From assembly GCA_022072615.1 (NCBI GenBank), contig JAJVHS010000026.1:1-64000 (forward strand): 64,000 bases of DNA, written 5' to 3'. Positions 1-64,000 of this stretch are shown here, piece by piece. How positions within the stretch are numbered: position 1 is the first letter of the stretch; each line of letters opens with the position of its first letter. The translations under genes and the position numbers were made by a program. Source of the stretch: Phycisphaerales bacterium. GTDB taxonomy: Bacteria > Planctomycetota > Phycisphaerae > Phycisphaerales > UBA1924. The notes beneath the pieces were generated by a model. It was given only the letters and a program-made list of their open reading frames with translations. It was not told where the DNA came from and ran no database searches.

Positions 1-94
1 GCTGCAGATCCGGCACAAAGGCCATTTTTCCCGCTCCCTGTATGAGGAGTCGCGGACGATCGCATCGCGGTGCAGGCAGGCCGGCGCCCAACTG

Positions 95-982
95 GTGATG
101 GATGATCGCGCCGATCTCGCCATGCTGCTCGAAGACATCACGCAGTTGCGCGAGCGCGTCGACATCGTCCTGGTGGCATTGCATTGGGGGGTGATCTGGG
201 TGCCGCGGGTGATCGCGGACTACATCCAGATGCTCGACAGTCAGAGCAGCAGCAATCCCGGCCGTGCTCTGTCCAAGCCCACCCGCAAAGTCCACCTCGC
301 GGCCATCCGTCTGTTTCTGGACTACTGCGTCCAGCGGCACGCGATCATCCTGAACCCTGCCCTGTCCGTTCGGGGTCCGCGTCACTCGGTGACCGAGGGC
401 AAGACGCCCGCCATCGACCCACGCGAGGCGCGGACGCTGCTCGACTCCATCGGAGCTGCTCGCCCGATCGACCTCCGCGACCGTGCCATCATCGCCACGC
501 TCATCTTCACCGCGGCTCGTGTCGGCGCCGTCGCCAAGCTCTCCCGCGGCGACTTCTTCACCGACGGCCGCCAGTTCTACCTCCGCTTTGACGAGAAGGG
601 CGACAAGCAGCGCGTCATCCCCGTTCGGCACGATCTGCAACTCCTCATCGAGCGCTATCTCGGGGAGTGCCCTTCCTCCGACCCGGGCGGACCCGTCTTC
701 CTCACTGCGGCCGGTCGGACCGGGAAGCTGCTCCTCCGCCGCATGAGCGCCAACGACATGCTCCGCATGGTCAAGCGCCGGCTCCTCGCGGCAGGACTCC
801 CTGCGTCCAGCCTGTGCTGCCATTCCTTCCGAGCGGGCACGGCCACCAACCTCCTGGAGCAGGGTGTGGACCCGGCGGAGGTGCAGTACCTCCTGGGCCA
901 CAGCGACCCCCGCACGACGCGGCTCTACGACCGGCGCCAACTGCGCGTGAGCCGCAACATCGTGGAACGAATCGCGGTTTGA
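95..982 (+). CDS. Tyrosine recombinase / phage-type integrase, N-terminus atypical
   Basis: Site-specific DNA recombinase of the tyrosine (XerC/XerD-like) family. From about residue 60 the protein reads as an integrase: a core-binding region (KVHLAAIRLFLDYC, then NPALSVRGPRH and GKTPAI), then the catalytic domain with Arg in TAARVGAVAKL, HSFRAGTA (H-x-x-R), GHSDPRTT and the nucleophile Tyr in TRLYDRRQ. The GTG at 95 is only one possible start: the same frame is open to the left edge of the window. The stretch before about residue 50 does not look like an integrase: codons 2-130 read like a ThiE core (LQIRHKG, DRADLA) and residues 18-40 like a CapA-family strand (VALHWGV). The gene may therefore be a 5'-truncated integrase fused to foreign codons. 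The C-terminal recombinase call is firm; the start is not. Confidence 0.8.
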   Translation: MMDDRADLAMLLEDITQLRERVDIVLVALHWGVIWVPRVIADYIQMLDSQSSSNPGRALSKPTRKVHLAAIRLFLDYCVQRHAIILNPALSVRGPRHSVTEGKTPAIDPREARTLLDSIGAARPIDLRDRAIIATLIFTAARVGAVAKLSRGDFFTDGRQFYLRFDEKGDKQRVIPVRHDLQLLIERYLGECPSSDPGGPVFLTAAGRTGKLLLRRMSANDMLRMVKRRLLAAGLPASSLCCHSFRAGTATNLLEQGVDPAEVQYLLGHSDPRTTRLYDRRQLRVSRNIVERIAV

Positions 983-1117
983 GGCGAGCCCGCTCGCGGC
1001 CGCCGCCCCCACTTGCAAACGGCACGTGTTCCGTGCTTTGGTCCACAACGACCAATAGGACCGGTGGCATTTCACGGTTTTCCAAGGTTCTCAAGCCCAT
1101 TTCGAAAGGAGTTCACG

Positions 1118-2167
1118 ATGAAGCAGGCACTCACCCGTGCCAGTCAGGAGCTGTTCCGCCGCACGCCCGACGAGAGTTTCGCAACCCTCGACGACCTGTG
1201 GCAGAACTGCCAGACCCAGCAAGAACGTTCGCGCGACCTGTGGGAGATGCCCGACGACCTCGAAGCGTTCGCCGATGGCGGGAGGCTCGCGCTCCGCATC
1301 GGCGAGGACCGGAAGTTCCGCCTCAACAGTTGGAGCTTCGGCCAGCTGTGCGGCCTCGCGGGGATCAACCGCGACACCATCAACCGCCTCTCGGGTCCGA
1401 CGGCGTCGTCGGTGTTCGCCGAAACGCTGCCTCGGGGCACCAAGCCGCTGCAGGTGTACGCGGCGGACGACCTGGTCCGCTCCGTCCACGGCGCCAGCTA
1501 CACCCGCCTGCACGACATCGAGTTGCTCTCCATCGTGCGGGAGTTCGCCACGGACTTCCAGCCCCCGCAGCAAGCTGGGGGGGCGGGCGGCGGCGAAGCC
1601 CGCGGCGGTACCGGGCTCTATCGGGGCGAGCAGGACATGTTCTGCTTCCTGATCGACCCGACCGGCTGGACCGAGATCAACGGCGAGGCTTTCGCACCGG
1701 GGTTCTTCCTCTGGAACTCTGAGGTGGGCAAGCGGTCGGTGGGCATCCAGACGTTCTGGTTCCAGGCCGTGTGCCAGAACCACATCGTCTGGGACGCGGT
1801 CGAGGTCATCGACTTCAGCCGCAAGCACACGGCCAACGTCCGCGACGCTCTCCGCGACATCCGCGCGCTGATCCACGAGTTGGTGGAGCGTCGGGACGTC
1901 CGGCGACACGGATTCGTCGAGGTCATCAAGAAGGCGATGAACACGACGCTTGGCACCGAGGACGAGGACGTGCTGAAGGCGCTCGGCATCCACGGCGTGG
2001 GCAAAGCTCTCGCCAAGGAGGCCCTGGAGATCGCCCGTCGGAACGGACGGTTCACCATCTTCGCCCTCGTGGACGCGATCACCCGCATCGGGGCCCGCGC
2101 CACCAACGCAGGCGACAGGGTGGAGATCGACGCCGCGGCGGGGCCGCTGCTGGCGTCCGTTGCCTGA
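1118..2167 (+). CDS. DUF932 family phage/plasmid-like protein
   Basis: About 349 residues of the DUF932 family, commonly found on phages, plasmids and integrative elements; biochemical role unknown. The N-terminus (RTPDESFATLDDLW) and the WSFGQLCGLAG segment are characteristic of planctomycete members. I chose the ATG at 1118 because AAAGGAG lies 6-7 bases upstream; the frame stays open further 5' to 1013 but without a ribosome binding site. A glycine-rich stretch near residue 155 (QQAGGAGGGEARGG) may be a flexible linker. The last residues (DRVEIDAAAGPLLASVA) recur in a second, orphan copy at 2613-2672. Confidence 0.8.
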   Translation: MKQALTRASQELFRRTPDESFATLDDLWQNCQTQQERSRDLWEMPDDLEAFADGGRLALRIGEDRKFRLNSWSFGQLCGLAGINRDTINRLSGPTASSVFAETLPRGTKPLQVYAADDLVRSVHGASYTRLHDIELLSIVREFATDFQPPQQAGGAGGGEARGGTGLYRGEQDMFCFLIDPTGWTEINGEAFAPGFFLWNSEVGKRSVGIQTFWFQAVCQNHIVWDAVEVIDFSRKHTANVRDALRDIRALIHELVERRDVRRHGFVEVIKKAMNTTLGTEDEDVLKALGIHGVGKALAKEALEIARRNGRFTIFALVDAITRIGARATNAGDRVEIDAAAGPLLASVA

Positions 2168-2178
2168 TCAAGCCCCAG

Positions 2179-2199
2179 AAGGACCCGCCACCGGTCCTT
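2179..2199 (+). terminator. Terminator-like hairpin after DUF932 gene
   Basis: AAGGACC (2179-2185) pairs perfectly with GGTCCTT (2193-2199) around a 7-base loop and is followed by a short pyrimidine run (CTTC). It lies 12 bases after the stop codon. There is no long T tract, so termination strength is uncertain. A related hairpin (2692-2707) follows the duplicated DUF932 tail. Confidence 0.45.
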
Positions 2200-2304
2200 C
2201 TTCAAGCCGCAACGGATTCCTACACGGACGCTTAGTGCCGACGATGGCTGGTTTCCGAATGCCATTGTCGGAGCCGTACCTCTAGGACGGGGTGGAGATT
2301 CTCC

Positions 2305-2583
2305 GTGATCAGGACCATGACGCCCACGAAGACGTTTAGCCAATGCGAACTACGGGTGCGCAGCGTCGTGACTCGGAACCGCGAGGGTTGGTGTGTAGTG
2401 CTCCATGGCGTCACCACTGACGATGTAGTTGTTGAAACCACGCTCTGTGACCCTATCAGACCCTTTCGATCTCTGGCGGCAGCATACGAGGCGGCATTCC
2501 TGCTCTCCTCCATGATCGAGGAGAATGGCGTCGGTTTGCCCGTTGTGATCGAGAAACCACAGCAACGGAGCCGTGGCACTTGA
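2305..2583 (+). CDS. Small hypothetical protein (92 aa)
   Basis: Short protein of about 92 residues that I do not recognise. The GTG start is supported by GGTGGAG 7-8 bases upstream; an ATG at 2317 is an alternative. The sequence is compact, without membrane segments or cysteine motifs, with an alternating beta pattern in the middle (GWCVVLHGVTTDDVVVETTL) followed by a probable helix (AAAYEAAFLLSSMIEE). It sits between the intact DUF932 gene and the orphan DUF932 tail, so it may be cargo inserted between duplicated segments. Confidence 0.45.
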   Translation: MIRTMTPTKTFSQCELRVRSVVTRNREGWCVVLHGVTTDDVVVETTLCDPIRPFRSLAAAYEAAFLLSSMIEENGVGLPVVIEKPQQRSRGT

Positions 2584-2707
2584 GCAGCGCTTCTGCCACA
2601 GCGATTTCGGACATGGCCGACCGCACGGAGACCGACGCCGTGGCCGGGCCGCTGCTCGCTGCCATCGCCTGAGGGTTGCCACATTCTCTAGGACCCGCCA
2701 CCGGGTC
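2583..2707 (+). pseudogene. Orphan duplicate of the DUF932 gene 3' end
   Basis: In the frame of 2613-2672 the sequence reads MADRTETDAVAGPLLAAIA and stop, closely matching the end of the intact DUF932 protein (GDRVEIDAAAGPLLASVA). After the stop a hairpin (GACCCG 2692-2697 with CGGGTC 2702-2707) repeats the GGACCCGCCACCGG element that follows the intact gene. The rest of the gene is missing. This is best read as the remnant of a second DUF932 copy, or of a recombination between two copies that left the 92-aa ORF between the tails. Confidence 0.6.
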
Positions 2708-2765
2708 TCGTTCAGCCGAACCCCGTTCATACTCCGTACCTATAGCATTTGCGATACGACTGTAC

Positions 2766-2782
2766 TTCGTCACGGACACGAA
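2766..2782 (+). promoter_or_regulatory. Inverted repeat before the XRE-helicase gene (candidate operator)
   Basis: TTCGT (2766-2770) and ACGAA (2778-2782) form an inverted repeat with a 7-base spacer, overlapping a possible -10 hexamer TACACT (2783-2788). The downstream gene begins with an XRE-type DNA-binding domain, so autoregulation is a reasonable guess. No direct evidence. Confidence 0.3.
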
Positions 2783-2827
2783 TACACTGTGTTCATGGTC
2801 TCCAGTCGCAGTATCGCACGCGACAGT

Positions 2828-3718
2828 ATGAACGACGCCGTTTTCGCGGCCCGGCTGCGTGACCTGCGCGGGCGACTCGGTCTGACACAAGTCAAGATGG
2901 CCGAGTTGCTGGGAACATCCTTCGCATCGATCAACCGCTGGGAGAATGGCCAACGCCCCTCCAGAATGGCTTGGGACCTCCTGTGCCGCGCTGAAGAGCG
3001 ATACGGAGCGGCAGAAGGTCGCATCGCGATCGAGTCTGGCGCCGCGGCTTCCACCATACCGCCATCGGTCGATTTCCTGGCCCCAGCCGAGGAAGTCCGC
3101 TTGGTCACCGAGGCTGAGCGGCTGTCTTTTGGGCATCTCGCCAACCCAGCCTTCGCGACCGAAGTCTCGCTCATCGATCCTCTCCCGCACCAGCGAATCG
3201 CGGTGTACGAGCACCTCCTCCGGCAGCCACGGCTGCGCTTCCTCCTCGCGGATGATGCCGGTGCCGGGAAGACAATCATGGCGGGGTTGTACGTCCGTGA
3301 GATGCTCGCCCGTCGTCTGATTCGACGCGTGCTCATCATTCCGCCGGCGGGCTTGGTCGGGAACTGGGAGCGAGAACTCCGCACGCTTTTCAGTTTGGAC
3401 TTCCGGATCGTCCGTGGCAGCGACATGCGAGCCAGCAACCCGTTCGTCGGCACGGACGGTGCTCGCGTCATCTGCAGCGTTGACACCCTTCGCCAAGACC
3501 AGGCATTCGCCCGGCTTCAAGATGCGGCGGTGGAGCCGTATGACCTGGTGGTCTTCGACGAAGCCCACAAGCTCTCGGCCGACCGGGAACCCGACCTCAC
3601 GATCCGCAAGACCGACCGCTACAGACTGGCCGAGGCACTCGCCGGAGTGCTTCATCGTGACGGGAAAACTCCCGTCGCCGCTTTCGTGCTCGCTGTGTGC
3701 GCCCGGCACCACCCGTAG
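2828..3718 (+). pseudogene. XRE-HTH fused to SNF2-type helicase (DISARM DrmD-like), truncated
   Basis: The N-terminal 55 residues are an XRE helix-turn-helix (LGLTQVKMAELLGTSFASIN). Next comes an SNF2/DEAD-like ATPase N-lobe with Walker A GAGKT (residues 145-149), a motif Ia-like VLIIPPAGLVGNWERE and Walker B DEAH (244-247), then RKTDRYRLAEALAG. This arrangement resembles DrmD-type helicases of DISARM phage-defence systems, which run to about 1000 residues. Similarity stops at about residue 273; the last 23 codons (HRDGKTPVAAF onward) are antisense to group II intron sequence and the remaining helicase motifs are absent downstream. The gene is therefore broken at about position 3650. The start could also be ATG 2795. 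The DrmD assignment is inference; the helicase call and the truncation are clear. Confidence 0.75.
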
Positions 3719-4740
3719 CGCAGCGAACGACCCCGCCACTGCCTTGCAGCGGCGTCGCCGGACTCCCGTCCGGTCCTACTTGCGGCACTCTCCCAGGCTC
3801 CAGCGTTTGAATCACCCTGGCGACCAGCCAGGGCACCGGGAACCATCCCGGCCGCATAAGCCCTTCCCGAGTTAGTGATGCACTCCGTCCGAACGGTCAC
3901 GTCGCTTGGAGGCTGACCTCCGGCCTGTTGTCGTACGTCCGCCCTCCCGGGCGGCGCAGTTTCCGCGAGGATGGGCCCTTCGCCCGTGCTCGCGATTTCA
4001 GCGGGAAGAAACGAGAAGCGCCCGCTTACCCATCGACAACCGGCTTGAGCGGTTCGGCACCGTCTCCATCCGGACTCACCGGCAAGCCCTTCCCTCGCCC
4101 GTCGGGCGGGTCGGGCCTTTCGTGGTTGAGCTTTTCGCCGTCGAACGACTTGCGTTCGATCGCCGAGCCTGGTTGTGGCCCGGTCGTGTGCGTCGCCGCA
4201 CACGAGCTCCCCACGCCGGCTCAGGTTGAACGGACCGTGCATCGCACGGCCCGGACCCCCTGGGGGGATTTTCACCCGCTTTGTGCATCACGACCCGCGC
4301 TGGTTGAGCCAGCGCCGGGCGTGTCCTCGTCGCCCCGGCTCCTACAGCCTCCGGGAACACCCATCGGATAGAACGCCGGGATTGGACCTTGTGGAGGGAA
4401 CGTCCCTCCAACAGCAAGGCATTACTCCGACGAGCCTCCGTCGAACCGGACGAGCGTGTCTCCACGCATCCGGCTCTACGGGACCACACCGCCGCGGTTG
4501 GTTAGACCGCGCCCTTCGGCCGCTGGTGAGGCGACCTTCCCGGGTGGTGTGGCCCGCCACGATGGCATCAGCACAGCGTTGGCGTGTCTGACAGCCGCGG
4601 CGTTCCCGCCGCTAGGCGTCGATCTTTACCGTACCGGCTCCGGGGAACAAGCCGACCGCGGCCAACCCGCTCCCGCTGTGAGTCACGCTGAAACGGCCTG
4701 AGACTTCAACCAGCCCGAAACCCAAGCGGGCGGGGAACTA
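3651..4740 (-). mobile_element. ORF-less, apparently rearranged group II intron sequence
   Basis: About 1.1 kb with no credible protein, dense in strong hairpins, ending where the truncated helicase begins. On the minus strand 4443-4476 is a textbook domain V. Downstream of it on the same strand (about 4300 to 3655) is a second structured block that looks like intron domain I: an 8-bp stem with a GCGA tetraloop around 4186-4205, a GGGTGAAAATCCC element around 4255-4275, GTAGGACCGGACGGG around 3765-3780, and the perfect stem GACGGGA/TCCCGTC at 3659-3676. Domain I belongs upstream of domain V, so the 3' part of one intron seems to precede the 5' part of another. No reverse transcriptase ORF remains. 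The domain V is firm; the domain I reading and the outer boundaries are approximate. Confidence 0.6.
4443..4476 (-). ncRNA. Group II intron domain V hairpin
   Basis: Exactly 34 nt on the minus strand, the canonical domain V length. It starts GAGCCGG with the AGC catalytic triad, has a GAGA (GNRA) tetraloop, the two-base bulge within CTCGT, and closes with CCGGTTC. Relative to the usual consensus the changes are compensatory: a U-A pair becomes G-C next to the triad helix, and the pairs flanking the loop become TG/CA. Such covariation makes a chance match very unlikely. Domain V is the catalytic core of group II introns. Confidence 0.88.
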
Positions 4741-4791
4741 CCGTGGCATGGAATGCGTACACAGCATACAGTGCTAACAAGGAGTCCACTC

Positions 4792-5187
4792 ATGGCGAAT
4801 CACCCCGCCCAACCCACGCCCCAACCCATCGGCGATGCCCTTCGCCAGAAACGGATCGAGGTTCTCGGCAAGGGCCTCCGCGAAATGGCGGCGATCCTGG
4901 ACATCACCCCCGCACACCTGACCGACGTCGAGAAGGGCCGGAGGACTCCCTCGGAGGCCCTCCTTACGAGAATCTCGGAGCAGTACCAAGTTGACGCAGC
5001 GACGCTTCATTCGGGATGGAAGAAGCTGGACGAGGGTGCAAAGAGGATCATCACCAAGACCCCAACCACGGCGGAGAAAGCCCCCGCGCTACTCCGCGCT
5101 GCCGAGGAGCTCTCGTCCGATCAGTGGGATGCGCTGATCAGCCGAGCGAAGCAACTCGCGAAGGAGAGTCGAGGGAAGAAGAAATGA
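4792..5187 (+). CDS. XRE-family transcriptional regulator
   Basis: DNA-binding regulator of 131 residues. The helix-turn-helix spans roughly residues 15-70 (GLREMAAILDITPAHLTDVEKGRRTPSEAL), a lambda-Cro/C1-type fold. The ATG at 4792 is preceded by AAGGAG seven bases upstream. Its stop overlaps the next start by four bases (ATGA), so it is translationally coupled to the ImmA-like protease. This pairing matches the ImmR/ImmA and IrrE-type switches on integrative elements, in which the protease cleaves the repressor after DNA damage. That regulatory role is inference from the pairing; the C-terminal half has no recognised domain. Confidence 0.8.
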   Translation: MANHPAQPTPQPIGDALRQKRIEVLGKGLREMAAILDITPAHLTDVEKGRRTPSEALLTRISEQYQVDAATLHSGWKKLDEGAKRIITKTPTTAEKAPALLRAAEELSSDQWDALISRAKQLAKESRGKKK

Positions 5188-5885
5188 CCACCGAACCCGT
5201 CCACCTTTTCGCCGAACCGCGTGACGACCTTCTCGAGGCTGAACTGGCTGCTGCGGCGTGCCTCCACGGGTGCCTTGCCGCCAAGGCCCTTCGTGAGCCT
5301 CCCACGCCAATCCCAGCGGAGCTTTGGGTCGAGAGTCCTCTCGGGTATGACTTCGGCTTTGAGCAGATCCAATCGAACAGGCCGGGCTTCATGACCTGCG
5401 GATATGCCATTCTGGGCATGAAAATCATCCGTATACACCAGGACCTCGCAGACGACGAGGCCAAGGTCCGCTGGACGACCGCCCATGAGGTTGGCCACCA
5501 CGTCCTCCACACACGTCCGACACATCAGCAAGCCCCGGTCTGTTCTTCCGATCCCGGCTGGCGGTACCGAGACATCTGGGAACGCCAGGCCGACCGATTT
5601 GCAGCCGCCTTCCTCATGCCCCCTCACCTGCTGGTCCGGGAGTTCTTCGCTGTCTGCCGCTTGGCAGAATGGGACCCGGAAAACGCGATCATCGACCTCC
5701 TGTCGGATACGCCCCGCGCCACGCACATGTGGACCCACACCGTCATCCCGCACCTTGCCCGCGTCTTTGGCGTGCACGATGCGGGCGTGATCTACCGGCT
5801 CTGCGACCTACGGCTCTTCGACGATGGGCCACTCCTGCTCCCAAAGCACGCCCACCGCATGGGCCTCCTGCAACGAGCCCTCTGA
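5184..5885 (+). CDS. ImmA/IrrE-family metallo-endopeptidase
   Basis: Predicted zinc protease of 233 residues. The catalytic HEVGH is at residues 101-105 (TTAHEVGHHVLH), with a further conserved Glu in WERQADRFAAAFLMP, the usual third-ligand region of this family. The C-terminal half (about 150-233) is an extension without a recognised domain. Translation is coupled to the upstream XRE gene through a 4-base overlap. The likely role is cleavage of the partner repressor to induce the integrated element, as for ImmA of ICEBs1; substrate and trigger are inferred. Confidence 0.82.
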   Translation: MTTEPVHLFAEPRDDLLEAELAAAACLHGCLAAKALREPPTPIPAELWVESPLGYDFGFEQIQSNRPGFMTCGYAILGMKIIRIHQDLADDEAKVRWTTAHEVGHHVLHTRPTHQQAPVCSSDPGWRYRDIWERQADRFAAAFLMPPHLLVREFFAVCRLAEWDPENAIIDLLSDTPRATHMWTHTVIPHLARVFGVHDAGVIYRLCDLRLFDDGPLLLPKHAHRMGLLQRAL

Positions 5886-5950
5886 GGAATCGCGCCACCG
5901 GGAGCGCCGGTTACTGCCGCAAGTTTCCAGCCTTCAGTATGGAGATCACC

Positions 5951-6199
5951 ATGTTGCTCAAACCTGCCACATCGGCGCCCGAACCAGACCCGAAGAAAGG
6001 CACGTTCAATACCCTCGAACTTGCGGCGTTTCTCGGCGTGAGTCGTGCCACGGTGTGCCGAATGAACTCTGCTGGAAAACTGCCCAGACCCATCCGACTG
6101 AATCGGGCCGTGCGGTGGGACCGCTGGACAATCGAAGAATGGGTCAGCGACGGATGCCCCCCCCGTGACAAGTGGGAGGCCGAGCGCGGCCACCGGTAG
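5951..6199 (+). CDS. AlpA-like helix-turn-helix protein, copy 1
   Basis: Small winged-helix DNA-binding protein of 82 residues, of the type used as excisionases or prophage regulators (AlpA/MerR-like HTH_17). Core: FNTLELAAFLGVSRATVCRMN, then the wing motif GKLPRPIRLNRAVRWDR and TIEEWVSDG. Start ATG 5951 has GGAG at 5941-5944; an ATG at 5939 is in frame but lacks such a site. The next gene is a paralogue with nearly the same C-terminal 45 residues, so this is a tandem duplication. Such genes usually sit next to the integrase, as here. Confidence 0.72.
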   Translation: MLLKPATSAPEPDPKKGTFNTLELAAFLGVSRATVCRMNSAGKLPRPIRLNRAVRWDRWTIEEWVSDGCPPRDKWEAERGHR

Positions 6200-6264
6200 A
6201 AACGCCCACAAGGAATCACCAGGCGACTGTTCAAATCGAAGCATCGAGACCAGGAGTCCGTGGG

Positions 6265-6594
6265 ATGAATGCACCTTCCACCAGAACGAGTTCCCTTCCT
6301 TTCCGTCTGCTTGCACGGCCGCTGTCATTAGTCCGGGCCCTTCTCATATCACTCAAGACTGCCATCTCCGGCACTGAGCTTGATCGGCGCAAAGGCACTC
6401 TTACGGCCAACGAGCTCGCTGCGTTTCTCGAGCTGAGCCCCGCCACGCTGTGGCGCCTGCACTCCTCGGGCAAGCTGCCCAGCCCGACCCGATTCAATCG
6501 GGCCGTGCGATGGGACCGCAGGACGATCGAAAAATGGCTCAGCGACGGCCGCCCGCCCCGCGACAAATGGGAAGCCGACCACCCACCCCGGTAG
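6265..6594 (+). CDS. AlpA-like helix-turn-helix protein, copy 2
   Basis: Paralogue of the preceding gene, 109 residues. The DNA-binding part (LTANELAAFLELSPATLWRLH, then RFNRAVRWDR and TIEKWLSDGRPPRDKWEA) aligns with copy 1 over its last 60 residues, while the first 45 residues differ and include a hydrophobic stretch. ATG 6265 follows an AGGAG at about 6252-6256. Probably a regulator or recombination directionality factor for the downstream integrase, whose start lies 30 bases beyond the stop. Confidence 0.7.
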   Translation: MNAPSTRTSSLPFRLLARPLSLVRALLISLKTAISGTELDRRKGTLTANELAAFLELSPATLWRLHSSGKLPSPTRFNRAVRWDRRTIEKWLSDGRPPRDKWEADHPPR

Positions 6595-6624
6595 ACCGCC
6601 CTCGATTCCGCGGAAGGATCCCTC

Positions 6625-8298
6625 ATGCGATTGTTCAAGACCAAATACCGAGACCGCTCCGGTCGCTCCAAGACCGCGCCGAAGTGGTACGTCGAGTTCC
6701 GGGACCAGCGTGACATCACACGAAGGCTCCCCGCCTTCTCCAGCAAGTCCGCCAGCGAGGAGCTGGGCAAGAACCTGGACCGGCTCGTGTCGTACCACGT
6801 CGCCACCGCCGGCCAGACGGACCCGGCCCTCCAGGGATGGCTCGCGGACCTGCCGAAGGCGATCCGCCGCCGCCTTCTGGAGATCGGCCTGATCGACTCG
6901 GAGCGCGCGTCGATGTCCAAGCCGCTCTCGGAGCACGTCGCCGACTTCCGCAAGGCCCTCGAATCGAAGGGCAACACGGCCAAGCACGTCGAGGCCACAT
7001 GCACCCGCATCACGCGGATCTTCGAGGAGTGCCGCTTCACGTTCTGGCCGCAGATCACGGGCACCAAGGTCCAGTCCTTCCTGAACGGACTCCGCGAGGG
7101 CGAGGAGAAGCTCAGCCCGCAAACCTTCAACTACTACCTCGGCTCGCTCAAGTCGTTCTGCCGGTGGATGGTGAAGAACCGCCGAGCCACGACCTCGCCC
7201 GTCTCCCACATCGACCCCCTCAACGTGAAGACCGACAGGCGCCACGACCGGCGGGCGCTCTCGCCCGAAGAGATGCTCTGGCTCCTCAGTGCCACAGCCC
7301 AGGGCGAGCCCCGCTCCAACATGACGGGATTCGAGCGGGCGATGCTCTACCGCGTCGCCATCGAGACCGGCCTCCGGGCCAACGAGATTCGGAGCCTGAC
7401 GACCGCGAGCTTCTCGCTCGACACCGACCCGCCCACCGTGACGGTCTCGGCTGCGTACAGCAAGCACCGCCGAGAAGACGTGCTCCCCATCCGCCCCGCG
7501 CTCGCCCGCGACCTCACCACGTTCTTGGACGGCGGCGAGAAGGGCAAGATGGCGTTCGCGATCCCCAGCGAGTCGCGTGTCGCCGGCATGCTCCGCAAGG
7601 ACCTGGTCGCCGCACGTGAGGCGTGGATCGCCGACGCCACGACCGACGCGGATCGGGAGGAGCGGCGGAAGTCGGAGTTTCTCGTGTACCGCGACTCGGC
7701 CGGCAAGGTCGCCGACTTCCAAGCCCTCCGGCACACGTTCATCACCTGTCTCGCCACCGGCGGCGTGCATCCGAAGACCGCCCAGACACTCGCGAGGCAC
7801 TCGACCATCACGCTGACGATGGACCGCTACTCGCACACGCTCAAGGGCGCCGAGGTCGAGGCGCTCAAGGCCCTGCCCGAGATTCCCACCTCCCGCGCGC
7901 GAACCGCCGACACGAACGGCCGCGTGACAGCGAACGGGCAAAATGTCTTGGCGTCCTGCTTGGCGCAAAACGGGAGTTTTCGTGATTCCGGAGGGGACCG
8001 GGTGAGACCCGAGAACGAGCCCGAAGCCGCCCCAGTCGATAATGCAAAAACGCCTCAAAACACTGGAGATATCGTGCGATCCCATGAGGCGCACAGCGAC
8101 GTAGAATCACCATCGGGCCCGTGGCGGAACGGCAGACGCAGCGGACTTAAAATCCGCTGCCGCGCGAGCGGCGTGTGGGTTCGATTCCCACCGGGCCCAT
8201 TGACGGACGCACGCCCCGATCGTCCTTCCCGGCTGGGTCAATGGCTTGCGGGGGGCCGCGGCTTCACCCACAGGCACATCATGATGTCGTCGCAGTAG
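6625..8298 (+). CDS. Tyrosine-type integrase reading through tRNA-Leu
   Basis: Site-specific integrase of a planctomycete type. N-terminal arm-binding segment with FKTKYRDRSGRSK; core-binding domain about 100-195 (GNTAKHVEATCTRI, LKSFCRWMVKN); catalytic domain about 205-420 with Arg in ETGLRANEIRSL, ALRHTFITCLA (H-x-x-R family box), ARHSTITLTMDRYSH with nucleophile Tyr. ATG 6625 follows GGAAGGA. The conserved domain ends near residue 415 (about 7870), but the frame continues for about 140 more codons through the whole of tRNA-Leu (8115-8199) and into the 3' end of the opposing GNAT gene. The tail therefore includes codons translated from the tRNA (GLKIRC, RFPPGP). That tRNA is the probable integration target. 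Confidence 0.85.
   Translation: MRLFKTKYRDRSGRSKTAPKWYVEFRDQRDITRRLPAFSSKSASEELGKNLDRLVSYHVATAGQTDPALQGWLADLPKAIRRRLLEIGLIDSERASMSKPLSEHVADFRKALESKGNTAKHVEATCTRITRIFEECRFTFWPQITGTKVQSFLNGLREGEEKLSPQTFNYYLGSLKSFCRWMVKNRRATTSPVSHIDPLNVKTDRRHDRRALSPEEMLWLLSATAQGEPRSNMTGFERAMLYRVAIETGLRANEIRSLTTASFSLDTDPPTVTVSAAYSKHRREDVLPIRPALARDLTTFLDGGEKGKMAFAIPSESRVAGMLRKDLVAAREAWIADATTDADREERRKSEFLVYRDSAGKVADFQALRHTFITCLATGGVHPKTAQTLARHSTITLTMDRYSHTLKGAEVEALKALPEIPTSRARTADTNGRVTANGQNVLASCLAQNGSFRDSGGDRVRPENEPEAAPVDNAKTPQNTGDIVRSHEAHSDVESPSGPWRNGRRSGLKIRCRASGVWVRFPPGPLTDARPDRPSRLGQWLAGGRGFTHRHIMMSSQ
8115..8199 (+). tRNA. tRNA-Leu (anticodon TAA)
   Basis: An 85-nt class II tRNA. Acceptor strands GGGCCCG (8115-8121) and CGGGCCC (8192-8198) pair fully, with discriminator A 8199. 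The anticodon stem AGCGGA/TCCGCT carries a loop with TAA at its centre, a long variable arm (GCCGCGCGAGCGGC) is typical for Leu, and the T arm reads GTGGG TTCGATTC CCAC. CCA is not encoded. It lies wholly inside the reading frame of the upstream integrase. Confidence 0.95.
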
Positions 8299-8807
8299 CG
8301 CCCGCCCGGCAGCTTGAACTCGCCCGCTCGACGGGCCTCTTCCACGAAACCCAGCCGCCGGTACAGCTCGACGGCTCGGTGGTTCTCGCCGAGCACGCCC
8401 AGGCGGATCTTCTCGATATGCGGGTGTGCCCGGGCCCAGTCGATCATCGCCCGGATGAGCGCTGTTCCCACGCCGCATCCGCGCCAGTCGCGGGCAACCG
8501 CGATCCCGAAGCGCCCGCGGTGGCGGATGCGTCGTTTCGAGGGCGCGGCGAAGTCGAGCGTCCCGACAATCGAGCCGTCGTGCTCGGCGAGCAGCCGCAG
8601 GTGCTGCGGGTTGGCGGCGTCCGACGCCAGCTCCCCTGCGAGCGCGTCGACATCGGCCGACGACTCGTCCGCCTCGACGACGGTGAACTCAAAGTCCGCC
8701 ATCGCGCAGTTGAACCTGGTGATCGCGGCCGCGTCGGCGGGCGCCGCCGGCCGGATCAGGATCTGGGCCGTTCGCAGCGAACAGGTGATTGGAGCGATCA
8801 CCGCCAT
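8238..8807 (-). CDS. GNAT-family N-acetyltransferase
   Basis: Acetyl-CoA-dependent N-acetyltransferase of 189 residues. The acetyl-CoA motif A is clear (FGIAVARDWRGCGVGTALI, with the R/Q-x-x-G-x-G/A pattern), followed by motif B (LGVLGENHRAVELYRRLGF). Substrate unknown; the family includes ribosomal-protein and antibiotic acetyltransferases. The 3' end is overlapped from the other strand by the integrase tail, which suggests the integrase stop was acquired by chance on integration. Confidence 0.85.
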   Translation of the reverse strand: MAVIAPITCSLRTAQILIRPAAPADAAAITRFNCAMADFEFTVVEADESSADVDALAGELASDAANPQHLRLLAEHDGSIVGTLDFAAPSKRRIRHRGRFGIAVARDWRGCGVGTALIRAMIDWARAHPHIEKIRLGVLGENHRAVELYRRLGFVEEARRAGEFKLPGGRYCDDIMMCLWVKPRPPASH

Positions 8808-8846
8808 GGTGCTCTTAGTCCGGCCGTTTCGTCCAGGGGCATGTTC

Positions 8847-9338
8847 TCACCGCTGCTTGCGCACCAGCGCGATGTAATCGGTCGTGGCGCGACGCCCGCC
8901 GGCTTCGGTGACGAGCCGGGCAACCTGGCCGCGGTGGTAGGTCGAGTGGTTGTATACGTGCGTCAGAACATCCCCGACACGGCTGGTGTACGCGACGCCC
9001 TCGCTGCTGGTGTACTCGATCTCCTTGCGGAAGTCGTCCGCGCCTGCGTGCATGATGAAGTCGTGCCAGCGACGGTCGAACTGGTCGGCGGTCTGCACAA
9101 GCTGGTCGGGCCTCCACGCCGGGAACCAGTCGTCCGGGCGATCGGGCCGGCCTTCCAGCCGCGACAGCCACACCCGCCGGGCAACCTGGATGTGCCCGAG
9201 GATCTGCAGCGCACGGGTGAACGCCGGGCCCGCGGTGTTCTCGGCCGGCACCGTCGCCAGCGAGCCCATCACCTCCTTCATGGCCCACGTCTCGTACGAC
9301 TGGAGCGCGAGGTAGTGGGCTTGCATCGGCGAGTTCAT
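8847..9338 (-). CDS. DinB-superfamily protein
   Basis: Four-helix-bundle protein of 163 residues with the metal-binding histidines of the DinB/YfiT superfamily: LQILGHIQVARRVWL near the N-terminus and HVYNHSTYHRGQVARLV near the C-terminus. Members are metal-dependent, often thiol S-transferases; substrate unknown. The start at 9338 (MNSPMQAHY) is chosen because GGAGGA lies about 8 bases upstream on the minus strand. It follows pdxJ on the same strand. Confidence 0.8.
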   Translation of the reverse strand: MNSPMQAHYLALQSYETWAMKEVMGSLATVPAENTAGPAFTRALQILGHIQVARRVWLSRLEGRPDRPDDWFPAWRPDQLVQTADQFDRRWHDFIMHAGADDFRKEIEYTSSEGVAYTSRVGDVLTHVYNHSTYHRGQVARLVTEAGGRRATTDYIALVRKQR

Positions 9339-9412
9339 CGGGCGAATCCTCCGGAATGGTTCCTGCCTGCCCCTGGGGATGGTGGTTGATTGCTCGGGTG
9401 TGCGGGCGCGGT

Positions 9413-10150
9413 TCAACCCTTCATCGCGGCCTTCATGTCCGCGACGGCGGTGCGCAGGCCGGCGAACACCGCTCGGGAGACGATCGCGTGGCCGATGTGC
9501 AGCTCCGCGACCTCCGGCAGCGCGGCCACGGCGCGCACGTTCTGGTAGTTCAGCGCGTGGCCCGCGTTGAATCGCATGCGGTTGGCTCGGATGAATTCGC
9601 CAGCATCGGCGACCTTGGCGAGCTCATCGCGCAGGTTGGTTCGGGCGAAGTCGCCCCCCGCGGCGGCGAAGGCGGCCGCGTACGGGCCCGTATGGATCTC
9701 GCACGCGTCGAAGCCCGCGTCCGCGGAGGCGGCGATCTGGTCGGGCTCCGCGTCGATGAACGCCGACACCATGACGCCGGCCGCACGCAGGCGCCGCACC
9801 GCCGTCGCGAGCCGCTTGCGCTCGCCCGCGACGTCGAGTCCGCCTTCGGTCGTGATCTCGTGCCGGCCTTCGGGGACGAGCGTGCACATGTGCGGCCTCA
9901 GGCGCCGCGCGATCGACACCATCTCGTCTGTGGCGGCCATCTCGAGGTTGAGACGTACCGCGATGAACGGGGCGAGCCGCTGGACATCGTGGTCCTGGAT
10001 GTGGCGGCGATCCTCGCGCAGGTGCACGGTGATGATGTCGGCGCCGCCGAGCTCGGCCTCGTGCGCGGCCCGGACGGGATCGGGCTCGCTGCCGCGTCGA
10101 GCCTGGCGGATCGTGGCGATGTGATCGATGTTGACGCCCAGGAGTGGCAT
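9413..10150 (-). CDS. pdxJ: Pyridoxine 5'-phosphate synthase
   Basis: Last ring-forming step of the DXP-dependent vitamin B6 pathway: condenses 3-amino-2-oxopropyl phosphate with 1-deoxyxylulose 5-phosphate. The 245-residue TIM-barrel protein is full length. It opens with the diagnostic LGVNIDHIATIRQARRG and keeps HLREDRRHIQDHD, the Glu of the LVPEGRHEITTEGGLD loop, EIHTGPYA and NAGHALNYQNV. The partner pdxA is not in the window. Confidence 0.97.
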   Translation of the reverse strand: MPLLGVNIDHIATIRQARRGSEPDPVRAAHEAELGGADIITVHLREDRRHIQDHDVQRLAPFIAVRLNLEMAATDEMVSIARRLRPHMCTLVPEGRHEITTEGGLDVAGERKRLATAVRRLRAAGVMVSAFIDAEPDQIAASADAGFDACEIHTGPYAAAFAAAGGDFARTNLRDELAKVADAGEFIRANRMRFNAGHALNYQNVRAVAALPEVAELHIGHAIVSRAVFAGLRTAVADMKAAMKG

Positions 10151-10183
10151 GGGCGGATGGTAGAACGGCGCGGGCAGGGCGGA

Positions 10184-13100
10184 TCACGGCACGGCGACCG
10201 GAACCTGGGCCGGTTGGGCCGCCCGCGTGCGCACCCGGTGCGTGAGGTACCGGCCCAGCGCGCGGACCGCCTGGTCCGCCGACCGGAACACCGGAATCCC
10301 GCGATCCCGCATCAGGCGCACGAAGGAATGGTACTCGGCGCCCGAGTCGACCACCGCGATCACGGGCTTCCCGCACCGGGCAGAGACACGTTCGATGACA
10401 TCGGCGAGCGACCCGCGTCCCCGTTCGAGTTCGGCGGCGGTCGCCGAGAGCGTGGGCGTGAGCGGCACCGCAGAGACCAGCAGCGCGTCGATCCCGGCGG
10501 CCTGGGCCAGCGTCATCGCCGCGGCTTCGTACGCGGCTTCCGACGCCATCGGCGTCAGATCCAGCGGGTTGCGGGCATTGACAAGGCCGGCGAGGCCGTG
10601 CTCGCGCAGCGCCTCGATGAGCCGTTCGCGAGCGTCGCTCTGCAGCGCCGGCAGCGCCACATCCTCGGGGCCGCCCTGCACCCGGTCCGCGATGCCGACG
10701 GTTTCGTACCCGGCGTTCGAGATCGCCGCCAGTCCCGTTCCCGTCACCGGCGTCCCGTGGAACGCCGCGGAGAGTTCAAGAAGCCGCTCGAATTCGGTGA
10801 ACGAGTCGGCAACCAGCGCGCCGGCGGCGGTCGCGCCGGCTTCGCAGATGTCGTAGTCGCCGGCGATGGAGGCGGTGTGCCCGGCGGCGGCATCGCGGCC
10901 CTGGGCCGATCGCCCCGCCTTGTAGAACACGGTGGTCTTGCCGGCGGAGGTCGCGTCGCGGATCGCCTGGAGCATGTCCAGGCCGTCGAGATCGTTGAAG
11001 CCTTCGACGTACGCCCCGATCGTGTGGATGTCGCTCCGGCCGGCAACGGACCGGATGATGTCCGAGATCGTCAGGTCGGCCTGGTTGCCGATGGAGATGG
11101 TGAGGAGCGGGTCGAGCGTTTCCAGGTTGCTTAGCCGGGTGATGATGAAGGCTCCGCTCTGCGAGATGAGCGCGACGCCCTTGCCGGGCCGGTCGCGACG
11201 CTTGTCCAGTTTCGCATCGGGGATGAAGAACGTGTCGTACTTTCCCGGCCGTGATTGCACGCCCAGGCAGTTGGGTCCCAGCAGGATCGGTCCGCCGCCC
11301 GGAAGCTGCCGCGCACGCGCGAGCGATTCGCGCACGCGTTCCAGGATGCCCTGGCTGCCCTCGGTCTCGCCGGCTCCGCCGGGGATCACGATGAGCGACG
11401 AGACCTTGCCCGATGCGATGCACTGATCGACAAGGTCGGGAAGCTGCGACGCTCCGGCCGCCACGACCAGCAGGTCCGTCGGTCCCGGCAATCGGTCGAT
11501 CCCGGGCACGCAGCGAACCTCGTCGATCTGCGCGACCCCTTCCTTCACGACCGTGAGGTGCTCGCGCGGGAACCCGCACGCGAGAATGTTGCGCAGGATG
11601 ATCCGCCCGAAGTTCTGCTCCTTGGCCGACACGCCGAGCACCGCGATCGTCTTGGGTTCGAGCATCGCGCTGACGGTGCCGATCGGCCTGGGGAGCGGGC
11701 GCCGGGTCGCCGTCGCCAGCCGTGCCCGGCCGTCGAGGGGAACCAGGTGCTGGCGGCGGAACGCAAACGGGTTGACCTCGAGCTCGGCGACATCCGGGCC
11801 CGCCTGCCCGCGGTCGACGCAGAAGCGCCGGGCAACGGCGATGAACGCTCTGAAGCACCGCAGCAGTTCTCCGTCCGAGACGATCCGCCGGTGGCCCCGG
11901 ACCCCGCCGGAGATCATGTCGTACGCCGCCGTCCGGCGGAACAGGTCGAAGAACTGCTCGGCCGTGGTCTCCGTCGCCACCGCCTTGGCGACGCCCACGC
12001 CCGGGCGCAACACCCGCGCCAGGTACTCGGTGTCGACTCCGCCGAGCCCCGCGGCCATCACCGGGCCGAATTCCCGCGTTGCCCGGATCCCGACGAAGAG
12101 TTCCTCGCCCAGTCCCTGCCTCCCGCGCTCGACGAACTCCACCACGAGAACACCATCGACCCGAGCCTGGCGGGACCGGTGCAGGCTGATGAGCCGGTCC
12201 ACCTCGCGTTCGACCGCCGCCGGCTGCTTGGGACAGAAGACCACCCCTTGCGCGTCGGACTTGTGTACGACATCGGGCGAAACGATCTTGAGCACCACCT
12301 GGTCGCCGGGGAACGCGGCGAGAGCCTCCTCCGAGAGGAGGTTGTCGATGCCCAGGAAGACGTGGTGAGGCGGCGAAATCGCCCCGACGAGCTGGACGAT
12401 CTGGTACACCTCGTGCTCGTAGAGCTGACGCCGGTCCGACTCGTACACGCTTTGGAGCAGCCGCTCGACCGCGTGCGACTCGGCGCCGGAGAGGTGATCG
12501 TCATCCGAGGAGGGGTCGAACGAGGGATGTTCGGAGGCGTTCGTGCTCAGCAGCGAGTCCGGCGCGAGGGAATCCACCCATCGGCGGACGGCTCGCGAGG
12601 TTCCGCCCCGGTCGAGCCCTTCCAGGTACGCCGCGGCGCTGGCCCGGCCGAGCGCAAGGGCCTTGATATTCGTGCTGACGACCGCCTGCCCCTTGCCGTC
12701 GAGCATCGCCGAGATCGCCCGGTTCAACTCGTCGGCGCCCAGGCACAGGAACGCCGAGGCGGCGCCGAGCAGCACGACGTTGGACGACCGGCCGGACCCC
12801 GCGGCCTTGGCGAGGCGGTCGGCATCGACGACCACGTGGCGGGGAAGGGCGGAGATCCGGTCGATCACCTGCTCGACCGGCGGGTAGTTCGGGATGTTCA
12901 CGAAGGCGTTTGCCGACGCGACGACCACGCCGTCGGGGGCGAGCATGTGGACGTACCGCAGCGCCTCGAGCGGCTCGACCGCGAGGATGAGGTCGACGCG
13001 CCCCGACGGGATCAGGTCGGAATAGATGGGCTCGTCGGACAGGCGCAGGTGCGACTGCACGGCGCCGCCGCGCTGGCTCATGCCGTGGACCTCGGCCTGC

Positions 13101-13201
13101 TTGACGTTCAGACCCCGGGCCACCGCGGCTCCCGAGATCGCCTTGGCGATCGTCAGGATGCCCTGCCCGCCGACACCTGCCAGGATGATGTTCTGCTGCA
13201 C
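10184..13201 (-). CDS. Fusion: indolepyruvate oxidoreductase beta subunit + ADP-forming acyl-CoA synthetase
   Basis: A 1005-residue multidomain enzyme. Residues 1-198 are the IorB-type gamma domain of 2-oxoacid:ferredoxin oxidoreductases (ILAGVGGQGI, GMSQRGGAVQSH). After a low-complexity linker (200-240), residues 245-480 form an ATP-grasp domain (VLKIVSPDVVHKSD, His 313); about 513-640 is a CoA-binding Rossmann domain (IAVLGVSAKEQNFGR); the rest is the ligase with SQSGAF (680-685) and the phosphorylatable His 775 in AAGHTASIAG. The domain order is permuted relative to archaeal AcdA/AcdB. The inferred chemistry couples oxidative decarboxylation of an arylpyruvate (with IorA) to CoA-thioester cleavage and ATP formation. 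Start: GTG 13201, GGAG 6 bases upstream, 17 bases after the iorA stop. Confidence 0.85.
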   Translation of the reverse strand: MQQNIILAGVGGQGILTIAKAISGAAVARGLNVKQAEVHGMSQRGGAVQSHLRLSDEPIYSDLIPSGRVDLILAVEPLEALRYVHMLAPDGVVVASANAFVNIPNYPPVEQVIDRISALPRHVVVDADRLAKAAGSGRSSNVVLLGAASAFLCLGADELNRAISAMLDGKGQAVVSTNIKALALGRASAAAYLEGLDRGGTSRAVRRWVDSLAPDSLLSTNASEHPSFDPSSDDDHLSGAESHAVERLLQSVYESDRRQLYEHEVYQIVQLVGAISPPHHVFLGIDNLLSEEALAAFPGDQVVLKIVSPDVVHKSDAQGVVFCPKQPAAVEREVDRLISLHRSRQARVDGVLVVEFVERGRQGLGEELFVGIRATREFGPVMAAGLGGVDTEYLARVLRPGVGVAKAVATETTAEQFFDLFRRTAAYDMISGGVRGHRRIVSDGELLRCFRAFIAVARRFCVDRGQAGPDVAELEVNPFAFRRQHLVPLDGRARLATATRRPLPRPIGTVSAMLEPKTIAVLGVSAKEQNFGRIILRNILACGFPREHLTVVKEGVAQIDEVRCVPGIDRLPGPTDLLVVAAGASQLPDLVDQCIASGKVSSLIVIPGGAGETEGSQGILERVRESLARARQLPGGGPILLGPNCLGVQSRPGKYDTFFIPDAKLDKRRDRPGKGVALISQSGAFIITRLSNLETLDPLLTISIGNQADLTISDIIRSVAGRSDIHTIGAYVEGFNDLDGLDMLQAIRDATSAGKTTVFYKAGRSAQGRDAAAGHTASIAGDYDICEAGATAAGALVADSFTEFERLLELSAAFHGTPVTGTGLAAISNAGYETVGIADRVQGGPEDVALPALQSDARERLIEALREHGLAGLVNARNPLDLTPMASEAAYEAAAMTLAQAAGIDALLVSAVPLTPTLSATAAELERGRGSLADVIERVSARCGKPVIAVVDSGAEYHSFVRLMRDRGIPVFRSADQAVRALGRYLTHRVRTRAAQPAQVPVAVP

Positions 13202-13218
13202 GGTGTGCTCCGATTGAG

Positions 13219-14874
13219 TTACGGCTCGCGGGTCAACGGCACCGTGTCCGACCCGCCGCACCCCGCTGCGCACGCCGGCCCGCGGTCGCGGGCCTGGCGT
13301 TTGACGTGGATGCACGCCCGGCGGGGGATGATGACGCTCAGGCCGCGGTACTCGAGCTCGCGGCGGATGAGCGCCACGTTCGCGGCGTGGTTCTTGGGAA
13401 GTGGCTCGATGACGTGCAGGTGGTCGGGATCGACGCCCAGGCCCCGGACGATGTCGATGAGCCGTTCGCCGCAGCTCATCGACTCCTGAGCGCCCGTCAT
13501 GCCCACCGTGGCGTTGTCGAGGATGAAGATGGTGATGTTGGCGTTGGCCCGGGCCGCCCCTATGAGCGGCGTCATGCCCGAGTGCGCGAACGTCGAGTCT
13601 CCGATCGTGCAGATGATGGGATGAACGCCCGCCTGCGCGGCGCCGAAGGCCATCGCGATCGAGGCGCCCATGTCCACGCACGAGTGCACCGCGCGCAGCG
13701 GGGGCATCGCGCCCAGCGCGTAACACCCGATGTCGCTGAACATGTACGCGTTGCCCAGCGCCGCCGCCGCCTCCACGATCGCCTTGAAGCTGTCGGAATG
13801 CGGGCATCCCTTGCAGAGCTGCGGCGGCCGACCGGCCAGGCCGTCAACGGGTTGCGCCGAGTTCACGAACGGCACCCCCAGCGCGGCCGCCACGCTGTCG
13901 GGCGTCAGCTCCCCGTCGCGCGGAAGATCGCCCGAGAGGCGGCCGCGGATGGTCTTGCCGGGCACGCCAAGCAGACCTCCGATCCGCTCCTCGATGAACG
14001 GGTAGCCGTCCTCGGCGACCAGGATGTCGTCGCAGTGATTGACCAGTTCGCGGATCAGCGACTCGGGCAGCGGATACCGCTGGACGTGCAGCAGCGAGTC
14101 GGTGGTCCTCGATCCGAGGGCTTCGAGCACGTAGTTGTGGGCGATCCCGGCGGCGATGATCCCGCGACGCCCCGCCAGCCGGAGAGAGTTGGCCGGGGAC
14201 TCTTCGGAATCGCGCAAGAGGCGCGGCTGCAGTTCCAGCAGCCGCCGGTACCTGCGGCGAGCGTTGGTGGGAACCAGAACCCAGTCGCTGGGGTCCGGCC
14301 GCGGCCGGCCGGGCACACCGGCGGCGATCTCGGCCGGTCCGCGGGTGATGACGGTCGACCGGCTGTGGCACAGGCGCGTCACCAGCCGGACCATCACCGG
14401 CAGCCCCACGTCCTCGGAATACTCGAATGCCTCCCGTACGTGGTCGTAGACCTGCTGCTGGTTGCTGGGTTCAAAGAGCGGGAGGTGCGCGAACTCGTGG
14501 TAATACCGGGAATCCTGCTCGTTCTGCGAGGAATGCATGCCCGGGTCATCGCCGACCACGAGCACGAGTCCCGCGTTGATCCCCGTGATGGCCGAGCTCA
14601 TGAACGGGTCGGCGGCCACGTTCAGGCCGACGTGCTTCATGCTGACCAGCGCGCGCCGGCCCGCGTATGACATGCCAAGGGCCTCTTCGTACGCGACTTT
14701 CTCGTTGGCGGACCACAGCGCGCTGACCGAGGACCCTCCCCCGGCGGCGTGCTCCTGGATGTACTCGAAGATCTCGGTGGCGGGAGTGCCCGGGTAGGAG
14801 AACGCCCCGCCGATGCCCGAGTCCAGGGCGGCCTGTGCCGCCGCTTCGTCGCCCAGGAGAAGGTCCGCGTTCAC
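13219..14874 (-). CDS. iorA: Indolepyruvate ferredoxin oxidoreductase, alpha subunit
   Basis: Thiamine-diphosphate enzyme subunit of 551 residues that oxidatively decarboxylates aryl-2-oxoacids (indolepyruvate and similar) to acyl-CoA using ferredoxin. The N-terminal pyrimidine-binding domain starts GDEAAAQAALDSGI with SYPGTPATE; the C-terminal TPP domain has CKGCPH, GCYALGAMPPL and GDSTFAHSGM plus LDNATVGMTG. Typical IorA proteins are about 600 residues and end in a two-cluster ferredoxin domain; here the C-terminus (ACIHVKRQARDRGPACAAGC) lacks the CxxCxxC motifs, so the electron-transfer clusters must come from another protein. Start GTG 14874 follows GGAGG. Confidence 0.88.
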   Translation of the reverse strand: MNADLLLGDEAAAQAALDSGIGGAFSYPGTPATEIFEYIQEHAAGGGSSVSALWSANEKVAYEEALGMSYAGRRALVSMKHVGLNVAADPFMSSAITGINAGLVLVVGDDPGMHSSQNEQDSRYYHEFAHLPLFEPSNQQQVYDHVREAFEYSEDVGLPVMVRLVTRLCHSRSTVITRGPAEIAAGVPGRPRPDPSDWVLVPTNARRRYRRLLELQPRLLRDSEESPANSLRLAGRRGIIAAGIAHNYVLEALGSRTTDSLLHVQRYPLPESLIRELVNHCDDILVAEDGYPFIEERIGGLLGVPGKTIRGRLSGDLPRDGELTPDSVAAALGVPFVNSAQPVDGLAGRPPQLCKGCPHSDSFKAIVEAAAALGNAYMFSDIGCYALGAMPPLRAVHSCVDMGASIAMAFGAAQAGVHPIICTIGDSTFAHSGMTPLIGAARANANITIFILDNATVGMTGAQESMSCGERLIDIVRGLGVDPDHLHVIEPLPKNHAANVALIRRELEYRGLSVIIPRRACIHVKRQARDRGPACAAGCGGSDTVPLTREP

Positions 14875-15449
14875 TGTCGCCTCCGGTCAAGAGTGTTAGA
14901 CGACAATAGGACCCGTAATTCCTGTATTCTCGCGACGGAGACGAAGAAAAACCCGGTAATTACCCGGGTTTTGGTCGTGACGAGGATAAGCCGCGTCGTG
15001 CGTCTGGATCGGGTCGAGCTTTCGGGATCCGTGCTGTCGCCCGTCAGGCTTGGAGCACGGATTCCACTCGCTGTACCCGCCGTTTGTGTTTATCAGTTCC
15101 GCGGCGAGCCTCGTCGCTGTGTCGTTTGGCGACCGCCGATAATGCACGCTTGCGCCGATCACGGGGTGAATGTGTCGTGAATCTGCGTTCAGCAGAAACC
15201 ATGGCTTGGGCGGTCATGAGAAGCGCGGAGTCGGCGAAATCGATGCTCCCCCGGTGCGGGTCGCGCGACATCGGGCGTCATTGGATGATCGTGGATACCG
15301 GTCTTTGTGAGTGAAGAACGAGCGGTGGGCGAGGTTTGGCCGGCGATGATGGTGGTGAGCCGCAGTGAAGATAGGAATATTCCTCAGCCGCCTGCGCACG
15401 CGGCTGCCGGGTCGAACACCCTGCTTCAAGCGAAAGATCGCGCGCGGAC
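14875..15449. other. Long intergenic region between iorA and the pyrimidine genes
   Basis: About 575 bases between divergent genes with lower GC in parts. It holds the palindromic terminator-like hairpin at 14948-14972, a perfect 12-base palindrome AGGAATATTCCT (15373-15384) and a stem AGCCGC/GCGGCT (15386-15405). A 75-codon basic ORF on the minus strand (15044-15271) ends upstream of the terminator but has no ribosome binding site and no recognised homology; I do not call it. The terminator orientation leaves room for an unrecognised minus-strand transcript here. Confidence 0.5.
14948..14972 (-). terminator. Palindromic intrinsic terminator upstream of iorA
   Basis: AAAACCCGG (14948-14956) pairs with CCGGGTTTT (14964-14972) around the loop TAATTAC. 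Read on the minus strand the stem is followed by a run of five T, on the plus strand by four, so it could work in both directions. It lies 74 bases before the iorA start: either it ends an upstream minus-strand transcript or it is a leader attenuator. Confidence 0.6.
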
Positions 15450-15479
15450 TTGCCCTCGCGCCCGCGCGTGATGTATGCT
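15450..15479 (+). promoter_or_regulatory. Sigma-70-type promoter upstream of the pyrimidine catabolism genes
   Basis: TTGCCC (15450-15455) and TATGCT (15474-15479) are separated by 18 bases, each close to consensus (TTGACA / TATAAT). Predicted transcription start near 15486. The transcript would run into the strong hairpin at 15514-15545 before reaching preA at 15642. Confidence 0.5.
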
Positions 15480-15513
15480 CTGTTTGTCCTCACTCAACTG
15501 TGACCCCCACGAG

Positions 15514-15550
15514 ACCCGGTACTTCGGCTTTGCCGAGTGCCGGGTTTTTT
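15514..15550 (+). terminator. Strong intrinsic terminator in the preA leader
   Basis: ACCCGGTACT... pairs with ...AGTGCCGGGT to give a long stem (one bulged T, two G-T pairs) closed by a CTTTG loop and followed directly by six T (15545-15550). It lies between the predicted promoter (15450-15479) and the preA start (15642), so it would end a transcript of about 65 nt unless relieved: a leader attenuator, or the 3' end of a small RNA. Confidence 0.75.
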
Positions 15551-15641
15551 CATTGGCACGCACGGGGCAGCCCGGAACCGCGATTTCCGCCGGGTCGTAC
15601 CATTCCTTCCCGCACGCAGCGCGGCCTGGAGGCTTCTCGAC

Positions 15642-16763
15642 GTGGCGAACCTCGGTGTGAAAGTGGATGGACTTGTGCTGCCGAACCCGTTCATCATCGG
15701 GTCCGGGCCGCCGGGCACGAACGCCAACGTCATCGCCAAGGCCTTTGACGAGGGCTGGGGCGGGGTAGTCGCCAAGACGGTCTGTCTCGACGCGTCGAAG
15801 ATCGTGAACGTCACGCCCCGGTATGCCCGGATGCGGGCATCAGAGCACAAGGAAATCATCGGGTGGGAGAACATCGAGCTCATCTCGGACCGACCCCTTG
15901 AGACCTGGCTCGACGAGTTCCGCGAGCTCAAGCGGCGTTATCCGGACCATGTGCTCATCGCGTCGGTCATGGAGGAGTACCGCAGGGACGCGTGGGTCGA
16001 GATCGTCGAGCGCTGTGCCGAGACGGGTGTGGATGGATTTGAGCTCAACTTCTCGTGCCCGCACGGGCTTCCCGAGCGGCGGATGGGGTCGGCCATGGGA
16101 CAGGACCCCGCGATTCTCGAGGAGGTCTGCGGGTGGGTGCGGGGCGTCACCGACAAGCCGGTGTGGGCGAAGCTGACGCCGAACATCATGCACATCGAGG
16201 AGCCCGCCCGGGCGGCGCTGGGTGGCGGGGCCACGGGCATCTCCGCCATCAACACGATCCTCAGCATCATGGGCGTGAACCTCGACACGCTGCGTCCCGA
16301 GCCCACGGTCGCCGGGTACTCCACGCCGGGCGGCTATTCGGGCAAGGCCATCCGCCCGATCGCGCTGCGCATGGTCATGGAGTGTGCCCGCCTGATCCGA
16401 GCCGAGTTCCCGGGCCGGAGCCTGAGCGGGCTCGGGGGAGTCGAGACCGGCGGCGACGCGGCGCAGTTCCTGCTGCTGGGCGCGAACACCGTGCAGGTGT
16501 GCACGGGGGTCATGATCCACGGCTATTCGCTCATCCACCGCCTGCGTCGCGAGCTGTCGGCGTTCATGGACACGCACGGCTTCACGTCCGTCGACGAGTT
16601 CCGCGGCTACTCGCTGAAGTACCTTTCGACGCACGCCGACCTGGTTGACCGCCAGGCGGCGGCCAAGGCGCAGTCCAGGCGCGACCACGGCATCCTCCAG
16701 GACGGGCACTGGATCGGCGACGAACTTGTGACGCAGAGCGAGAAACTCGTCGCCAACCGCTAG
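15642..16763 (+). CDS. preA: NAD-dependent dihydropyrimidine dehydrogenase, PreA-type subunit
   Basis: Flavoprotein TIM-barrel enzyme (dihydroorotate dehydrogenase superfamily), 373 residues, reducing uracil/thymine to dihydropyrimidines. FMN- and substrate-site motifs are conserved: NPFIIGSGPPGT, AKTVCLDASK, the catalytic Cys 139 in NFSCPHG, AKLTPNI, INTI, GGYSGKAIRPIALRMV, GLGGVETG. The family's C-terminal two-cluster ferredoxin domain is absent, so electrons must enter via another protein; PreT is not in the window. GTG 15642 is chosen for its GGAGG 9 bases upstream. Followed by dihydropyrimidinase in the same direction. Confidence 0.9.
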   Translation: MANLGVKVDGLVLPNPFIIGSGPPGTNANVIAKAFDEGWGGVVAKTVCLDASKIVNVTPRYARMRASEHKEIIGWENIELISDRPLETWLDEFRELKRRYPDHVLIASVMEEYRRDAWVEIVERCAETGVDGFELNFSCPHGLPERRMGSAMGQDPAILEEVCGWVRGVTDKPVWAKLTPNIMHIEEPARAALGGGATGISAINTILSIMGVNLDTLRPEPTVAGYSTPGGYSGKAIRPIALRMVMECARLIRAEFPGRSLSGLGGVETGGDAAQFLLLGANTVQVCTGVMIHGYSLIHRLRRELSAFMDTHGFTSVDEFRGYSLKYLSTHADLVDRQAAAKAQSRRDHGILQDGHWIGDELVTQSEKLVANR

Positions 16764-16867
16764 CTCGGGGCGTTCGCGCTGGTCGCCGCGGGTGACGCGC
16801 CCAATCCGGGCCATACGCTTGACGCTCGTCGCCGCGTGTCGTTCCGGGTGCCCCGGATGGAGAGCGC

Positions 16868-18244
16868 ATGGCCCTGCTGATCAAGAGCGGTCGCATCATC
16901 ACCGCCACGGACGACTACACCGCCGACATCTACTGCGCGGATCATGCGATCACGCGGATCGAAAGACACATCGATCCGGCCGCGTGCGGGCCCGGGGTCG
17001 AGGTCGTGGACGCCGCGGGAAAGTACGTGTTTCCCGGGTTCATTGATCCGCACGTCCACGTCTACCTGCCCTTCATGGGCACGTTCGCGAAGGACACGTG
17101 GGAGTCGGCATCCCGAGCAGCGCTGGTCGGCGGGACCACCACCCTGATCGAGATGATCTGTCCCGGCCGCGGGGATGACCCGGTTGACGCCTTCGAGCTG
17201 TGGCTGAGCAAGGCACAGGGAAGATCCGCGTGCGATTTTTCGTTCCACATGGGCGTCACCCGGTGGGACGACTCGATGCCGGGCAAGCTGCGCTCGATCG
17301 TCGAGCGGGGCATCCGGTCGTTCAAGGTGTTCCTGGCGTACAAAGGGGCGCTGGGCGTGGATGACCGGGAGCTGTACCACACGCTCAAGCTGGCGGCGGA
17401 TCTGGGGATCGTGGTGACCGCTCACTGCGAGAACGAGACGCTGGTTGATGAGCGGCAGAGGGAACTGCTCGCCGCGGGAAAGACGGGCCCGGAGTGGCAC
17501 GAGCCGTCGCGGCCCCCCGCGGTCGAAGCCGAGGGCGTGCATCACCTGATGACGTTCGCCCGGCTCACCGGGACGGAGGTGTACGTCGTTCACACGTCGT
17601 GCTCGGAAGCCGTGGAGGAGGCCCTGCGCGGGATCGCCGCGGGCGTGAGGGCGCACGTGGAAGTCGTGTTGCCGCACCTGGTGCTGGACAAATCCAGGGC
17701 CGAGGGGCCGGGCTTCGAGGGGGCCAAGTTCGTCATGTCGCCGCCGCTGCGCGAGGCGAGTCAGTGCGAGTCGCTGTGGAAGTCGCTCCGGTCGGGGATC
17801 ATCTCGACCGTCGCCACGGACCACGCGCCCTTTGATTTTGAGACCCAGAAGTTCCTGGGACGCGACGCGTTCACCCGGATTCCCAACGGCATCCCGTCGG
17901 TCGAGCACCGCGTCGACCTGCTTTACACGCACGGCGTGTGCGAGGGCAGGATCGACCTGCACACCTTCGTCGCCGCGGCGAGCACGAACGCCGCGAAGAT
18001 CTTCGGGCTTCGCAACAAGGGCACGGTCGCCGTGGGGTCGGACGCCGACCTGGTCGTATTCGACCCGTCCTACCGGGGCACGATTTCCGCCAGGTCGCAC
18101 CACATGGCGACGGACTACTCGGCCTTCGAGGGCTGGCCGGTCAAGGGCCGAGCCGACACGGTGTGCGTGCGCGGCGGGGTGATGGTGCGTGGCGGCACGT
18201 TCGTGGGCAAGGCCGGGCACGGCCGGCTCGTCCCGCGGGGATGA
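16868..18244 (+). CDS. hydA: Dihydropyrimidinase
   Basis: Second step of reductive pyrimidine breakdown: hydrolytic opening of 5,6-dihydrouracil to N-carbamoyl-beta-alanine. The 458-residue amidohydrolase has the binuclear-metal ligands HVH (62, 64), a carbamylatable Lys in FKVFLAYKG (about 152-158), His in VTAHCEN (185) and VVHTSCSE, and the catalytic Asp in ATDHAP. NAAKIFGL and GSDADLVVFDP close the C-terminal beta-domain. ATG 16868 follows a GGAGAG about 6 bases upstream. It lies 104 bases after preA; the next pathway gene converges on it. Confidence 0.92.
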   Translation: MALLIKSGRIITATDDYTADIYCADHAITRIERHIDPAACGPGVEVVDAAGKYVFPGFIDPHVHVYLPFMGTFAKDTWESASRAALVGGTTTLIEMICPGRGDDPVDAFELWLSKAQGRSACDFSFHMGVTRWDDSMPGKLRSIVERGIRSFKVFLAYKGALGVDDRELYHTLKLAADLGIVVTAHCENETLVDERQRELLAAGKTGPEWHEPSRPPAVEAEGVHHLMTFARLTGTEVYVVHTSCSEAVEEALRGIAAGVRAHVEVVLPHLVLDKSRAEGPGFEGAKFVMSPPLREASQCESLWKSLRSGIISTVATDHAPFDFETQKFLGRDAFTRIPNGIPSVEHRVDLLYTHGVCEGRIDLHTFVAAASTNAAKIFGLRNKGTVAVGSDADLVVFDPSYRGTISARSHHMATDYSAFEGWPVKGRADTVCVRGGVMVRGGTFVGKAGHGRLVPRG

Positions 18245-18253
18245 GCCTCGCGG

Positions 18254-19123
18254 TCACACCTTCGCGATCTGGGTGTACGTCTCCGGGCGGCGATCCCTGT
18301 AGAACTGCCACACGTTGCGCACTTCCTGGATCATGTCCAGATCAAGATCGGCGACGACCACCTCGTCACGGTCACGGGATGCTTCAGCGATGATCCTGCC
18401 CCGGGGGTCGCAGAAGTAGGACTGGCCGTAGAACTCGCCGATGCACCAGGGCTTTTCGGTGCCGACGCGGTTGATCGCGCCGACGTAGAACTGGTTGGCG
18501 ACGGCGTGCGCGGGCTGCTCGAGTTTCCAGAGGTATTCCGAGAGCCCGGCGACGGTGGCGCTGGGGTTGAAGACGATGTCCGCGCCGTTGAGCCCCAGTT
18601 CGCGGGCACCCTCGGGGAAGTGGCGGTCGTAGCAGATGTAGACGCCGAGCTTGCCGAAGCGCGTCTGGAACACGGGGTAGCCGAGGTTCCCGGGCTTGAA
18701 GTAGAACTTCTCCCAGAACCCCGGGTGGCAGTGGGGGATGTGATGCTTGCGGTACTTGCCCAGGTACGTCCCGGTGTCGTCGATCACCGCCGCCGCGTTG
18801 TAGTAGACGCCGGGCATGTCGACCTCGTAGATCGGCACGATCATGACCATCCCGTAGCGACGGGCCTGCTCCTGCATGAGCCTGATCGTGGGCCCGTCGG
18901 GGATCGGCTCGGCCATGTCGTACCAGCGGGTGTGCTGCTCGGCGCAGAAGTACGGGCCGTAGAAGATCTCCTGGAGGCAGCACACCTGGGCGCCATGTTC
19001 GGCCGCGTGCCTGATGAGCGGGAGGTGCTTCTCGATCATCGCCGACTTGATCCTGGCCAGGTCCATCTGGTCTTCCAGGGGGTTCGAGCACTGGATCAGC
19101 GCGGCTCGGGTGATGCGTGGCAT
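18254..19123 (-). CDS. Beta-ureidopropionase (N-carbamoyl-beta-alanine amidohydrolase), nitrilase family
   Basis: Third step of the pathway: N-carbamoyl-beta-alanine to beta-alanine, CO2 and ammonia. The 289-residue nitrilase-fold enzyme has the catalytic triad Glu 52 (LQEIFYGPYF), Lys 126 (KYRKHHIPH) and Cys 164 (YICYDRHFPEGA). FNPSATVAGLSEYLW, QPAHAVANQ and FYGQSYFCDPRG are typical of beta-ureidopropionases rather than other nitrilases. Start at 19123 has GAGGAG 7 bases upstream. It is encoded convergently to dihydropyrimidinase, with a gap of 9 bases. N-carbamoylputrescine amidase is the less likely alternative. Confidence 0.88.
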   Translation of the reverse strand: MPRITRAALIQCSNPLEDQMDLARIKSAMIEKHLPLIRHAAEHGAQVCCLQEIFYGPYFCAEQHTRWYDMAEPIPDGPTIRLMQEQARRYGMVMIVPIYEVDMPGVYYNAAAVIDDTGTYLGKYRKHHIPHCHPGFWEKFYFKPGNLGYPVFQTRFGKLGVYICYDRHFPEGARELGLNGADIVFNPSATVAGLSEYLWKLEQPAHAVANQFYVGAINRVGTEKPWCIGEFYGQSYFCDPRGRIIAEASRDRDEVVVADLDLDMIQEVRNVWQFYRDRRPETYTQIAKV

Positions 19124-19263
19124 GCGTGCTCCTCGGCGGCCTGTTCGATCCGGCCGATTCCCGGGCCGCAACATCCGAGCCCGGGGACCATAATGTAAGG
19201 CGCCAGCGTGGAACCCATCGGCAAGGCACGGCGGGGTTCGAGCTCGCCGGGGGAGGTGCGGCG

Positions 19264-20661
19264 ATGGACATGGTCGCGATCACTCGGTCGGCGGCGTTCG
19301 GGAGGCGGCAGCTCCGAAGCGAGCAGGTGCGCTGCGCGCTGCTGGGCTCGGCGTGGGCGATCATTCTCTGCCTGGTGGCGCTGCGGCGCGTGCTCGGGGA
19401 CGATCCTCTCGGGCCGGGACTGTTCCGCTTCACGACGGCGCTCATGGGCGGTGCGATGCTCTTCCAGGTGGTCGGCTATGCGCTCGCGACCATGGATCTG
19501 CGAGCCGGGCGTTCGCCGCCGGTGTGGCGCGGCGTGGTGAGCTCCGCCGTCGACCTTGCGTTCCCGCTGGTGTCGCTGGCGAGCCTGGAACTCGGCGCCG
19601 GCGGACGGCGCGCGGGCGGGATGACGGCCCCGGCGGTCGTGATCGTTTCGCTCGTCATCGCGCTGACGATCCTGAAGCTCCGGCCGGCGGCCACGCTGGC
19701 CTCGGGCATCGTGGCGGGCCTGGGGCACTGGCTGATCGTTGTGCTCGCGATCAACGCGGGGACCATTCTTCCGGCGCAGGCGCCGGTGTTCATCTCGTAC
19801 GGTCTGGCGTTCGTGCTGGTGGGGATCGCGTGCTCGTTCGCGGCCAGGGAAGTCCGCGGCTACGTCGCCGACGCGGTGGCGGAGGCGTTGATCGCCGAGC
19901 AGAAGGAGCGAGAGCTGGCGCAGGTCTCCCGGGGGCTCGCGGTGGCCAGGGGGATCCAGATGGGACTCATGCCGTCCGCGCCGCCGTCGCTCGCCGGCTT
20001 TGACATCGCGGGTATGACGCGCCCGGCCGAGGCCACCGGCGGCGACTACTACGACTGGGACGAACTGCCGAGCGGCCGGCTGCTGGCGTCGATCGCCGAC
20101 GTCACCGGTCACGGGATCGGCCCGGCGCTGGCGATGGCCGCGTGCCGGGCGTACGCCCGTTCCGCCGCGCCGACCATCAGCGATCTCCCGCAGCTGCTCG
20201 GTCACCTCAACCAGCTCATCTGCTCGGACCTGGGCACGACGGGCCGGTTCATCACGATGGCCACGGTGGTGCTCTCGTCGACGGGGCAGATGCAGCTCAT
20301 CTCGGCCGGGCACGGACCGTCGGTGCTCTACCGTGCCGCGACAGGCCGCGTTGAGATCTTCGCGGGAAACGGGATTCCGCTGGGCATCGATCGCGACGAG
20401 ACTTACGGGCCGGTCGCGGACCTGCAGCTCGCCGCGGGGGACGTGCTGGTGCTGCTCACCGACGGGTTCGTCGAGTGGAAGCGCAAGGACGACCGCGAGC
20501 AGTGGGGCGTTCAGCGGCTTTCCAGCGCGGTCCGCGAAGCCGCGGGCGGCACCGCCGCGCAGATCCTCGCGCATATCGATGCCCGGGTGCAGGAGTTCAG
20601 CCTCGGGGCGCCGCAGCTCGATGATACGGCGGCGGTCGTGATCAAGCGGACGGGACGGTGA
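19264..20661 (+). CDS. Membrane-anchored PP2C/SpoIIE-type serine phosphatase
   Basis: 465 residues. The first 200 contain about six hydrophobic segments (LLGSAWAIILCLVAL, ALMGGAMLFQVVGYAL, LAFPLVSLASL, APAVVIVSLVIALTIL, GLGHWLIVVLAI, FISYGLAFVLVGIAC), then a coiled linker (EQKERELAQVSRGLAVARGIQ). The C-terminal 230 residues are a SpoIIE/RsbU phosphatase: GGDYYDWDEL, IADVTGHGIGPALAM, LISAGHGPSVLY, GIPLGI, LLTDGFVEW, LDDTAAVVI with the metal-binding Asp residues. Such proteins dephosphorylate anti-anti-sigma factors; no partner is encoded nearby. ATG 19264 follows GGGAGG. Confidence 0.87.
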   Translation: MDMVAITRSAAFGRRQLRSEQVRCALLGSAWAIILCLVALRRVLGDDPLGPGLFRFTTALMGGAMLFQVVGYALATMDLRAGRSPPVWRGVVSSAVDLAFPLVSLASLELGAGGRRAGGMTAPAVVIVSLVIALTILKLRPAATLASGIVAGLGHWLIVVLAINAGTILPAQAPVFISYGLAFVLVGIACSFAAREVRGYVADAVAEALIAEQKERELAQVSRGLAVARGIQMGLMPSAPPSLAGFDIAGMTRPAEATGGDYYDWDELPSGRLLASIADVTGHGIGPALAMAACRAYARSAAPTISDLPQLLGHLNQLICSDLGTTGRFITMATVVLSSTGQMQLISAGHGPSVLYRAATGRVEIFAGNGIPLGIDRDETYGPVADLQLAAGDVLVLLTDGFVEWKRKDDREQWGVQRLSSAVREAAGGTAAQILAHIDARVQEFSLGAPQLDDTAAVVIKRTGR

Positions 20662-20703
20662 GGGTCAACCGCTCCCGGTTGCCGGCGTTCCGGCGTTCCA
20701 ACA

Positions 20704-21150
20704 ATGGCCGCCATGAGGTACGAGATCTCGCTCGACCCCGCTCGCATGGACCTTGACGTGATCCACGGGTACCTGTCGCGATCGTACTGGTCGGAGGGAA
20801 TCCGCCGGGATGTCGTCGCGGCGTCGCTGAAGTCGAGCATCGTCGCGGGCGCGTTCGAGGCGGCGGCCGGCCAGGTCGGGTTCGCCAGAGTCGTGACCGA
20901 CCGGGCGACCTTCGCGTGGCTGTGCGACGTCTTCGTGCTGGAGGAGCACCGCGGGCACGGCCTGTCGAAACACATGGTGCAGGCGCTCATCTCGCACCCC
21001 GAACTCCAGACGCTGAGGCGCTGGTGCCTGGCGACGCGGGACGCGCAGGGGCTGTACGAGCGGTTTGGCTTTGCGGAAGTGCCGGCCGGCCGCTGGTACG
21101 AGATGCGGCTCCCCGCGGAGCGGTGGAAAGAGGCTCCGCGAGGACGCTGA
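20704..21150 (+). CDS. GNAT-family N-acetyltransferase
   Basis: 148 residues of the GNAT fold, close to a bacterial type annotated simply as acetyltransferase. The acetyl-CoA loop is VFVLEEHRGHGLSKHMVQAL (R-G-x-G-L), followed by RRWCLATRDAQGLYERFGF. The N-terminal HGYLSRSYWSEGIRRDVV is typical of this subgroup. Start ATG 20704, or 20713 nine bases later. It lies 42 bases downstream of the phosphatase gene. Substrate unknown. Confidence 0.83.
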   Translation: MAAMRYEISLDPARMDLDVIHGYLSRSYWSEGIRRDVVAASLKSSIVAGAFEAAAGQVGFARVVTDRATFAWLCDVFVLEEHRGHGLSKHMVQALISHPELQTLRRWCLATRDAQGLYERFGFAEVPAGRWYEMRLPAERWKEAPRGR

Positions 21151-21152
21151 GC

Positions 21153-24029
<2,877 letters not shown>

Positions 24030-24030
24030 C

Positions 24031-24693
24031 TTACCGGTCCTCCTCGAACGCCGCCGTCAGCTCTTCCACCAGCGAGCGCAATCGCTTGGTGACCCGGCTG
24101 CGAGCCACGTACACCTGTTCCGGGGACATGCCGCACTGCGATGCGGTTTCCGCAACGGGCACCCCGCGGAGGGAGGAGAGTTCGAACGCGCCCAGCGTGC
24201 GGTCGTCGAATTCCGACTCATCCCGCAGCATGCCCAGCGCCCTTGCCAGGACCGCGCGGTCGCGCTCGTCGGTCCAGATCATGCGGAGTTTCGGCTCGTC
24301 GATCTGTTCGTCCACCTGCGTCTGCGAGAGCCGGCCTTCCGACTGGCGCTTGCGGATCATCGCGAGGGTGGTGTGGTGCGCGATCCCCAGGATCCAGGAG
24401 CTCAGCCGTCCCTTGGACCGGTCATAGCGGCCTGCTCGGTAGCAGCGGAAGAACTCGGTGAGCGTCTGCTGGCCGACTTCGTCCGCGTCGCTGTCATCGA
24501 GCCCCAGCCGGCGAGCAAGCCCGGCGACCACGCCGCGGTACCGGGCGTCGATCTGGAGCCATACCGGCTCGTTGCCGACTTCGTGGAGCGCATCAAGCAG
24601 CCGCGTCGTCGTCCGTGTCGCGAGGATGGGGTCGGTCCGTGACAAGCGTGCTCCCGCACCACTATGAACATCCGGGGGGCCTGTGGCAACCAT
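24031..24693 (-). CDS. ECF-type RNA polymerase sigma factor
   Basis: About 220 residues. Region 2 is recognisable (DADEVGQQTLTEFFRCYRAG, RLSSWILGIAHHTTLAMIRKRQ) and region 4 ends with GVPVAETASQCGMSPEQVYVARSRVTKRLRSL. It belongs to the ECF groups that planctomycetes pair with Ser/Thr kinases; the kinase gene starts one base after the stop. The N-terminus is uncertain: ATG 24693 has no ribosome binding site, whereas a TTG at 24645 (SRTDPILATR) is preceded by GGGAG at a good distance. Confidence 0.85.
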   Translation of the reverse strand: MVATGPPDVHSGAGARLSRTDPILATRTTTRLLDALHEVGNEPVWLQIDARYRGVVAGLARRLGLDDSDADEVGQQTLTEFFRCYRAGRYDRSKGRLSSWILGIAHHTTLAMIRKRQSEGRLSQTQVDEQIDEPKLRMIWTDERDRAVLARALGMLRDESEFDDRTLGAFELSSLRGVPVAETASQCGMSPEQVYVARSRVTKRLRSLVEELTAAFEEDR

Positions 24694-24793
24694 CAACTGG
24701 GAGGAGTCCCGGGTATCGGCCGCCCACCGGAGAGCCGAGCACCCCGCTCTGGCCTCCTGTTCGAGTCTGTTTGTATTCCGTCAGGAGCCGCGC

Positions 24794-25063
24794 TCAGCGG
24801 GCGATCTCGAAGCCGGATTCATCGATGACCGAAAGCCCGTAGCGAGCCGTCTCGCCCTTGATGAAACCTCGGAGCTGGGTTCGGACCTCAACGACGAAGG
24901 CGTCCACGTCGCGGATTGCCCCCTGTACTTCCAGGCGGACGGTGCCGTCTTCCTCATTCCGGACCCACCCGGAGACGGCGAATCCGGCGGCCACGCGGCG
25001 GGCGGTTGCTCGGAAGCCGACGCCCTGGACTCTGCCGCTGTAGACAATCTCGCGTCGTTCCAT
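24794..25063 (-). CDS. acyP: Acylphosphatase
   Basis: Small hydrolase of carboxyl-phosphate bonds, 89 residues, full length. It carries the signature VYSGRVQGVGFRATARRVA with the phosphate-binding Arg, then VSGWVRNEEDGTVRLEVQG with the catalytic Asn. Start at 25063 (MERREIVYSG) has AGGA about 8 bases upstream; the frame is open to 25090. Confidence 0.93.
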   Translation of the reverse strand: MERREIVYSGRVQGVGFRATARRVAAGFAVSGWVRNEEDGTVRLEVQGAIRDVDAFVVEVRTQLRGFIKGETARYGLSVIDESGFEIAR

Positions 25064-25408
25064 GGCGTATTCCTGATCGTCCCGATCCAACCGACCAGGT
25101 GATGTTATGGGTCGGGAATCCTCCTCAGGTCACCTGTGGGCCGCCACCGGTACAGGCGCTACGGTTTTCCGTCAGAGGTGCCGACGCTTCGAAACCAGGG
25201 ATCCCGAGCGAGCCGCGAGGCTCCAAAGCCCGTGTGATCAACCCCACCCTTCGAGCGTCCGGAGCCGCCGCGAACAATTTTTTATGGGCAGGAGGCCCGT
25301 GGTGGCGGTGGTCGTTTTGGTCAACACCAACGAAGTTCCGGGTCGTGCCGTCCATGGTCTTGTGACCGTGCGGCGTCGCGTCCGTTCGGCCCGTTGCGGA
25401 GCGGGGCA
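25064..25408. other. Intergenic region before dnaG
   Basis: 345 bases between divergent genes. A 7-bp stem CAGGTGA/TCACCTG (about 25097-25137) and a T6 run (about 25278-25283) are visible, but there is no convincing hairpin before the T run. Both promoters should lie here, but I see no clear match. I considered an SRP-like RNA and dropped it because the conserved GGAAG-type loop is missing. Confidence 0.4.
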
Positions 25409-27280
25409 GTGAGACCGTCGGCCGGCTTCGACAACACCGATCGGGAGCGCGTGCGCGAGGCCGCGGACATCGTCCGCGTGATCGGCGAGCACATCGCCCT
25501 CAAGCCCAAGGGCCGCGAGTACGTCGGCATCTGCCCCTTCCACGACGATCACTCGCCGTCGATGGGCGTGGTTCCGCACAAGCAGATCTTCAAGTGCCAC
25601 TCCTGCGGCGCGGGCGGCGACGTGTACACGTTCGTCCAGCGGTACCTGAACATGGATTTCCGCGAGGCGCTCGAGTACCTCGCCGAGAAGTTCCAGATCA
25701 AGCTCCAGCCGCAGAAGTCGTTTGCGTTCAGGGCGGCCCACGACACCCAGACCGACTCGGCGCCGGTTTCCAGGTCCGACCTTCTGGCCGCGACCAGCAC
25801 CGCGGCGGAGTTCTTCCGGGTGATCCTCGGCCACGCCGAGCACGGGGCGGCCGGGCGGCAGGTGATCGCCCGCCGCGGGATCTCCCCGCTCATGCAGGAA
25901 CAGTTCATGCTCGGGGTCAGCCCCGCGCGCTGGGACGGGCTGCTCCTGACGCTGCGAGCGAAGCACATGTCGGAGGCGGTCTTTGCCGAGGCGGGCCTGC
26001 TGAAGCGGCGGGACGACGGTTCGGGCTACTACGACGCGTTCCGCAACCGCGTCATGTTCCCGATCCAGGACAAGGCAGGCCGGGTCGTGGCGTTCGGGGC
26101 CCGCAAGATCGACGACCAGGACGAACCCAAGTACCTCAACAGCGCCGAGTCACGGATCTTCAAGAAGTCCTCGACGCTCTACGGGCTGGCGCTGGCGGCG
26201 CGATCGATCCAGCGCGAGCGGACCGCCCTCATCACCGAGGGCTACATGGACACCATCGCCTGCCACCAGGCGGGTTTCACCAACGCGGTGGCGACGCTGG
26301 GCACCGCGCTCACGACCGAACACGCCGACGAGCTGCGCCGCCTGTGCGAGACCGTCGTGCTCGTCTTCGACGGCGACCAGGCCGGCCAGCGTGCCAGCGA
26401 CCGGGCGGTCGAGGTGTTCTTCGCGCAGCCGATTGACGTGCGGATCTGCACGCTCGCGTCGGTCACCGACGCCAAGGACCCCGACGAGCTGCTCAAGCGC
26501 GAGGGCGGAGCCGACGTGTTCCGCCGCGCGATCGCCGCCTCCACGGACCTCCTCGAGTATCGCTTTGCGCGGATCCGCGAACGCGTCGCCGATGCGGGAA
26601 CCTCCGCGCTTGCCCGAGCGATCGAGGAGGAGATCGCGAGGCTGGTGGACCTGGGCCTGGCCGAGCTCTCGCCGGTGCGACAGGCGCTGGTGATCCGGCG
26701 GCTGGGGGAACTTGCGAGGCTCGATGAATCTGTCATCCGGGCCGCGATCCCGGCCGGCAGGGGCGCCCGCCCGAGGCGGTTTGAGAAGGACACGGCCGCG
26801 GTGCGGCGGTCGGTGCTGGCGTCGGGCGCGCTGACGGCTCGCGAGCACGCGATCGGCTGCGTCCTGTGCGACCCGGCGCTGTGGCTGGCGGTGCCCGATC
26901 CGCTGCGGCCGGTGATCGGCGCCGATCACCGCGAACCCGCGATCTCGGCGGTGGCGGAGGCGGTCGCGGCGATCGCGGCCGAGGGCGGCTCACCGGACCT
27001 GCGTGCCGTCATGGGACGCCTGGATGAGGACCCGGTGGCGGTGGAGGCCGCCGTGAATCTCGCGCAGCGCGTCGAGGAAGAGACCGAGCACAAGCCCGAC
27101 CGGCTCCGCGCGCACTGGGGAGAGTGCATGCGACGGCTCGAGCAGGATGCTCTCAGGAATCCTGCCGCGCCGCACGAGGAACGGCAGGACGCGAAGATCG
27201 ACGTGACGGTGCTGGAGCAGCAGGTGAAGAGAATCCGGGAGCGCGGGCCCGATGCGCGGGTATTCCCGCGGAAGTCGTAG
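25409..27280 (+). CDS. dnaG: DNA primase
   Basis: Synthesises RNA primers at the replication fork. 623 residues. The N-terminal CHC2 zinc finger has C42-P-F-H45 and C63-x-x-C66 (ICPFHDDHSPSMG, FKCHSCGAGGD). The RNA-polymerase/TOPRIM core follows: GRVVAFGARKIDD, ALITEGYMDTIACHQAG (Glu), VLVFDGDQAGQRAS (Asp-x-Asp), DAKDPDELL. The C-terminal helicase-binding part is diverged. GTG 25409 is chosen for GGAG 8 bases upstream; a TTG at 25394 is in frame. rpoD follows after 109 bases: the bacterial macromolecular synthesis operon without rpsU. Confidence 0.95.
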   Translation: MRPSAGFDNTDRERVREAADIVRVIGEHIALKPKGREYVGICPFHDDHSPSMGVVPHKQIFKCHSCGAGGDVYTFVQRYLNMDFREALEYLAEKFQIKLQPQKSFAFRAAHDTQTDSAPVSRSDLLAATSTAAEFFRVILGHAEHGAAGRQVIARRGISPLMQEQFMLGVSPARWDGLLLTLRAKHMSEAVFAEAGLLKRRDDGSGYYDAFRNRVMFPIQDKAGRVVAFGARKIDDQDEPKYLNSAESRIFKKSSTLYGLALAARSIQRERTALITEGYMDTIACHQAGFTNAVATLGTALTTEHADELRRLCETVVLVFDGDQAGQRASDRAVEVFFAQPIDVRICTLASVTDAKDPDELLKREGGADVFRRAIAASTDLLEYRFARIRERVADAGTSALARAIEEEIARLVDLGLAELSPVRQALVIRRLGELARLDESVIRAAIPAGRGARPRRFEKDTAAVRRSVLASGALTAREHAIGCVLCDPALWLAVPDPLRPVIGADHREPAISAVAEAVAAIAAEGGSPDLRAVMGRLDEDPVAVEAAVNLAQRVEEETEHKPDRLRAHWGECMRRLEQDALRNPAAPHEERQDAKIDVTVLEQQVKRIRERGPDARVFPRKS

Positions 27281-27389
27281 GAAACGGTTTGCGGGGGAGA
27301 TCCGTCCGCTGGTGGTGGCGGCGGCTGAAGGGTGTTGATAGTGTTCCCGACCGGCACGCGGTGCCGGGAACGGGTTTCTCGGAGAGCAC

Positions 27390-29315
<1,926 letters not shown>

Positions 29316-29504
29316 TTGTCCGGTACCGGTTAGCCCTCCGGTTCAGGAAGTCAAAATCGGCCACGCGCGGGGCCGAGCGGATTGCGACCGTGCAGCGCCC
29401 TTCTTAGACTCCCTCCGCGCCGGCCGGTCAGCAGCGATACGTCGGGTACGGGATGTCGAACCCGTCCGCCCGCCGCGGGCCGATCGGTCACACTCCCCGC
29501 CGCC

Positions 29505-31091
29505 GTGACCGACTCCTCCTCCCAAGCCACCAGCTCGAACCGTCCGGAAACGGGCGCGTCGCAATCGGTCGACGTCGGGCAGGTGCTCCGTCTCTTCGAG
29601 ACCATCAACGAGGGCGTGTGCCTCGCGACGGACCAGGGCGAGGTCGTGTGGGCCAACTCGGTCTTCACGGCGATCGACGGGCCGACGCGGGCGCGGATCA
29701 TGGACCTGTGCCGGACAATCGCCCAGCTCCACGCCAAGGACGTGCTGCCGACGCGGTCTCCGCCGCCCCGGGCCCCGGCGCGCCGCGAGATCCCTTCGGC
29801 CGATGAATCGCGGGTGTACGAGGTGACCCTGCGGTCGATGGGGGTCGACCCGTCGTCGCCGGACCGCCGGTCTCACCGCTACGCGCTGGTCACGCGCGAC
29901 GTCACCGACCAGGCAAAGACCCGACGCGACATCGAGGCCATCGAACGGGCCGGGGACGAGCTCGTCCGGATGGACAGCGAACTGGTCCGCAAGATGAACG
30001 CCGTCGAACGGCTGCGGCACCTCGAATCCAAGATCGTCGACGCCGCGCGGCGGCTGCTGCACTTTGACCACTTCGTCATCCGCCTCTTCGACAAGCGCTC
30101 GGGACGGCTCGAGCCCGTGGTCCTCTACGGCCTGCCGCCGAGCGTCGCGGACATCGACATTTACCCGCTCCCCGAGGGCAACGGCATCAGCGGGTACGTG
30201 GCCGCGACCGGTCAGTCGTACATCTGCCGCGACACCGCCAGCGACGAGTTGTTCCTGCCGGGGCTCGGCGGGGCGAGATCGTCGCTCACCATCCCGCTGC
30301 GCCTGCAGGACCGCGTGCTGGGGATCATCAACGTCGAATCGCAGCAGCCCGACGCCTTCGACGACGACGACCGCAGGCTCGGCGAGATCCTGGCGCGGTA
30401 CATCGCGATGGCCTTCCACATGCTCGATCTGCTCGTGGTCGAGCGATCGACCGTCAACCAGTCGGTGACCGGGCGGATCGAGGACGACATCGGTGAACCG
30501 CTGGAGGACATCATCCGCGAGGTGATGGCGCTGGGCCAGTCGCCGGGGTCGGACGGCAGCGCGAGGGCGCACATGGACCGCATCCGGGCCGACGTCCAGA
30601 CGATCCGCGAGCGCGTGCGAGACCTTGCCGCGGGTCCCAACACGCTCCTGGGCGTAGGGAGCACGGTCGGGCCGGCGCCGCACGACCCGGCGTTCGTCGG
30701 CAAGCGCGTGCTTGTCGCCGACGACCACGCGAGGATCCGGCGGATCATCGGCGACGTGCTGCGTCACCGGGGGTGCGACGTGCGGCTCGAGGAGTCGGGC
30801 GTATCGGCAATCTCGACGCTCCAGCACGTTCGCGACGGCGAGATGCCGCCCTTTGACCTGGTCATCAGCGATATCCAGATGCCCGACCGCAACGGGTACG
30901 AAGTGTTCAGCGCGTCCAAGCAGATCATGCCCGGGACGCCGGTGATCCTGATGACGGGATTCGGCTACGACCCGCACCATTCGATCGTCCGGGCGTCGCA
31001 GGAAGGGCTGCAGGCGGTGCTCTTCAAGCCGTTCCCGGTGGACCGGATGCTCGAAGAGGTCAAGAAGGCGTTCGCGCCGGCCAAGCCGTGA
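29505..31091 (+). CDS. PAS-GAF-response regulator signalling protein
   Basis: About 528 residues. A PAS-like segment (about 20-150; LFETINEGVCLATDQGEVVWANSVF), a helical linker (150-195), a GAF domain (about 195-340; HFDHFVIRLFDKRSGRL, GNGISGYVAATGQ, SSLTIPLRLQDRVLGIINVE) and a C-terminal receiver domain (about 405-525; RVLVADDHARIRRIIGDVL, phospho-acceptor Asp in LVISDIQMPDRNG, switch Thr in LMTGFG, Lys in LFKPF). There is no kinase domain, so a separate histidine kinase must phosphorylate it. GTG 29505 is the likely start but lacks a ribosome binding site; the frame opens at 29382. A gene of similar build could instead be a degenerate hybrid kinase. Confidence 0.82.
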   Translation: MTDSSSQATSSNRPETGASQSVDVGQVLRLFETINEGVCLATDQGEVVWANSVFTAIDGPTRARIMDLCRTIAQLHAKDVLPTRSPPPRAPARREIPSADESRVYEVTLRSMGVDPSSPDRRSHRYALVTRDVTDQAKTRRDIEAIERAGDELVRMDSELVRKMNAVERLRHLESKIVDAARRLLHFDHFVIRLFDKRSGRLEPVVLYGLPPSVADIDIYPLPEGNGISGYVAATGQSYICRDTASDELFLPGLGGARSSLTIPLRLQDRVLGIINVESQQPDAFDDDDRRLGEILARYIAMAFHMLDLLVVERSTVNQSVTGRIEDDIGEPLEDIIREVMALGQSPGSDGSARAHMDRIRADVQTIRERVRDLAAGPNTLLGVGSTVGPAPHDPAFVGKRVLVADDHARIRRIIGDVLRHRGCDVRLEESGVSAISTLQHVRDGEMPPFDLVISDIQMPDRNGYEVFSASKQIMPGTPVILMTGFGYDPHHSIVRASQEGLQAVLFKPFPVDRMLEEVKKAFAPAKP

Positions 31092-31188
31092 CCGCGCGGA
31101 GAAGCGTGCCTCACCAAGGCCATGGGACGACGGCGTCTCGATCCCCCGATCGTCGACGCCTTGATGCCTTGAGGTCTCGATGCCTTTC

Positions 31189-34100
31189 TTACGTAACTCC
31201 CACGGCCTGGGCGTCGCGATCGCTGAGCAGGCCGCCGTCGGAGCGTTGCCTGACCGTGCCGTCGCGCTTCCACGAACGCTCGCAGCGCGGCTCACCGCGC
31301 AGATCCGCGACCGTGGTTACCGCGTCGGCGCCGCCGACGATCACCCTGCTGACGCCCAGGAGATCGGCAAGGTCATGCGCGTCGAACTGGCCGAGCGTTC
31401 CGCTGGTGTCCGCGAGCGTCACCGCCATGTCCAGCGGGTTCTCCACGCCCTGGTCGCGCCGCGCCCGCTCGATCGCCTGGAGCGCCATCTGGCGGGCCTC
31501 CATGACGTTCTTCCACCGCGGATCGGCGAGCACCTCGAACTTGTCGGGGAACCGCTGGAGGTGGACGCAGGTCGCGGCGTCGTCCGCGGGCACCTTCCAC
31601 AGCGCGCGGTAGGCCTCGTCGGCCGTGTGGCACAGGACCGGGGCGAGCAGGCGGCACAGGCCGTCGGTCAGGTCGAAGAGCGCGGTCTGCGTGCGCCGGC
31701 GACGGGGAGAATCCGGCCGGTCGCAGTACAGACGGTCCTTCACCGCCGCCAGGTAGACGGCGCTGAGCGTGTCGTTGCAGAAGTCGTACAGCTTCTGCTG
31801 CGCGGTGCGGTAGTCGAACGCCGCGTAGGCCTCCGTCACCGACGCCGCCAGCGCGTTGAACTCGGAGAGCACCCACGCGTCGATGGTCGAGGAGGAGAAG
31901 TCCTTGAACGGCACGCAGTTGCCGGCTCCGCCGGGCGCTGAAGAGCAGGGCGTGAAGTCGTAGAGGTTGCTCAGCATGAACCGCAGGGTGTTGCGGACCT
32001 TGCGGTAGCTCTCGCCCGCGGCGGCGAAGAACTCCTTGTCAACCTTGACGTCGTTCTCGTAGGGAAGCGACGCGACCCACCAGCGCAGGACATCGACGCC
32101 GTACGCCTGCGTGAGGTTCTCGACCTCGTAGTCCTTCGCGTCGGGCCGGCTCTTGCTGAGCTTGCGCCCGTCCTTGTCGTTCATGAACCCGTGCGTGAGC
32201 ACGGTGCGGTAGGGGGGCACGCCCATCATGCCCAGCGAGGGGAGGAGGGACGACTGGAACCAGCCGCGGTGCTGATCCGAGCCCTCGAGGTACAGGTCGA
32301 CGGGGAAATCCGACCCGCCGGAACGCTCGCGCATCACGGCGTTCCACGTGCTGCCGGATTCGAACCACACATCGAGGATGTCGGGGCCCTTCTTGAGCTC
32401 GTTGAGCGCCGGGCCCTGCAGCGGGCGCTCGCGCAGCGAACGCGGGACGGAATGATCGCGGTCCTGCCGGACGTCGTAGTACTTCAGGAGCGTCTCGGGC
32501 GTGCCCGTGAACCAGGCGTCCGAGCCGTGCTCGCGGACGACCTTCGCGACCGCGCGGACGGACGCCGGCGTCAGGAGCACCTCGCCCGCCGGCGTGAAGA
32601 ACGCCGGGATCGGCAGGCCCCAGGCCCGCTGGCGGCTGATGCACCAGTCCGGGCGTGATTCGAGCATGCCGCGCATGCGGTTGCGGCCCCACTCGGGGAC
32701 GAAGCGGACGTCACGCTCGGTGTGCTCGAGCGCGAGCTGCCGCAGCGTCCGGTTGTTGTGGGTGGTGGGCCGGTCGACGCCGACGAACCACTGCTCGGTG
32801 CAGCGGAAGATCACCGGCGTCTTGCTGCGCCAGTCGTGCGGGTAGCTGTGCGTGAACTTGTGGTCGTAGAACAGGTGCCCGGACGTGCGCAGGTGCGCCA
32901 CGATCATGTCGTTGGCTTTCCAGATGTCGACGCCCCGAAGCCACCCGGGCACCGTCTGGTCGTACTGGCCGTTGCCGAGCACCGGGCAGTACACCGGGAG
33001 CCCGACCCGCTGACCGGTCGCAAAGTCCTCGGCGCCGTGGCCGGGCGCGGTGTGCACGAGGCCGGTGCCGTCTTCGAGCGTCACATACTCGGCATCGACG
33101 ATGCGGAACACGTGCGCGAGGTTGACCGACGGCGACGCGGACACGTCAGTGCCGGCGCGCAGCGCCGCCGCACCCTCCTGGCGCGAAAGGTCCACAAACG
33201 GGTGGCGATAGCCCAGCCCGACGAGCCGGTCGCCCGTCGTCGTCGCCAGGGTCTTGTACCGATCCGCCCCGGCGGCCTTCATCACGCGCTCGACGGCCTC
33301 CGCCGCGAGCACCGTCACGTTGCCGTCGACCCACACCAGCGCGTATTCAAACTTCGGGTTCACTGCGATCCCGAGGTTCGCCGGGAGGGTCCACGGCGTG
33401 GTCGTCCAGATCATGAAGCACGGGCGCTGGCCCAGTTTGACGCCGGCCTCCGGGACCCGCTCCGACTCCGCCCGGCCCGACGCTCCATCGGCGTCGTCGG
33501 TCTGATCCTCGGTCGGCTCGTCGTGATGGTCCTCGAGCCCGAACGCCGAGTACACGGCGTCGGGGTCGGCCGCCTCAAAGTCGACGTAGACCGACTGATC
33601 TTCACGGTCCTCATACTCGAGTTCGGCTTCGGCGAGCGCCGTCTCGTTGGCGATGGACCAGTGGACGGGCTTGAGTGCCCGGTAGACCAGTCCCTGTTCC
33701 ACCAGCGCGGCGAGCACTTCGAGGGTCGCCCCCTCGAACTCGGGCTGCATCGTGAGGTAGGGGTGCTGATAGTCCGCGAGGGTCAGCAGGCGCTGCATCT
33801 GGCCGGCCTGCAGCTTGACGTACTTCTCCGCGTAGGCCCGGCATTCGCGGCGCACCGCCATCCGCCGCTGGTCATCGGGCAGTGTCTTGAGCTTCTCGAA
33901 CTTGCCCTTGGCGACCATGTCGGTCATCACGCGGTGCTCGATGGGAAGACCGTGGCAGTCCCATCCGGGGATATACGGCGTGTCGAAGCCCGCCATGGTC
34001 TTGCCGCGGACCACAAAGTCCTTCAGGCACTTGTTGAAGAGGTGACCCAGGTGGATGTCGCCGTTGGCGTACGGCGGGCCATCGTGGAACACGAACTTGT

Positions 34101-34329
34101 CCGATCCCGCCCGAGCGGACCGGACCCGCTCGTACAGCCCCATCTGCATCCATCGCTTCAGAGAGGCCGGCTCGTTCTGGACGAGGTTGGCCTTCATCGG
34201 GAACGAGGTCTGCGGCAGGTTGAGGGTGTCCTTGTATCTGTTCTTGGCGGGATCGGCCGCCTGGCCGGTCTGGGGAGCGGCGGGAGCAGCGGACTTGGAC
34301 GCGTGTGAAGAGGGCGTGGTCTGTGACAT
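31189..34329 (-). CDS. ileS: Isoleucyl-tRNA synthetase
   Basis: Charges tRNA-Ile. 1046 residues. Class I signature HLGH in PPYANGDIHLGHLFNK and KLSKS (KMSKS variant) in DGRKLSKSRPDAKD; the CP1 editing domain with WTTTPWTLPANLGIAV; WCISRQRAWGLPIP; DILDVWFESGSTW. A poorly conserved insertion rich in Asp/Glu (about 265-300) sits in the editing region. The C-terminal zinc knuckle has lost three of its four cysteines (RCERSW, LLSDRD in place of CxxC pairs), so it should not bind zinc. Start 34329 (MSQTTPSSH) precedes a Ser/Ala-rich leader of about 30 residues. Confidence 0.96.
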   Translation of the reverse strand: MSQTTPSSHASKSAAPAAPQTGQAADPAKNRYKDTLNLPQTSFPMKANLVQNEPASLKRWMQMGLYERVRSARAGSDKFVFHDGPPYANGDIHLGHLFNKCLKDFVVRGKTMAGFDTPYIPGWDCHGLPIEHRVMTDMVAKGKFEKLKTLPDDQRRMAVRRECRAYAEKYVKLQAGQMQRLLTLADYQHPYLTMQPEFEGATLEVLAALVEQGLVYRALKPVHWSIANETALAEAELEYEDREDQSVYVDFEAADPDAVYSAFGLEDHHDEPTEDQTDDADGASGRAESERVPEAGVKLGQRPCFMIWTTTPWTLPANLGIAVNPKFEYALVWVDGNVTVLAAEAVERVMKAAGADRYKTLATTTGDRLVGLGYRHPFVDLSRQEGAAALRAGTDVSASPSVNLAHVFRIVDAEYVTLEDGTGLVHTAPGHGAEDFATGQRVGLPVYCPVLGNGQYDQTVPGWLRGVDIWKANDMIVAHLRTSGHLFYDHKFTHSYPHDWRSKTPVIFRCTEQWFVGVDRPTTHNNRTLRQLALEHTERDVRFVPEWGRNRMRGMLESRPDWCISRQRAWGLPIPAFFTPAGEVLLTPASVRAVAKVVREHGSDAWFTGTPETLLKYYDVRQDRDHSVPRSLRERPLQGPALNELKKGPDILDVWFESGSTWNAVMRERSGGSDFPVDLYLEGSDQHRGWFQSSLLPSLGMMGVPPYRTVLTHGFMNDKDGRKLSKSRPDAKDYEVENLTQAYGVDVLRWWVASLPYENDVKVDKEFFAAAGESYRKVRNTLRFMLSNLYDFTPCSSAPGGAGNCVPFKDFSSSTIDAWVLSEFNALAASVTEAYAAFDYRTAQQKLYDFCNDTLSAVYLAAVKDRLYCDRPDSPRRRRTQTALFDLTDGLCRLLAPVLCHTADEAYRALWKVPADDAATCVHLQRFPDKFEVLADPRWKNVMEARQMALQAIERARRDQGVENPLDMAVTLADTSGTLGQFDAHDLADLLGVSRVIVGGADAVTTVADLRGEPRCERSWKRDGTVRQRSDGGLLSDRDAQAVGVT

Positions 34330-34678
34330 GGTGCAGCTTGGGTCAGGAGCGAGACCGCGCGCATGCGGTCGGCGCTGGGCCATCCGTCTTCCGGCGTACG
34401 GCGTGCGAACACCGGGGCGGGATCGTATCGGGAACGTCGCGTTCGGGATGTTGATGGGGTTGGCACTGCCCCACGCCGACCGACGCCGCGATGGGGCGTC
34501 CTCAGGCCGACCGGGGCCTGGTAATTCGAATGAAGGGATTCACGCGCGGACGTGCCATGACCGGCAATTCTAGGCCGGGGCGTCGGACCCAACGACGGGA
34601 GCCCGGGGCGTGCACGGTGCGGAGCGAGAGCAGAGCTCAGCGGCCGGGATGCATGCCCGCAACCGAAGAGGCGGGGCT
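34330..34678. other. Intergenic region upstream of ileS
   Basis: 349 bases between two minus-strand genes. I see no tRNA, T-box or clear terminator; a short stem GAAG/CTTC around 34665-34680 is too weak to call. It must contain the ileS promoter. Confidence 0.35.
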
Positions 34679-35218
34679 TCAACTGTGTTCGAAGATCGTC
34701 TGGGATCGGAGGACGAGCCCGCCGTTGGCGATCAGGTGGTACGCCTGGATGTGCGCCTCACGGTTGAGGGCCTGCATGGCGAGCACGGTCAGGCACTGGC
34801 CGACCTCGTCGTTCCAGCGGTGGATGAGGGCGTTCATCTTGCGGCCAAGCTCGAGCAGCTCCTCGAACTCGGCGGCAAACAGGTTCTCCGAGAGCGTTTC
34901 GGTCTGGACCGAGGACATGTAGTTGACCCGGTCCTTGGGGAAGCGGTGCTCGAACTCGTGCTCGCCCGCACACAGGAAGGATGAGACCAGGCCCTGGGTC
35001 GGGTTGCGGTCCACGTCGGTGATGAGCTCGCAGCAGCAGAGCGTGTGGTACTCAAAGCGCAGCAGGTGGCTGCCGTTCATGGCCCAGGACTCGATCTCGT
35101 AGTCGCCGTTGCGCAAAACCTGCCGGCCCCGAAGCGGGAAGAGCTCAGGGTGCAGCGCCCGTCCATACAGGAGCACCTGGTGCGACTGGACATTGTTCGA
35201 CTTGGCCGTGGTGTTCAT
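34679..35218 (-). CDS. Conserved hypothetical protein, DUF2617-like
   Basis: 179 residues. The start (VLLYGRALHPELFPLRGRQV, then GDYEIESWAMNGSHLLRFEY) resembles the DUF2617 family of unknown function; the run CCCELITD is unusual. The middle has a charged helix (FAAEFEELLELGRKMNALI). The start at 35218 (MNTTAKSNN) is preceded by GAGGGAA about 7 bases upstream; the frame is open to 35425. The family match is from memory and only moderately certain. Confidence 0.6.
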   Translation of the reverse strand: MNTTAKSNNVQSHQVLLYGRALHPELFPLRGRQVLRNGDYEIESWAMNGSHLLRFEYHTLCCCELITDVDRNPTQGLVSSFLCAGEHEFEHRFPKDRVNYMSSVQTETLSENLFAAEFEELLELGRKMNALIHRWNDEVGQCLTVLAMQALNREAHIQAYHLIANGGLVLRSQTIFEHS

Positions 35219-35783
35219 CGGTTCCCTCGTTTGCCCCGCGGCGGCGGAGAATGAGCAGGCCGTAGCGCCCACCCGCCACGCTCCACGAGCACGGATCAAC
35301 ATTCGGGCGTATCGGACGGGTGCACCGTCCCTGAGGTACCCGCGTTGCGCAGGCGCCTTCCCAACCAACGCCCCGTTCCCCTGCCGCGCGACTCCCCGGC
35401 ACGGCACAACCTCGATGTCGAACAATCAACTGCTCAAGCCGCGGATGGCACCCGTCAACCCGCGACCAAACGCTGAGCACGATCAACCGTTCGACGTCGA
35501 GCCTTCGCTTCCCCTTCCCTGCGGTCATCCCCACTAGAGCATGAGTACGGCTTTCAGTTGGCACTCCCCGCCGTACTCGTAAACCCGTCAATCATTCAAC
35601 TTCACGCCCCACCAACTTGTTCCGAATAATCTTGGATTCGTCTGTACTTGTCGCCTATGACCGGCCGATTGGCGGATAGACACCGAACTGAGTACCATAT
35701 GTAAGCACAGCTTCGCTGATCGCACAATAGGTAGTTGACCTAAAACTTGAAATATTGCATTCGCTTTTCGTTCGGTTTGTCGC
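35219..35783. other. AT-richer intergenic region
   Basis: 565 bases between divergent genes. The last 250 bases (about 35530-35780) are clearly richer in A/T than the rest of the window and contain TTGACC (about 35734) and TTGAAATATT, plausible promoter parts, but no -35/-10 pair with good spacing stands out. No RNA gene or repeat seen. Confidence 0.4.
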
Positions 35784-37952
35784 GTGCTTCAATCGGGGTC
35801 CCGCGTGTCGTTCAAGACGCTCAAGCGAATCCTCGGACGACTCCCGGCTGACCGGGAAGCCCGGGCCGCCGCGCTGAGCGCCGCGATCCGCATGGCATCC
35901 GGTGATGAGCAGCCGCCGCTCATCGAGCGGCTGGTGGAGTGTGCCACCGCGCCGCCGCTCCCCATCGATCGCCTGGTGCGGGCGGTTCATGCGATCACTG
36001 GCCCGCTGGGTGTCACGCACCAGGTCGATCACGGCCGCACGATCGTTCATGTGGTCGCGGTCTGGGATCATCTCACGCACGATCTTCGACGGCTGCTGCT
36101 GGCTTCCGCGGGGCGTTCCGTGCTCACCGCCGCGCGGGCGTGCCGGGGCGCTGCGAATCCCGCGGTGCGCCGGGCGACGGTGCTCGCGCTGCACGACATT
36201 GCGACGGCCGAGTCCTTCACCGAGCTTGTTCAGTTTCTCACCGACGACGACGCGGCGGTGGCGGGGGCCGCCGACCGGGCGCTGGTCGCGCTCATCGAAC
36301 GCTGGTCGCAGGACTGGAGCGCCGGCCCCGACCGTCGAGCGATCGGCGAGGCGCTGGTCGCCGCGATCAACGCGGTCGGGGACGAGCGGCTCGCCGGGCC
36401 TTACACCGCGTTGATCACCCTCGGCTCGCCGCGGCATCTCTCGGCGGCGTCGGCGGACATGATCCCCGCGGTTGCTCGGTGGCTCGGTGATGCGTCCGCC
36501 AGGAACGTGCACCTGGGCCGGATTCTGCGCGCATCGCGCACGCCCGAGTCCCGAGCCCGGGCGTGGCAGTGGCTGAGCCGCGGCCCGGTGGCCTCCGCAT
36601 GCGTGGACAGGCTTGAACGTGCGTACACGATCGAGGACCACGAGGTCATCCTCTCGGCGATGCACCTGGCGGTGAACCCCCGCCGTTGCGCGGCGATGCG
36701 AGCGATCGGCAGGTCGGTCTGGACAGGCGCCGCCCGGGCTCGGGTGAGCGGCGGCGAAGTTGCCGCGGCGAGAACGGCATCCATCCGATCCGGCGGGCCG
36801 GTCCCCAGGCCCGACCAGGTGCCGGAGCTCTCGCCCCGGAGCAAGTGGGGATTGTCGCAGTGGGTGGGCCTGATCGCCGCGCCCGCGTCGGTCCGGCGTG
36901 AGATGCTCGCGCCGCTGCTGAGCGACCCGTCCCCGGGCGTGCGGCTGAGCGCGGCTCGGCATGTTCCCGCGGCCGATCTCGCGGATTTCTGCTTCGACGA
37001 GGATCCGGCGGTCGCGCGATCGGCGATGATCCGCTGGTCGCTCATCGGAGCCGAGGGCCGTCTTCGGAACGCGGCGCTGCGGGGCGGTGACCGTGACGAG
37101 CGGATACGACTCCTTGGCCGCCTCGCGCGGTCTCCGCACGCCTCCCTCCGCCGGGCGGCCCACGTGGACATGGCTCGCATCAGCCCCGCTGGCGAGATCA
37201 ACGGCCCGGAATCTTCCTGCGCATGGGTATGGTGCGCGACGGAAGATCCATCCCGCGTCCTGCCGTCGCTTGAGTCTCTGATCCTGCAGGACGACGCCCA
37301 GGTCGCCGCCGCGGCGGTCCGCACCGCCCAGCGAGCCGGGTTTTCCGCGGCGCTCCAGGAACGGCTGATCGACCGGGCGAACGCCGAGCAGTCTGCCGGA
37401 CACGGCGACCCGAGCATGTCGGAGCGACTGGTCGCGACGATCATCGCCGCGCTCTCGTCGGTCGCTCCGGCGGATCGGTCGCCGCGGTGCGAGCGCACGC
37501 TTGCCGGGGCGCTCGCGCACACCGATGCCCGGGTTCGGTCGAACGCGGTCGACGGGATCGCCCGTGATGCTCGGCGGCAGCGTCTTGCCGCCGATGCCAC
37601 TCCGCTCATTGAACTGAAGAATGACGCCCACCATCGCGTGCGCGGCAGTGCGCTGCGGGGCCTCATCTGGCTGGCGGGGCCGACCGAATCATCCGCGTTC
37701 GAGGCGATGATGGGAATGCTCGACGATCACCGGGCCGACCACCGCCTCGCCGCCGTGTGGCTGGCGGAGCGATGGACCATTTCCCGCGCGGGCGGGACGG
37801 GCGACTTCGACGCCGTGGTGCACAGCCTGCAGGAGCGGGCCGAATCGGACGATGATCCGCGTGTGTCGGGTCGTGCGGCCCGGGCGCAGCGTCGCGCACG
37901 GCTGATCGCCGGCCTTCCGGAGTCGGAGGCGTTCCTCGAGCACTCGGCATGA
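35784..37952 (+). CDS. HEAT-repeat-like protein
   Basis: About 722 residues, almost all alpha-helical, built of repeating 35-40 residue helix pairs such as AARACRGAANPAVRRATVLALHDI, MLAPLLSDPSPGVRLSAARHV and LAGALAHTDARVRSNAVDGIA. This is the HEAT/Armadillo solenoid pattern, usually a protein-binding scaffold. No signal peptide or enzyme motif. The GTG at 35784 or the GTG at 35805 (SFKTLKRILGRLP) may be the start; neither has a good ribosome binding site. The stop overlaps the next gene by 4 bases (ATGA), so the two are coupled. Planctomycete flagellar regions often carry such proteins, but no link is visible here. Confidence 0.7.
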   Translation: MLQSGSRVSFKTLKRILGRLPADREARAAALSAAIRMASGDEQPPLIERLVECATAPPLPIDRLVRAVHAITGPLGVTHQVDHGRTIVHVVAVWDHLTHDLRRLLLASAGRSVLTAARACRGAANPAVRRATVLALHDIATAESFTELVQFLTDDDAAVAGAADRALVALIERWSQDWSAGPDRRAIGEALVAAINAVGDERLAGPYTALITLGSPRHLSAASADMIPAVARWLGDASARNVHLGRILRASRTPESRARAWQWLSRGPVASACVDRLERAYTIEDHEVILSAMHLAVNPRRCAAMRAIGRSVWTGAARARVSGGEVAAARTASIRSGGPVPRPDQVPELSPRSKWGLSQWVGLIAAPASVRREMLAPLLSDPSPGVRLSAARHVPAADLADFCFDEDPAVARSAMIRWSLIGAEGRLRNAALRGGDRDERIRLLGRLARSPHASLRRAAHVDMARISPAGEINGPESSCAWVWCATEDPSRVLPSLESLILQDDAQVAAAAVRTAQRAGFSAALQERLIDRANAEQSAGHGDPSMSERLVATIIAALSSVAPADRSPRCERTLAGALAHTDARVRSNAVDGIARDARRQRLAADATPLIELKNDAHHRVRGSALRGLIWLAGPTESSAFEAMMGMLDDHRADHRLAAVWLAERWTISRAGGTGDFDAVVHSLQERAESDDDPRVSGRAARAQRRARLIAGLPESEAFLEHSA

Positions 37953-38461
37953 ATCCCACCAGCATCGCAATCCTGCTCGTTGCCGGGCCGCCCAGGCTCG
38001 TGATGGAGCCGGACGCTCAAGCTTCTCAGGCGTGGACCATCGCGGCCGCGCTGCTGGGCGCGGCGGCGGTCTTCGTGCTGCTCATGGCCGCCGCGTTCGC
38101 GTGGGTGTGGTCGATCGACCGGCGTCGGTCGACCGATCCGACCGAGCGCGGATTCATCGCCCTCAGCCGCGCCGCGGGCCTCAGCGCATCGCAGCGGTCG
38201 CTTGTGCGGCGACTGGCGGCGAACCTCGGTCCGCACGCCGCTCCCGCGGGCCTGCTGCTCAGCAAGGCGGCGCTGCGACGGGCCGTCGCCGCCGAACTGG
38301 AGCGCAAGCCCGAACCGGCGAGCGTCCGCCAGCTCCAGAAGCTCGTCGAAGCCCTGGTCGGCGACATCGCGTCGCCGCCGCAGGCTGACCGGGAACCCAA
38401 GCCGCCTCCCGCCGCACGAGTCGATCCGCGGAACGGCGGACGCTCGGCGTCAGGCGGCTGA
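37949..38461 (+). CDS. Small membrane protein of unknown function
   Basis: 170 residues with a single strong transmembrane segment (AAALLGAAAVFVLLMAAAFAWV, about 32-54) followed by basic residues (DRRRS) and a helical soluble tail (ERGFIALSRAAGLSASQRSLV). This orientation suggests a cytoplasmic C-terminus. The start overlaps the HEAT-repeat gene stop, so they likely work together. No family recognised. Confidence 0.6.
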   Translation: MNPTSIAILLVAGPPRLVMEPDAQASQAWTIAAALLGAAAVFVLLMAAAFAWVWSIDRRRSTDPTERGFIALSRAAGLSASQRSLVRRLAANLGPHAAPAGLLLSKAALRRAVAAELERKPEPASVRQLQKLVEALVGDIASPPQADREPKPPPAARVDPRNGGRSASGG

Positions 38462-39226
38462 CGTGACCTGATCAAGACCCGGTTCGCCGCGGAGGCGACG
38501 GGCAACGTCGACGATCAGGGTGGGGTGGCGGTGGGACGAGAAATGGCTGAACGCCGCGCTGAACGGGCCGCGAGTCCTGACCCAGCGCAGCTCGTGCCCG
38601 GGCGGAGCGGCGTTCCACGTGCCGATCCACCAATCCAGCCGCTGCACGTAGCACACGATCTCCTCCGGCGCGCGCGCGGGGTCGCCGCATGCCTCGTGGA
38701 GCTGCTGTATCAAGGGGGAGCCGGGCATCATGGCCGCCGCCGCGCGGTCCGGGCGTATCCATCGCGCGAGCATCGCACCCGCGTGCGGCGTCGAGAACGT
38801 GAACAGACGGCAGATGCGGACCTCCGAGTACTCGCGCGGATGAGACGCGATGTACCTCGCGACCAGCCCGCCCATCGATATCGCGACCACGTCGACTTCG
38901 CGGAGTCCTGGAGATTCCGGCCGCCAACGCCCGAGCCGCCTGCGAACCGCCGATGCCGCGGATTCGACCGACGCCGCAAGCGGGTACGACACGCACAGAA
39001 AGTCGCCCCGGTCGCCGCTGGTGAGCGATCGGATCCGCCGGGCGAGCGCCCCCGCCATGAAATGCGGCGAGCGCCAGCCGCCGAGCACGACCACCGGCCT
39101 CACGAGCGGCCGCAGATCACCACGCATCCGGTGCAGCTCGGCGTTGATGAGCGAGTCCGGTGCTGAGAGCTCGAGGCGCTGGGAAGAATCCGCCACGCTG
39201 CAGGATACGCCCGGCGCGTCAGCCAT
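38450..39226 (-). CDS. Alpha/beta-hydrolase (lipase-like)
   Basis: 258 residues of alpha/beta-hydrolase fold with the nucleophile elbow VDVVAISMGGLVARYIA (G/A-x-S-x-G), an oxyanion-type VVVLGGWRSP segment near the N-terminus, and a STPHAGAMLARW motif typical of lipases and PGAP1-like hydrolases. The candidate catalytic His lies in FSSHRHPTLIV at the end. ATG 39226 overlaps the upstream gene's stop by 8 bases (same strand), and the 3' end overlaps the opposing small membrane-protein gene by 12 bases. Confidence 0.75.
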   Translation of the reverse strand: MADAPGVSCSVADSSQRLELSAPDSLINAELHRMRGDLRPLVRPVVVLGGWRSPHFMAGALARRIRSLTSGDRGDFLCVSYPLAASVESAASAVRRRLGRWRPESPGLREVDVVAISMGGLVARYIASHPREYSEVRICRLFTFSTPHAGAMLARWIRPDRAAAAMMPGSPLIQQLHEACGDPARAPEEIVCYVQRLDWWIGTWNAAPPGHELRWVRTRGPFSAAFSHFSSHRHPTLIVDVARRLRGEPGLDQVTSAA

Positions 39227-40022
39227 CGAGGCTCTCGGCGAAGACGAGCGGCACGTCGGGGAGCTCGATGCGCCCGCGGGGCGCGAGCGCGACCGGCAGC
39301 ACCGCACCGCGATCGATGGCCAGGACGAGCAGCGGCTGGCCGCCGGGCAGGCCCGATCTCATCGGGATCACAAGATCACGCACGACGCGGCCGGATCCGA
39401 AGTCGAACTGCCGGTACACCTGGCGGGCGCCCGGGATGCGGGTCGGAGGGCCGACCGACGCGGGCCCCAGGTGCCGCTCGATTGCTCGCGCGAACTGTTC
39501 TGGAAGTTCTTCTCCGCCGGGCAGGCCCGCGAACGCCGCGGGCGACCCGTGCCGGAGCGGAACTCCGGGCGCGGGGAGCATGAGCGTTCCGGCAAATCCC
39601 GCCGCGATGAGTTGGTCCGCCAGTTCAGCCGGATGCTCGGCGATGAGCTGGTCATCCTGCACGGTCCACTCCGATCCCGCCTCGGCGGCCCCGGCGAGCG
39701 CGAGCCGGGCATCCTGGATGAGCTCGACGAGCCCGGGATGCAGCGGCTCGTCGTGCCAGGCTTGGTGAAGACGGGTGGCGCACGCACGGATCTGCAGGTC
39801 GGCGCGGTCGAGCGCGACCGCCCGCTCACCCTTGCGTGAAAGCCGGTCGACCTCGCCGAGCGCGTGCGTGATGGCCTGCAGCTCGATGATGTCGGGGACG
39901 GCCTTGCGCCACCGCGCCTGCGGGCCCTGGGTCGGGAGCGCGACCGACGCCCGGGCGAACTCGGTCCAGTGCGCGACCAGGGCGGCCCACGTCAGGAACG
40001 CGCTGTCGGGTGTTTCGCTCAC
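39219..40022 (-). CDS. Hypothetical protein (267 aa)
   Basis: I do not recognise this protein. From the GTG at 40022 (SETPDSAFLTWAALVAHW) it is 267 residues, mostly helical in the first 130, with a C-terminal part rich in beta pattern (VVRDLVIPMRSG, PLLVLAIDRGAVLPVAL). No membrane segment or cysteine motif. Its stop overlaps the lipase-like gene's start, so both probably belong to one operon. Confidence 0.55.
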   Translation of the reverse strand: MSETPDSAFLTWAALVAHWTEFARASVALPTQGPQARWRKAVPDIIELQAITHALGEVDRLSRKGERAVALDRADLQIRACATRLHQAWHDEPLHPGLVELIQDARLALAGAAEAGSEWTVQDDQLIAEHPAELADQLIAAGFAGTLMLPAPGVPLRHGSPAAFAGLPGGEELPEQFARAIERHLGPASVGPPTRIPGARQVYRQFDFGSGRVVRDLVIPMRSGLPGGQPLLVLAIDRGAVLPVALAPRGRIELPDVPLVFAESLDG

Positions 40023-40091
40023 AAGCGATCGTAGTTCCCGGGGCGTGGGATCGTGCCCGTGGACCGCCGTCGCGGGCGTACGCTTGGCTCG

Positions 40092-40742
40092 ATGGAGTTC
40101 CTGCCAAGCCAGCTCTCCCAGCCCGACCGGTACAAACTCATGATCGGCGGGATCGTGCCGCGTCCGATTGCCGTGGTCTCCACGGTGTCGGCCGACGGGC
40201 GGCCGAACGTCGCGCCCTTCTCCTTCTTTAACGGCGTGGGCTCGGATCCGATGATGCTGCTCTTCTGCCCGGCGAACAAGCCCGACGGGTCGGACAAGGA
40301 CACGCTGAGGAACTGCGCTGCGGCCGCCGAGGGCGGGGCCGGGGAGTTCGTGGTCAACATCCTGCACGCCGCCGATGTCCGGCGGATCGCGGCGTGCGCC
40401 GAGCCGCTGGAGTATGGCGACTCGGAGTTCGCGCTCTCGGGTCTCACCCCCGCGCCGTCGACGCGTGTGCGTCCGCCGCGCGTGGCGGAAGCCGCACTGA
40501 GCTTCGAATGCCGGACGGTCCAGGTGATCCGCACGAACCCAGGCGCGCCATCGGGCGGGAACGTGGTGCTCGGCGAGGTGGTGTACATCCACGCCGCGGA
40601 CGGCCTTGTCAACGAACGATTCCATGTCGACCCCGTCCGGCTCGACGCGGTGGGCAGGATGGGGGGAATCGAGTACTGCAACACTCGCGAGCGTTTCCAG
40701 GTTCCGATGGGCCGGGCGGCGCTCCAGCAACCACCCGGATGA
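40092..40742 (+). CDS. Flavin reductase-like FMN-binding protein
   Basis: 216 residues of the flavin reductase-like split-barrel family. The FMN-binding part is the N-terminal half: MIGGIVPRPIAVVSTVSADG, NVAPFSFFNGVGSDPMMLLF, GEFVVNIL. Members are NAD(P)H:FMN oxidoreductases or FMN-binding proteins. The start ATG 40092 (MEFLPSQLSQPD) lacks a visible ribosome binding site. The Gfo/Idh/MocA gene begins 8 bases downstream, suggesting an operon. Confidence 0.85.
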   Translation: MEFLPSQLSQPDRYKLMIGGIVPRPIAVVSTVSADGRPNVAPFSFFNGVGSDPMMLLFCPANKPDGSDKDTLRNCAAAAEGGAGEFVVNILHAADVRRIAACAEPLEYGDSEFALSGLTPAPSTRVRPPRVAEAALSFECRTVQVIRTNPGAPSGGNVVLGEVVYIHAADGLVNERFHVDPVRLDAVGRMGGIEYCNTRERFQVPMGRAALQQPPG

Positions 40743-40749
40743 GCAACGC

Positions 40750-41865
40750 ATGGGCTTCATCAAGCACATCCCCGGTACGAACCCCATCATCACGCCTCCG
40801 CGTGATCCTCGGTCGCTGGGCCTGGGTGTCGTCGGGCTCCACGAGGGCCGGACGCTGCTGCTCGCGATGAACCGGACCGCGAGCATCCACCCGGTGGCGG
40901 GATGCGATCTGAACCCCGAGAAAGTTCAAGCGTGCCGGGCCGAACTTCCTGGACTGTTCTATACGTCGGACTACCAGCAGATGCTCGCCCGGCCTGATGT
41001 GCAGGTCGTCGCGATCTACACGCCCGACTCTCTGCACGCCGACCACATCGTGGCGGCGTTCGACGCCGGCAAGGACGTGATCTGCACCAAGCCGCTCGTC
41101 AATTCGCTGGGCGATGCGAGGCGCGTGCTCGACGCCGGACGCAGGACAGGCCGGCGGCTGATGGTGGGGCAGTCGACGCGGTTCTTCGAGCCGTTCCGCC
41201 GGCAGCGGGCGGCGTACGAACGGGGTGAACTGGGCACGGTCGAGCTGCTGGATGCGCACTACATCCATCGGATGGACTGGTACTACCAGAAGAGCCCGTG
41301 GGTGGCGAAGGAAACGGACTGGGTGTTTCTCGGCCTGTCGCACCCGCTGGACCTCTTGTGCTGGTATCTCGGGCCGATCCGCAGCGTGCAGGCGATGAGC
41401 GTTCGCTCCGAGCTCGCGGCGCGCTTCGAGACCAGGGGCCCGGATGTGTACATCGTCAACGCGGTGTCGCAGACCGGAAGGCTGGGCCGCGCCATGGGCC
41501 ACTACGGCTGCCACGAGCTGCCGACGGCTCGCAACTGCATCGAGCTGATGCTGTACGGGTCCAGGTCCACGAGCCTGGCGCAGTACCACGACATGCGGTA
41601 TGTCTACGCCGCGCCCGATGGGACCGAGGTGACCGAGGACCATCTCTACGCCGGGCGGCACTACTACTTCAACAGCGAGGTGCACGGCATGCATTACGGC
41701 GAGTTCGCGAACTATGCCGAGGCGTTCGCCCGGTCGATCCTCGACGGCACGCCCAACAGCCCCGATCTCGAGGAGGGCGTGCGGACGTTCTGCGTGATGG
41801 ACGCGGTGCGCCGATCGGCCGTCGAGGGACGGCAGGTGGAAGTCCAGGACATCACGTGCTCGTGA
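40750..41865 (+). CDS. Gfo/Idh/MocA family oxidoreductase
   Basis: 371 residues, NAD(P)-dependent dehydrogenase of sugars and related polyols. Rossmann domain GVVGLHEGRTLLLAM, VVAIYTPDSLHADHIVAAF and the catalytic-Lys segment DVICTKPLVNSLGDAR; the C-terminal domain carries DWVFLGLSHPLDLLCW. Substrate cannot be told. Planctomycetes have many paralogues, often for degradation of sugars in polysaccharides. Confidence 0.85.
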   Translation: MGFIKHIPGTNPIITPPRDPRSLGLGVVGLHEGRTLLLAMNRTASIHPVAGCDLNPEKVQACRAELPGLFYTSDYQQMLARPDVQVVAIYTPDSLHADHIVAAFDAGKDVICTKPLVNSLGDARRVLDAGRRTGRRLMVGQSTRFFEPFRRQRAAYERGELGTVELLDAHYIHRMDWYYQKSPWVAKETDWVFLGLSHPLDLLCWYLGPIRSVQAMSVRSELAARFETRGPDVYIVNAVSQTGRLGRAMGHYGCHELPTARNCIELMLYGSRSTSLAQYHDMRYVYAAPDGTEVTEDHLYAGRHYYFNSEVHGMHYGEFANYAEAFARSILDGTPNSPDLEEGVRTFCVMDAVRRSAVEGRQVEVQDITCS

Positions 41866-41887
41866 TGCTCCTTCGCGGCGCATGAAA

Positions 41888-41911
41888 AAGGGCCGGCTGC
41901 TGCCGGCCCTT
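41888..41911 (-). terminator. Intrinsic terminator of PEP-CTERM gene 1
   Basis: AAGGGCCGGC (41888-41897) pairs with GCCGGCCCTT (41902-41911), loop TGCT; read on the minus strand the stem runs into five T. It is 23 bases after the stop of the gene at 41934. Confidence 0.85.
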
Positions 41912-41933
41912 GAAGAACATTCTGGAGAGGCTG

Positions 41934-42845
41934 TTACGAACGGCGGCGACGACCGGCGAGCAGGCCGCCGAGACCGACGAGGGCGAGGGTGCCCGGGGCC
42001 GGGACCGCCTCGAGGCCGTCGATCTCCTCGGTGTCGATCCCGAACAGCGCACCGACCTTGTTGGCGGTGTCCCAGACCACGCCGCCGTGGTTGAGGAAGG
42101 TGCCGACGGGCGCGCCGGTGGCGTCGCGGGTGATGACCCAGATCTCGCCGCCGTCAAAGAACGTGTTGGCGGCGACGCTCACGAGCATCATGTCGCCGAC
42201 GCCGAAGGAGTGGATGTCGCCGTCGAAGTCGTTGACCATGAGTCCGTCGAGGTCAAGATCGGAGATGGTCGGCGCCTTGATGGCAAGCGCGAGCTCCTGC
42301 GAGGAGAAGTACACGCCCCCGCCCGAGCGCACCGCGGCCCCGCCGAGGTCGCCGCGGTCCGACCAGTGCGTCGAGTCGTTGTCCGGGCCCCACAGTTCGA
42401 TGCCGTCCACCTGGCGCGGAAGGTTGAGGGGATCCACGTTGGCGGTCGTCGCCCACACGCCGCGGCCCGAGCCTTCGGGCGTCGCGCCGCTGTACCACAG
42501 CGGAGCGTTGGGAACGTCGAGCGAGCCCGCCGCCGACGACGGGGACGTGCTGAACGACAGGATCATCGAGAACTTGTCGGCGATGACTTCCTGCATGAAG
42601 GCGTCGCCGAAGTTGGCGATGGCGTCCACTTCCTCGGAGGGCAGGAGAACGCCGTTGGTGACGGGCACATCACCGACCCACGCGAGGACCTGGCCGGGTG
42701 ACGCCAGACCGGCGGCGTTCATGTCGAAACGCGACGAGTATTCCTTGCCGGGGACGGCGCCGTAACCGATGGGGCGGGCAATCGCGGTGGTGGCGGCCCC
42801 GGCGAGCGCAGCGAAAGCGACATACCGAACGAGTTTGCTGTTCAT
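41934..42845 (-). CDS. PEP-CTERM sorted exported protein, paralogue 1
   Basis: 303 residues. Signal peptide (LVRYVAFAALAGAATTAIA) at the N-terminus; PEP-CTERM sorting tail at the C-terminus: AVPAPG, hydrophobic LALVGLGGLLA, then RRRR. This tail targets the protein to exosortase processing at the outer envelope. The middle is beta-rich with several Asp-rich DLDLDG and NDFDG patches and no known enzyme domain. It is clearly paralogous to the gene at 43267-44181 over its whole length. Start at 42845 (MNSKLVRY) has GAGGAG upstream. Confidence 0.85.
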   Translation of the reverse strand: MNSKLVRYVAFAALAGAATTAIARPIGYGAVPGKEYSSRFDMNAAGLASPGQVLAWVGDVPVTNGVLLPSEEVDAIANFGDAFMQEVIADKFSMILSFSTSPSSAAGSLDVPNAPLWYSGATPEGSGRGVWATTANVDPLNLPRQVDGIELWGPDNDSTHWSDRGDLGGAAVRSGGGVYFSSQELALAIKAPTISDLDLDGLMVNDFDGDIHSFGVGDMMLVSVAANTFFDGGEIWVITRDATGAPVGTFLNHGGVVWDTANKVGALFGIDTEEIDGLEAVPAPGTLALVGLGGLLAGRRRRS

Positions 42846-43266
42846 GGACACTCTCCTCGCGCGCCGCCCCGACGGAGATGCAAAGGCGATACTTGATACC
42901 GGTGCTGGGAGGAGGTCGTGCGACGCCGCAAAACGCAAATCACCCCCAACATCCCGACGCGCCCTGTTAGAGGACCATTTCGCGTCCGGACCCGGGGAAG
43001 TTCCCTGATTTTCATGCTTTGGTCAGCTTGGAATCACATTTGTTATTTGTTTGGATCACTGTTTCTTGTGGCGGCGCTGCCCATAAAGCGCTTTCACCGT
43101 CGACCTCTCGCGTCATTTCGTGGAACTCCGTTGATACCCGCGCGGCGGGGCGATGGCCGATCGTGAGGCGGCTCTCGGTGCCGAGGCGTTCTCAGGCGGA
43201 GACCGGCGACCAATGAAAACCGGCCGGCAAACGCCGGCCGGTGCGCCCCAGGGCGAAGGGAAGAAA
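42846..43266. other. Intergenic region between the PEP-CTERM paralogues
   Basis: 421 bases. It contains the paralogue 2 terminator (43219-43242). The sequence ACGCGCCCTGTTA (42957-42969), 112 bases before paralogue 1, matches ACGCGCCCTGTAA (44283-44295), 102 bases before paralogue 2, and may be a shared promoter or leader element. No ORF of note. Confidence 0.45.
43219..43242 (-). terminator. Intrinsic terminator of PEP-CTERM gene 2
   Basis: ACCGGCCGGC (43219-43228) pairs with GCCGGCCGGT (43233-43242) around AAAC; on the minus strand it is followed by four T. It lies 24 bases beyond the stop of the gene at 43267. Confidence 0.82.
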
Positions 43267-44181
43267 TCAGGAGTAGCGGCGGCGGGTCGCGGCGAGGCCC
43301 GCGAGGCCCAGCAGCAGCACGGCGCCGGGCGCGGGCACCGCTTCGAGACCGTCGATCTCCTCGGTGTCGATCCCGAACAGCGCGCCGACGCTGTTCGCCG
43401 TGTCCCAGGTCACCCCGCCGTGCTGGAGGAAGGTTCCAACCGGCGCGCCATTGGCGTTGCGGGTGATGACCCAGATCTCGCCGCCGTCGAAGAAGCCGTT
43501 GGCCGCGACGCTCACGAGCATGATGTCTCCGATGCCGAAGCGCTCCATGTCGCCGTCGAAGTCGTTGACCATGAGGCCGTCAAGGTCAAGGTTCGTGGTG
43601 GAGGGGGCGTTGATGGCGATCGCGAGTTCCGCGCTCGAGAAGTACATTGCGCCGAACCCGGTCCGGACTGCGGCTCCGCCGATGTCACCACGGTCCGACC
43701 AGTGCGTCGAGTCGTTGTCCGGCCCCCAGATCTCGATGCCGTCCACCTGGACGGGCATGTTGACCGGATCGACGTTCTTGGTCGTCGCCCACACGCCGCG
43801 CCCCGAACCCTCGGGCGTCGCACCGCTGTACCAGAGCGGAGCATTGGGAACATCGAGCGAGTTCGCCGCCGACGACGGCGAGGTGCTGAACGACAGGATC
43901 ATCGTGTACTGGTCGAAGATGACCTGCTGCAGGAATGCGTCGCCGACATTCGCGATCGCGTCGACTTCGTCAGAGGGGAAGAGGACCCCGTTCCCGACGG
44001 GCGTGTCGCCGATCCACGTGAGCACCTGGCCCGGCGCCGGCATTCCCAAGGAGTTCATGTCGAACCGGGCAGAGTACTCCTTGCCGGGGACCGAGCTGTA
44101 GCCGATGGGACGGGCCAGCGCGGCGCACGCGGTCCCGGCAATCGCCAGCAGCGCGATATGACGATACATCCTCGTATTCAT
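43267..44181 (-). CDS. PEP-CTERM sorted exported protein, paralogue 2
   Basis: 304 residues, same build as paralogue 1: signal peptide (HIALLAIAGTACAALA), a shared beta-rich body with long identical stretches (IGYSSVPGKEYSARFDMN, LSFSTSPSSAANSLDVPNAP, GGEIWVITRNANGAPVGTFL), and a C-terminal VPAPGAVLLLGLAGLAATRRR sorting tail. Neighbouring duplicates with their own terminators and a shared leader element. Function unknown; probably a surface or periplasmic structural protein. Confidence 0.85.
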   Translation of the reverse strand: MNTRMYRHIALLAIAGTACAALARPIGYSSVPGKEYSARFDMNSLGMPAPGQVLTWIGDTPVGNGVLFPSDEVDAIANVGDAFLQQVIFDQYTMILSFSTSPSSAANSLDVPNAPLWYSGATPEGSGRGVWATTKNVDPVNMPVQVDGIEIWGPDNDSTHWSDRGDIGGAAVRTGFGAMYFSSAELAIAINAPSTTNLDLDGLMVNDFDGDMERFGIGDIMLVSVAANGFFDGGEIWVITRNANGAPVGTFLQHGGVTWDTANSVGALFGIDTEEIDGLEAVPAPGAVLLLGLAGLAATRRRYS

Positions 44182-44346
44182 GGCACTCTCCTTGCGCGTG
44201 AGGCAACGGGCAATACCGAGTACCGGTTGTCGGGGACGCTGCGACGGGGCAGCAATCAGATGTTCTCCCCCCCTGATCGCCCACGCGCCCTGTAATCAAG
44301 AACTGATTGCAGTCTAGCCGTGCGCCGATGCAAATGCGCCATGTTT

Positions 44347-45462
44347 TCACGCATCCGAAGCGTTTTTGCCACGATTTGCGATCTGTTCGCGGGCGCGTTC
44401 GCGAGGATGAAACTTCTTATGAACAGAATGCAATCGCGTTCGATCGACGTGCGTGTAGATCTGCGTGGTCGCGATGTCGGCGTGGCCGAGCAGCTCCTGC
44501 ACCACGCGGAGGTCCGCGCCCCCCGTCAGCAGGTGTGTCGCGAAACTATGCCGGAGCGTGTGCGGGTGCACGTCGCGCAAGCCCGCCGCCGAAGCGTACT
44601 TGCGCACGATCTGCCAGACCGCGACGCGGTCGAGGGGGCGGCCGCTGCGGGACAGGAACACCCGTCCCTTGTCGCCCAGCCGGCCCGGCGTCCCCGTCGA
44701 CGCCGCCGCGAGCACCGGCCGGCCCTGGCGCAGGTACTGATCGAGCGCCGCCCGCGCGGGCGCTCCCATCGGGACGACGCGGTGTTTCGTTCCCTTGCCG
44801 AGCACGCGCAGCGCGGACACCGACTCCAGAACGTCGGTGAGCGAGATCGTCGCCGATTCGGTGGCTCGCAGCCCGCTCGCGTACATCAGCTCGAGCAGCG
44901 CGCGGTCGCGAAGCTGGAGCGCGCGCCTGACCGCGGGCGCTGAACCGCGGGTCGTCGCCCGCTGCCGTGACCCGGCCTGCGACGCTGCACCGGGGTCGCT
45001 CGAACCTTGCGGCGACGACGCGGCCGCCAGCAGCGATCTCATCTGGTTCGGTGTCAGCACGTCGGGCAGGTTCCGCCAGCGGTGGGGGCGCTCGAGCACG
45101 TCCGTCGGGAGCTTGTCGATGAGACGCATCGCCAGGGCCCAGCGGAAGAACATCCGCACGGTCGCGAGGTGCCGCGTGACCGAGCTGGGCTGCATCTTCC
45201 GGGACGCCTTGAGGTCGGCGAGGTGCGACGCGAGGTGGCGCGGGGTGACCGCGCCGATCCCGGGGACGTTCTGTGTGACCAGGTCCTCGAGCAGGTCGAG
45301 CATGTCGCGGGTGTACGCCGCGATGGTGTTGCGCGAAAGCCCGCACTCGACCCGCAGATACACGAGGAAATCCCCCAGCACGTGCTGCCACGGGCGCGGA
45401 AGCTGCTGCCGCGGGCGAGGTTTGCGCCCTCGGCGGGTACGGGGGGTCGGGGAGGCCGTCAT
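44347..45462 (-). CDS. XerC/XerD-like tyrosine recombinase
   Basis: 371 residues. SAM-like N-terminal domain ([20 protein letters not shown]), core-binding helices and catalytic domain with Arg in [14 protein letters not shown], Lys in [24 protein letters not shown] (H-x-x-R), [16 protein letters not shown] (His and nucleophile Tyr). Strongly like XerD, which resolves chromosome dimers. It has an unusual low-complexity insertion of about 35 residues between the two domains ([20 protein letters not shown]). Start 45462 ([12 protein letters not shown]). It is divergent from flgI. Confidence 0.88.
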
Positions 45463-45517
45463 GGGCTTGCCAAGGGTATCGGGCGAGCGCCGCCCATCGC
45501 CGCACATTGCGATCATG

Positions 45518-45534
45518 CTGGCATGCACCTTGCG
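45518..45534 (+). promoter_or_regulatory. Sigma-54-like -24/-12 element before flgI
   Basis: CTGGCATGCACCTTGCG: GG (45520-45521) and GC (45532-45533) are separated by 10 bases as in RpoN promoters; only a C/T change at one -24 position. The inferred start (about 45545) would give a nearly leaderless flgI mRNA, which weakens the case. Confidence 0.45.
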
Positions 45535-45547
45535 TGAGAGCCCGGCG

Positions 45548-46633
45548 ATGAAATTGCGCACGCTCCTGGGACTGATCGTGCTCGTGTGCTGGCTGATCCC
45601 GCCCGCGCATGCCACCACCATCAAGGAAATCGCCAGAATCAAAGGTGAGGGCGAATCGGTCCTCCGCGGCACGGGGCTGGTGGTCGGCCTGCCGGGGACT
45701 GGAGATTCGGGCAAGGAGCCAGCGCTCGCCCGCCCGCTCTCGGAGTACCTCAAGAACAGCGGGAACACGATTGCCAAGCTCGAGGAGCTCGCCGCCACCA
45801 AGTCGGTTGCTCTCGTGTCGCTCAGCTGCGTTATTCCCGAGGGAGGGGCCCGGGCCGACGACACGCTCGACGTGCACGTTTCGACCCTTGGCACGGCCAA
45901 GAGCATCAAGGGCGGCCGGCTGGTGATCTCGCCGCTGGTCGGACCCTACAAGGGCGATCCCGTGTTCGCGATGGTCGAGGGCGCGGTGACGCTGGACGAC
46001 GCCGCGATCCCGACGGTCGGCCGCGTTCGGCTGGGCGCCCGCATCCTGCGCGACATCATGATGCCGCCGGTGGGCGACACCTTCGACCTGATCCTCCGCC
46101 CGCACTTTGCGGGGTGGAGCGCCTCCACGCAGGTCGCCGCGTCGATCGATTCGCTGTACCGGGCCGATCCGCTCGCCGCGGGGCCGACCATCGCCCGGGC
46201 CATGGATGAGCGCACGATTCGGGTCTATGTGCCCGAAACCGAGCGTTCGGACCGCGCGGCGTTCATCGCGGATGTTCTTTCGGCGGACATCAACACCACG
46301 CTCCTGCGGCTGCCGGCGATGGTGGTAGTCAACCCCGCCGACGGCAGCATCGTCATGACCTCCGACGTCGAGATCGGCGCGGTGGCCATCACGCACAAGG
46401 ACCTGACGATCACGACCACGATCCCGCCGCCCGTTCCGAGCCAGTTTGATCCCCTGGTCGAGCGGTCCCACTGGACCGGCCTGCAGGCGCCCGCGCCGGC
46501 CGCGGCCAACGCGAAGCTGTCGGACCTGCTCGCCGCCTTCAAGCAGCTGGATATCCCCGTCGCCGACCAGGTCGACGTCCTGGTGATGATCCAGAAGATG
46601 GGCAAGCTGAACGCCAAGCTGGTGATCGACTGA
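45548..46633 (+). CDS. flgI: Flagellar basal-body P-ring protein FlgI
   Basis: Periplasmic P-ring subunit around the flagellar rod. 361 residues with a signal peptide ([16 protein letters not shown]). Typical family motifs: [13 protein letters not shown]-like start ([15 protein letters not shown]), [58 protein letters not shown] and [19 protein letters not shown] at the end. Its presence means a peptidoglycan-spanning bushing. The first gene of the flagellar cluster. Confidence 0.93.
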
Positions 46634-46645
46634 GCGAGTTCCCGC

Positions 46646-47035
46646 ATGCGACCCGTTGATTCCTTCGCCATTCCACCGCGCGGGCCCGCCGAGATGGCCG
46701 TTTCCACGCTGCCGGCGGCGCCGAGTTCGCAGCAGGACTTTGCCGCCGTGCTCGGCCGGCACGGCGTCGGCGTCGCGATCACGCGGCAGGATCAGCTCGA
46801 ACGAGCCCGGACCGCGGCGCAGGATTTCGTGGCGGTGTCCCTGGTCCAGCCGGTGCTTGATGAAGCCCGCGAATCCTCGATGGCGGCCGAGCCGTTCGCC
46901 CCGTCTGCGGCCGAGAAGCACTTCCGGGCACTCCAGGATGCAGCGCTTGCGCAGCGGATCACACGGGCCGCGCATTTTCCGCTGGTCGACAGGCTCGCAC
47001 AGACGCTGGTTCGGCGCGGAGGTGAGACCGGATGA
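46646..47035 (+). CDS. Flagellar rod-binding protein, FlgJ N-domain-like
   Basis: 129 residues resembling the rod-assembly domain of FlgJ but without the muramidase domain: AAQDFVAVSLVQPVLDEARES, PFAPSAAEKHFRALQDAAL, AQRITRAAHFPLVDRLAQTL. Many bacteria have this split version. It follows flgI and its stop overlaps the FlgN-like start by 4 bases. Assigned by pattern and position. Confidence 0.75.
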   Translation: MRPVDSFAIPPRGPAEMAVSTLPAAPSSQQDFAAVLGRHGVGVAITRQDQLERARTAAQDFVAVSLVQPVLDEARESSMAAEPFAPSAAEKHFRALQDAALAQRITRAAHFPLVDRLAQTLVRRGGETG

Positions 47036-47598
47036 CGGCCGCGAACAAGCCTTCCCGCGACGCCGTGGCCGAGGGCCACGCCTCGACCCCGCTCACGCAC
47101 GCTTCCGCGCTCGAATCCCTGCTCAACGACCTGCTCGTCGCGCACGAATCGCTGGTCCAGGTGTGCGCCGACCAGCGTGAAGCCGTCCGGACGGCCGACC
47201 CCGCGTCGGTGCGGCTGTGCTCGGATCGCCACGCCGAGCTCCTGGATCGGATCGCGGCGCTTGATTCGACACGGTGCGAGCTGGTCAACGCCATGACCAG
47301 GTCGCTGCCGAGATCGGCGCTGCCCGCGGGCCCGGTCACCCTCACGCACCTTGCGGGCATGACCCCCGAGCCGCACCGCACGCGGCTGGTGGAGCTCGCG
47401 GGCCGCGTTCGGAGTGCCATCGAACGGGCCGCGGACCAGCAGCGCACGCTGAAATCCGCGACGGCCTCGCTGGTCGCGCACATGGGAGGCCTCGTCCGGC
47501 AGGTCGCCCAGCGGCTGAGCCACGCGGGGACGTACGGGCGCCGCGGCGTCATCGAATCGGCGCCCGTCGTGGTATCGGGGCTGGATCTTGTGCCCTGA
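47032..47598 (+). CDS. Flagellar chaperone FlgN-like protein
   Basis: 188 residues, helical: LESLLNDLLVAHESLVQVCADQRE, then CSDRHAELLDRIAAL and a second long helix (ERAADQQRTLKSATASLVAHM). This is the pattern of FlgN, the export chaperone for the hook-filament junction proteins FlgK and FlgL, which are encoded next. Coupled to the upstream gene by ATGA. FlgN is poorly conserved, so the assignment relies partly on position. Confidence 0.72.
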   Translation: MTAANKPSRDAVAEGHASTPLTHASALESLLNDLLVAHESLVQVCADQREAVRTADPASVRLCSDRHAELLDRIAALDSTRCELVNAMTRSLPRSALPAGPVTLTHLAGMTPEPHRTRLVELAGRVRSAIERAADQQRTLKSATASLVAHMGGLVRQVAQRLSHAGTYGRRGVIESAPVVVSGLDLVP

Positions 47599-47612
47599 CG
47601 CGGGGGCGGGGG

Positions 47613-47627
47613 TGGCACGCGGATCGC
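47613..47627 (+). promoter_or_regulatory. Possible sigma-54-like element before flgK
   Basis: TGGCACG (47613-47619) matches the -24 box exactly, and GC follows at GG-N10-GC spacing (47626-47627), but the -12 box is TCGC rather than TTGC. It lies about 60 bases before flgK, just after the FlgN-like stop. Confidence 0.35.
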
Positions 47628-47684
47628 GGAGGAGTCCCGGACCGCCGCGGGGCCTTCACCCGCCATGGAGTCATTGGACCCGCC

Positions 47685-49421
47685 ATGAGCCTGACCGCCG
47701 CCATGAACATCGGCCGATCCGCGCTGAGCGCCAGCCAGATCGGGATCCAGGTCGCGGGCAACAACGTGGCGAACGTCGCCACGCCCGGCTATTCGCGGCA
47801 GATCACGCATTTCTCGCCGATCGGCGGGTCCGACCCCTATAGCCGGCTCTCGACCGGTCGCGGCGTCGGCGTGCGGGACGTGCTGCGCCAAGTGGACACG
47901 GCCCTGCAATCGCGCCTGTGGCTCAGCAACTCCGACCGAGCCGCCGCCCAGCAGAACCTGGACCTCATGACGCAGGTTGAAAGCGTCCTCGGCGAGCTGT
48001 CGGGCAACGACCTGTCGAGCGAGCTCTCGGCCTTCTTCAACGCCTGGAGCGAACGCGCCAACAACACGCAGTCGTCGGCGACGGTGGTCCAGCAGGGCGA
48101 CAAGCTCGCAGGGATGTTCCAGCGGCTGCGATCGAACCTCACCACCATGCGCGGCCAGATCGATCGCCAGCTCGGCGGGGCCGTCGAGGCCGCCGACGGA
48201 CTTCTCAGCCAGATCGCCGACCTCAATTCCGCGGTCTCCGCCGCGGAACTCTCGGGCGGGTCGGCCAACTCCCTCCGCGACCAGCGGGATCAGCTCATCT
48301 CCGAGCTCTCGCAGCTCGTCGATGTCTCCGTGGTGGACCGCCAGAACGGAGCGGTCGACGTGCTGGTGGGGTCAACGCCGGTCGTGCTCGCGGGAAAATC
48401 CCGCGGCCTCACGCTCAAGCATGTCGCGAACGGGTCGAATGTGGACACGACGGTCGCCGTGAGGGACGACGGCGAACCGCTCGCCGCGACCGGGGGCAAG
48501 ATCTCGGCGCTGCTCGCCTCGCGGCAGACCGCCGTGGACGGCACGATCCAGCGGCTCGACGCGGTCGCCAGCCAGCTCATCTTCCAGGTCAACAAGCTCC
48601 ATTCGACCGGCGCGAACCAGACGAATCTCACGCGCTCGGTGGGGTCGCTGGCGATCACCGCGGGGGATCGGACGCGGGCCATCAACGACCCCGCCAACCA
48701 GACCTTCGGGTCGCTGCCGTTCGCGGCCACGCACGGGGGTTTTTCGGTGCGCGTCAAGAACCTTGCCGACGGGTCGTTCCAGTCGGTGCGGGTCAACGTG
48801 GATCTCGATGGTCTGACCGCCGCCGGCACGCCCGGTACCGCGGACGACACGACGGCGGAGGACATCCGGGCATCGCTGGACGCGGTCGCGGGGGTGAACG
48901 CGACCTTCAACGCCGACGGCAGGCTCGAAGTCACCGCCGACGCCGGGTTTGAGTTCTCGTTTACCGACGACACTTCCGGCGCGCTGGCGGTGCTGGGGCT
49001 CAACAGCTACTTCACGGGCACCAACGCCGCCGACATCGCCTGCCGCGAGGACCTCAAGACCGATCCGTCCAAGCTGATGTCGGGTCGATTCACCAGCGCC
49101 GGCCTGGTCCAGAACGCGACCGCCCTCGACATGGTGGCCCTCCAGGACCTTTCGAACGCCGCGCTGGGCGGGCGGTCCATCCGCCAGGGATGGATCGATG
49201 CCGTGCAGGTCGTGGGAATCCGCACCGCCGCGGCCGACAGCCAGAACCAGGCGCTCGCGGTCGTGCAGGAAAGCCTGGAAGCCCAGCGAGCGGCCATCAG
49301 CGGCGTGAGCATCGACGAGGAAGCGGTCAACCTTCTCAACTACCAGCGCCAATACCAGGGCGCGGCCCGGGTGATCAGCGTCGCCGACGAACTCATGCAG
49401 ACCCTGCTTGCGATGGTGTAA
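47685..49421 (+). CDS. flgK: Flagellar hook-associated protein 1 (FlgK)
   Basis: First hook-filament junction protein. 578 residues with the conserved D0 ends: N-terminal MNIGRSALSASQIGIQVAGNNVAN, TPGYSRQ; C-terminal SGVSIDEEAVNLLNYQRQYQ, ISVADELMQTLLAM. LSSELSAFFNAWSE and LISELSQLVDVSV match the family. A variable middle (about 320-470) includes a flagellin_IN-like segment (VRVNVDLDGLTAAGTPGTAD). ATG 47685; flgL begins 16 bases after the stop. Confidence 0.95.
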   Translation: MSLTAAMNIGRSALSASQIGIQVAGNNVANVATPGYSRQITHFSPIGGSDPYSRLSTGRGVGVRDVLRQVDTALQSRLWLSNSDRAAAQQNLDLMTQVESVLGELSGNDLSSELSAFFNAWSERANNTQSSATVVQQGDKLAGMFQRLRSNLTTMRGQIDRQLGGAVEAADGLLSQIADLNSAVSAAELSGGSANSLRDQRDQLISELSQLVDVSVVDRQNGAVDVLVGSTPVVLAGKSRGLTLKHVANGSNVDTTVAVRDDGEPLAATGGKISALLASRQTAVDGTIQRLDAVASQLIFQVNKLHSTGANQTNLTRSVGSLAITAGDRTRAINDPANQTFGSLPFAATHGGFSVRVKNLADGSFQSVRVNVDLDGLTAAGTPGTADDTTAEDIRASLDAVAGVNATFNADGRLEVTADAGFEFSFTDDTSGALAVLGLNSYFTGTNAADIACREDLKTDPSKLMSGRFTSAGLVQNATALDMVALQDLSNAALGGRSIRQGWIDAVQVVGIRTAAADSQNQALAVVQESLEAQRAAISGVSIDEEAVNLLNYQRQYQGAARVISVADELMQTLLAMV

Positions 49422-49436
49422 CGCGACGGAGCACGA

Positions 49437-51491
49437 ATGACACGCATCTTCTCAGGCATTTCCCGAGCCCCCGACCTGATGATGTCGCGCCTGGCCCTGT
49501 CGCGCATCACGCAGACCAACGTCAGCCTCCTACGCGTCCAGAACCAGCTCGCTACCGGCAAGCTCATCAACAACCCCTCCGACGACCCCGTCCGCATGGC
49601 CGCGGTGCTGGAGCTCGACGATCGCCTCGAGCGCTCCGAGCAGCGCACCCGCAACATCTCGCACGCCCAGGCGGCGCTGGGAGTGATGGACACCGCGATC
49701 ACCGAGGCCCACGACCTGGCCCTCTCGGCCAAGGAGATCGTCCTCACGCAGATCGGCTTCGGAGCCTCGTCCGCCGAGCGATCCGGCCAGGCCATCGTCG
49801 TGCAGTCCATGATCGACACCCTGCTGGGGCTCGCCAACCGCAAGGGCGTTGCGGGAAGCGTCTTCGGCGGGTCCGAGCCCAACGGAACGCCGTTCGTCCA
49901 GGACGGTGCCGGCTTCCGGTACACAGGCTCGGGGACGGGCCTGATCACCGAGCTGTTCTCCGGCAGCCAGATCCCGATCACCACCACGCCCGATGGTATC
50001 GGCGGCCTTTCGGCGCGGATCCGCGGGTCGGTTGATCTTGACCCCGGCCTGACCGCAGCCACGCCGCTCGCCGACCTTCGTGGCGGACGCGGGCTGGGCG
50101 TCGCGACGGGAACCTTCGAGTTCTCCTTTAGCGGCGGGCCGCGGGCAACCGTCGACCTCAGCGGTTCGCAGACCGTCCAGGACGTCGTCGGCAGGCTGAC
50201 CACCGCCATCCGCCAGTACGAGACCGACAACTCGGTGACGGTGCTGGGGCCGGGCGCTGTCGGCATGACCGGCGGGTCGTTCACGATCGATGTGGCGGCC
50301 GGCGGGCAGCTTGACTTCTTCGAAGTCGGCACCGGCACGACGGCTCGCGACCTGGGTTTCACGGCGGATACGCCGCTCTCCTTTACGCCCGCGTCGGCGA
50401 CGGGCGTTGAGCTTCAGCCGACGCTGACCTGGAAGACCCCGGTATCGTCGCTCGCGGGAGTGACGGGCCCGCTGGGGTCGATCGTCGTGTCGAACAACTC
50501 CGGTTCGCACGTGATCGATCTCTCCGGCGCCGCGACGCTGGAGGATGTCAAGAGCCTGATCGAGTCGTCGGGCACGGGCGCGCGGGTCCAGATCAACGAG
50601 ACGGGCACGGGGATCGACGTGTACTCGGAAACCTCTGCCGGCACGCGCGGGGCGCTGTCGATCTCCGAGGTTCCGGGGTCAAACTTCACGGCGACGCGCC
50701 TGGGCATCCGGTCGTTCTCCTCGTCAACGCAGATCAGCGATTTCAACTTCGGACAGGGAGTCTCGGTCGTTGACGGGTACCACGACCCGGTCACGGGGCT
50801 GCCCGATCCGTCGAAGGACGTGGATTTCACGATCGTGCTCGGAGATACCGCCGGCACCAGCATCAGCATCGACCTGCGGCCGCAGGACATGACGAACGTC
50901 GGCGCGATCATCGGAAGGATCAACTCCCAGATCGCCGCGGGCCTCTCGGCGGCCGGGTTGCCGGCGACCTCGCTGGTGGCGGGGCTTTCCGATGGCACCA
51001 ATGGAATCCGCCTGGTCCAGGATTCGACGTTCACCGGGCCCATGCGGGTCGTCGCGACCAACGGATCGACCGCGGCCGAGCAGCTTGGCCTGCTGAAAGG
51101 CACGTACGACCCGGCAACTTCGACGCTGGCCGGCCAGGACCGGGCGACCGTGCGCGTCGACGGGCTGTTCAGCGACCTGATCGACCTGCGGGACGCCCTG
51201 AACAGCAACGACACGAATGGCATCGCGCTTGCGGGAGAGAAGCTCGAGGCGACGCTGACGCGGCTCGCGGAGAAGCGGGGCGCGGTCGGCGGGCTGGCCC
51301 GGCGTGTCGACGGTGCTCTTCAGGAAGAAGAGGACCGCACGGCGCTGGACGAGCAGATCCGCAGCCAGCTGCGCGACGTGGATTTCGCCGAGGCCGCTTC
51401 GCAGTTCACGCTCCTGCAGACGCAGCTGCAGGCGGGGTTGCAGGCGACGGCCGCGGCCACCAGCCGCAGCCTTCTGGACTTCCTGGGCTAG
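49437..51491 (+). CDS. flgL: Flagellar hook-associated protein 3 (FlgL), enlarged
   Basis: Second hook-filament junction protein. Ends typical of FlgL/flagellin: N-terminal MSRLALSRITQTNVSLLRVQ, QLATGKLINNPSDDPVRMA; C-terminal EEDRTALDEQIRSQLRDVDF, ASQFTLLQTQLQAGLQAT. At 684 residues it is about twice the usual size; the middle (about 170-560) contains repeated beta domains of flagellin_IN type (SVVDGYHDPVTGLP, RVQINETGTGIDVYSETSAG). Such enlargement is seen in other planctomycetes and may decorate the filament base. Confidence 0.93.
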   Translation: MTRIFSGISRAPDLMMSRLALSRITQTNVSLLRVQNQLATGKLINNPSDDPVRMAAVLELDDRLERSEQRTRNISHAQAALGVMDTAITEAHDLALSAKEIVLTQIGFGASSAERSGQAIVVQSMIDTLLGLANRKGVAGSVFGGSEPNGTPFVQDGAGFRYTGSGTGLITELFSGSQIPITTTPDGIGGLSARIRGSVDLDPGLTAATPLADLRGGRGLGVATGTFEFSFSGGPRATVDLSGSQTVQDVVGRLTTAIRQYETDNSVTVLGPGAVGMTGGSFTIDVAAGGQLDFFEVGTGTTARDLGFTADTPLSFTPASATGVELQPTLTWKTPVSSLAGVTGPLGSIVVSNNSGSHVIDLSGAATLEDVKSLIESSGTGARVQINETGTGIDVYSETSAGTRGALSISEVPGSNFTATRLGIRSFSSSTQISDFNFGQGVSVVDGYHDPVTGLPDPSKDVDFTIVLGDTAGTSISIDLRPQDMTNVGAIIGRINSQIAAGLSAAGLPATSLVAGLSDGTNGIRLVQDSTFTGPMRVVATNGSTAAEQLGLLKGTYDPATSTLAGQDRATVRVDGLFSDLIDLRDALNSNDTNGIALAGEKLEATLTRLAEKRGAVGGLARRVDGALQEEEDRTALDEQIRSQLRDVDFAEAASQFTLLQTQLQAGLQATAAATSRSLLDFLG

Positions 51492-51636
51492 CGCCCGGGA
51501 TGGCGTTTGGATCACGTGAACCTCCCGCCGCCCCGGCCGCGGCGTGAGGTGACCAGACAGGACGTCGCCGGGCACCTTGGAAGCCCGGAGGTCGATCCGT
51601 GCACTGCAGCAACTGGCCGAGGGATCGGAGCGCACC

Positions 51637-52080
51637 ATGGAAGTGCGGACCACACGTTTCGGGGTCGTGGACATCGCGGAAGACCGCGTGATCAGCTTCC
51701 CCAAGGGATTGCTCGGCTTCTCCGAGTTCAAGCGGTTCTGCCTGCTCGAGCCCGGGGAGGACGCGTGCTTCTTCTGGCTCCAGTCGGTGGATGATCCCGC
51801 GCTGGCATTCGTGGTGACCGACCCGGCGCTGTTCGTGCCGGAGTACTCGGTGCCGATCCGCCAGGACCAGATGGGTGACCTTGGGCTGGGCAAGCTCGAG
51901 GACGCCCAGGTCTTCGTGATCGTCAACAAGGTCGATCAGCAGCTGACCGGCAATCTCCAGGGCCCGCTGGTGGTCAACACGCTGTCGCGCGTGGGCGAGC
52001 AGCTGGTGCTGGCCGAGAAGCGATGGACGACGCGCCACCCGCTGGTGAAGGTTGCTTCGGCGGCGCGAGCGATCGCCTGA
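51637..52080 (+). CDS. fliW: Flagellar assembly factor FliW
   Basis: 147 residues, full length: MEVRTTRFGVVDIAEDRVIS, FPKGLLGFSEFKRFCLLEPG, FFWLQSVDDPALAFVVTDP, LVVNTLSRVGEQLVL. FliW binds flagellin and, when released, inhibits CsrA, so flagellin export relieves CsrA repression of flagellin translation (shown in Bacillus). The order fliW-csrA-flagellin here fits that circuit. ATG 51637 has GGAG 6 bases upstream. The leader holds a 6-bp stem CCGGGC/GCCCGG (51568-51588) with GGA in its loop, a possible CsrA site. Confidence 0.95.
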   Translation: MEVRTTRFGVVDIAEDRVISFPKGLLGFSEFKRFCLLEPGEDACFFWLQSVDDPALAFVVTDPALFVPEYSVPIRQDQMGDLGLGKLEDAQVFVIVNKVDQQLTGNLQGPLVVNTLSRVGEQLVLAEKRWTTRHPLVKVASAARAIA

Positions 52081-52224
52081 CCGACCAGTCCGCGACAGGC
52101 GGCGCGTGCGTCGATCCGCGGCCGCTCGATTCTGACGCCGTTCAAGGTACGGAAGTGCGCCGGACCACCACCCCCCGTTCGCAGGGATGCGCTCGGGCGC
52201 CGGCCGCACACGAGGAGTTCATTC

Positions 52225-52575
52225 ATGCTCGTCCTATCACGCCTTCGCGACGAGACGATCATGATCGGGGACGACATCGAGGTCACCGTCGTGGATATCC
52301 GCGGGGACAAGGTGCGGCTGGGGATCAACGCCCCGACCCGCATCGCGGTCCACCGCAAGGAGGTCTACGAGGCGATCAAGAGGGAGAACCAGCAGGCAGC
52401 CAGGGTCGACCAGGCCGCCGCCGGAGCCCTTCGCGATGCCGCCCGATCCGTCACGCCGCAGCGCAGCAAGAACACCGGGGCCGGCCGTCTGTGCGTCGTC
52501 CCCGTCGCCCCGCAGACAGCGACGCCGCCCGCCGTGGGACGGCGCGAACTCGACCCCATGGCGCCGGTCGCCTGA
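52225..52575 (+). CDS. csrA: Translational regulator CsrA with C-terminal extension
   Basis: RNA-binding global regulator. Residues 1-62 are a complete CsrA ([50 protein letters not shown]) with Arg at the RNA-binding position of [12 protein letters not shown]. Typical CsrA has 60-75 residues; this has about 116, the extra 50 being Ala/Pro-rich ([29 protein letters not shown]). The tail has no recognised fold. ATG 52225 is preceded by GAGGAG. Confidence 0.94.
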
Positions 52576-52627
52576 CCGTCGCCAGGGGCATGCGGAGGAC
52601 CGCGTGCCCCGCACCCGACAGGACCGC

Positions 52628-52644
52628 CTGGCACGAGCCTTGCG
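52628..52644 (+). promoter_or_regulatory. Sigma-54 (RpoN) promoter before flagellin 1
   Basis: CTGGCACGAGCCTTGCG matches the -24/-12 consensus YTGGCACGRNNNTTGCW except at the last position, with GG-N10-GC spacing (52630-52631, 52642-52643). The predicted start (about 52655) lies 42 bases before the flagellin GTG. This would make the flagellin an RpoN-dependent late flagellar gene. Confidence 0.75.
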
Positions 52645-52678
52645 AGCCTGCCCCGGGTCAACCTGACACCACCTGGCC

Positions 52679-52694
52679 CAATCAGGGAGGATTG
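52679..52694 (+). promoter_or_regulatory. Hairpin enclosing the flagellin 1 ribosome binding site (candidate CsrA site)
   Basis: CAATC (52679-52683) pairs with GATTG (52690-52694); the six-base loop AGGGAG carries the Shine-Dalgarno sequence and a GGA, the CsrA-recognised core, three bases before the GTG start (52697). CsrA binding would block ribosome access. csrA and fliW lie directly upstream. Confidence 0.6.
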
Positions 52695-52696
52695 CC

Positions 52697-54256
52697 GTGG
52701 CTCGGATCAACTCGAATATCCCCAGCCTCATCGCGCAGTCGAAGCTTGCGCGGACCCAGCAGGAACTGCAGATCCGCCTGGAGAGGCTCTCCACCGGACT
52801 GAGAATCAACCGCGGCGCCGACGACCCGGCGGGCGTGATCATCTCCGAGCGGATCCGCGCCGACCTCAAGGGCGTAGACCAGGGCATCAAGAACGGTGAC
52901 CGCGCCTCCGCGGTGATCTCCACCACCGAAGCGGCGCTCAACGAGGTCGCGGACCTGCTCAACTCCATCCGCAGCCTGCTGGTCGAGTCCGCCAACACCG
53001 GCGCCAACTCCAAGCTCGAGCGCGACGCCAACCAGCAGCAGATCGACTCGGCCATCGAGTCCATCACGCGCATCTCGAACACCGCCAGCTTCGGCGGTCT
53101 GAAGCTGCTCAACGGCAGCCAGGACTACCAGCTCTCGGGGCTCAAGACCAGCGCCATCGCCCAGGCCAAGATCACCAACGCCAGCTTCGTCGGGGCCACC
53201 AACCTCCAGGTCGAGGTCGACGTCGTCGCCAGCGCCCAGACCGGCGCCCTCTATTACAACGGCAACACGACGCCGTCGGGCGTCACGCTCTCGGCCACCA
53301 CCCTCGAGGTGACCGGCCCCGCCGGCGTCCAGGTCATCACGATCCCGTCGGGACAGTCCCTGTCGCAGGTCGTCGATGCCGTCAACCGCCTCACCAGCCT
53401 CACCGGGGTCGAGGCCTCGCTCATCAACAACAACGCCAACTCGGGCATGGTGTTCCAGTCGGCCGAGTTCGGGTCCGGGTCGTTCGTTTCGGTCAAGCGC
53501 ATCGGCGGACCCTCCAACGCCACCTCGGACTACTTCCAGACCTACAAGATCGTCGACGGCCAGCCGGTCCCCTCCGGTACGCCCTTCCCCTGGTCCGCGC
53601 TGCTCACCGCCGGCACCCTCTCGGTCGCCAAGCGCGACGACGGGCAGGATGTCCAGGCCATGGTCAACGGCAACCTCGCCACCGGCGACGGGCTCAAGCT
53701 CAAGGTCAACTCCGGCGCGCTGGGCATGGACCTGCAGCTCACCGAGGACTACGCCACCCGGCCCGGGGGCACGGTCAGTTCCTTCTATATCACCGGCGGC
53801 GGGGCGCTGTTCCAGCTCGGCCAGGACGTCAACGCCCTTCAGCAGGCCAACATCGGCATCCCGTCCATCTCCTCGTCCAACATCGGGGGGACGCTGGTCA
53901 ACGGGTCGCTGTACTTCCTCAACTCGCTCAAGTCCGGGCAGGCATTCAGCATTGCCAATAACGTTGCCAGCGGTGACTTCACGGCGTCCAACGACATCCT
54001 CGGCAGCGCGATCGACGAGATCGCGGGGCTCCGCGGGCGGCTGGGCGCCTTCGAACGCAACGTTCTCCAGACCAACACCCGCTCGCTCCAGTCCGCGTTC
54101 GAGAACCTGACCGCCAGCGTGTCGGTGATCCGCGACGCGGACTTTGCCGTCGAGACCAGCCAGCTCACGCGGGCGCAGATCCTGGCAAGTTCCGGAACGT
54201 CGGTGCTCCAGCTGGCCAACCAGCAATCCCAGCAGGTGCTCCAGCTCCTCGGGTAG
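52697..54256 (+). CDS. Flagellin 1
   Basis: Filament subunit of 519 residues. Conserved D0/D1 ends: INSNIPSLIAQSKLARTQQE, QIRLERLSTGLRINRGADDP, ASFGGLKLLNGSQDYQL; C-terminal IDEIAGLRGRLGAFERNVL, IRDADFAVETSQLTRAQIL. The middle (about 170-410) is variable. The start is GTG 52697 with GGGAGG 7 bases upstream inside a small hairpin. It is preceded by a sigma-54-like promoter and followed by a terminator at 54317-54341. Confidence 0.94.
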   Translation: MARINSNIPSLIAQSKLARTQQELQIRLERLSTGLRINRGADDPAGVIISERIRADLKGVDQGIKNGDRASAVISTTEAALNEVADLLNSIRSLLVESANTGANSKLERDANQQQIDSAIESITRISNTASFGGLKLLNGSQDYQLSGLKTSAIAQAKITNASFVGATNLQVEVDVVASAQTGALYYNGNTTPSGVTLSATTLEVTGPAGVQVITIPSGQSLSQVVDAVNRLTSLTGVEASLINNNANSGMVFQSAEFGSGSFVSVKRIGGPSNATSDYFQTYKIVDGQPVPSGTPFPWSALLTAGTLSVAKRDDGQDVQAMVNGNLATGDGLKLKVNSGALGMDLQLTEDYATRPGGTVSSFYITGGGALFQLGQDVNALQQANIGIPSISSSNIGGTLVNGSLYFLNSLKSGQAFSIANNVASGDFTASNDILGSAIDEIAGLRGRLGAFERNVLQTNTRSLQSAFENLTASVSVIRDADFAVETSQLTRAQILASSGTSVLQLANQQSQQVLQLLG

Positions 54257-54316
54257 CGTCCCATAACACGCCGTCCCCGCGCAGGCACAAGGGGCGGAAA
54301 CCTCACTTCGAATCCC

Positions 54317-54341
54317 AAACCCCGCTCCATCGGCGGGGTTT
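54317..54341 (+). terminator. Intrinsic terminator of flagellin 1
   Basis: AAACCCCGC (54317-54325) pairs with GCGGGGTTT (54333-54341), 7-base loop, followed by an AT-rich tail with T4 (54347-54350). It separates the transcription units of the two flagellins. Confidence 0.75.
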
Positions 54342-54375
54342 CATCATTTTCGCTCTCAAGACCTCCTTTGCCGGC

Positions 54376-54403
54376 TCAACAGGCGCGGGGTCCCGGCCGA
54401 TCA
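54376..54403 (+). promoter_or_regulatory. Possible sigma-28 (FliA) type promoter before flagellin 2
   Basis: TCAA (54376-54379) and GCCGATCA (54396-54403) with a 16-base spacer approximate the FliA consensus TAAA-N15-GCCGATAA. The predicted start lies about 165 bases before the flagellin 2 ATG. Suggestive only. Confidence 0.35.
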
Positions 54404-54543
54404 ACACACCGGGCCGACGCATCACGCGTTGGACCAACAGCGCCGGGAAGGGATTCCCGGCAGCCTGGGGCCGCGTGCGTCAGACCGGCCCTCTCCGCGC
54501 GTCGTCCGCGTGGAGGTGCCGGGCCGCACCTTGGGGGTGTGGC

Positions 54544-54565
54544 CCTCCGGAGTGGTTCACGGAGG
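54544..54565 (+). promoter_or_regulatory. Hairpin sequestering the flagellin 2 ribosome binding site
   Basis: CCTCCG (54544-54549) is perfectly complementary to the Shine-Dalgarno CGGAGG (54560-54565), with a 10-base loop. The stem would hide the ribosome binding site 10 bases before the ATG at 54576. A different solution from the loop-exposed site of flagellin 1. Confidence 0.45.
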
Positions 54566-54575
54566 ATCGCCAGTC

Positions 54576-56072
54576 ATGAGTCGCATCAACACGAACGTTC
54601 AGTCCCTGATTGGTCAGCGGGTTCTTGGCATGAACCAGGGCGGCCTGAGCACCGCGCTCGAGCGCCTCAGCACCGGCTTGAAGATCAACCGCGGCAAGGA
54701 TGATCCCGCCGGCCTGATCGCCTCGGAGAACCTGCGCTCCGAGATCAAGTCGATCAACTCCGCCATCACCAACGCCGACCGCGCCGACCAGGTCGTCAAC
54801 ATCGCCGAAGGCGGCCTGCAGGAAGTTTCGAGCCTGCTCTCGGAGCTCCAGGGCCTCATCACGACCACCGCCAGCTCGGCCGGCCTCTCCAACGAGGAGA
54901 AGAAGGCCAACCAGCTGCAGATCGACTCGATCCTCCAGACGATCGACCGCATCGCCAGCTCGACGTCCTTCCAGGGCATCAAGCTGCTCAACGGCACCTT
55001 CGACTTCAAGACCTCCGCCGTCGCCACCGGCGTCTCGGACTTCCGCGTCAACGCGGCCAAGTTCACCGGCGACTCGATGAAGGTCGACCTCATCGTCACC
55101 GCCTCGGCCCAGCAGGCCGGCCTGTTCTCCGACTTCGGCGGAACGCAGATCGACCTCACCAGCGGGTCGGCCTTCGTCATGGAAATCGCGGGCTCCCTGG
55201 GCTCCCGCCAGCTGAGCTTCAGCTCGGGCACCGCCCTCTCGGACGTCGCCGCCGCCATCAACACCTTCTCCGACGTCACCGGCGTCGAGGCCACGGTGTC
55301 GGGCAACGGCCTGCGGATGGTCAGCTCGCAGTACGGGTCGGATCAGTTCGTGTCGGTCAAGGTCGTCGGCGGCGACGCCTCCGGCAGCGGCATCGCCAAG
55401 TTCGCGGCCAACGACGACGTCGCCAGCGCGAGCTACACGACCTTCGCCAACGCCAACAACGGCGTGCGTGACACCGGCCAGGACCTGGGCGCCACCATCA
55501 ACGGCGTGGCCGCCACCAGCCAGGGCCGGACGGCTCGGATCAACACCGACTTCCTCGACGTCGAGATCACCCTGGACCAGTCGACCGCGACCGCCCTGGG
55601 CGCAGTGAACTCCAACGGCGCGTTCAGCATCACCGGCGGCGGCGCGGACTTCCAGCTCGCCGGCAAGGTCGATATCGCCGGCCGCGTGTCGCTGGGCATC
55701 GGCGACGTCGCGACCCGCAAGCTGGGCACCAGCAGCCTGGGCTACCTGTCCGAGCTCGCCAGCGGCAAGGGCAAGAACCTTGTCGATGGTGACCTGGACG
55801 CGGCCCAGCAGATCGTCAGCGAGGCGATCCGCCAGACCTCGTCCCTCCGCGGCCGCCTGGGCGCGTTCCAGAAGAACACCATCGGCGCCACCGTCCGAAG
55901 CCTGGGCGTCGCCAGCGAGAACACCGCGGCCGCTCAGTCGGTGATCCGCGACGCGGACTTCGCCAGCGAGACGGCGAGCCTGACCCGGTCGCAGATCCTG
56001 GTCTCGGCCTCGACCAACATCCTCACCATGGCCAACAGCCAGCCCCAGACCGTCCTCCAGCTCCTGGGCTAA
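54576..56072 (+). CDS. Flagellin 2
   Basis: Filament subunit of 498 residues, paralogous to flagellin 1. INTNVQSLIGQRVLGMNQGG, ALERLSTGLKINRGKDDP, SFQGIKLLNG at the N-terminus; TSSLRGRLGAFQKNTIGATV, IRDADFASETASLTRSQIL, ANSQPQTVLQLLG at the C-terminus. The middle (about 180-400) carries flagellin_IN-like folds and differs from flagellin 1. ATG 54576 with GGAGG 10 bases upstream, in a stem. Two different flagellins suggest a filament with distinct segments or conditions of use. Confidence 0.95.
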   Translation: MSRINTNVQSLIGQRVLGMNQGGLSTALERLSTGLKINRGKDDPAGLIASENLRSEIKSINSAITNADRADQVVNIAEGGLQEVSSLLSELQGLITTTASSAGLSNEEKKANQLQIDSILQTIDRIASSTSFQGIKLLNGTFDFKTSAVATGVSDFRVNAAKFTGDSMKVDLIVTASAQQAGLFSDFGGTQIDLTSGSAFVMEIAGSLGSRQLSFSSGTALSDVAAAINTFSDVTGVEATVSGNGLRMVSSQYGSDQFVSVKVVGGDASGSGIAKFAANDDVASASYTTFANANNGVRDTGQDLGATINGVAATSQGRTARINTDFLDVEITLDQSTATALGAVNSNGAFSITGGGADFQLAGKVDIAGRVSLGIGDVATRKLGTSSLGYLSELASGKGKNLVDGDLDAAQQIVSEAIRQTSSLRGRLGAFQKNTIGATVRSLGVASENTAAAQSVIRDADFASETASLTRSQILVSASTNILTMANSQPQTVLQLLG

Positions 56073-56102
56073 GCCCGCCGCAGAGGAACCTGAATTAACC
56101 CC

Positions 56103-56139
56103 AAGGCCCGGGCCTCCGCCCGGGCCTTTTTCTTTTTTT
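56103..56139 (+). terminator. Strong intrinsic terminator of flagellin 2
   Basis: AAGGCCCGGGC (56103-56113) pairs with GCCCGGGCCTT (56118-56128), loop CTCC, followed by a T-rich tract broken by one C (56127-56139). Marks the end of the flagellar cluster. Confidence 0.92.
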
Positions 56140-56259
56140 CGCCCGGTCGCCCGGCCGTTCGAGGAAACTCCCCTGATCTCACGAGTTGCTCTGGACCAGC
56201 TAATTGCAGACAATATAGTCCTCTATCTCGGCGTGAGGGTCTACAACGGGAGTCAATCC

Positions 56260-57933
56260 ATGAGTTCACTGCAGATCGATCGCGGGGTCGGTCATCGGCG
56301 TGGCCACTCGCTGCTGGACAATCCGCTCCGGACACGAGGCACCGCTTTCGACGAGGAAGATCGAGCCAGATACGGACTTGTGGGCCTTCTGCCCCCGCGC
56401 GTGGAAACGCTGGAGGAGCAGACCGCCCGGGCCTACGAGGCGTTCCAATCCAGAACCACCGACCTGGACAAGCACATCTACCTGCGAGCTCTCCAGGACA
56501 CCAACGAGGTGCTGTTCTACCGGCTGCTCCTGGACCACATCGAAGAGATGATGCCCATCGTGTACACCCCGACCGTCGCGGCGGCGTGCGAGCAGTTCTC
56601 GCACATCTACCGCCGCCCGCGCGGGCTGTTCGTCTCGTACCCGCTGAAGGACCGCATCGGGGAGATCCTGCAGAACCGATACGGGCGGGAGATCGACATC
56701 ATCGTCGTCACCGACGGCGGGCGGATCCTGGGGATCGGCGACCAGGGCGTCGGCGGCCTGGGCATCCCCATCGGGAAACTGTCGCTCTACACCCTCGTCG
56801 GCGGCATCCACCCGGCCCGGACGCTCCCCATCGTGCTCGACGTGGGGACCAACAACGCCGAGCGCCTGCGCGACCCGCTCTACCTGGGCTGGCACCACGA
56901 GCGGATCAGCGGTCCCGAGTATTTCGACTTCGTGGACCGCTTCGTTCAAGCGGTCAAGGCCGAGCTGCCCGGTGCGTGCGTGCAGTGGGAGGACTTCCCC
57001 AACTCGATCGCGTACACGCTGCTTGACAAGTACCGCAACGAACTGCTGTCGTTCAACGACGACATCCAGGGAACCGCGGCGGTGACGCTCGGCGCGATCC
57101 TCGGCGGCATCGCCGTGACCGGTCGGCCGCTGCGCGACCATGAAGTTGTGATCTTGGGCGCCGGTTCGGCGGGGATCGGCGTCGCCGACTACCTGTACCG
57201 CGCGATGGTGCAGGACGGCCTTGATCCTCAGACGGCCCGGCAGCGTTTCTGGATCGTCAACCGCGGCGGCGTGCTGCACACCGGGAGGACCGACCTCTCC
57301 GCCGAGCAGCGGGCGTTCGCGCAGCCGACCGAGCGCCTGGGGACGCTGGGCCGTTCAGCGGCGGGCGTCGTCGGGCTGGAAGAGGTCATCCGCGGGCGGC
57401 CGGCGACGATCCTGATCGGGCTCTCGACGCTCGCCGGTGCCTTCACCGAGCCCATCGTGCGCGAGATGGCCCGGAAAACACCGCGGCCGATCATCATGCC
57501 GCTCTCCAACCCGACCTCCAAGGCGGAGGCAAAGCCGGTGGACCTGATGCAGTGGACGCAGGGCTGCGCGCTCATCGCCACGGGTTCACCCTTCCCGCCG
57601 GTCAGCGTCGGGACCTCCCTGATCCCGATCGCCCAGTGCAACAACGTGTTCGTCTTCCCGGCGATCGGGCTTGCGATCGCGGCATCCCGCGCGACACGGG
57701 TCAGCGACGAGATGATGCTCGCCGCGGCACGGGCCCTGGGCGAGAAATCCCCGGCTCGGACCGACCGGAGCGGGTCGCTGCTGCCGCCGCTGCGCGAGCT
57801 GCGGAGCGTGGCCCGTCACATCGCGGCGGCGGTGGGGCTCCAGGCCATGAAGGAAGGGCTGGCGCCGCCGATGGAGCGGGAGGAGCTTGCCCGGAAGATC
57901 GCGGCCAGCCAGTGGACGCCGGCGTACGAGTGA
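56260..57933 (+). CDS. NAD-dependent malic enzyme
   Basis: Oxidative decarboxylation of malate to pyruvate. 557 residues, the large (MaeA/eukaryote-like) type: NPLRTRGTAFDEEDRARYGL, YTPTVAAACEQFSHIYRRPR, the catalytic Tyr of that motif, VVTDGGRILGIGDQGVGGLG, the metal-binding FNDDIQGTAAVTL, nucleotide fold VVILGAGSAGIG, PLSNPTSKAEA. Start 56260 (MSSLQIDRG) follows GGGAG. Its upstream region contains AT-rich promoter-like sequence (about 56186-56219). Not part of the flagellar cluster. Confidence 0.94.
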   Translation: MSSLQIDRGVGHRRGHSLLDNPLRTRGTAFDEEDRARYGLVGLLPPRVETLEEQTARAYEAFQSRTTDLDKHIYLRALQDTNEVLFYRLLLDHIEEMMPIVYTPTVAAACEQFSHIYRRPRGLFVSYPLKDRIGEILQNRYGREIDIIVVTDGGRILGIGDQGVGGLGIPIGKLSLYTLVGGIHPARTLPIVLDVGTNNAERLRDPLYLGWHHERISGPEYFDFVDRFVQAVKAELPGACVQWEDFPNSIAYTLLDKYRNELLSFNDDIQGTAAVTLGAILGGIAVTGRPLRDHEVVILGAGSAGIGVADYLYRAMVQDGLDPQTARQRFWIVNRGGVLHTGRTDLSAEQRAFAQPTERLGTLGRSAAGVVGLEEVIRGRPATILIGLSTLAGAFTEPIVREMARKTPRPIIMPLSNPTSKAEAKPVDLMQWTQGCALIATGSPFPPVSVGTSLIPIAQCNNVFVFPAIGLAIAASRATRVSDEMMLAAARALGEKSPARTDRSGSLLPPLRELRSVARHIAAAVGLQAMKEGLAPPMEREELARKIAASQWTPAYE

Positions 57934-58017
57934 GAGTTGAGCACGCGGCACACAGGCTCGGTGACACCTTTCGACGGAGGCACGGTGCCTCCGCGCGGGT
58001 GATCGCTTGAGCGACGC

Positions 58018-59799
58018 TCACGCAACGGTCGGCCTGCCGAGCACGATCTCGCAGACGCGAGCGGTGGCCTGCGCAGATGTTCCCGTCACCCCGGCGATCG
58101 CGTGCCGGGCGGCATTGATCGCGGGCTGGAGACTGCGCCGGAAACCGGACGGATCCGCGCACACCGCCGCGAGAAGTTCGCGGAGCTGCGCGGCCGTGTG
58201 GGCCAGGGGGAGGCCGAAGCGCTCCAGGGAGACGAGCCGATCGATGTTCCGAAGTTCGCCCAGCGCTGCGGTGATGACTGGCGTCCCGAGCAGAAGCGAT
58301 TCGATGTTGGTCGTGGAATGAAACGTGAGCAGCGCATCGGCGGCGCTGAGCAGGTCGTGCAGCGGCGGCCGAACTCCCGCGATGATCCTGGCGCGATCAC
58401 CCCCGGGCATCCCGAGGCATGATTCGTACAGGTCCTGCGACTCGCGCGGATGGGTCTTGACGATCAACGCCGCATCGGGATTGGCCAGGACCGCGGCGGC
58501 GACCTCCGCGAACTGGGTTCGTGAATCCTGCTGCGTCGTGACCATCACCCAGCGCAGCCCGGGGTTCAGATCCAGCTCGACCGCGATGCGAGCGCGGATC
58601 GAGCGACGGTCGGCTTCATCCGGTGGCCGGAGGGAATCCCAGGCGGGATTGCCGGTCGGGACGATCGGGCCCGGCTTCGCGACGGTCGCCTTCTCGAGGA
58701 TGGCTTGACGCTGATCCGTTCCCCACGCGCACACCGCGTCCACGCCATCGAACGAGCCGTCTTCGAACACGCGTTCGGGGACTCGGCTGACGTGGCCGTG
58801 CACGAGCATGACGGTTCGGGCCCCCGCGCGCCGAGCCGCCGAGCAGACCGCAATCTCGGTCAACCGCCGCAGCCTCGCGCAGACGACCACCTTCACGCCG
58901 TGCTCGTGGACGAGCCTTTCCCCGATTTCGGCGCAGCTCCGGGCCGCGGGCACGCAGTCAGTCGCCACGTGCTCGAGGTCGACGTGGACAAGCGGCCACA
59001 GATCAATGCCCGCGACTTGCAGGACCGGCGCCAGGGTGGGTGCGCGGGAGGCCCAGTCGTTTGCCGCCGCCGAACGCCAGGCAGAATGCCGCTCCGCCAG
59101 GTCCGGCGTGACCAGGTCTTCGAGGTGAATGATCGTGGCGCGCGCGTCGATGCGGGCGGCGTTTGCCCACGCCGAAGACTCGCGGGGCAGGATGACCGCC
59201 GTGTGGACACCACGCCCGACCAGTTCCGCGATCACCGCGAGCATCGGGTTGAGGTAATTGTCCATCGTCGCGATGAACGCGACGTCGAACCGGCCGACGG
59301 CCGTTGCGTCTGCGCGCCCGGCCGTCAGGAGCTCGACCTCGTGTCGCCGGAAGCCCGGCGTCCTCGATCGAGGAGGATGTGCGCGGGCGAGCAAAGCGAG
59401 CAGGGCGCTCCAGGGCGTTGAGGACCGCACCCTGCCGCGGGTGCTCGTGAAGTGCTGCAGGAGGAAGTACTCGCCAAGACGCAGGTCGCCGTGCGGGAAC
59501 TCGAGCGTGTCCCCCGCGCCGATGCCATGATCCGTGAGCCACCGCGCGGCCGCGGCCCTGGCTCGCAATGCCCGGCGCACGACCTGGTGCAGGTCCGCGT
59601 TGTATCCGGCAACCTTGTGGACCAGGATGGAAGGGAGTTCGATGCCGGGCGGAGACGGGAGCAGCGAGAGCCACCGCCGCGCGAGCGTTTCGGCGGTCGC
59701 CGCGGCGACGGATTCATCCAGCGCCGCCGTCCGCACCGCCGCGTGAAACCGGCCGCGGTCCTCCGCGGTGAACGTCATGGCACGGGCGGTCGTCGTCAC
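58018..59799 (-). CDS. Large GT-B-fold-like protein (CDP-glycerol glycerophosphotransferase / epimerase-like)
   Basis: 593 residues. The C-terminal half resembles GT-B-type transferases or UDP-sugar 2-epimerase-like proteins: VMLVHGHVSRVPERVF, WGTDQRQAIL, PTGNPAWDSLRP, MVTTQQDSR, LIVKTHPRESQDLYE, the donor-site-like LLSAADALLTFHSTTNIESLL and GTPVITAALGE. The N-terminal 180 residues are not recognised. Position: just beyond neuB on the same strand, so a role in transfer of the nonulosonic sugar is inferred. GTG 59799 has GGAAG upstream. Confidence 0.6.
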   Translation of the reverse strand: MTTTARAMTFTAEDRGRFHAAVRTAALDESVAAATAETLARRWLSLLPSPPGIELPSILVHKVAGYNADLHQVVRRALRARAAAARWLTDHGIGAGDTLEFPHGDLRLGEYFLLQHFTSTRGRVRSSTPWSALLALLARAHPPRSRTPGFRRHEVELLTAGRADATAVGRFDVAFIATMDNYLNPMLAVIAELVGRGVHTAVILPRESSAWANAARIDARATIIHLEDLVTPDLAERHSAWRSAAANDWASRAPTLAPVLQVAGIDLWPLVHVDLEHVATDCVPAARSCAEIGERLVHEHGVKVVVCARLRRLTEIAVCSAARRAGARTVMLVHGHVSRVPERVFEDGSFDGVDAVCAWGTDQRQAILEKATVAKPGPIVPTGNPAWDSLRPPDEADRRSIRARIAVELDLNPGLRWVMVTTQQDSRTQFAEVAAAVLANPDAALIVKTHPRESQDLYESCLGMPGGDRARIIAGVRPPLHDLLSAADALLTFHSTTNIESLLLGTPVITAALGELRNIDRLVSLERFGLPLAHTAAQLRELLAAVCADPSGFRRSLQPAINAARHAIAGVTGTSAQATARVCEIVLGRPTVA

Positions 59800-59833
59800 G
59801 TGTGCTTCCGTGCTCCTGTGCCCGGTCCGGCGC

Positions 59834-60760
59834 TTAGCCCGCCTTCGCCAGCGGGGCGTCCGCGCCGCCGACGAGCCGCAGTCGCTTCATGACGGGCAGT
59901 TCGCTGTCGTACACGCGCTTGACGCCGTCGCCCATCGCCTGCTCGACGACGCGGATGTCTCGCACCAGGCGAGAGAACCCGCCGGGCTCGACCGACGCGG
60001 CGTGGTCGCTGCCCCACATGGCCCGGTCGAGCGTCAGGTGGCGCTCGATGAAGCAGGCGCCCAGGGTCGCGGCGGCGACGGTCGTCTGAAGCCCCGACTC
60101 GTGGCCGGAATACCCGACGGGGACCTTGAACTCCGCTTCGAGCGTGAAGATCCCTCGCAGGTTCAGCTCCGCCGGCGGGCACGGGTACGTGCTCGTGCAG
60201 TGCAAGAGCACCAGGTTCGAACGATCCAGAAGCGACACGGCGTGGCGGACCTGCTGCATCGTGGACATGCCGGTCGAGAGCACGACCGGCCGTCCCAGCG
60301 ACCGGGCCTTCCGGAGCAGCGCGTCGTCCGTCAGGCACGCGGACGGGATCTTGATGCACGGTGAATCGAACTGCTCGAGGAACTCGAGCGACGGGACATC
60401 CCAGGCGGACGCGAACCAGGCGATTCCCTTGTCGCGGCAGTAGCGGTCGATGCAGGCGAACGCGTCCGCGCCGAACTCCATCCGACGGCGGTATTCCATG
60501 TAGCTGATCAGGCCCCAGGGCGTTTCGCGAGGAACATCGCGCATCGCCGCCGGGACGCAGAGCTCGGGGGTGCGCTTCTGGAACTTGACGGCATCGCAGC
60601 CGGCGAGCGCCGCCGCATCGATCAGCTTCTTGGCCAGGTTCACATCGCCGTTGTGGTTGATGCCGACTTCGGCCGCGATGTACGCCGGACATCCGGGCCC
60701 AACCGGCCGGCCCCCGATCGTCACCGGGCGGATCTTGCTGCGAAGCTGCGTGTCAGCCAT
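59834..60760 (-). CDS. neuB: N-acetylneuraminate/nonulosonate synthase (NeuB-like), without SAF domain
   Basis: Condenses a hexosamine with phosphoenolpyruvate to a nine-carbon (sialic, legionaminic or pseudaminic type) acid. 308 residues, TIM barrel: AYIAAEVGINHNGDVNLAKK, DAVKFQKRTPE, FASAWDVPSLEFLEQF, IKIPSACLTDDALLRKA, LSTGMSTMQQV, LHCTSTYPCPPAELNLR, GYSGHESG, FIERHLTLDRAMWGSDHAAS with the metal-binding His. Typical NeuB proteins (about 345 residues) end with an antifreeze-like SAF domain that closes the neighbouring active site; this one stops short of it. neuA and a methyltransferase adjoin upstream. Confidence 0.88.
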   Translation of the reverse strand: MADTQLRSKIRPVTIGGRPVGPGCPAYIAAEVGINHNGDVNLAKKLIDAAALAGCDAVKFQKRTPELCVPAAMRDVPRETPWGLISYMEYRRRMEFGADAFACIDRYCRDKGIAWFASAWDVPSLEFLEQFDSPCIKIPSACLTDDALLRKARSLGRPVVLSTGMSTMQQVRHAVSLLDRSNLVLLHCTSTYPCPPAELNLRGIFTLEAEFKVPVGYSGHESGLQTTVAAATLGACFIERHLTLDRAMWGSDHAASVEPGGFSRLVRDIRVVEQAMGDGVKRVYDSELPVMKRLRLVGGADAPLAKAG

Positions 60761-60763
60761 GAC

Positions 60764-61501
60764 CTAGACCTCCGCCCGTTCCATGGGCATTTGAGCAACG
60801 CGGTGACGCTCCTGCGATCCCGACCGGCACGACGCCAGCGCCTCGCAGATGTGGAAATCCTCAAGGGTGTCGATCTGAAACGACCGGACCTGGTCCATGA
60901 CGTACAGCGCTACCCGGCCGAAGAGCCGGCAGCGGTGCTCCATCAGGCCGGCGGTCTTCATCACGTACAGCGACCCGTTCTCGCGAAACTGCGGCGGGAG
61001 ATCCTGCCGCCGCGGGCGAGCGGCCGGGTCGTAGTTCAAGGGCAGCGCGTGGCCGTCGCGCAGCGTCCAGTGAAAGTCGTGCGACGGGCACACCGAGAGC
61101 AGCGAGTCGGCCCGGGTTCGATCGAGTTCCGCGACGGCCGCGTCAATGTCGCCGGGGTCGCGGATCGGGCTCGTCGCCTGAAGGAACACGACGAGCCTGG
61201 GCCGGGTGCGGGCATCGGGGTAGACCGCTTCGACCGCGTGGAGCAGGGCCGGCTCGCTGGGCGCGGCGTCGCCCGAGATTGCGGCGGGCCGCGTGCAGGC
61301 CTCGGCGCCGGCGGCGGCCGCCGCTTCGGCGATCTCGGGATCATCGGTCGAAACCACGACCCGGCCGACGCGGCTGCTCGAGAGAGCGTGACGGATGGAA
61401 TGAGCCACCAGCGGCTCGCCCAGGAACGGGCGGAGGTTCTTCCGCGGGACGCCCTTGGATCCGCCCCGAGCGGGGATGATGGCCACGGCGTCTGCGGTCA
61501 C
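60764..61501 (-). CDS. neuA: Acylneuraminate cytidylyltransferase (NeuA-like)
   Basis: Activates the nonulosonic acid to its CMP form. 245 residues: AIIPARGGSKGVPRKNLRPF (nucleotide loop), PLVAHSIRHAL, VVVSTDDPEIAEAA, FLQATSPIRDPGDIDAAV, FRENGSLYVMKTAG, then IDTLEDFHICEALAS. The start is a GTG at 61501 overlapping the upstream methyltransferase stop (GTGA) with GGAG 7 bases before it. The frame is open further upstream without support. neuB starts 3 bases after the stop. Confidence 0.88.
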   Translation of the reverse strand: MTADAVAIIPARGGSKGVPRKNLRPFLGEPLVAHSIRHALSSSRVGRVVVSTDDPEIAEAAAAAGAEACTRPAAISGDAAPSEPALLHAVEAVYPDARTRPRLVVFLQATSPIRDPGDIDAAVAELDRTRADSLLSVCPSHDFHWTLRDGHALPLNYDPAARPRRQDLPPQFRENGSLYVMKTAGLMEHRCRLFGRVALYVMDQVRSFQIDTLEDFHICEALASCRSGSQERHRVAQMPMERAEV

Positions 61502-62112
61502 CTGTGCGCTCCAGGCGAGGTGGTCTCGAACCATGCATCCATGTACAAGGAGTCGTTGGGGTGACGGTCGAACGCGTCGGACCGCAGCTCCGGGAGCAGG
61601 CTCGACCGGTACGAGCTCCTGCGGCATTCGTCGAAGCCGTGCTTCTGCAGCCAGTAGGCCAGGTAGTCGTGATCGAAGCAGTGGACGTGACCGTTGCCGA
61701 CAGACGAGATCGAGTAGAACCAGGACGCCAGCAGACCGCCCAGCGGCGCTTCGCGGTCGCGGACCGTGACTTCCGACCGGTCGAAAAACGTGCGATCGTT
61801 CTGCGTGTACGCCCGGATCGCCAATGAGATATCGGGGACCGCAACGCGGAGCAGGCCGCCGGAGAACTGCCCGTCCTTCAGGCGCCCGGGCTTGAGCACG
61901 CGCCGGAACTCGTCGAGCACGAAGCCGAGCCTGGCCGGGAGGATGTGCTCAAGCGTGTGCGACGTGAACAGGACGTCCACGGAATGGTCGGGGTAGGGAA
62001 GGGGTGCGGCGGTGATGTCGTGGACCAGGTCGGCGGTGTCGCGGAGATCGACGATGGTCCACCCCTCCAGGCGAGGGTGACCTTTTCCGCCGCCGATGTT
62101 GAGCTTGGCCAC
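61498..62112 (-). CDS. Class I SAM-dependent methyltransferase
   Basis: About 204 residues. Motif I-like start AKLNIGGGKGHPRLEGWTIVD, acidic residue and VLFTSHTLEHI (post-motif pattern of the methyltransferase-11 class), LDEFRRVLKPGRL (with GGLLRVAVPD). Start at 62112 (GTG, VAKLNIGGG) is preferred because GGAG lies 8 bases upstream; the frame continues to 62169. Its stop overlaps neuA, so it probably methylates or modifies the same glycan. Confidence 0.78.
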   Translation of the reverse strand: MAKLNIGGGKGHPRLEGWTIVDLRDTADLVHDITAAPLPYPDHSVDVLFTSHTLEHILPARLGFVLDEFRRVLKPGRLKDGQFSGGLLRVAVPDISLAIRAYTQNDRTFFDRSEVTVRDREAPLGGLLASWFYSISSVGNGHVHCFDHDYLAYWLQKHGFDECRRSSYRSSLLPELRSDAFDRHPNDSLYMDAWFETTSPGAHR

Positions 62113-62264
62113 TGCCGGACTCCGTATCAACCGCACACGGACAACACCGCCCCCGCGGCAGGTTTTCACTCCCGCCGTGCGTGTCCATGACCTATCGGCC
62201 GTTGAGCCTTATCGGTCCAGCAAATGGCCCTGTTTCGGGATTTTTGCGGCCGGCCCGGGGGGAA

Positions 62265-64000
<1,736 letters not shown>

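Follow-up and report, generated by a model that had tools for sequence, protein, structure and literature searches.

The stretch of DNA examined here (64,000 nt of a Phycisphaerales contig, hereafter the window) carries an RNA element of about 895 nt on its minus strand. The Rfam model RF00029 (Intron_gpII) matches positions 4478–4363 of this strand (49.9 bits, E = 8e-7), corresponding to the catalytic-end domains D5 and D6 of a group II intron. These domains precede D1–D4, such that the canonical D1–D6 order of an ordinary group II intron is not found. Instead, the full order is P1-P2-D5-D6-[27-nt linker]-D1-D2-D3-D4, and the splice motifs are internal, with AU at 4364–4363 (3' splice site) and GGGCG from 4335 (5' splice site) flanking the linker. 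A DNA pattern running from D6 through both splice sites and the intervening linker has one match in the window, compared with zero expected by chance. The features of the locus are as follows.

About 4545 to 3651, minus strand: whole element, predicted circularly permuted (CP) group II ribozyme; colinear conservation in 32–37 aligned relatives
4513–4545, minus strand: P1 hairpin region (GGUCGC-loop-GCGGCC); conserved CCCGG..CACCA..GAAGGG block, local fold of -10.2 kcal/mol
4493–4511, minus strand: P2 hairpin, from the fold; loop 4503–4499 (AACCA) pairs with the D2 loop
4443–4476, minus strand: domain V, 34 nt; RF00029 match, 99.6% paired over 14 pairs, of which 10 show compensatory changes
4363–4440, minus strand: domain VI, ending in U4363 before the 3' splice site; compensatory changes in three helices
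4336–4362, minus strand: linker, 27 nt; last six nucleotides (GAGCCG) are IBS1 and covary with EBS1
3870–4335 (3' limit approximate), minus strand: 5' splice site (GGGCGAC) and domain I, with a conserved D1 core
4008–4013, minus strand: EBS1 (CGUUUC) in a D1 terminal loop; covariation with IBS1
3794–3863 (limits approximate), minus strand: domain II, from the consensus fold; loop 3845–3841 pairs with P2
3690–3793 (limits approximate), minus strand: domain III and junction J2/3; conserved blocks GGGAGNGNG, AAGUAG, and GCAAGGCAGU
3655–3676, minus strand: domain IV hairpin (GACGGGAGUUUUCCCGUC); fold of -12.4 kcal/mol, equivalent hairpin in relatives L069 and L070
2798–3664, plus strand: truncated HmaA-like defence helicase with XRE-HTH and SNF2 N-lobe; PADLOC HmaA E = 1.5e-50 (profile positions 68–258 of 1176), HTH_31, SNF2
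4792–5187, plus strand: divergent HTH regulator (XRE/capH-like), the upstream neighbor; HTH_3, weak capH match (E = 0.0012)
5184–5885, plus strand: ImmA/IrrE (M78) peptidase, capP-like; PF06114 4e-10, capP 2.4e-15
6625–8298, plus strand: tyrosine integrase ORF (Phage_integrase) running into tRNA-Leu(UAA) at 8115–8199

Several of these features had been recognized in an earlier note on this DNA. Its reading that domain V comes before domain I agrees with our results: a canonical 34-nt D5 lies exactly at 4476–4443, and 3' of it is a conserved D1 core whose EBS1 loop (4013–4008) covaries with the sequence before the 5' splice site. The limits given in the note need revision. The block that it assigned to domain I (about 4300–3655) does contain most of this domain, but D1 extends from 4335 to about 3870 and the remainder is D2–D4. 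Similarly, of the span proposed for the whole element (3651–4740), the lower end stands, with conserved RNA reaching 3651 just past the D4 hairpin, but the element begins at about 4545 and positions 4740–4546 are unconserved. The note was also correct that a reverse transcriptase (RT) is missing. The ORF/domain scan found no RT ORF within the element, and RVT_1 (PF00078) was not found in the 92%-complete genome.

Comparison with homologous loci indicated extensive conservation and compensatory change. The window RNA matches the consensus at all 177 columns with at least 95% conservation across 36 other copies. The GGGCGAC at the 5' splice site is invariant and also occurs in published CP RNAs, and the candidate branch-point A4369 in D6 is invariant in 33/33 sequences and unpaired in the consensus. 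For the 27 pairs of D5/D6, 98.1% of cells are paired (77.8% in shuffled alignments) and 19 pairs have changed compensatorily on both sides, with a covariation score of 0.576 compared with 0.164 after shuffling. At three variable positions of EBS1–IBS1, 58 of 96 cells are Watson–Crick, compared with a shuffle mean of 29.8 (SD 3.8; 0/10,000 shuffles), and the triple formed by the linker end with 4013–4011 ranks best of 771 column triples. This covariation identifies a putative EBS1–IBS1 pairing that spans the presumed 5' splice site; in the window RNA it comprises five of six pairs, including one G-U, and one C-U mismatch. Between the P2 and D2 loops (4503–4499 with 3841–3845), 115 of 128 cells are Watson–Crick (shuffle mean 78.9; 0/5000), and this pairing gave the best result of the whole covariation scan.

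When 101 related genomes were searched with the element, colinear relatives appeared in other genera, with 79% identity across approximately 870 nt for the best match and 65–68% for others. The permuted-junction pattern matched 47 contigs of species genomes, mostly from Phycisphaerae and other Planctomycetota; cultured carriers among the hits include Tautonia sociabilis and Alienimonas chondri. Single matching MAGs are labelled Acidobacteria, Hydrogenedentota, Thermoleophilia, Armatimonadetes, and others, and these labels may stem from binning errors. L058 and L066, two of the 47 loci, lack all other motifs and any model match and were considered as chance matches. Overall, more than 40 loci, most of them from Planctomycetota, contain the same permuted RNA of approximately 900 nt in colinear alignment, with linkers of 13–36 nt across the pattern loci. 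The pattern had no match in the viral contigs scanned, and a plasmid BLAST search with the window RNA likewise returned no match. Two Phycisphaerae MAGs (L033 and L048) share an identical CP linker and a same-scoring acpG (described below) on contigs of different length, which reflects either recent transfer or overlapping assemblies.

The domain order corresponds to a rare class that has already been described. CP group II ribozymes ('T-large' RNAs) combine this order with GGGCG (5') and NU (3') splice motifs, have circles of 15–86 nt, and lack an IEP (Roth et al., 2021, PMC8637638). The window RNA and its relatives share with them the length of about 900 nt, P1/P2, the short predicted circle, an AcpG-family neighbor in the relatives, and the P2–D2 pseudoknot, a feature described as exclusive to CP group II RNAs (PMC8637638). 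R1, a covariance model built from the new loci only and covering D5-D6-linker-5' splice site, finds the published Polaromonas pPNAP05 RNA (E = 9e-9) and the published Thermus pTT8 RNA (E = 6e-4). It also has matches in two further Thermus plasmids, directly upstream of acpG and divergent to it, although the scores for the Thermus RNAs are modest (20–23 bits). Weaker R1 matches in other Planctomycetota (25–47 bits), which probably include ordinary group II introns, were left uncounted, and one at 39622–39715 of the window (16.7 bits, E = 0.009) was taken as chance. Because R1 finds published CP RNAs and the class features are shared, class membership is supported apart from the reaction. We are therefore highly confident that 4545–3651 is a sequence-intact CP group II ribozyme, whose reaction is assigned by analogy with tested members. 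Judged from sequence, the permuted order is a natural trait of the class rather than damage, and the window copy is a further member, an orphan without acpG on what is probably an integrase-bearing element. Some differences from the published members are present. The article text of PMC8637638 does not name Planctomycetota, the D5 of the window lineage is closer to that of ordinary introns, and acpG lies downstream on the same strand in this lineage but in varied orientations in the published loci.

In the relatives, the partner gene acpG has a consistent position. Flanking sequence of 1.5 kb or more was available for 39 loci, and 34 of these have an AcpG-family gene downstream, always on the same strand. 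Its product is about 230 aa long, and its start lies 0.9–1.7 kb past the 5' splice site in all but L069 and L067. The assignment to this family is based on reciprocal HMM matches and a profile-profile comparison with Thermus AcpG (probability 86%, E = 4.7e-6, 157 colinear columns). In a phylum sample of 392 genomes, all seven acpG-positive genomes also have a strong CP match. In L069, acpG starts 2.9 kb from the 5' splice site and is separated from the CP ribozyme by a Drt8-like defence RT in two pieces (3010–4590), which is convergent with the RNA. The position downstream of the ribozyme may thus be a site for cargo. In another locus, represented by L021:3006–3587 and L067:5505–6086, a deletion joins CP D3/D4 to the middle of acpG and removes the start of this gene, which is a second way in which the cassette breaks. 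The copy in genome G368 was rejected as a second orphan, given that it runs off the contig end and acpG is only apparently missing. Many published CP members also lack acpG, making it a frequent companion rather than a defining feature (PMC8637638). The function of AcpG was unknown in 2021, when it had no homology to any known protein (PMC8637638). Our literature search found no later work on AcpG than Roth et al. (2021), and AcpG has no significant match in Pfam, NCBIfam, or PHROGs.

In the organism's own genome, acpG was not found anywhere. At the position expected for this gene, the truncated helicase abuts D4 and is convergent with the ribozyme. Its alignment to a full-length relative stops at about 3640, placing the cut at approximately 3640–3660, and its C-terminal remainder was not found within the window. 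The element lies antisense to a broken helicase gene that splicing cannot mend, as the earlier note had stated. Homologs of the M78 peptidase occur near several other CP loci; the CapH/CapP-like pair in the window is divergent from the ribozyme. The region 95–8298 appears as an integrase-bearing element near tRNA-Leu(UAA), and a related element with CP RNA plus acpG is found in a same-genus genome (L096:1–5500). Because that genome has a homologous integrase (48% identical), tRNA-Leu, CP RNA, and acpG together, we infer that an integrase-bearing element with defence cargo probably carries the ribozyme, and that here the cargo replaced acpG.

Several other explanations for this locus were considered. 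The earlier note regarded the element as a relic, formed either from two tandem introns that had lost the part between them or by a deletion through an intron's own circular junction. The D6 end does adjoin the D1 start, as at the 3'/5' junction of tandem copies. Nevertheless, the same colinear D5-D6-linker-D1-D2-D3-D4 arrangement recurs in more than 40 loci with IBS1 covarying across the linker, the 5' motif is GGGCG rather than GUGYG, and the P2–D2 pseudoknot is found in CP RNAs only. Moreover, the genome contains neither an ordinary group II D5 nor an RT, and the RF00029 match at this locus is the only one in the genome. Two tandem ordinary introns with a lost middle are thus refuted for the window copy, with a negligible chance of being correct, and the same recurrence argues against a local accident of either kind, together with the covarying D5/D6 and long-range pairs, the retention of every strongly conserved position by the window copy, and a known natural class of the same order whose published members R1 finds. 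The CP class may have originated in an ancient circular-junction event, but this is not the history of the window copy. The window RNA resembles ordinary bacterial group II introns (RF00029) in having D5, D6, a branch A, and EBS1–IBS1; it differs in its permuted order, its internal and reversed splice sites, its lack of an IEP, and its inability to splice flanking exons together.

It is also conceivable that permutation occurred separately in Planctomycetota, producing RNAs that are not homologous to the Thermus/Proteobacteria class. The window D5 passes the RF00029 thresholds whereas the corresponding stretches of pTT8 and pPNAP05 do not, and BLAST detects no nucleotide similarity to published members. 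Given that both groups share the GGGCGAC..GGACA 5' splice motif, the P2–D2 pseudoknot, R1 matches, and an AcpG-family neighbor, we consider this highly improbable. More serious is the possibility that the window copy, although a true member of the class, has been functionless since acpG and the flank were replaced and is intact only because the loss was recent. This explanation is compatible with the class assignment and differs on present function. It is consistent with the missing acpG and with the eroded state of the 79% identical relative (L021/L067), in which a deletion fuses D3/D4 to mid-acpG. Conversely, the retention of all 177 highly conserved positions and of the 3'-terminal D4 hairpin speaks against decay, as does the in vitro activity of published CP RNAs in protein-free reactions (PMC8637638). 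We regard a functionless copy as plausible but less likely than not. Having lost acpG, the window ribozyme may be inert in the cell or may rely on its own fold alone.

For the preferred reading of an intact CP ribozyme, a reaction can be proposed by analogy with tested members. D5-D6 and D1–D4 of the transcript would assemble a normal group II active site, with the linker end held by EBS1 (4013–4008). In the first step, the 2'-OH of A4369 would attack at 4336|4335, the 5' splice site; the 3' end of the linker that is thereby freed would then attack the 3' splice site (4363|4362). By this route, the window RNA should back-splice, yielding an RNA circle of 27 nt together with a branched RNA that links D5-D6 to D1–D4 by a 2'-5' bond. 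Five CP members gave a circle plus a branched RNA in vitro, and processing of CP RNAs was not detected in cells in the published study (Roth et al., 2021, PMC8637638). The same arrangement and predicted products characterize a laboratory construct, a group II intron that was permuted by engineering to yield circular exons (Jarrell 1993, as cited in PMC8637638).

The predicted fold of AcpG provides a possible link to intron-encoded proteins. Two AlphaFold2 models, built with different first sequences and the same alignment members, have pLDDT values of 91.9 and 90.3. For both models the best structural match is the group II intron RT/maturase 8h2h_D (Z = 9.8, over 196 and 194 residues), with further matches to 8t2r, 8t2s, 8fli, and 6me0 and then to other RTs, as well as to Prp8 for the first model. 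Foldseek E-values are modest (about 1e-3). The order of structural elements (helix-strand-helix-helix-hairpin-helix-hairpin-three helices) is compatible with a palm and thumb that lack fingers. At the hairpin equivalent to YADD, the sequence reads YASF, HGRF, LGRR, and similar, such that polymerase activity is unlikely, and the motif A aspartates are absent. Compared with group II RT/maturases and Prp8, AcpG is small (about 230 aa), and its sequence profile has no significant match to those of group II RTs (hhalign E = 0.39, within the range of shuffled profiles, which score as high).

Based on these models, AcpG is probably a maturase-like protein that has lost catalysis and assists the ribozyme. 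We further favor, with moderate confidence, a scenario in which CP ribozymes have their own dedicated maturase. AcpG would be a shrunken group II intron RT that has lost its fingers and catalysis (cf. Prp8), the ribozyme and AcpG would move together, on integrative elements with defence genes, as a ribonucleoprotein cassette that makes circles, and the window copy would be an intact ribozyme without its maturase. The new lead from this locus is the predicted maturase-like fold of AcpG.

Relative to the article text of PMC8637638, the window locus and its relatives extend the CP class to Planctomycetota and other phyla, and a tight ribozyme-acpG gene order is evident in the window's lineage. 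The CP class has no known role. A dead maturase would give AcpG a testable identity and would move the question to binding and activity. If AcpG is indeed a maturase, it would be the second case, beside Prp8, of a dead intron RT retained for a splicing-type RNA. In that case, the window copy would represent a natural experiment, with an intact ribozyme that has been left without its dedicated maturase.
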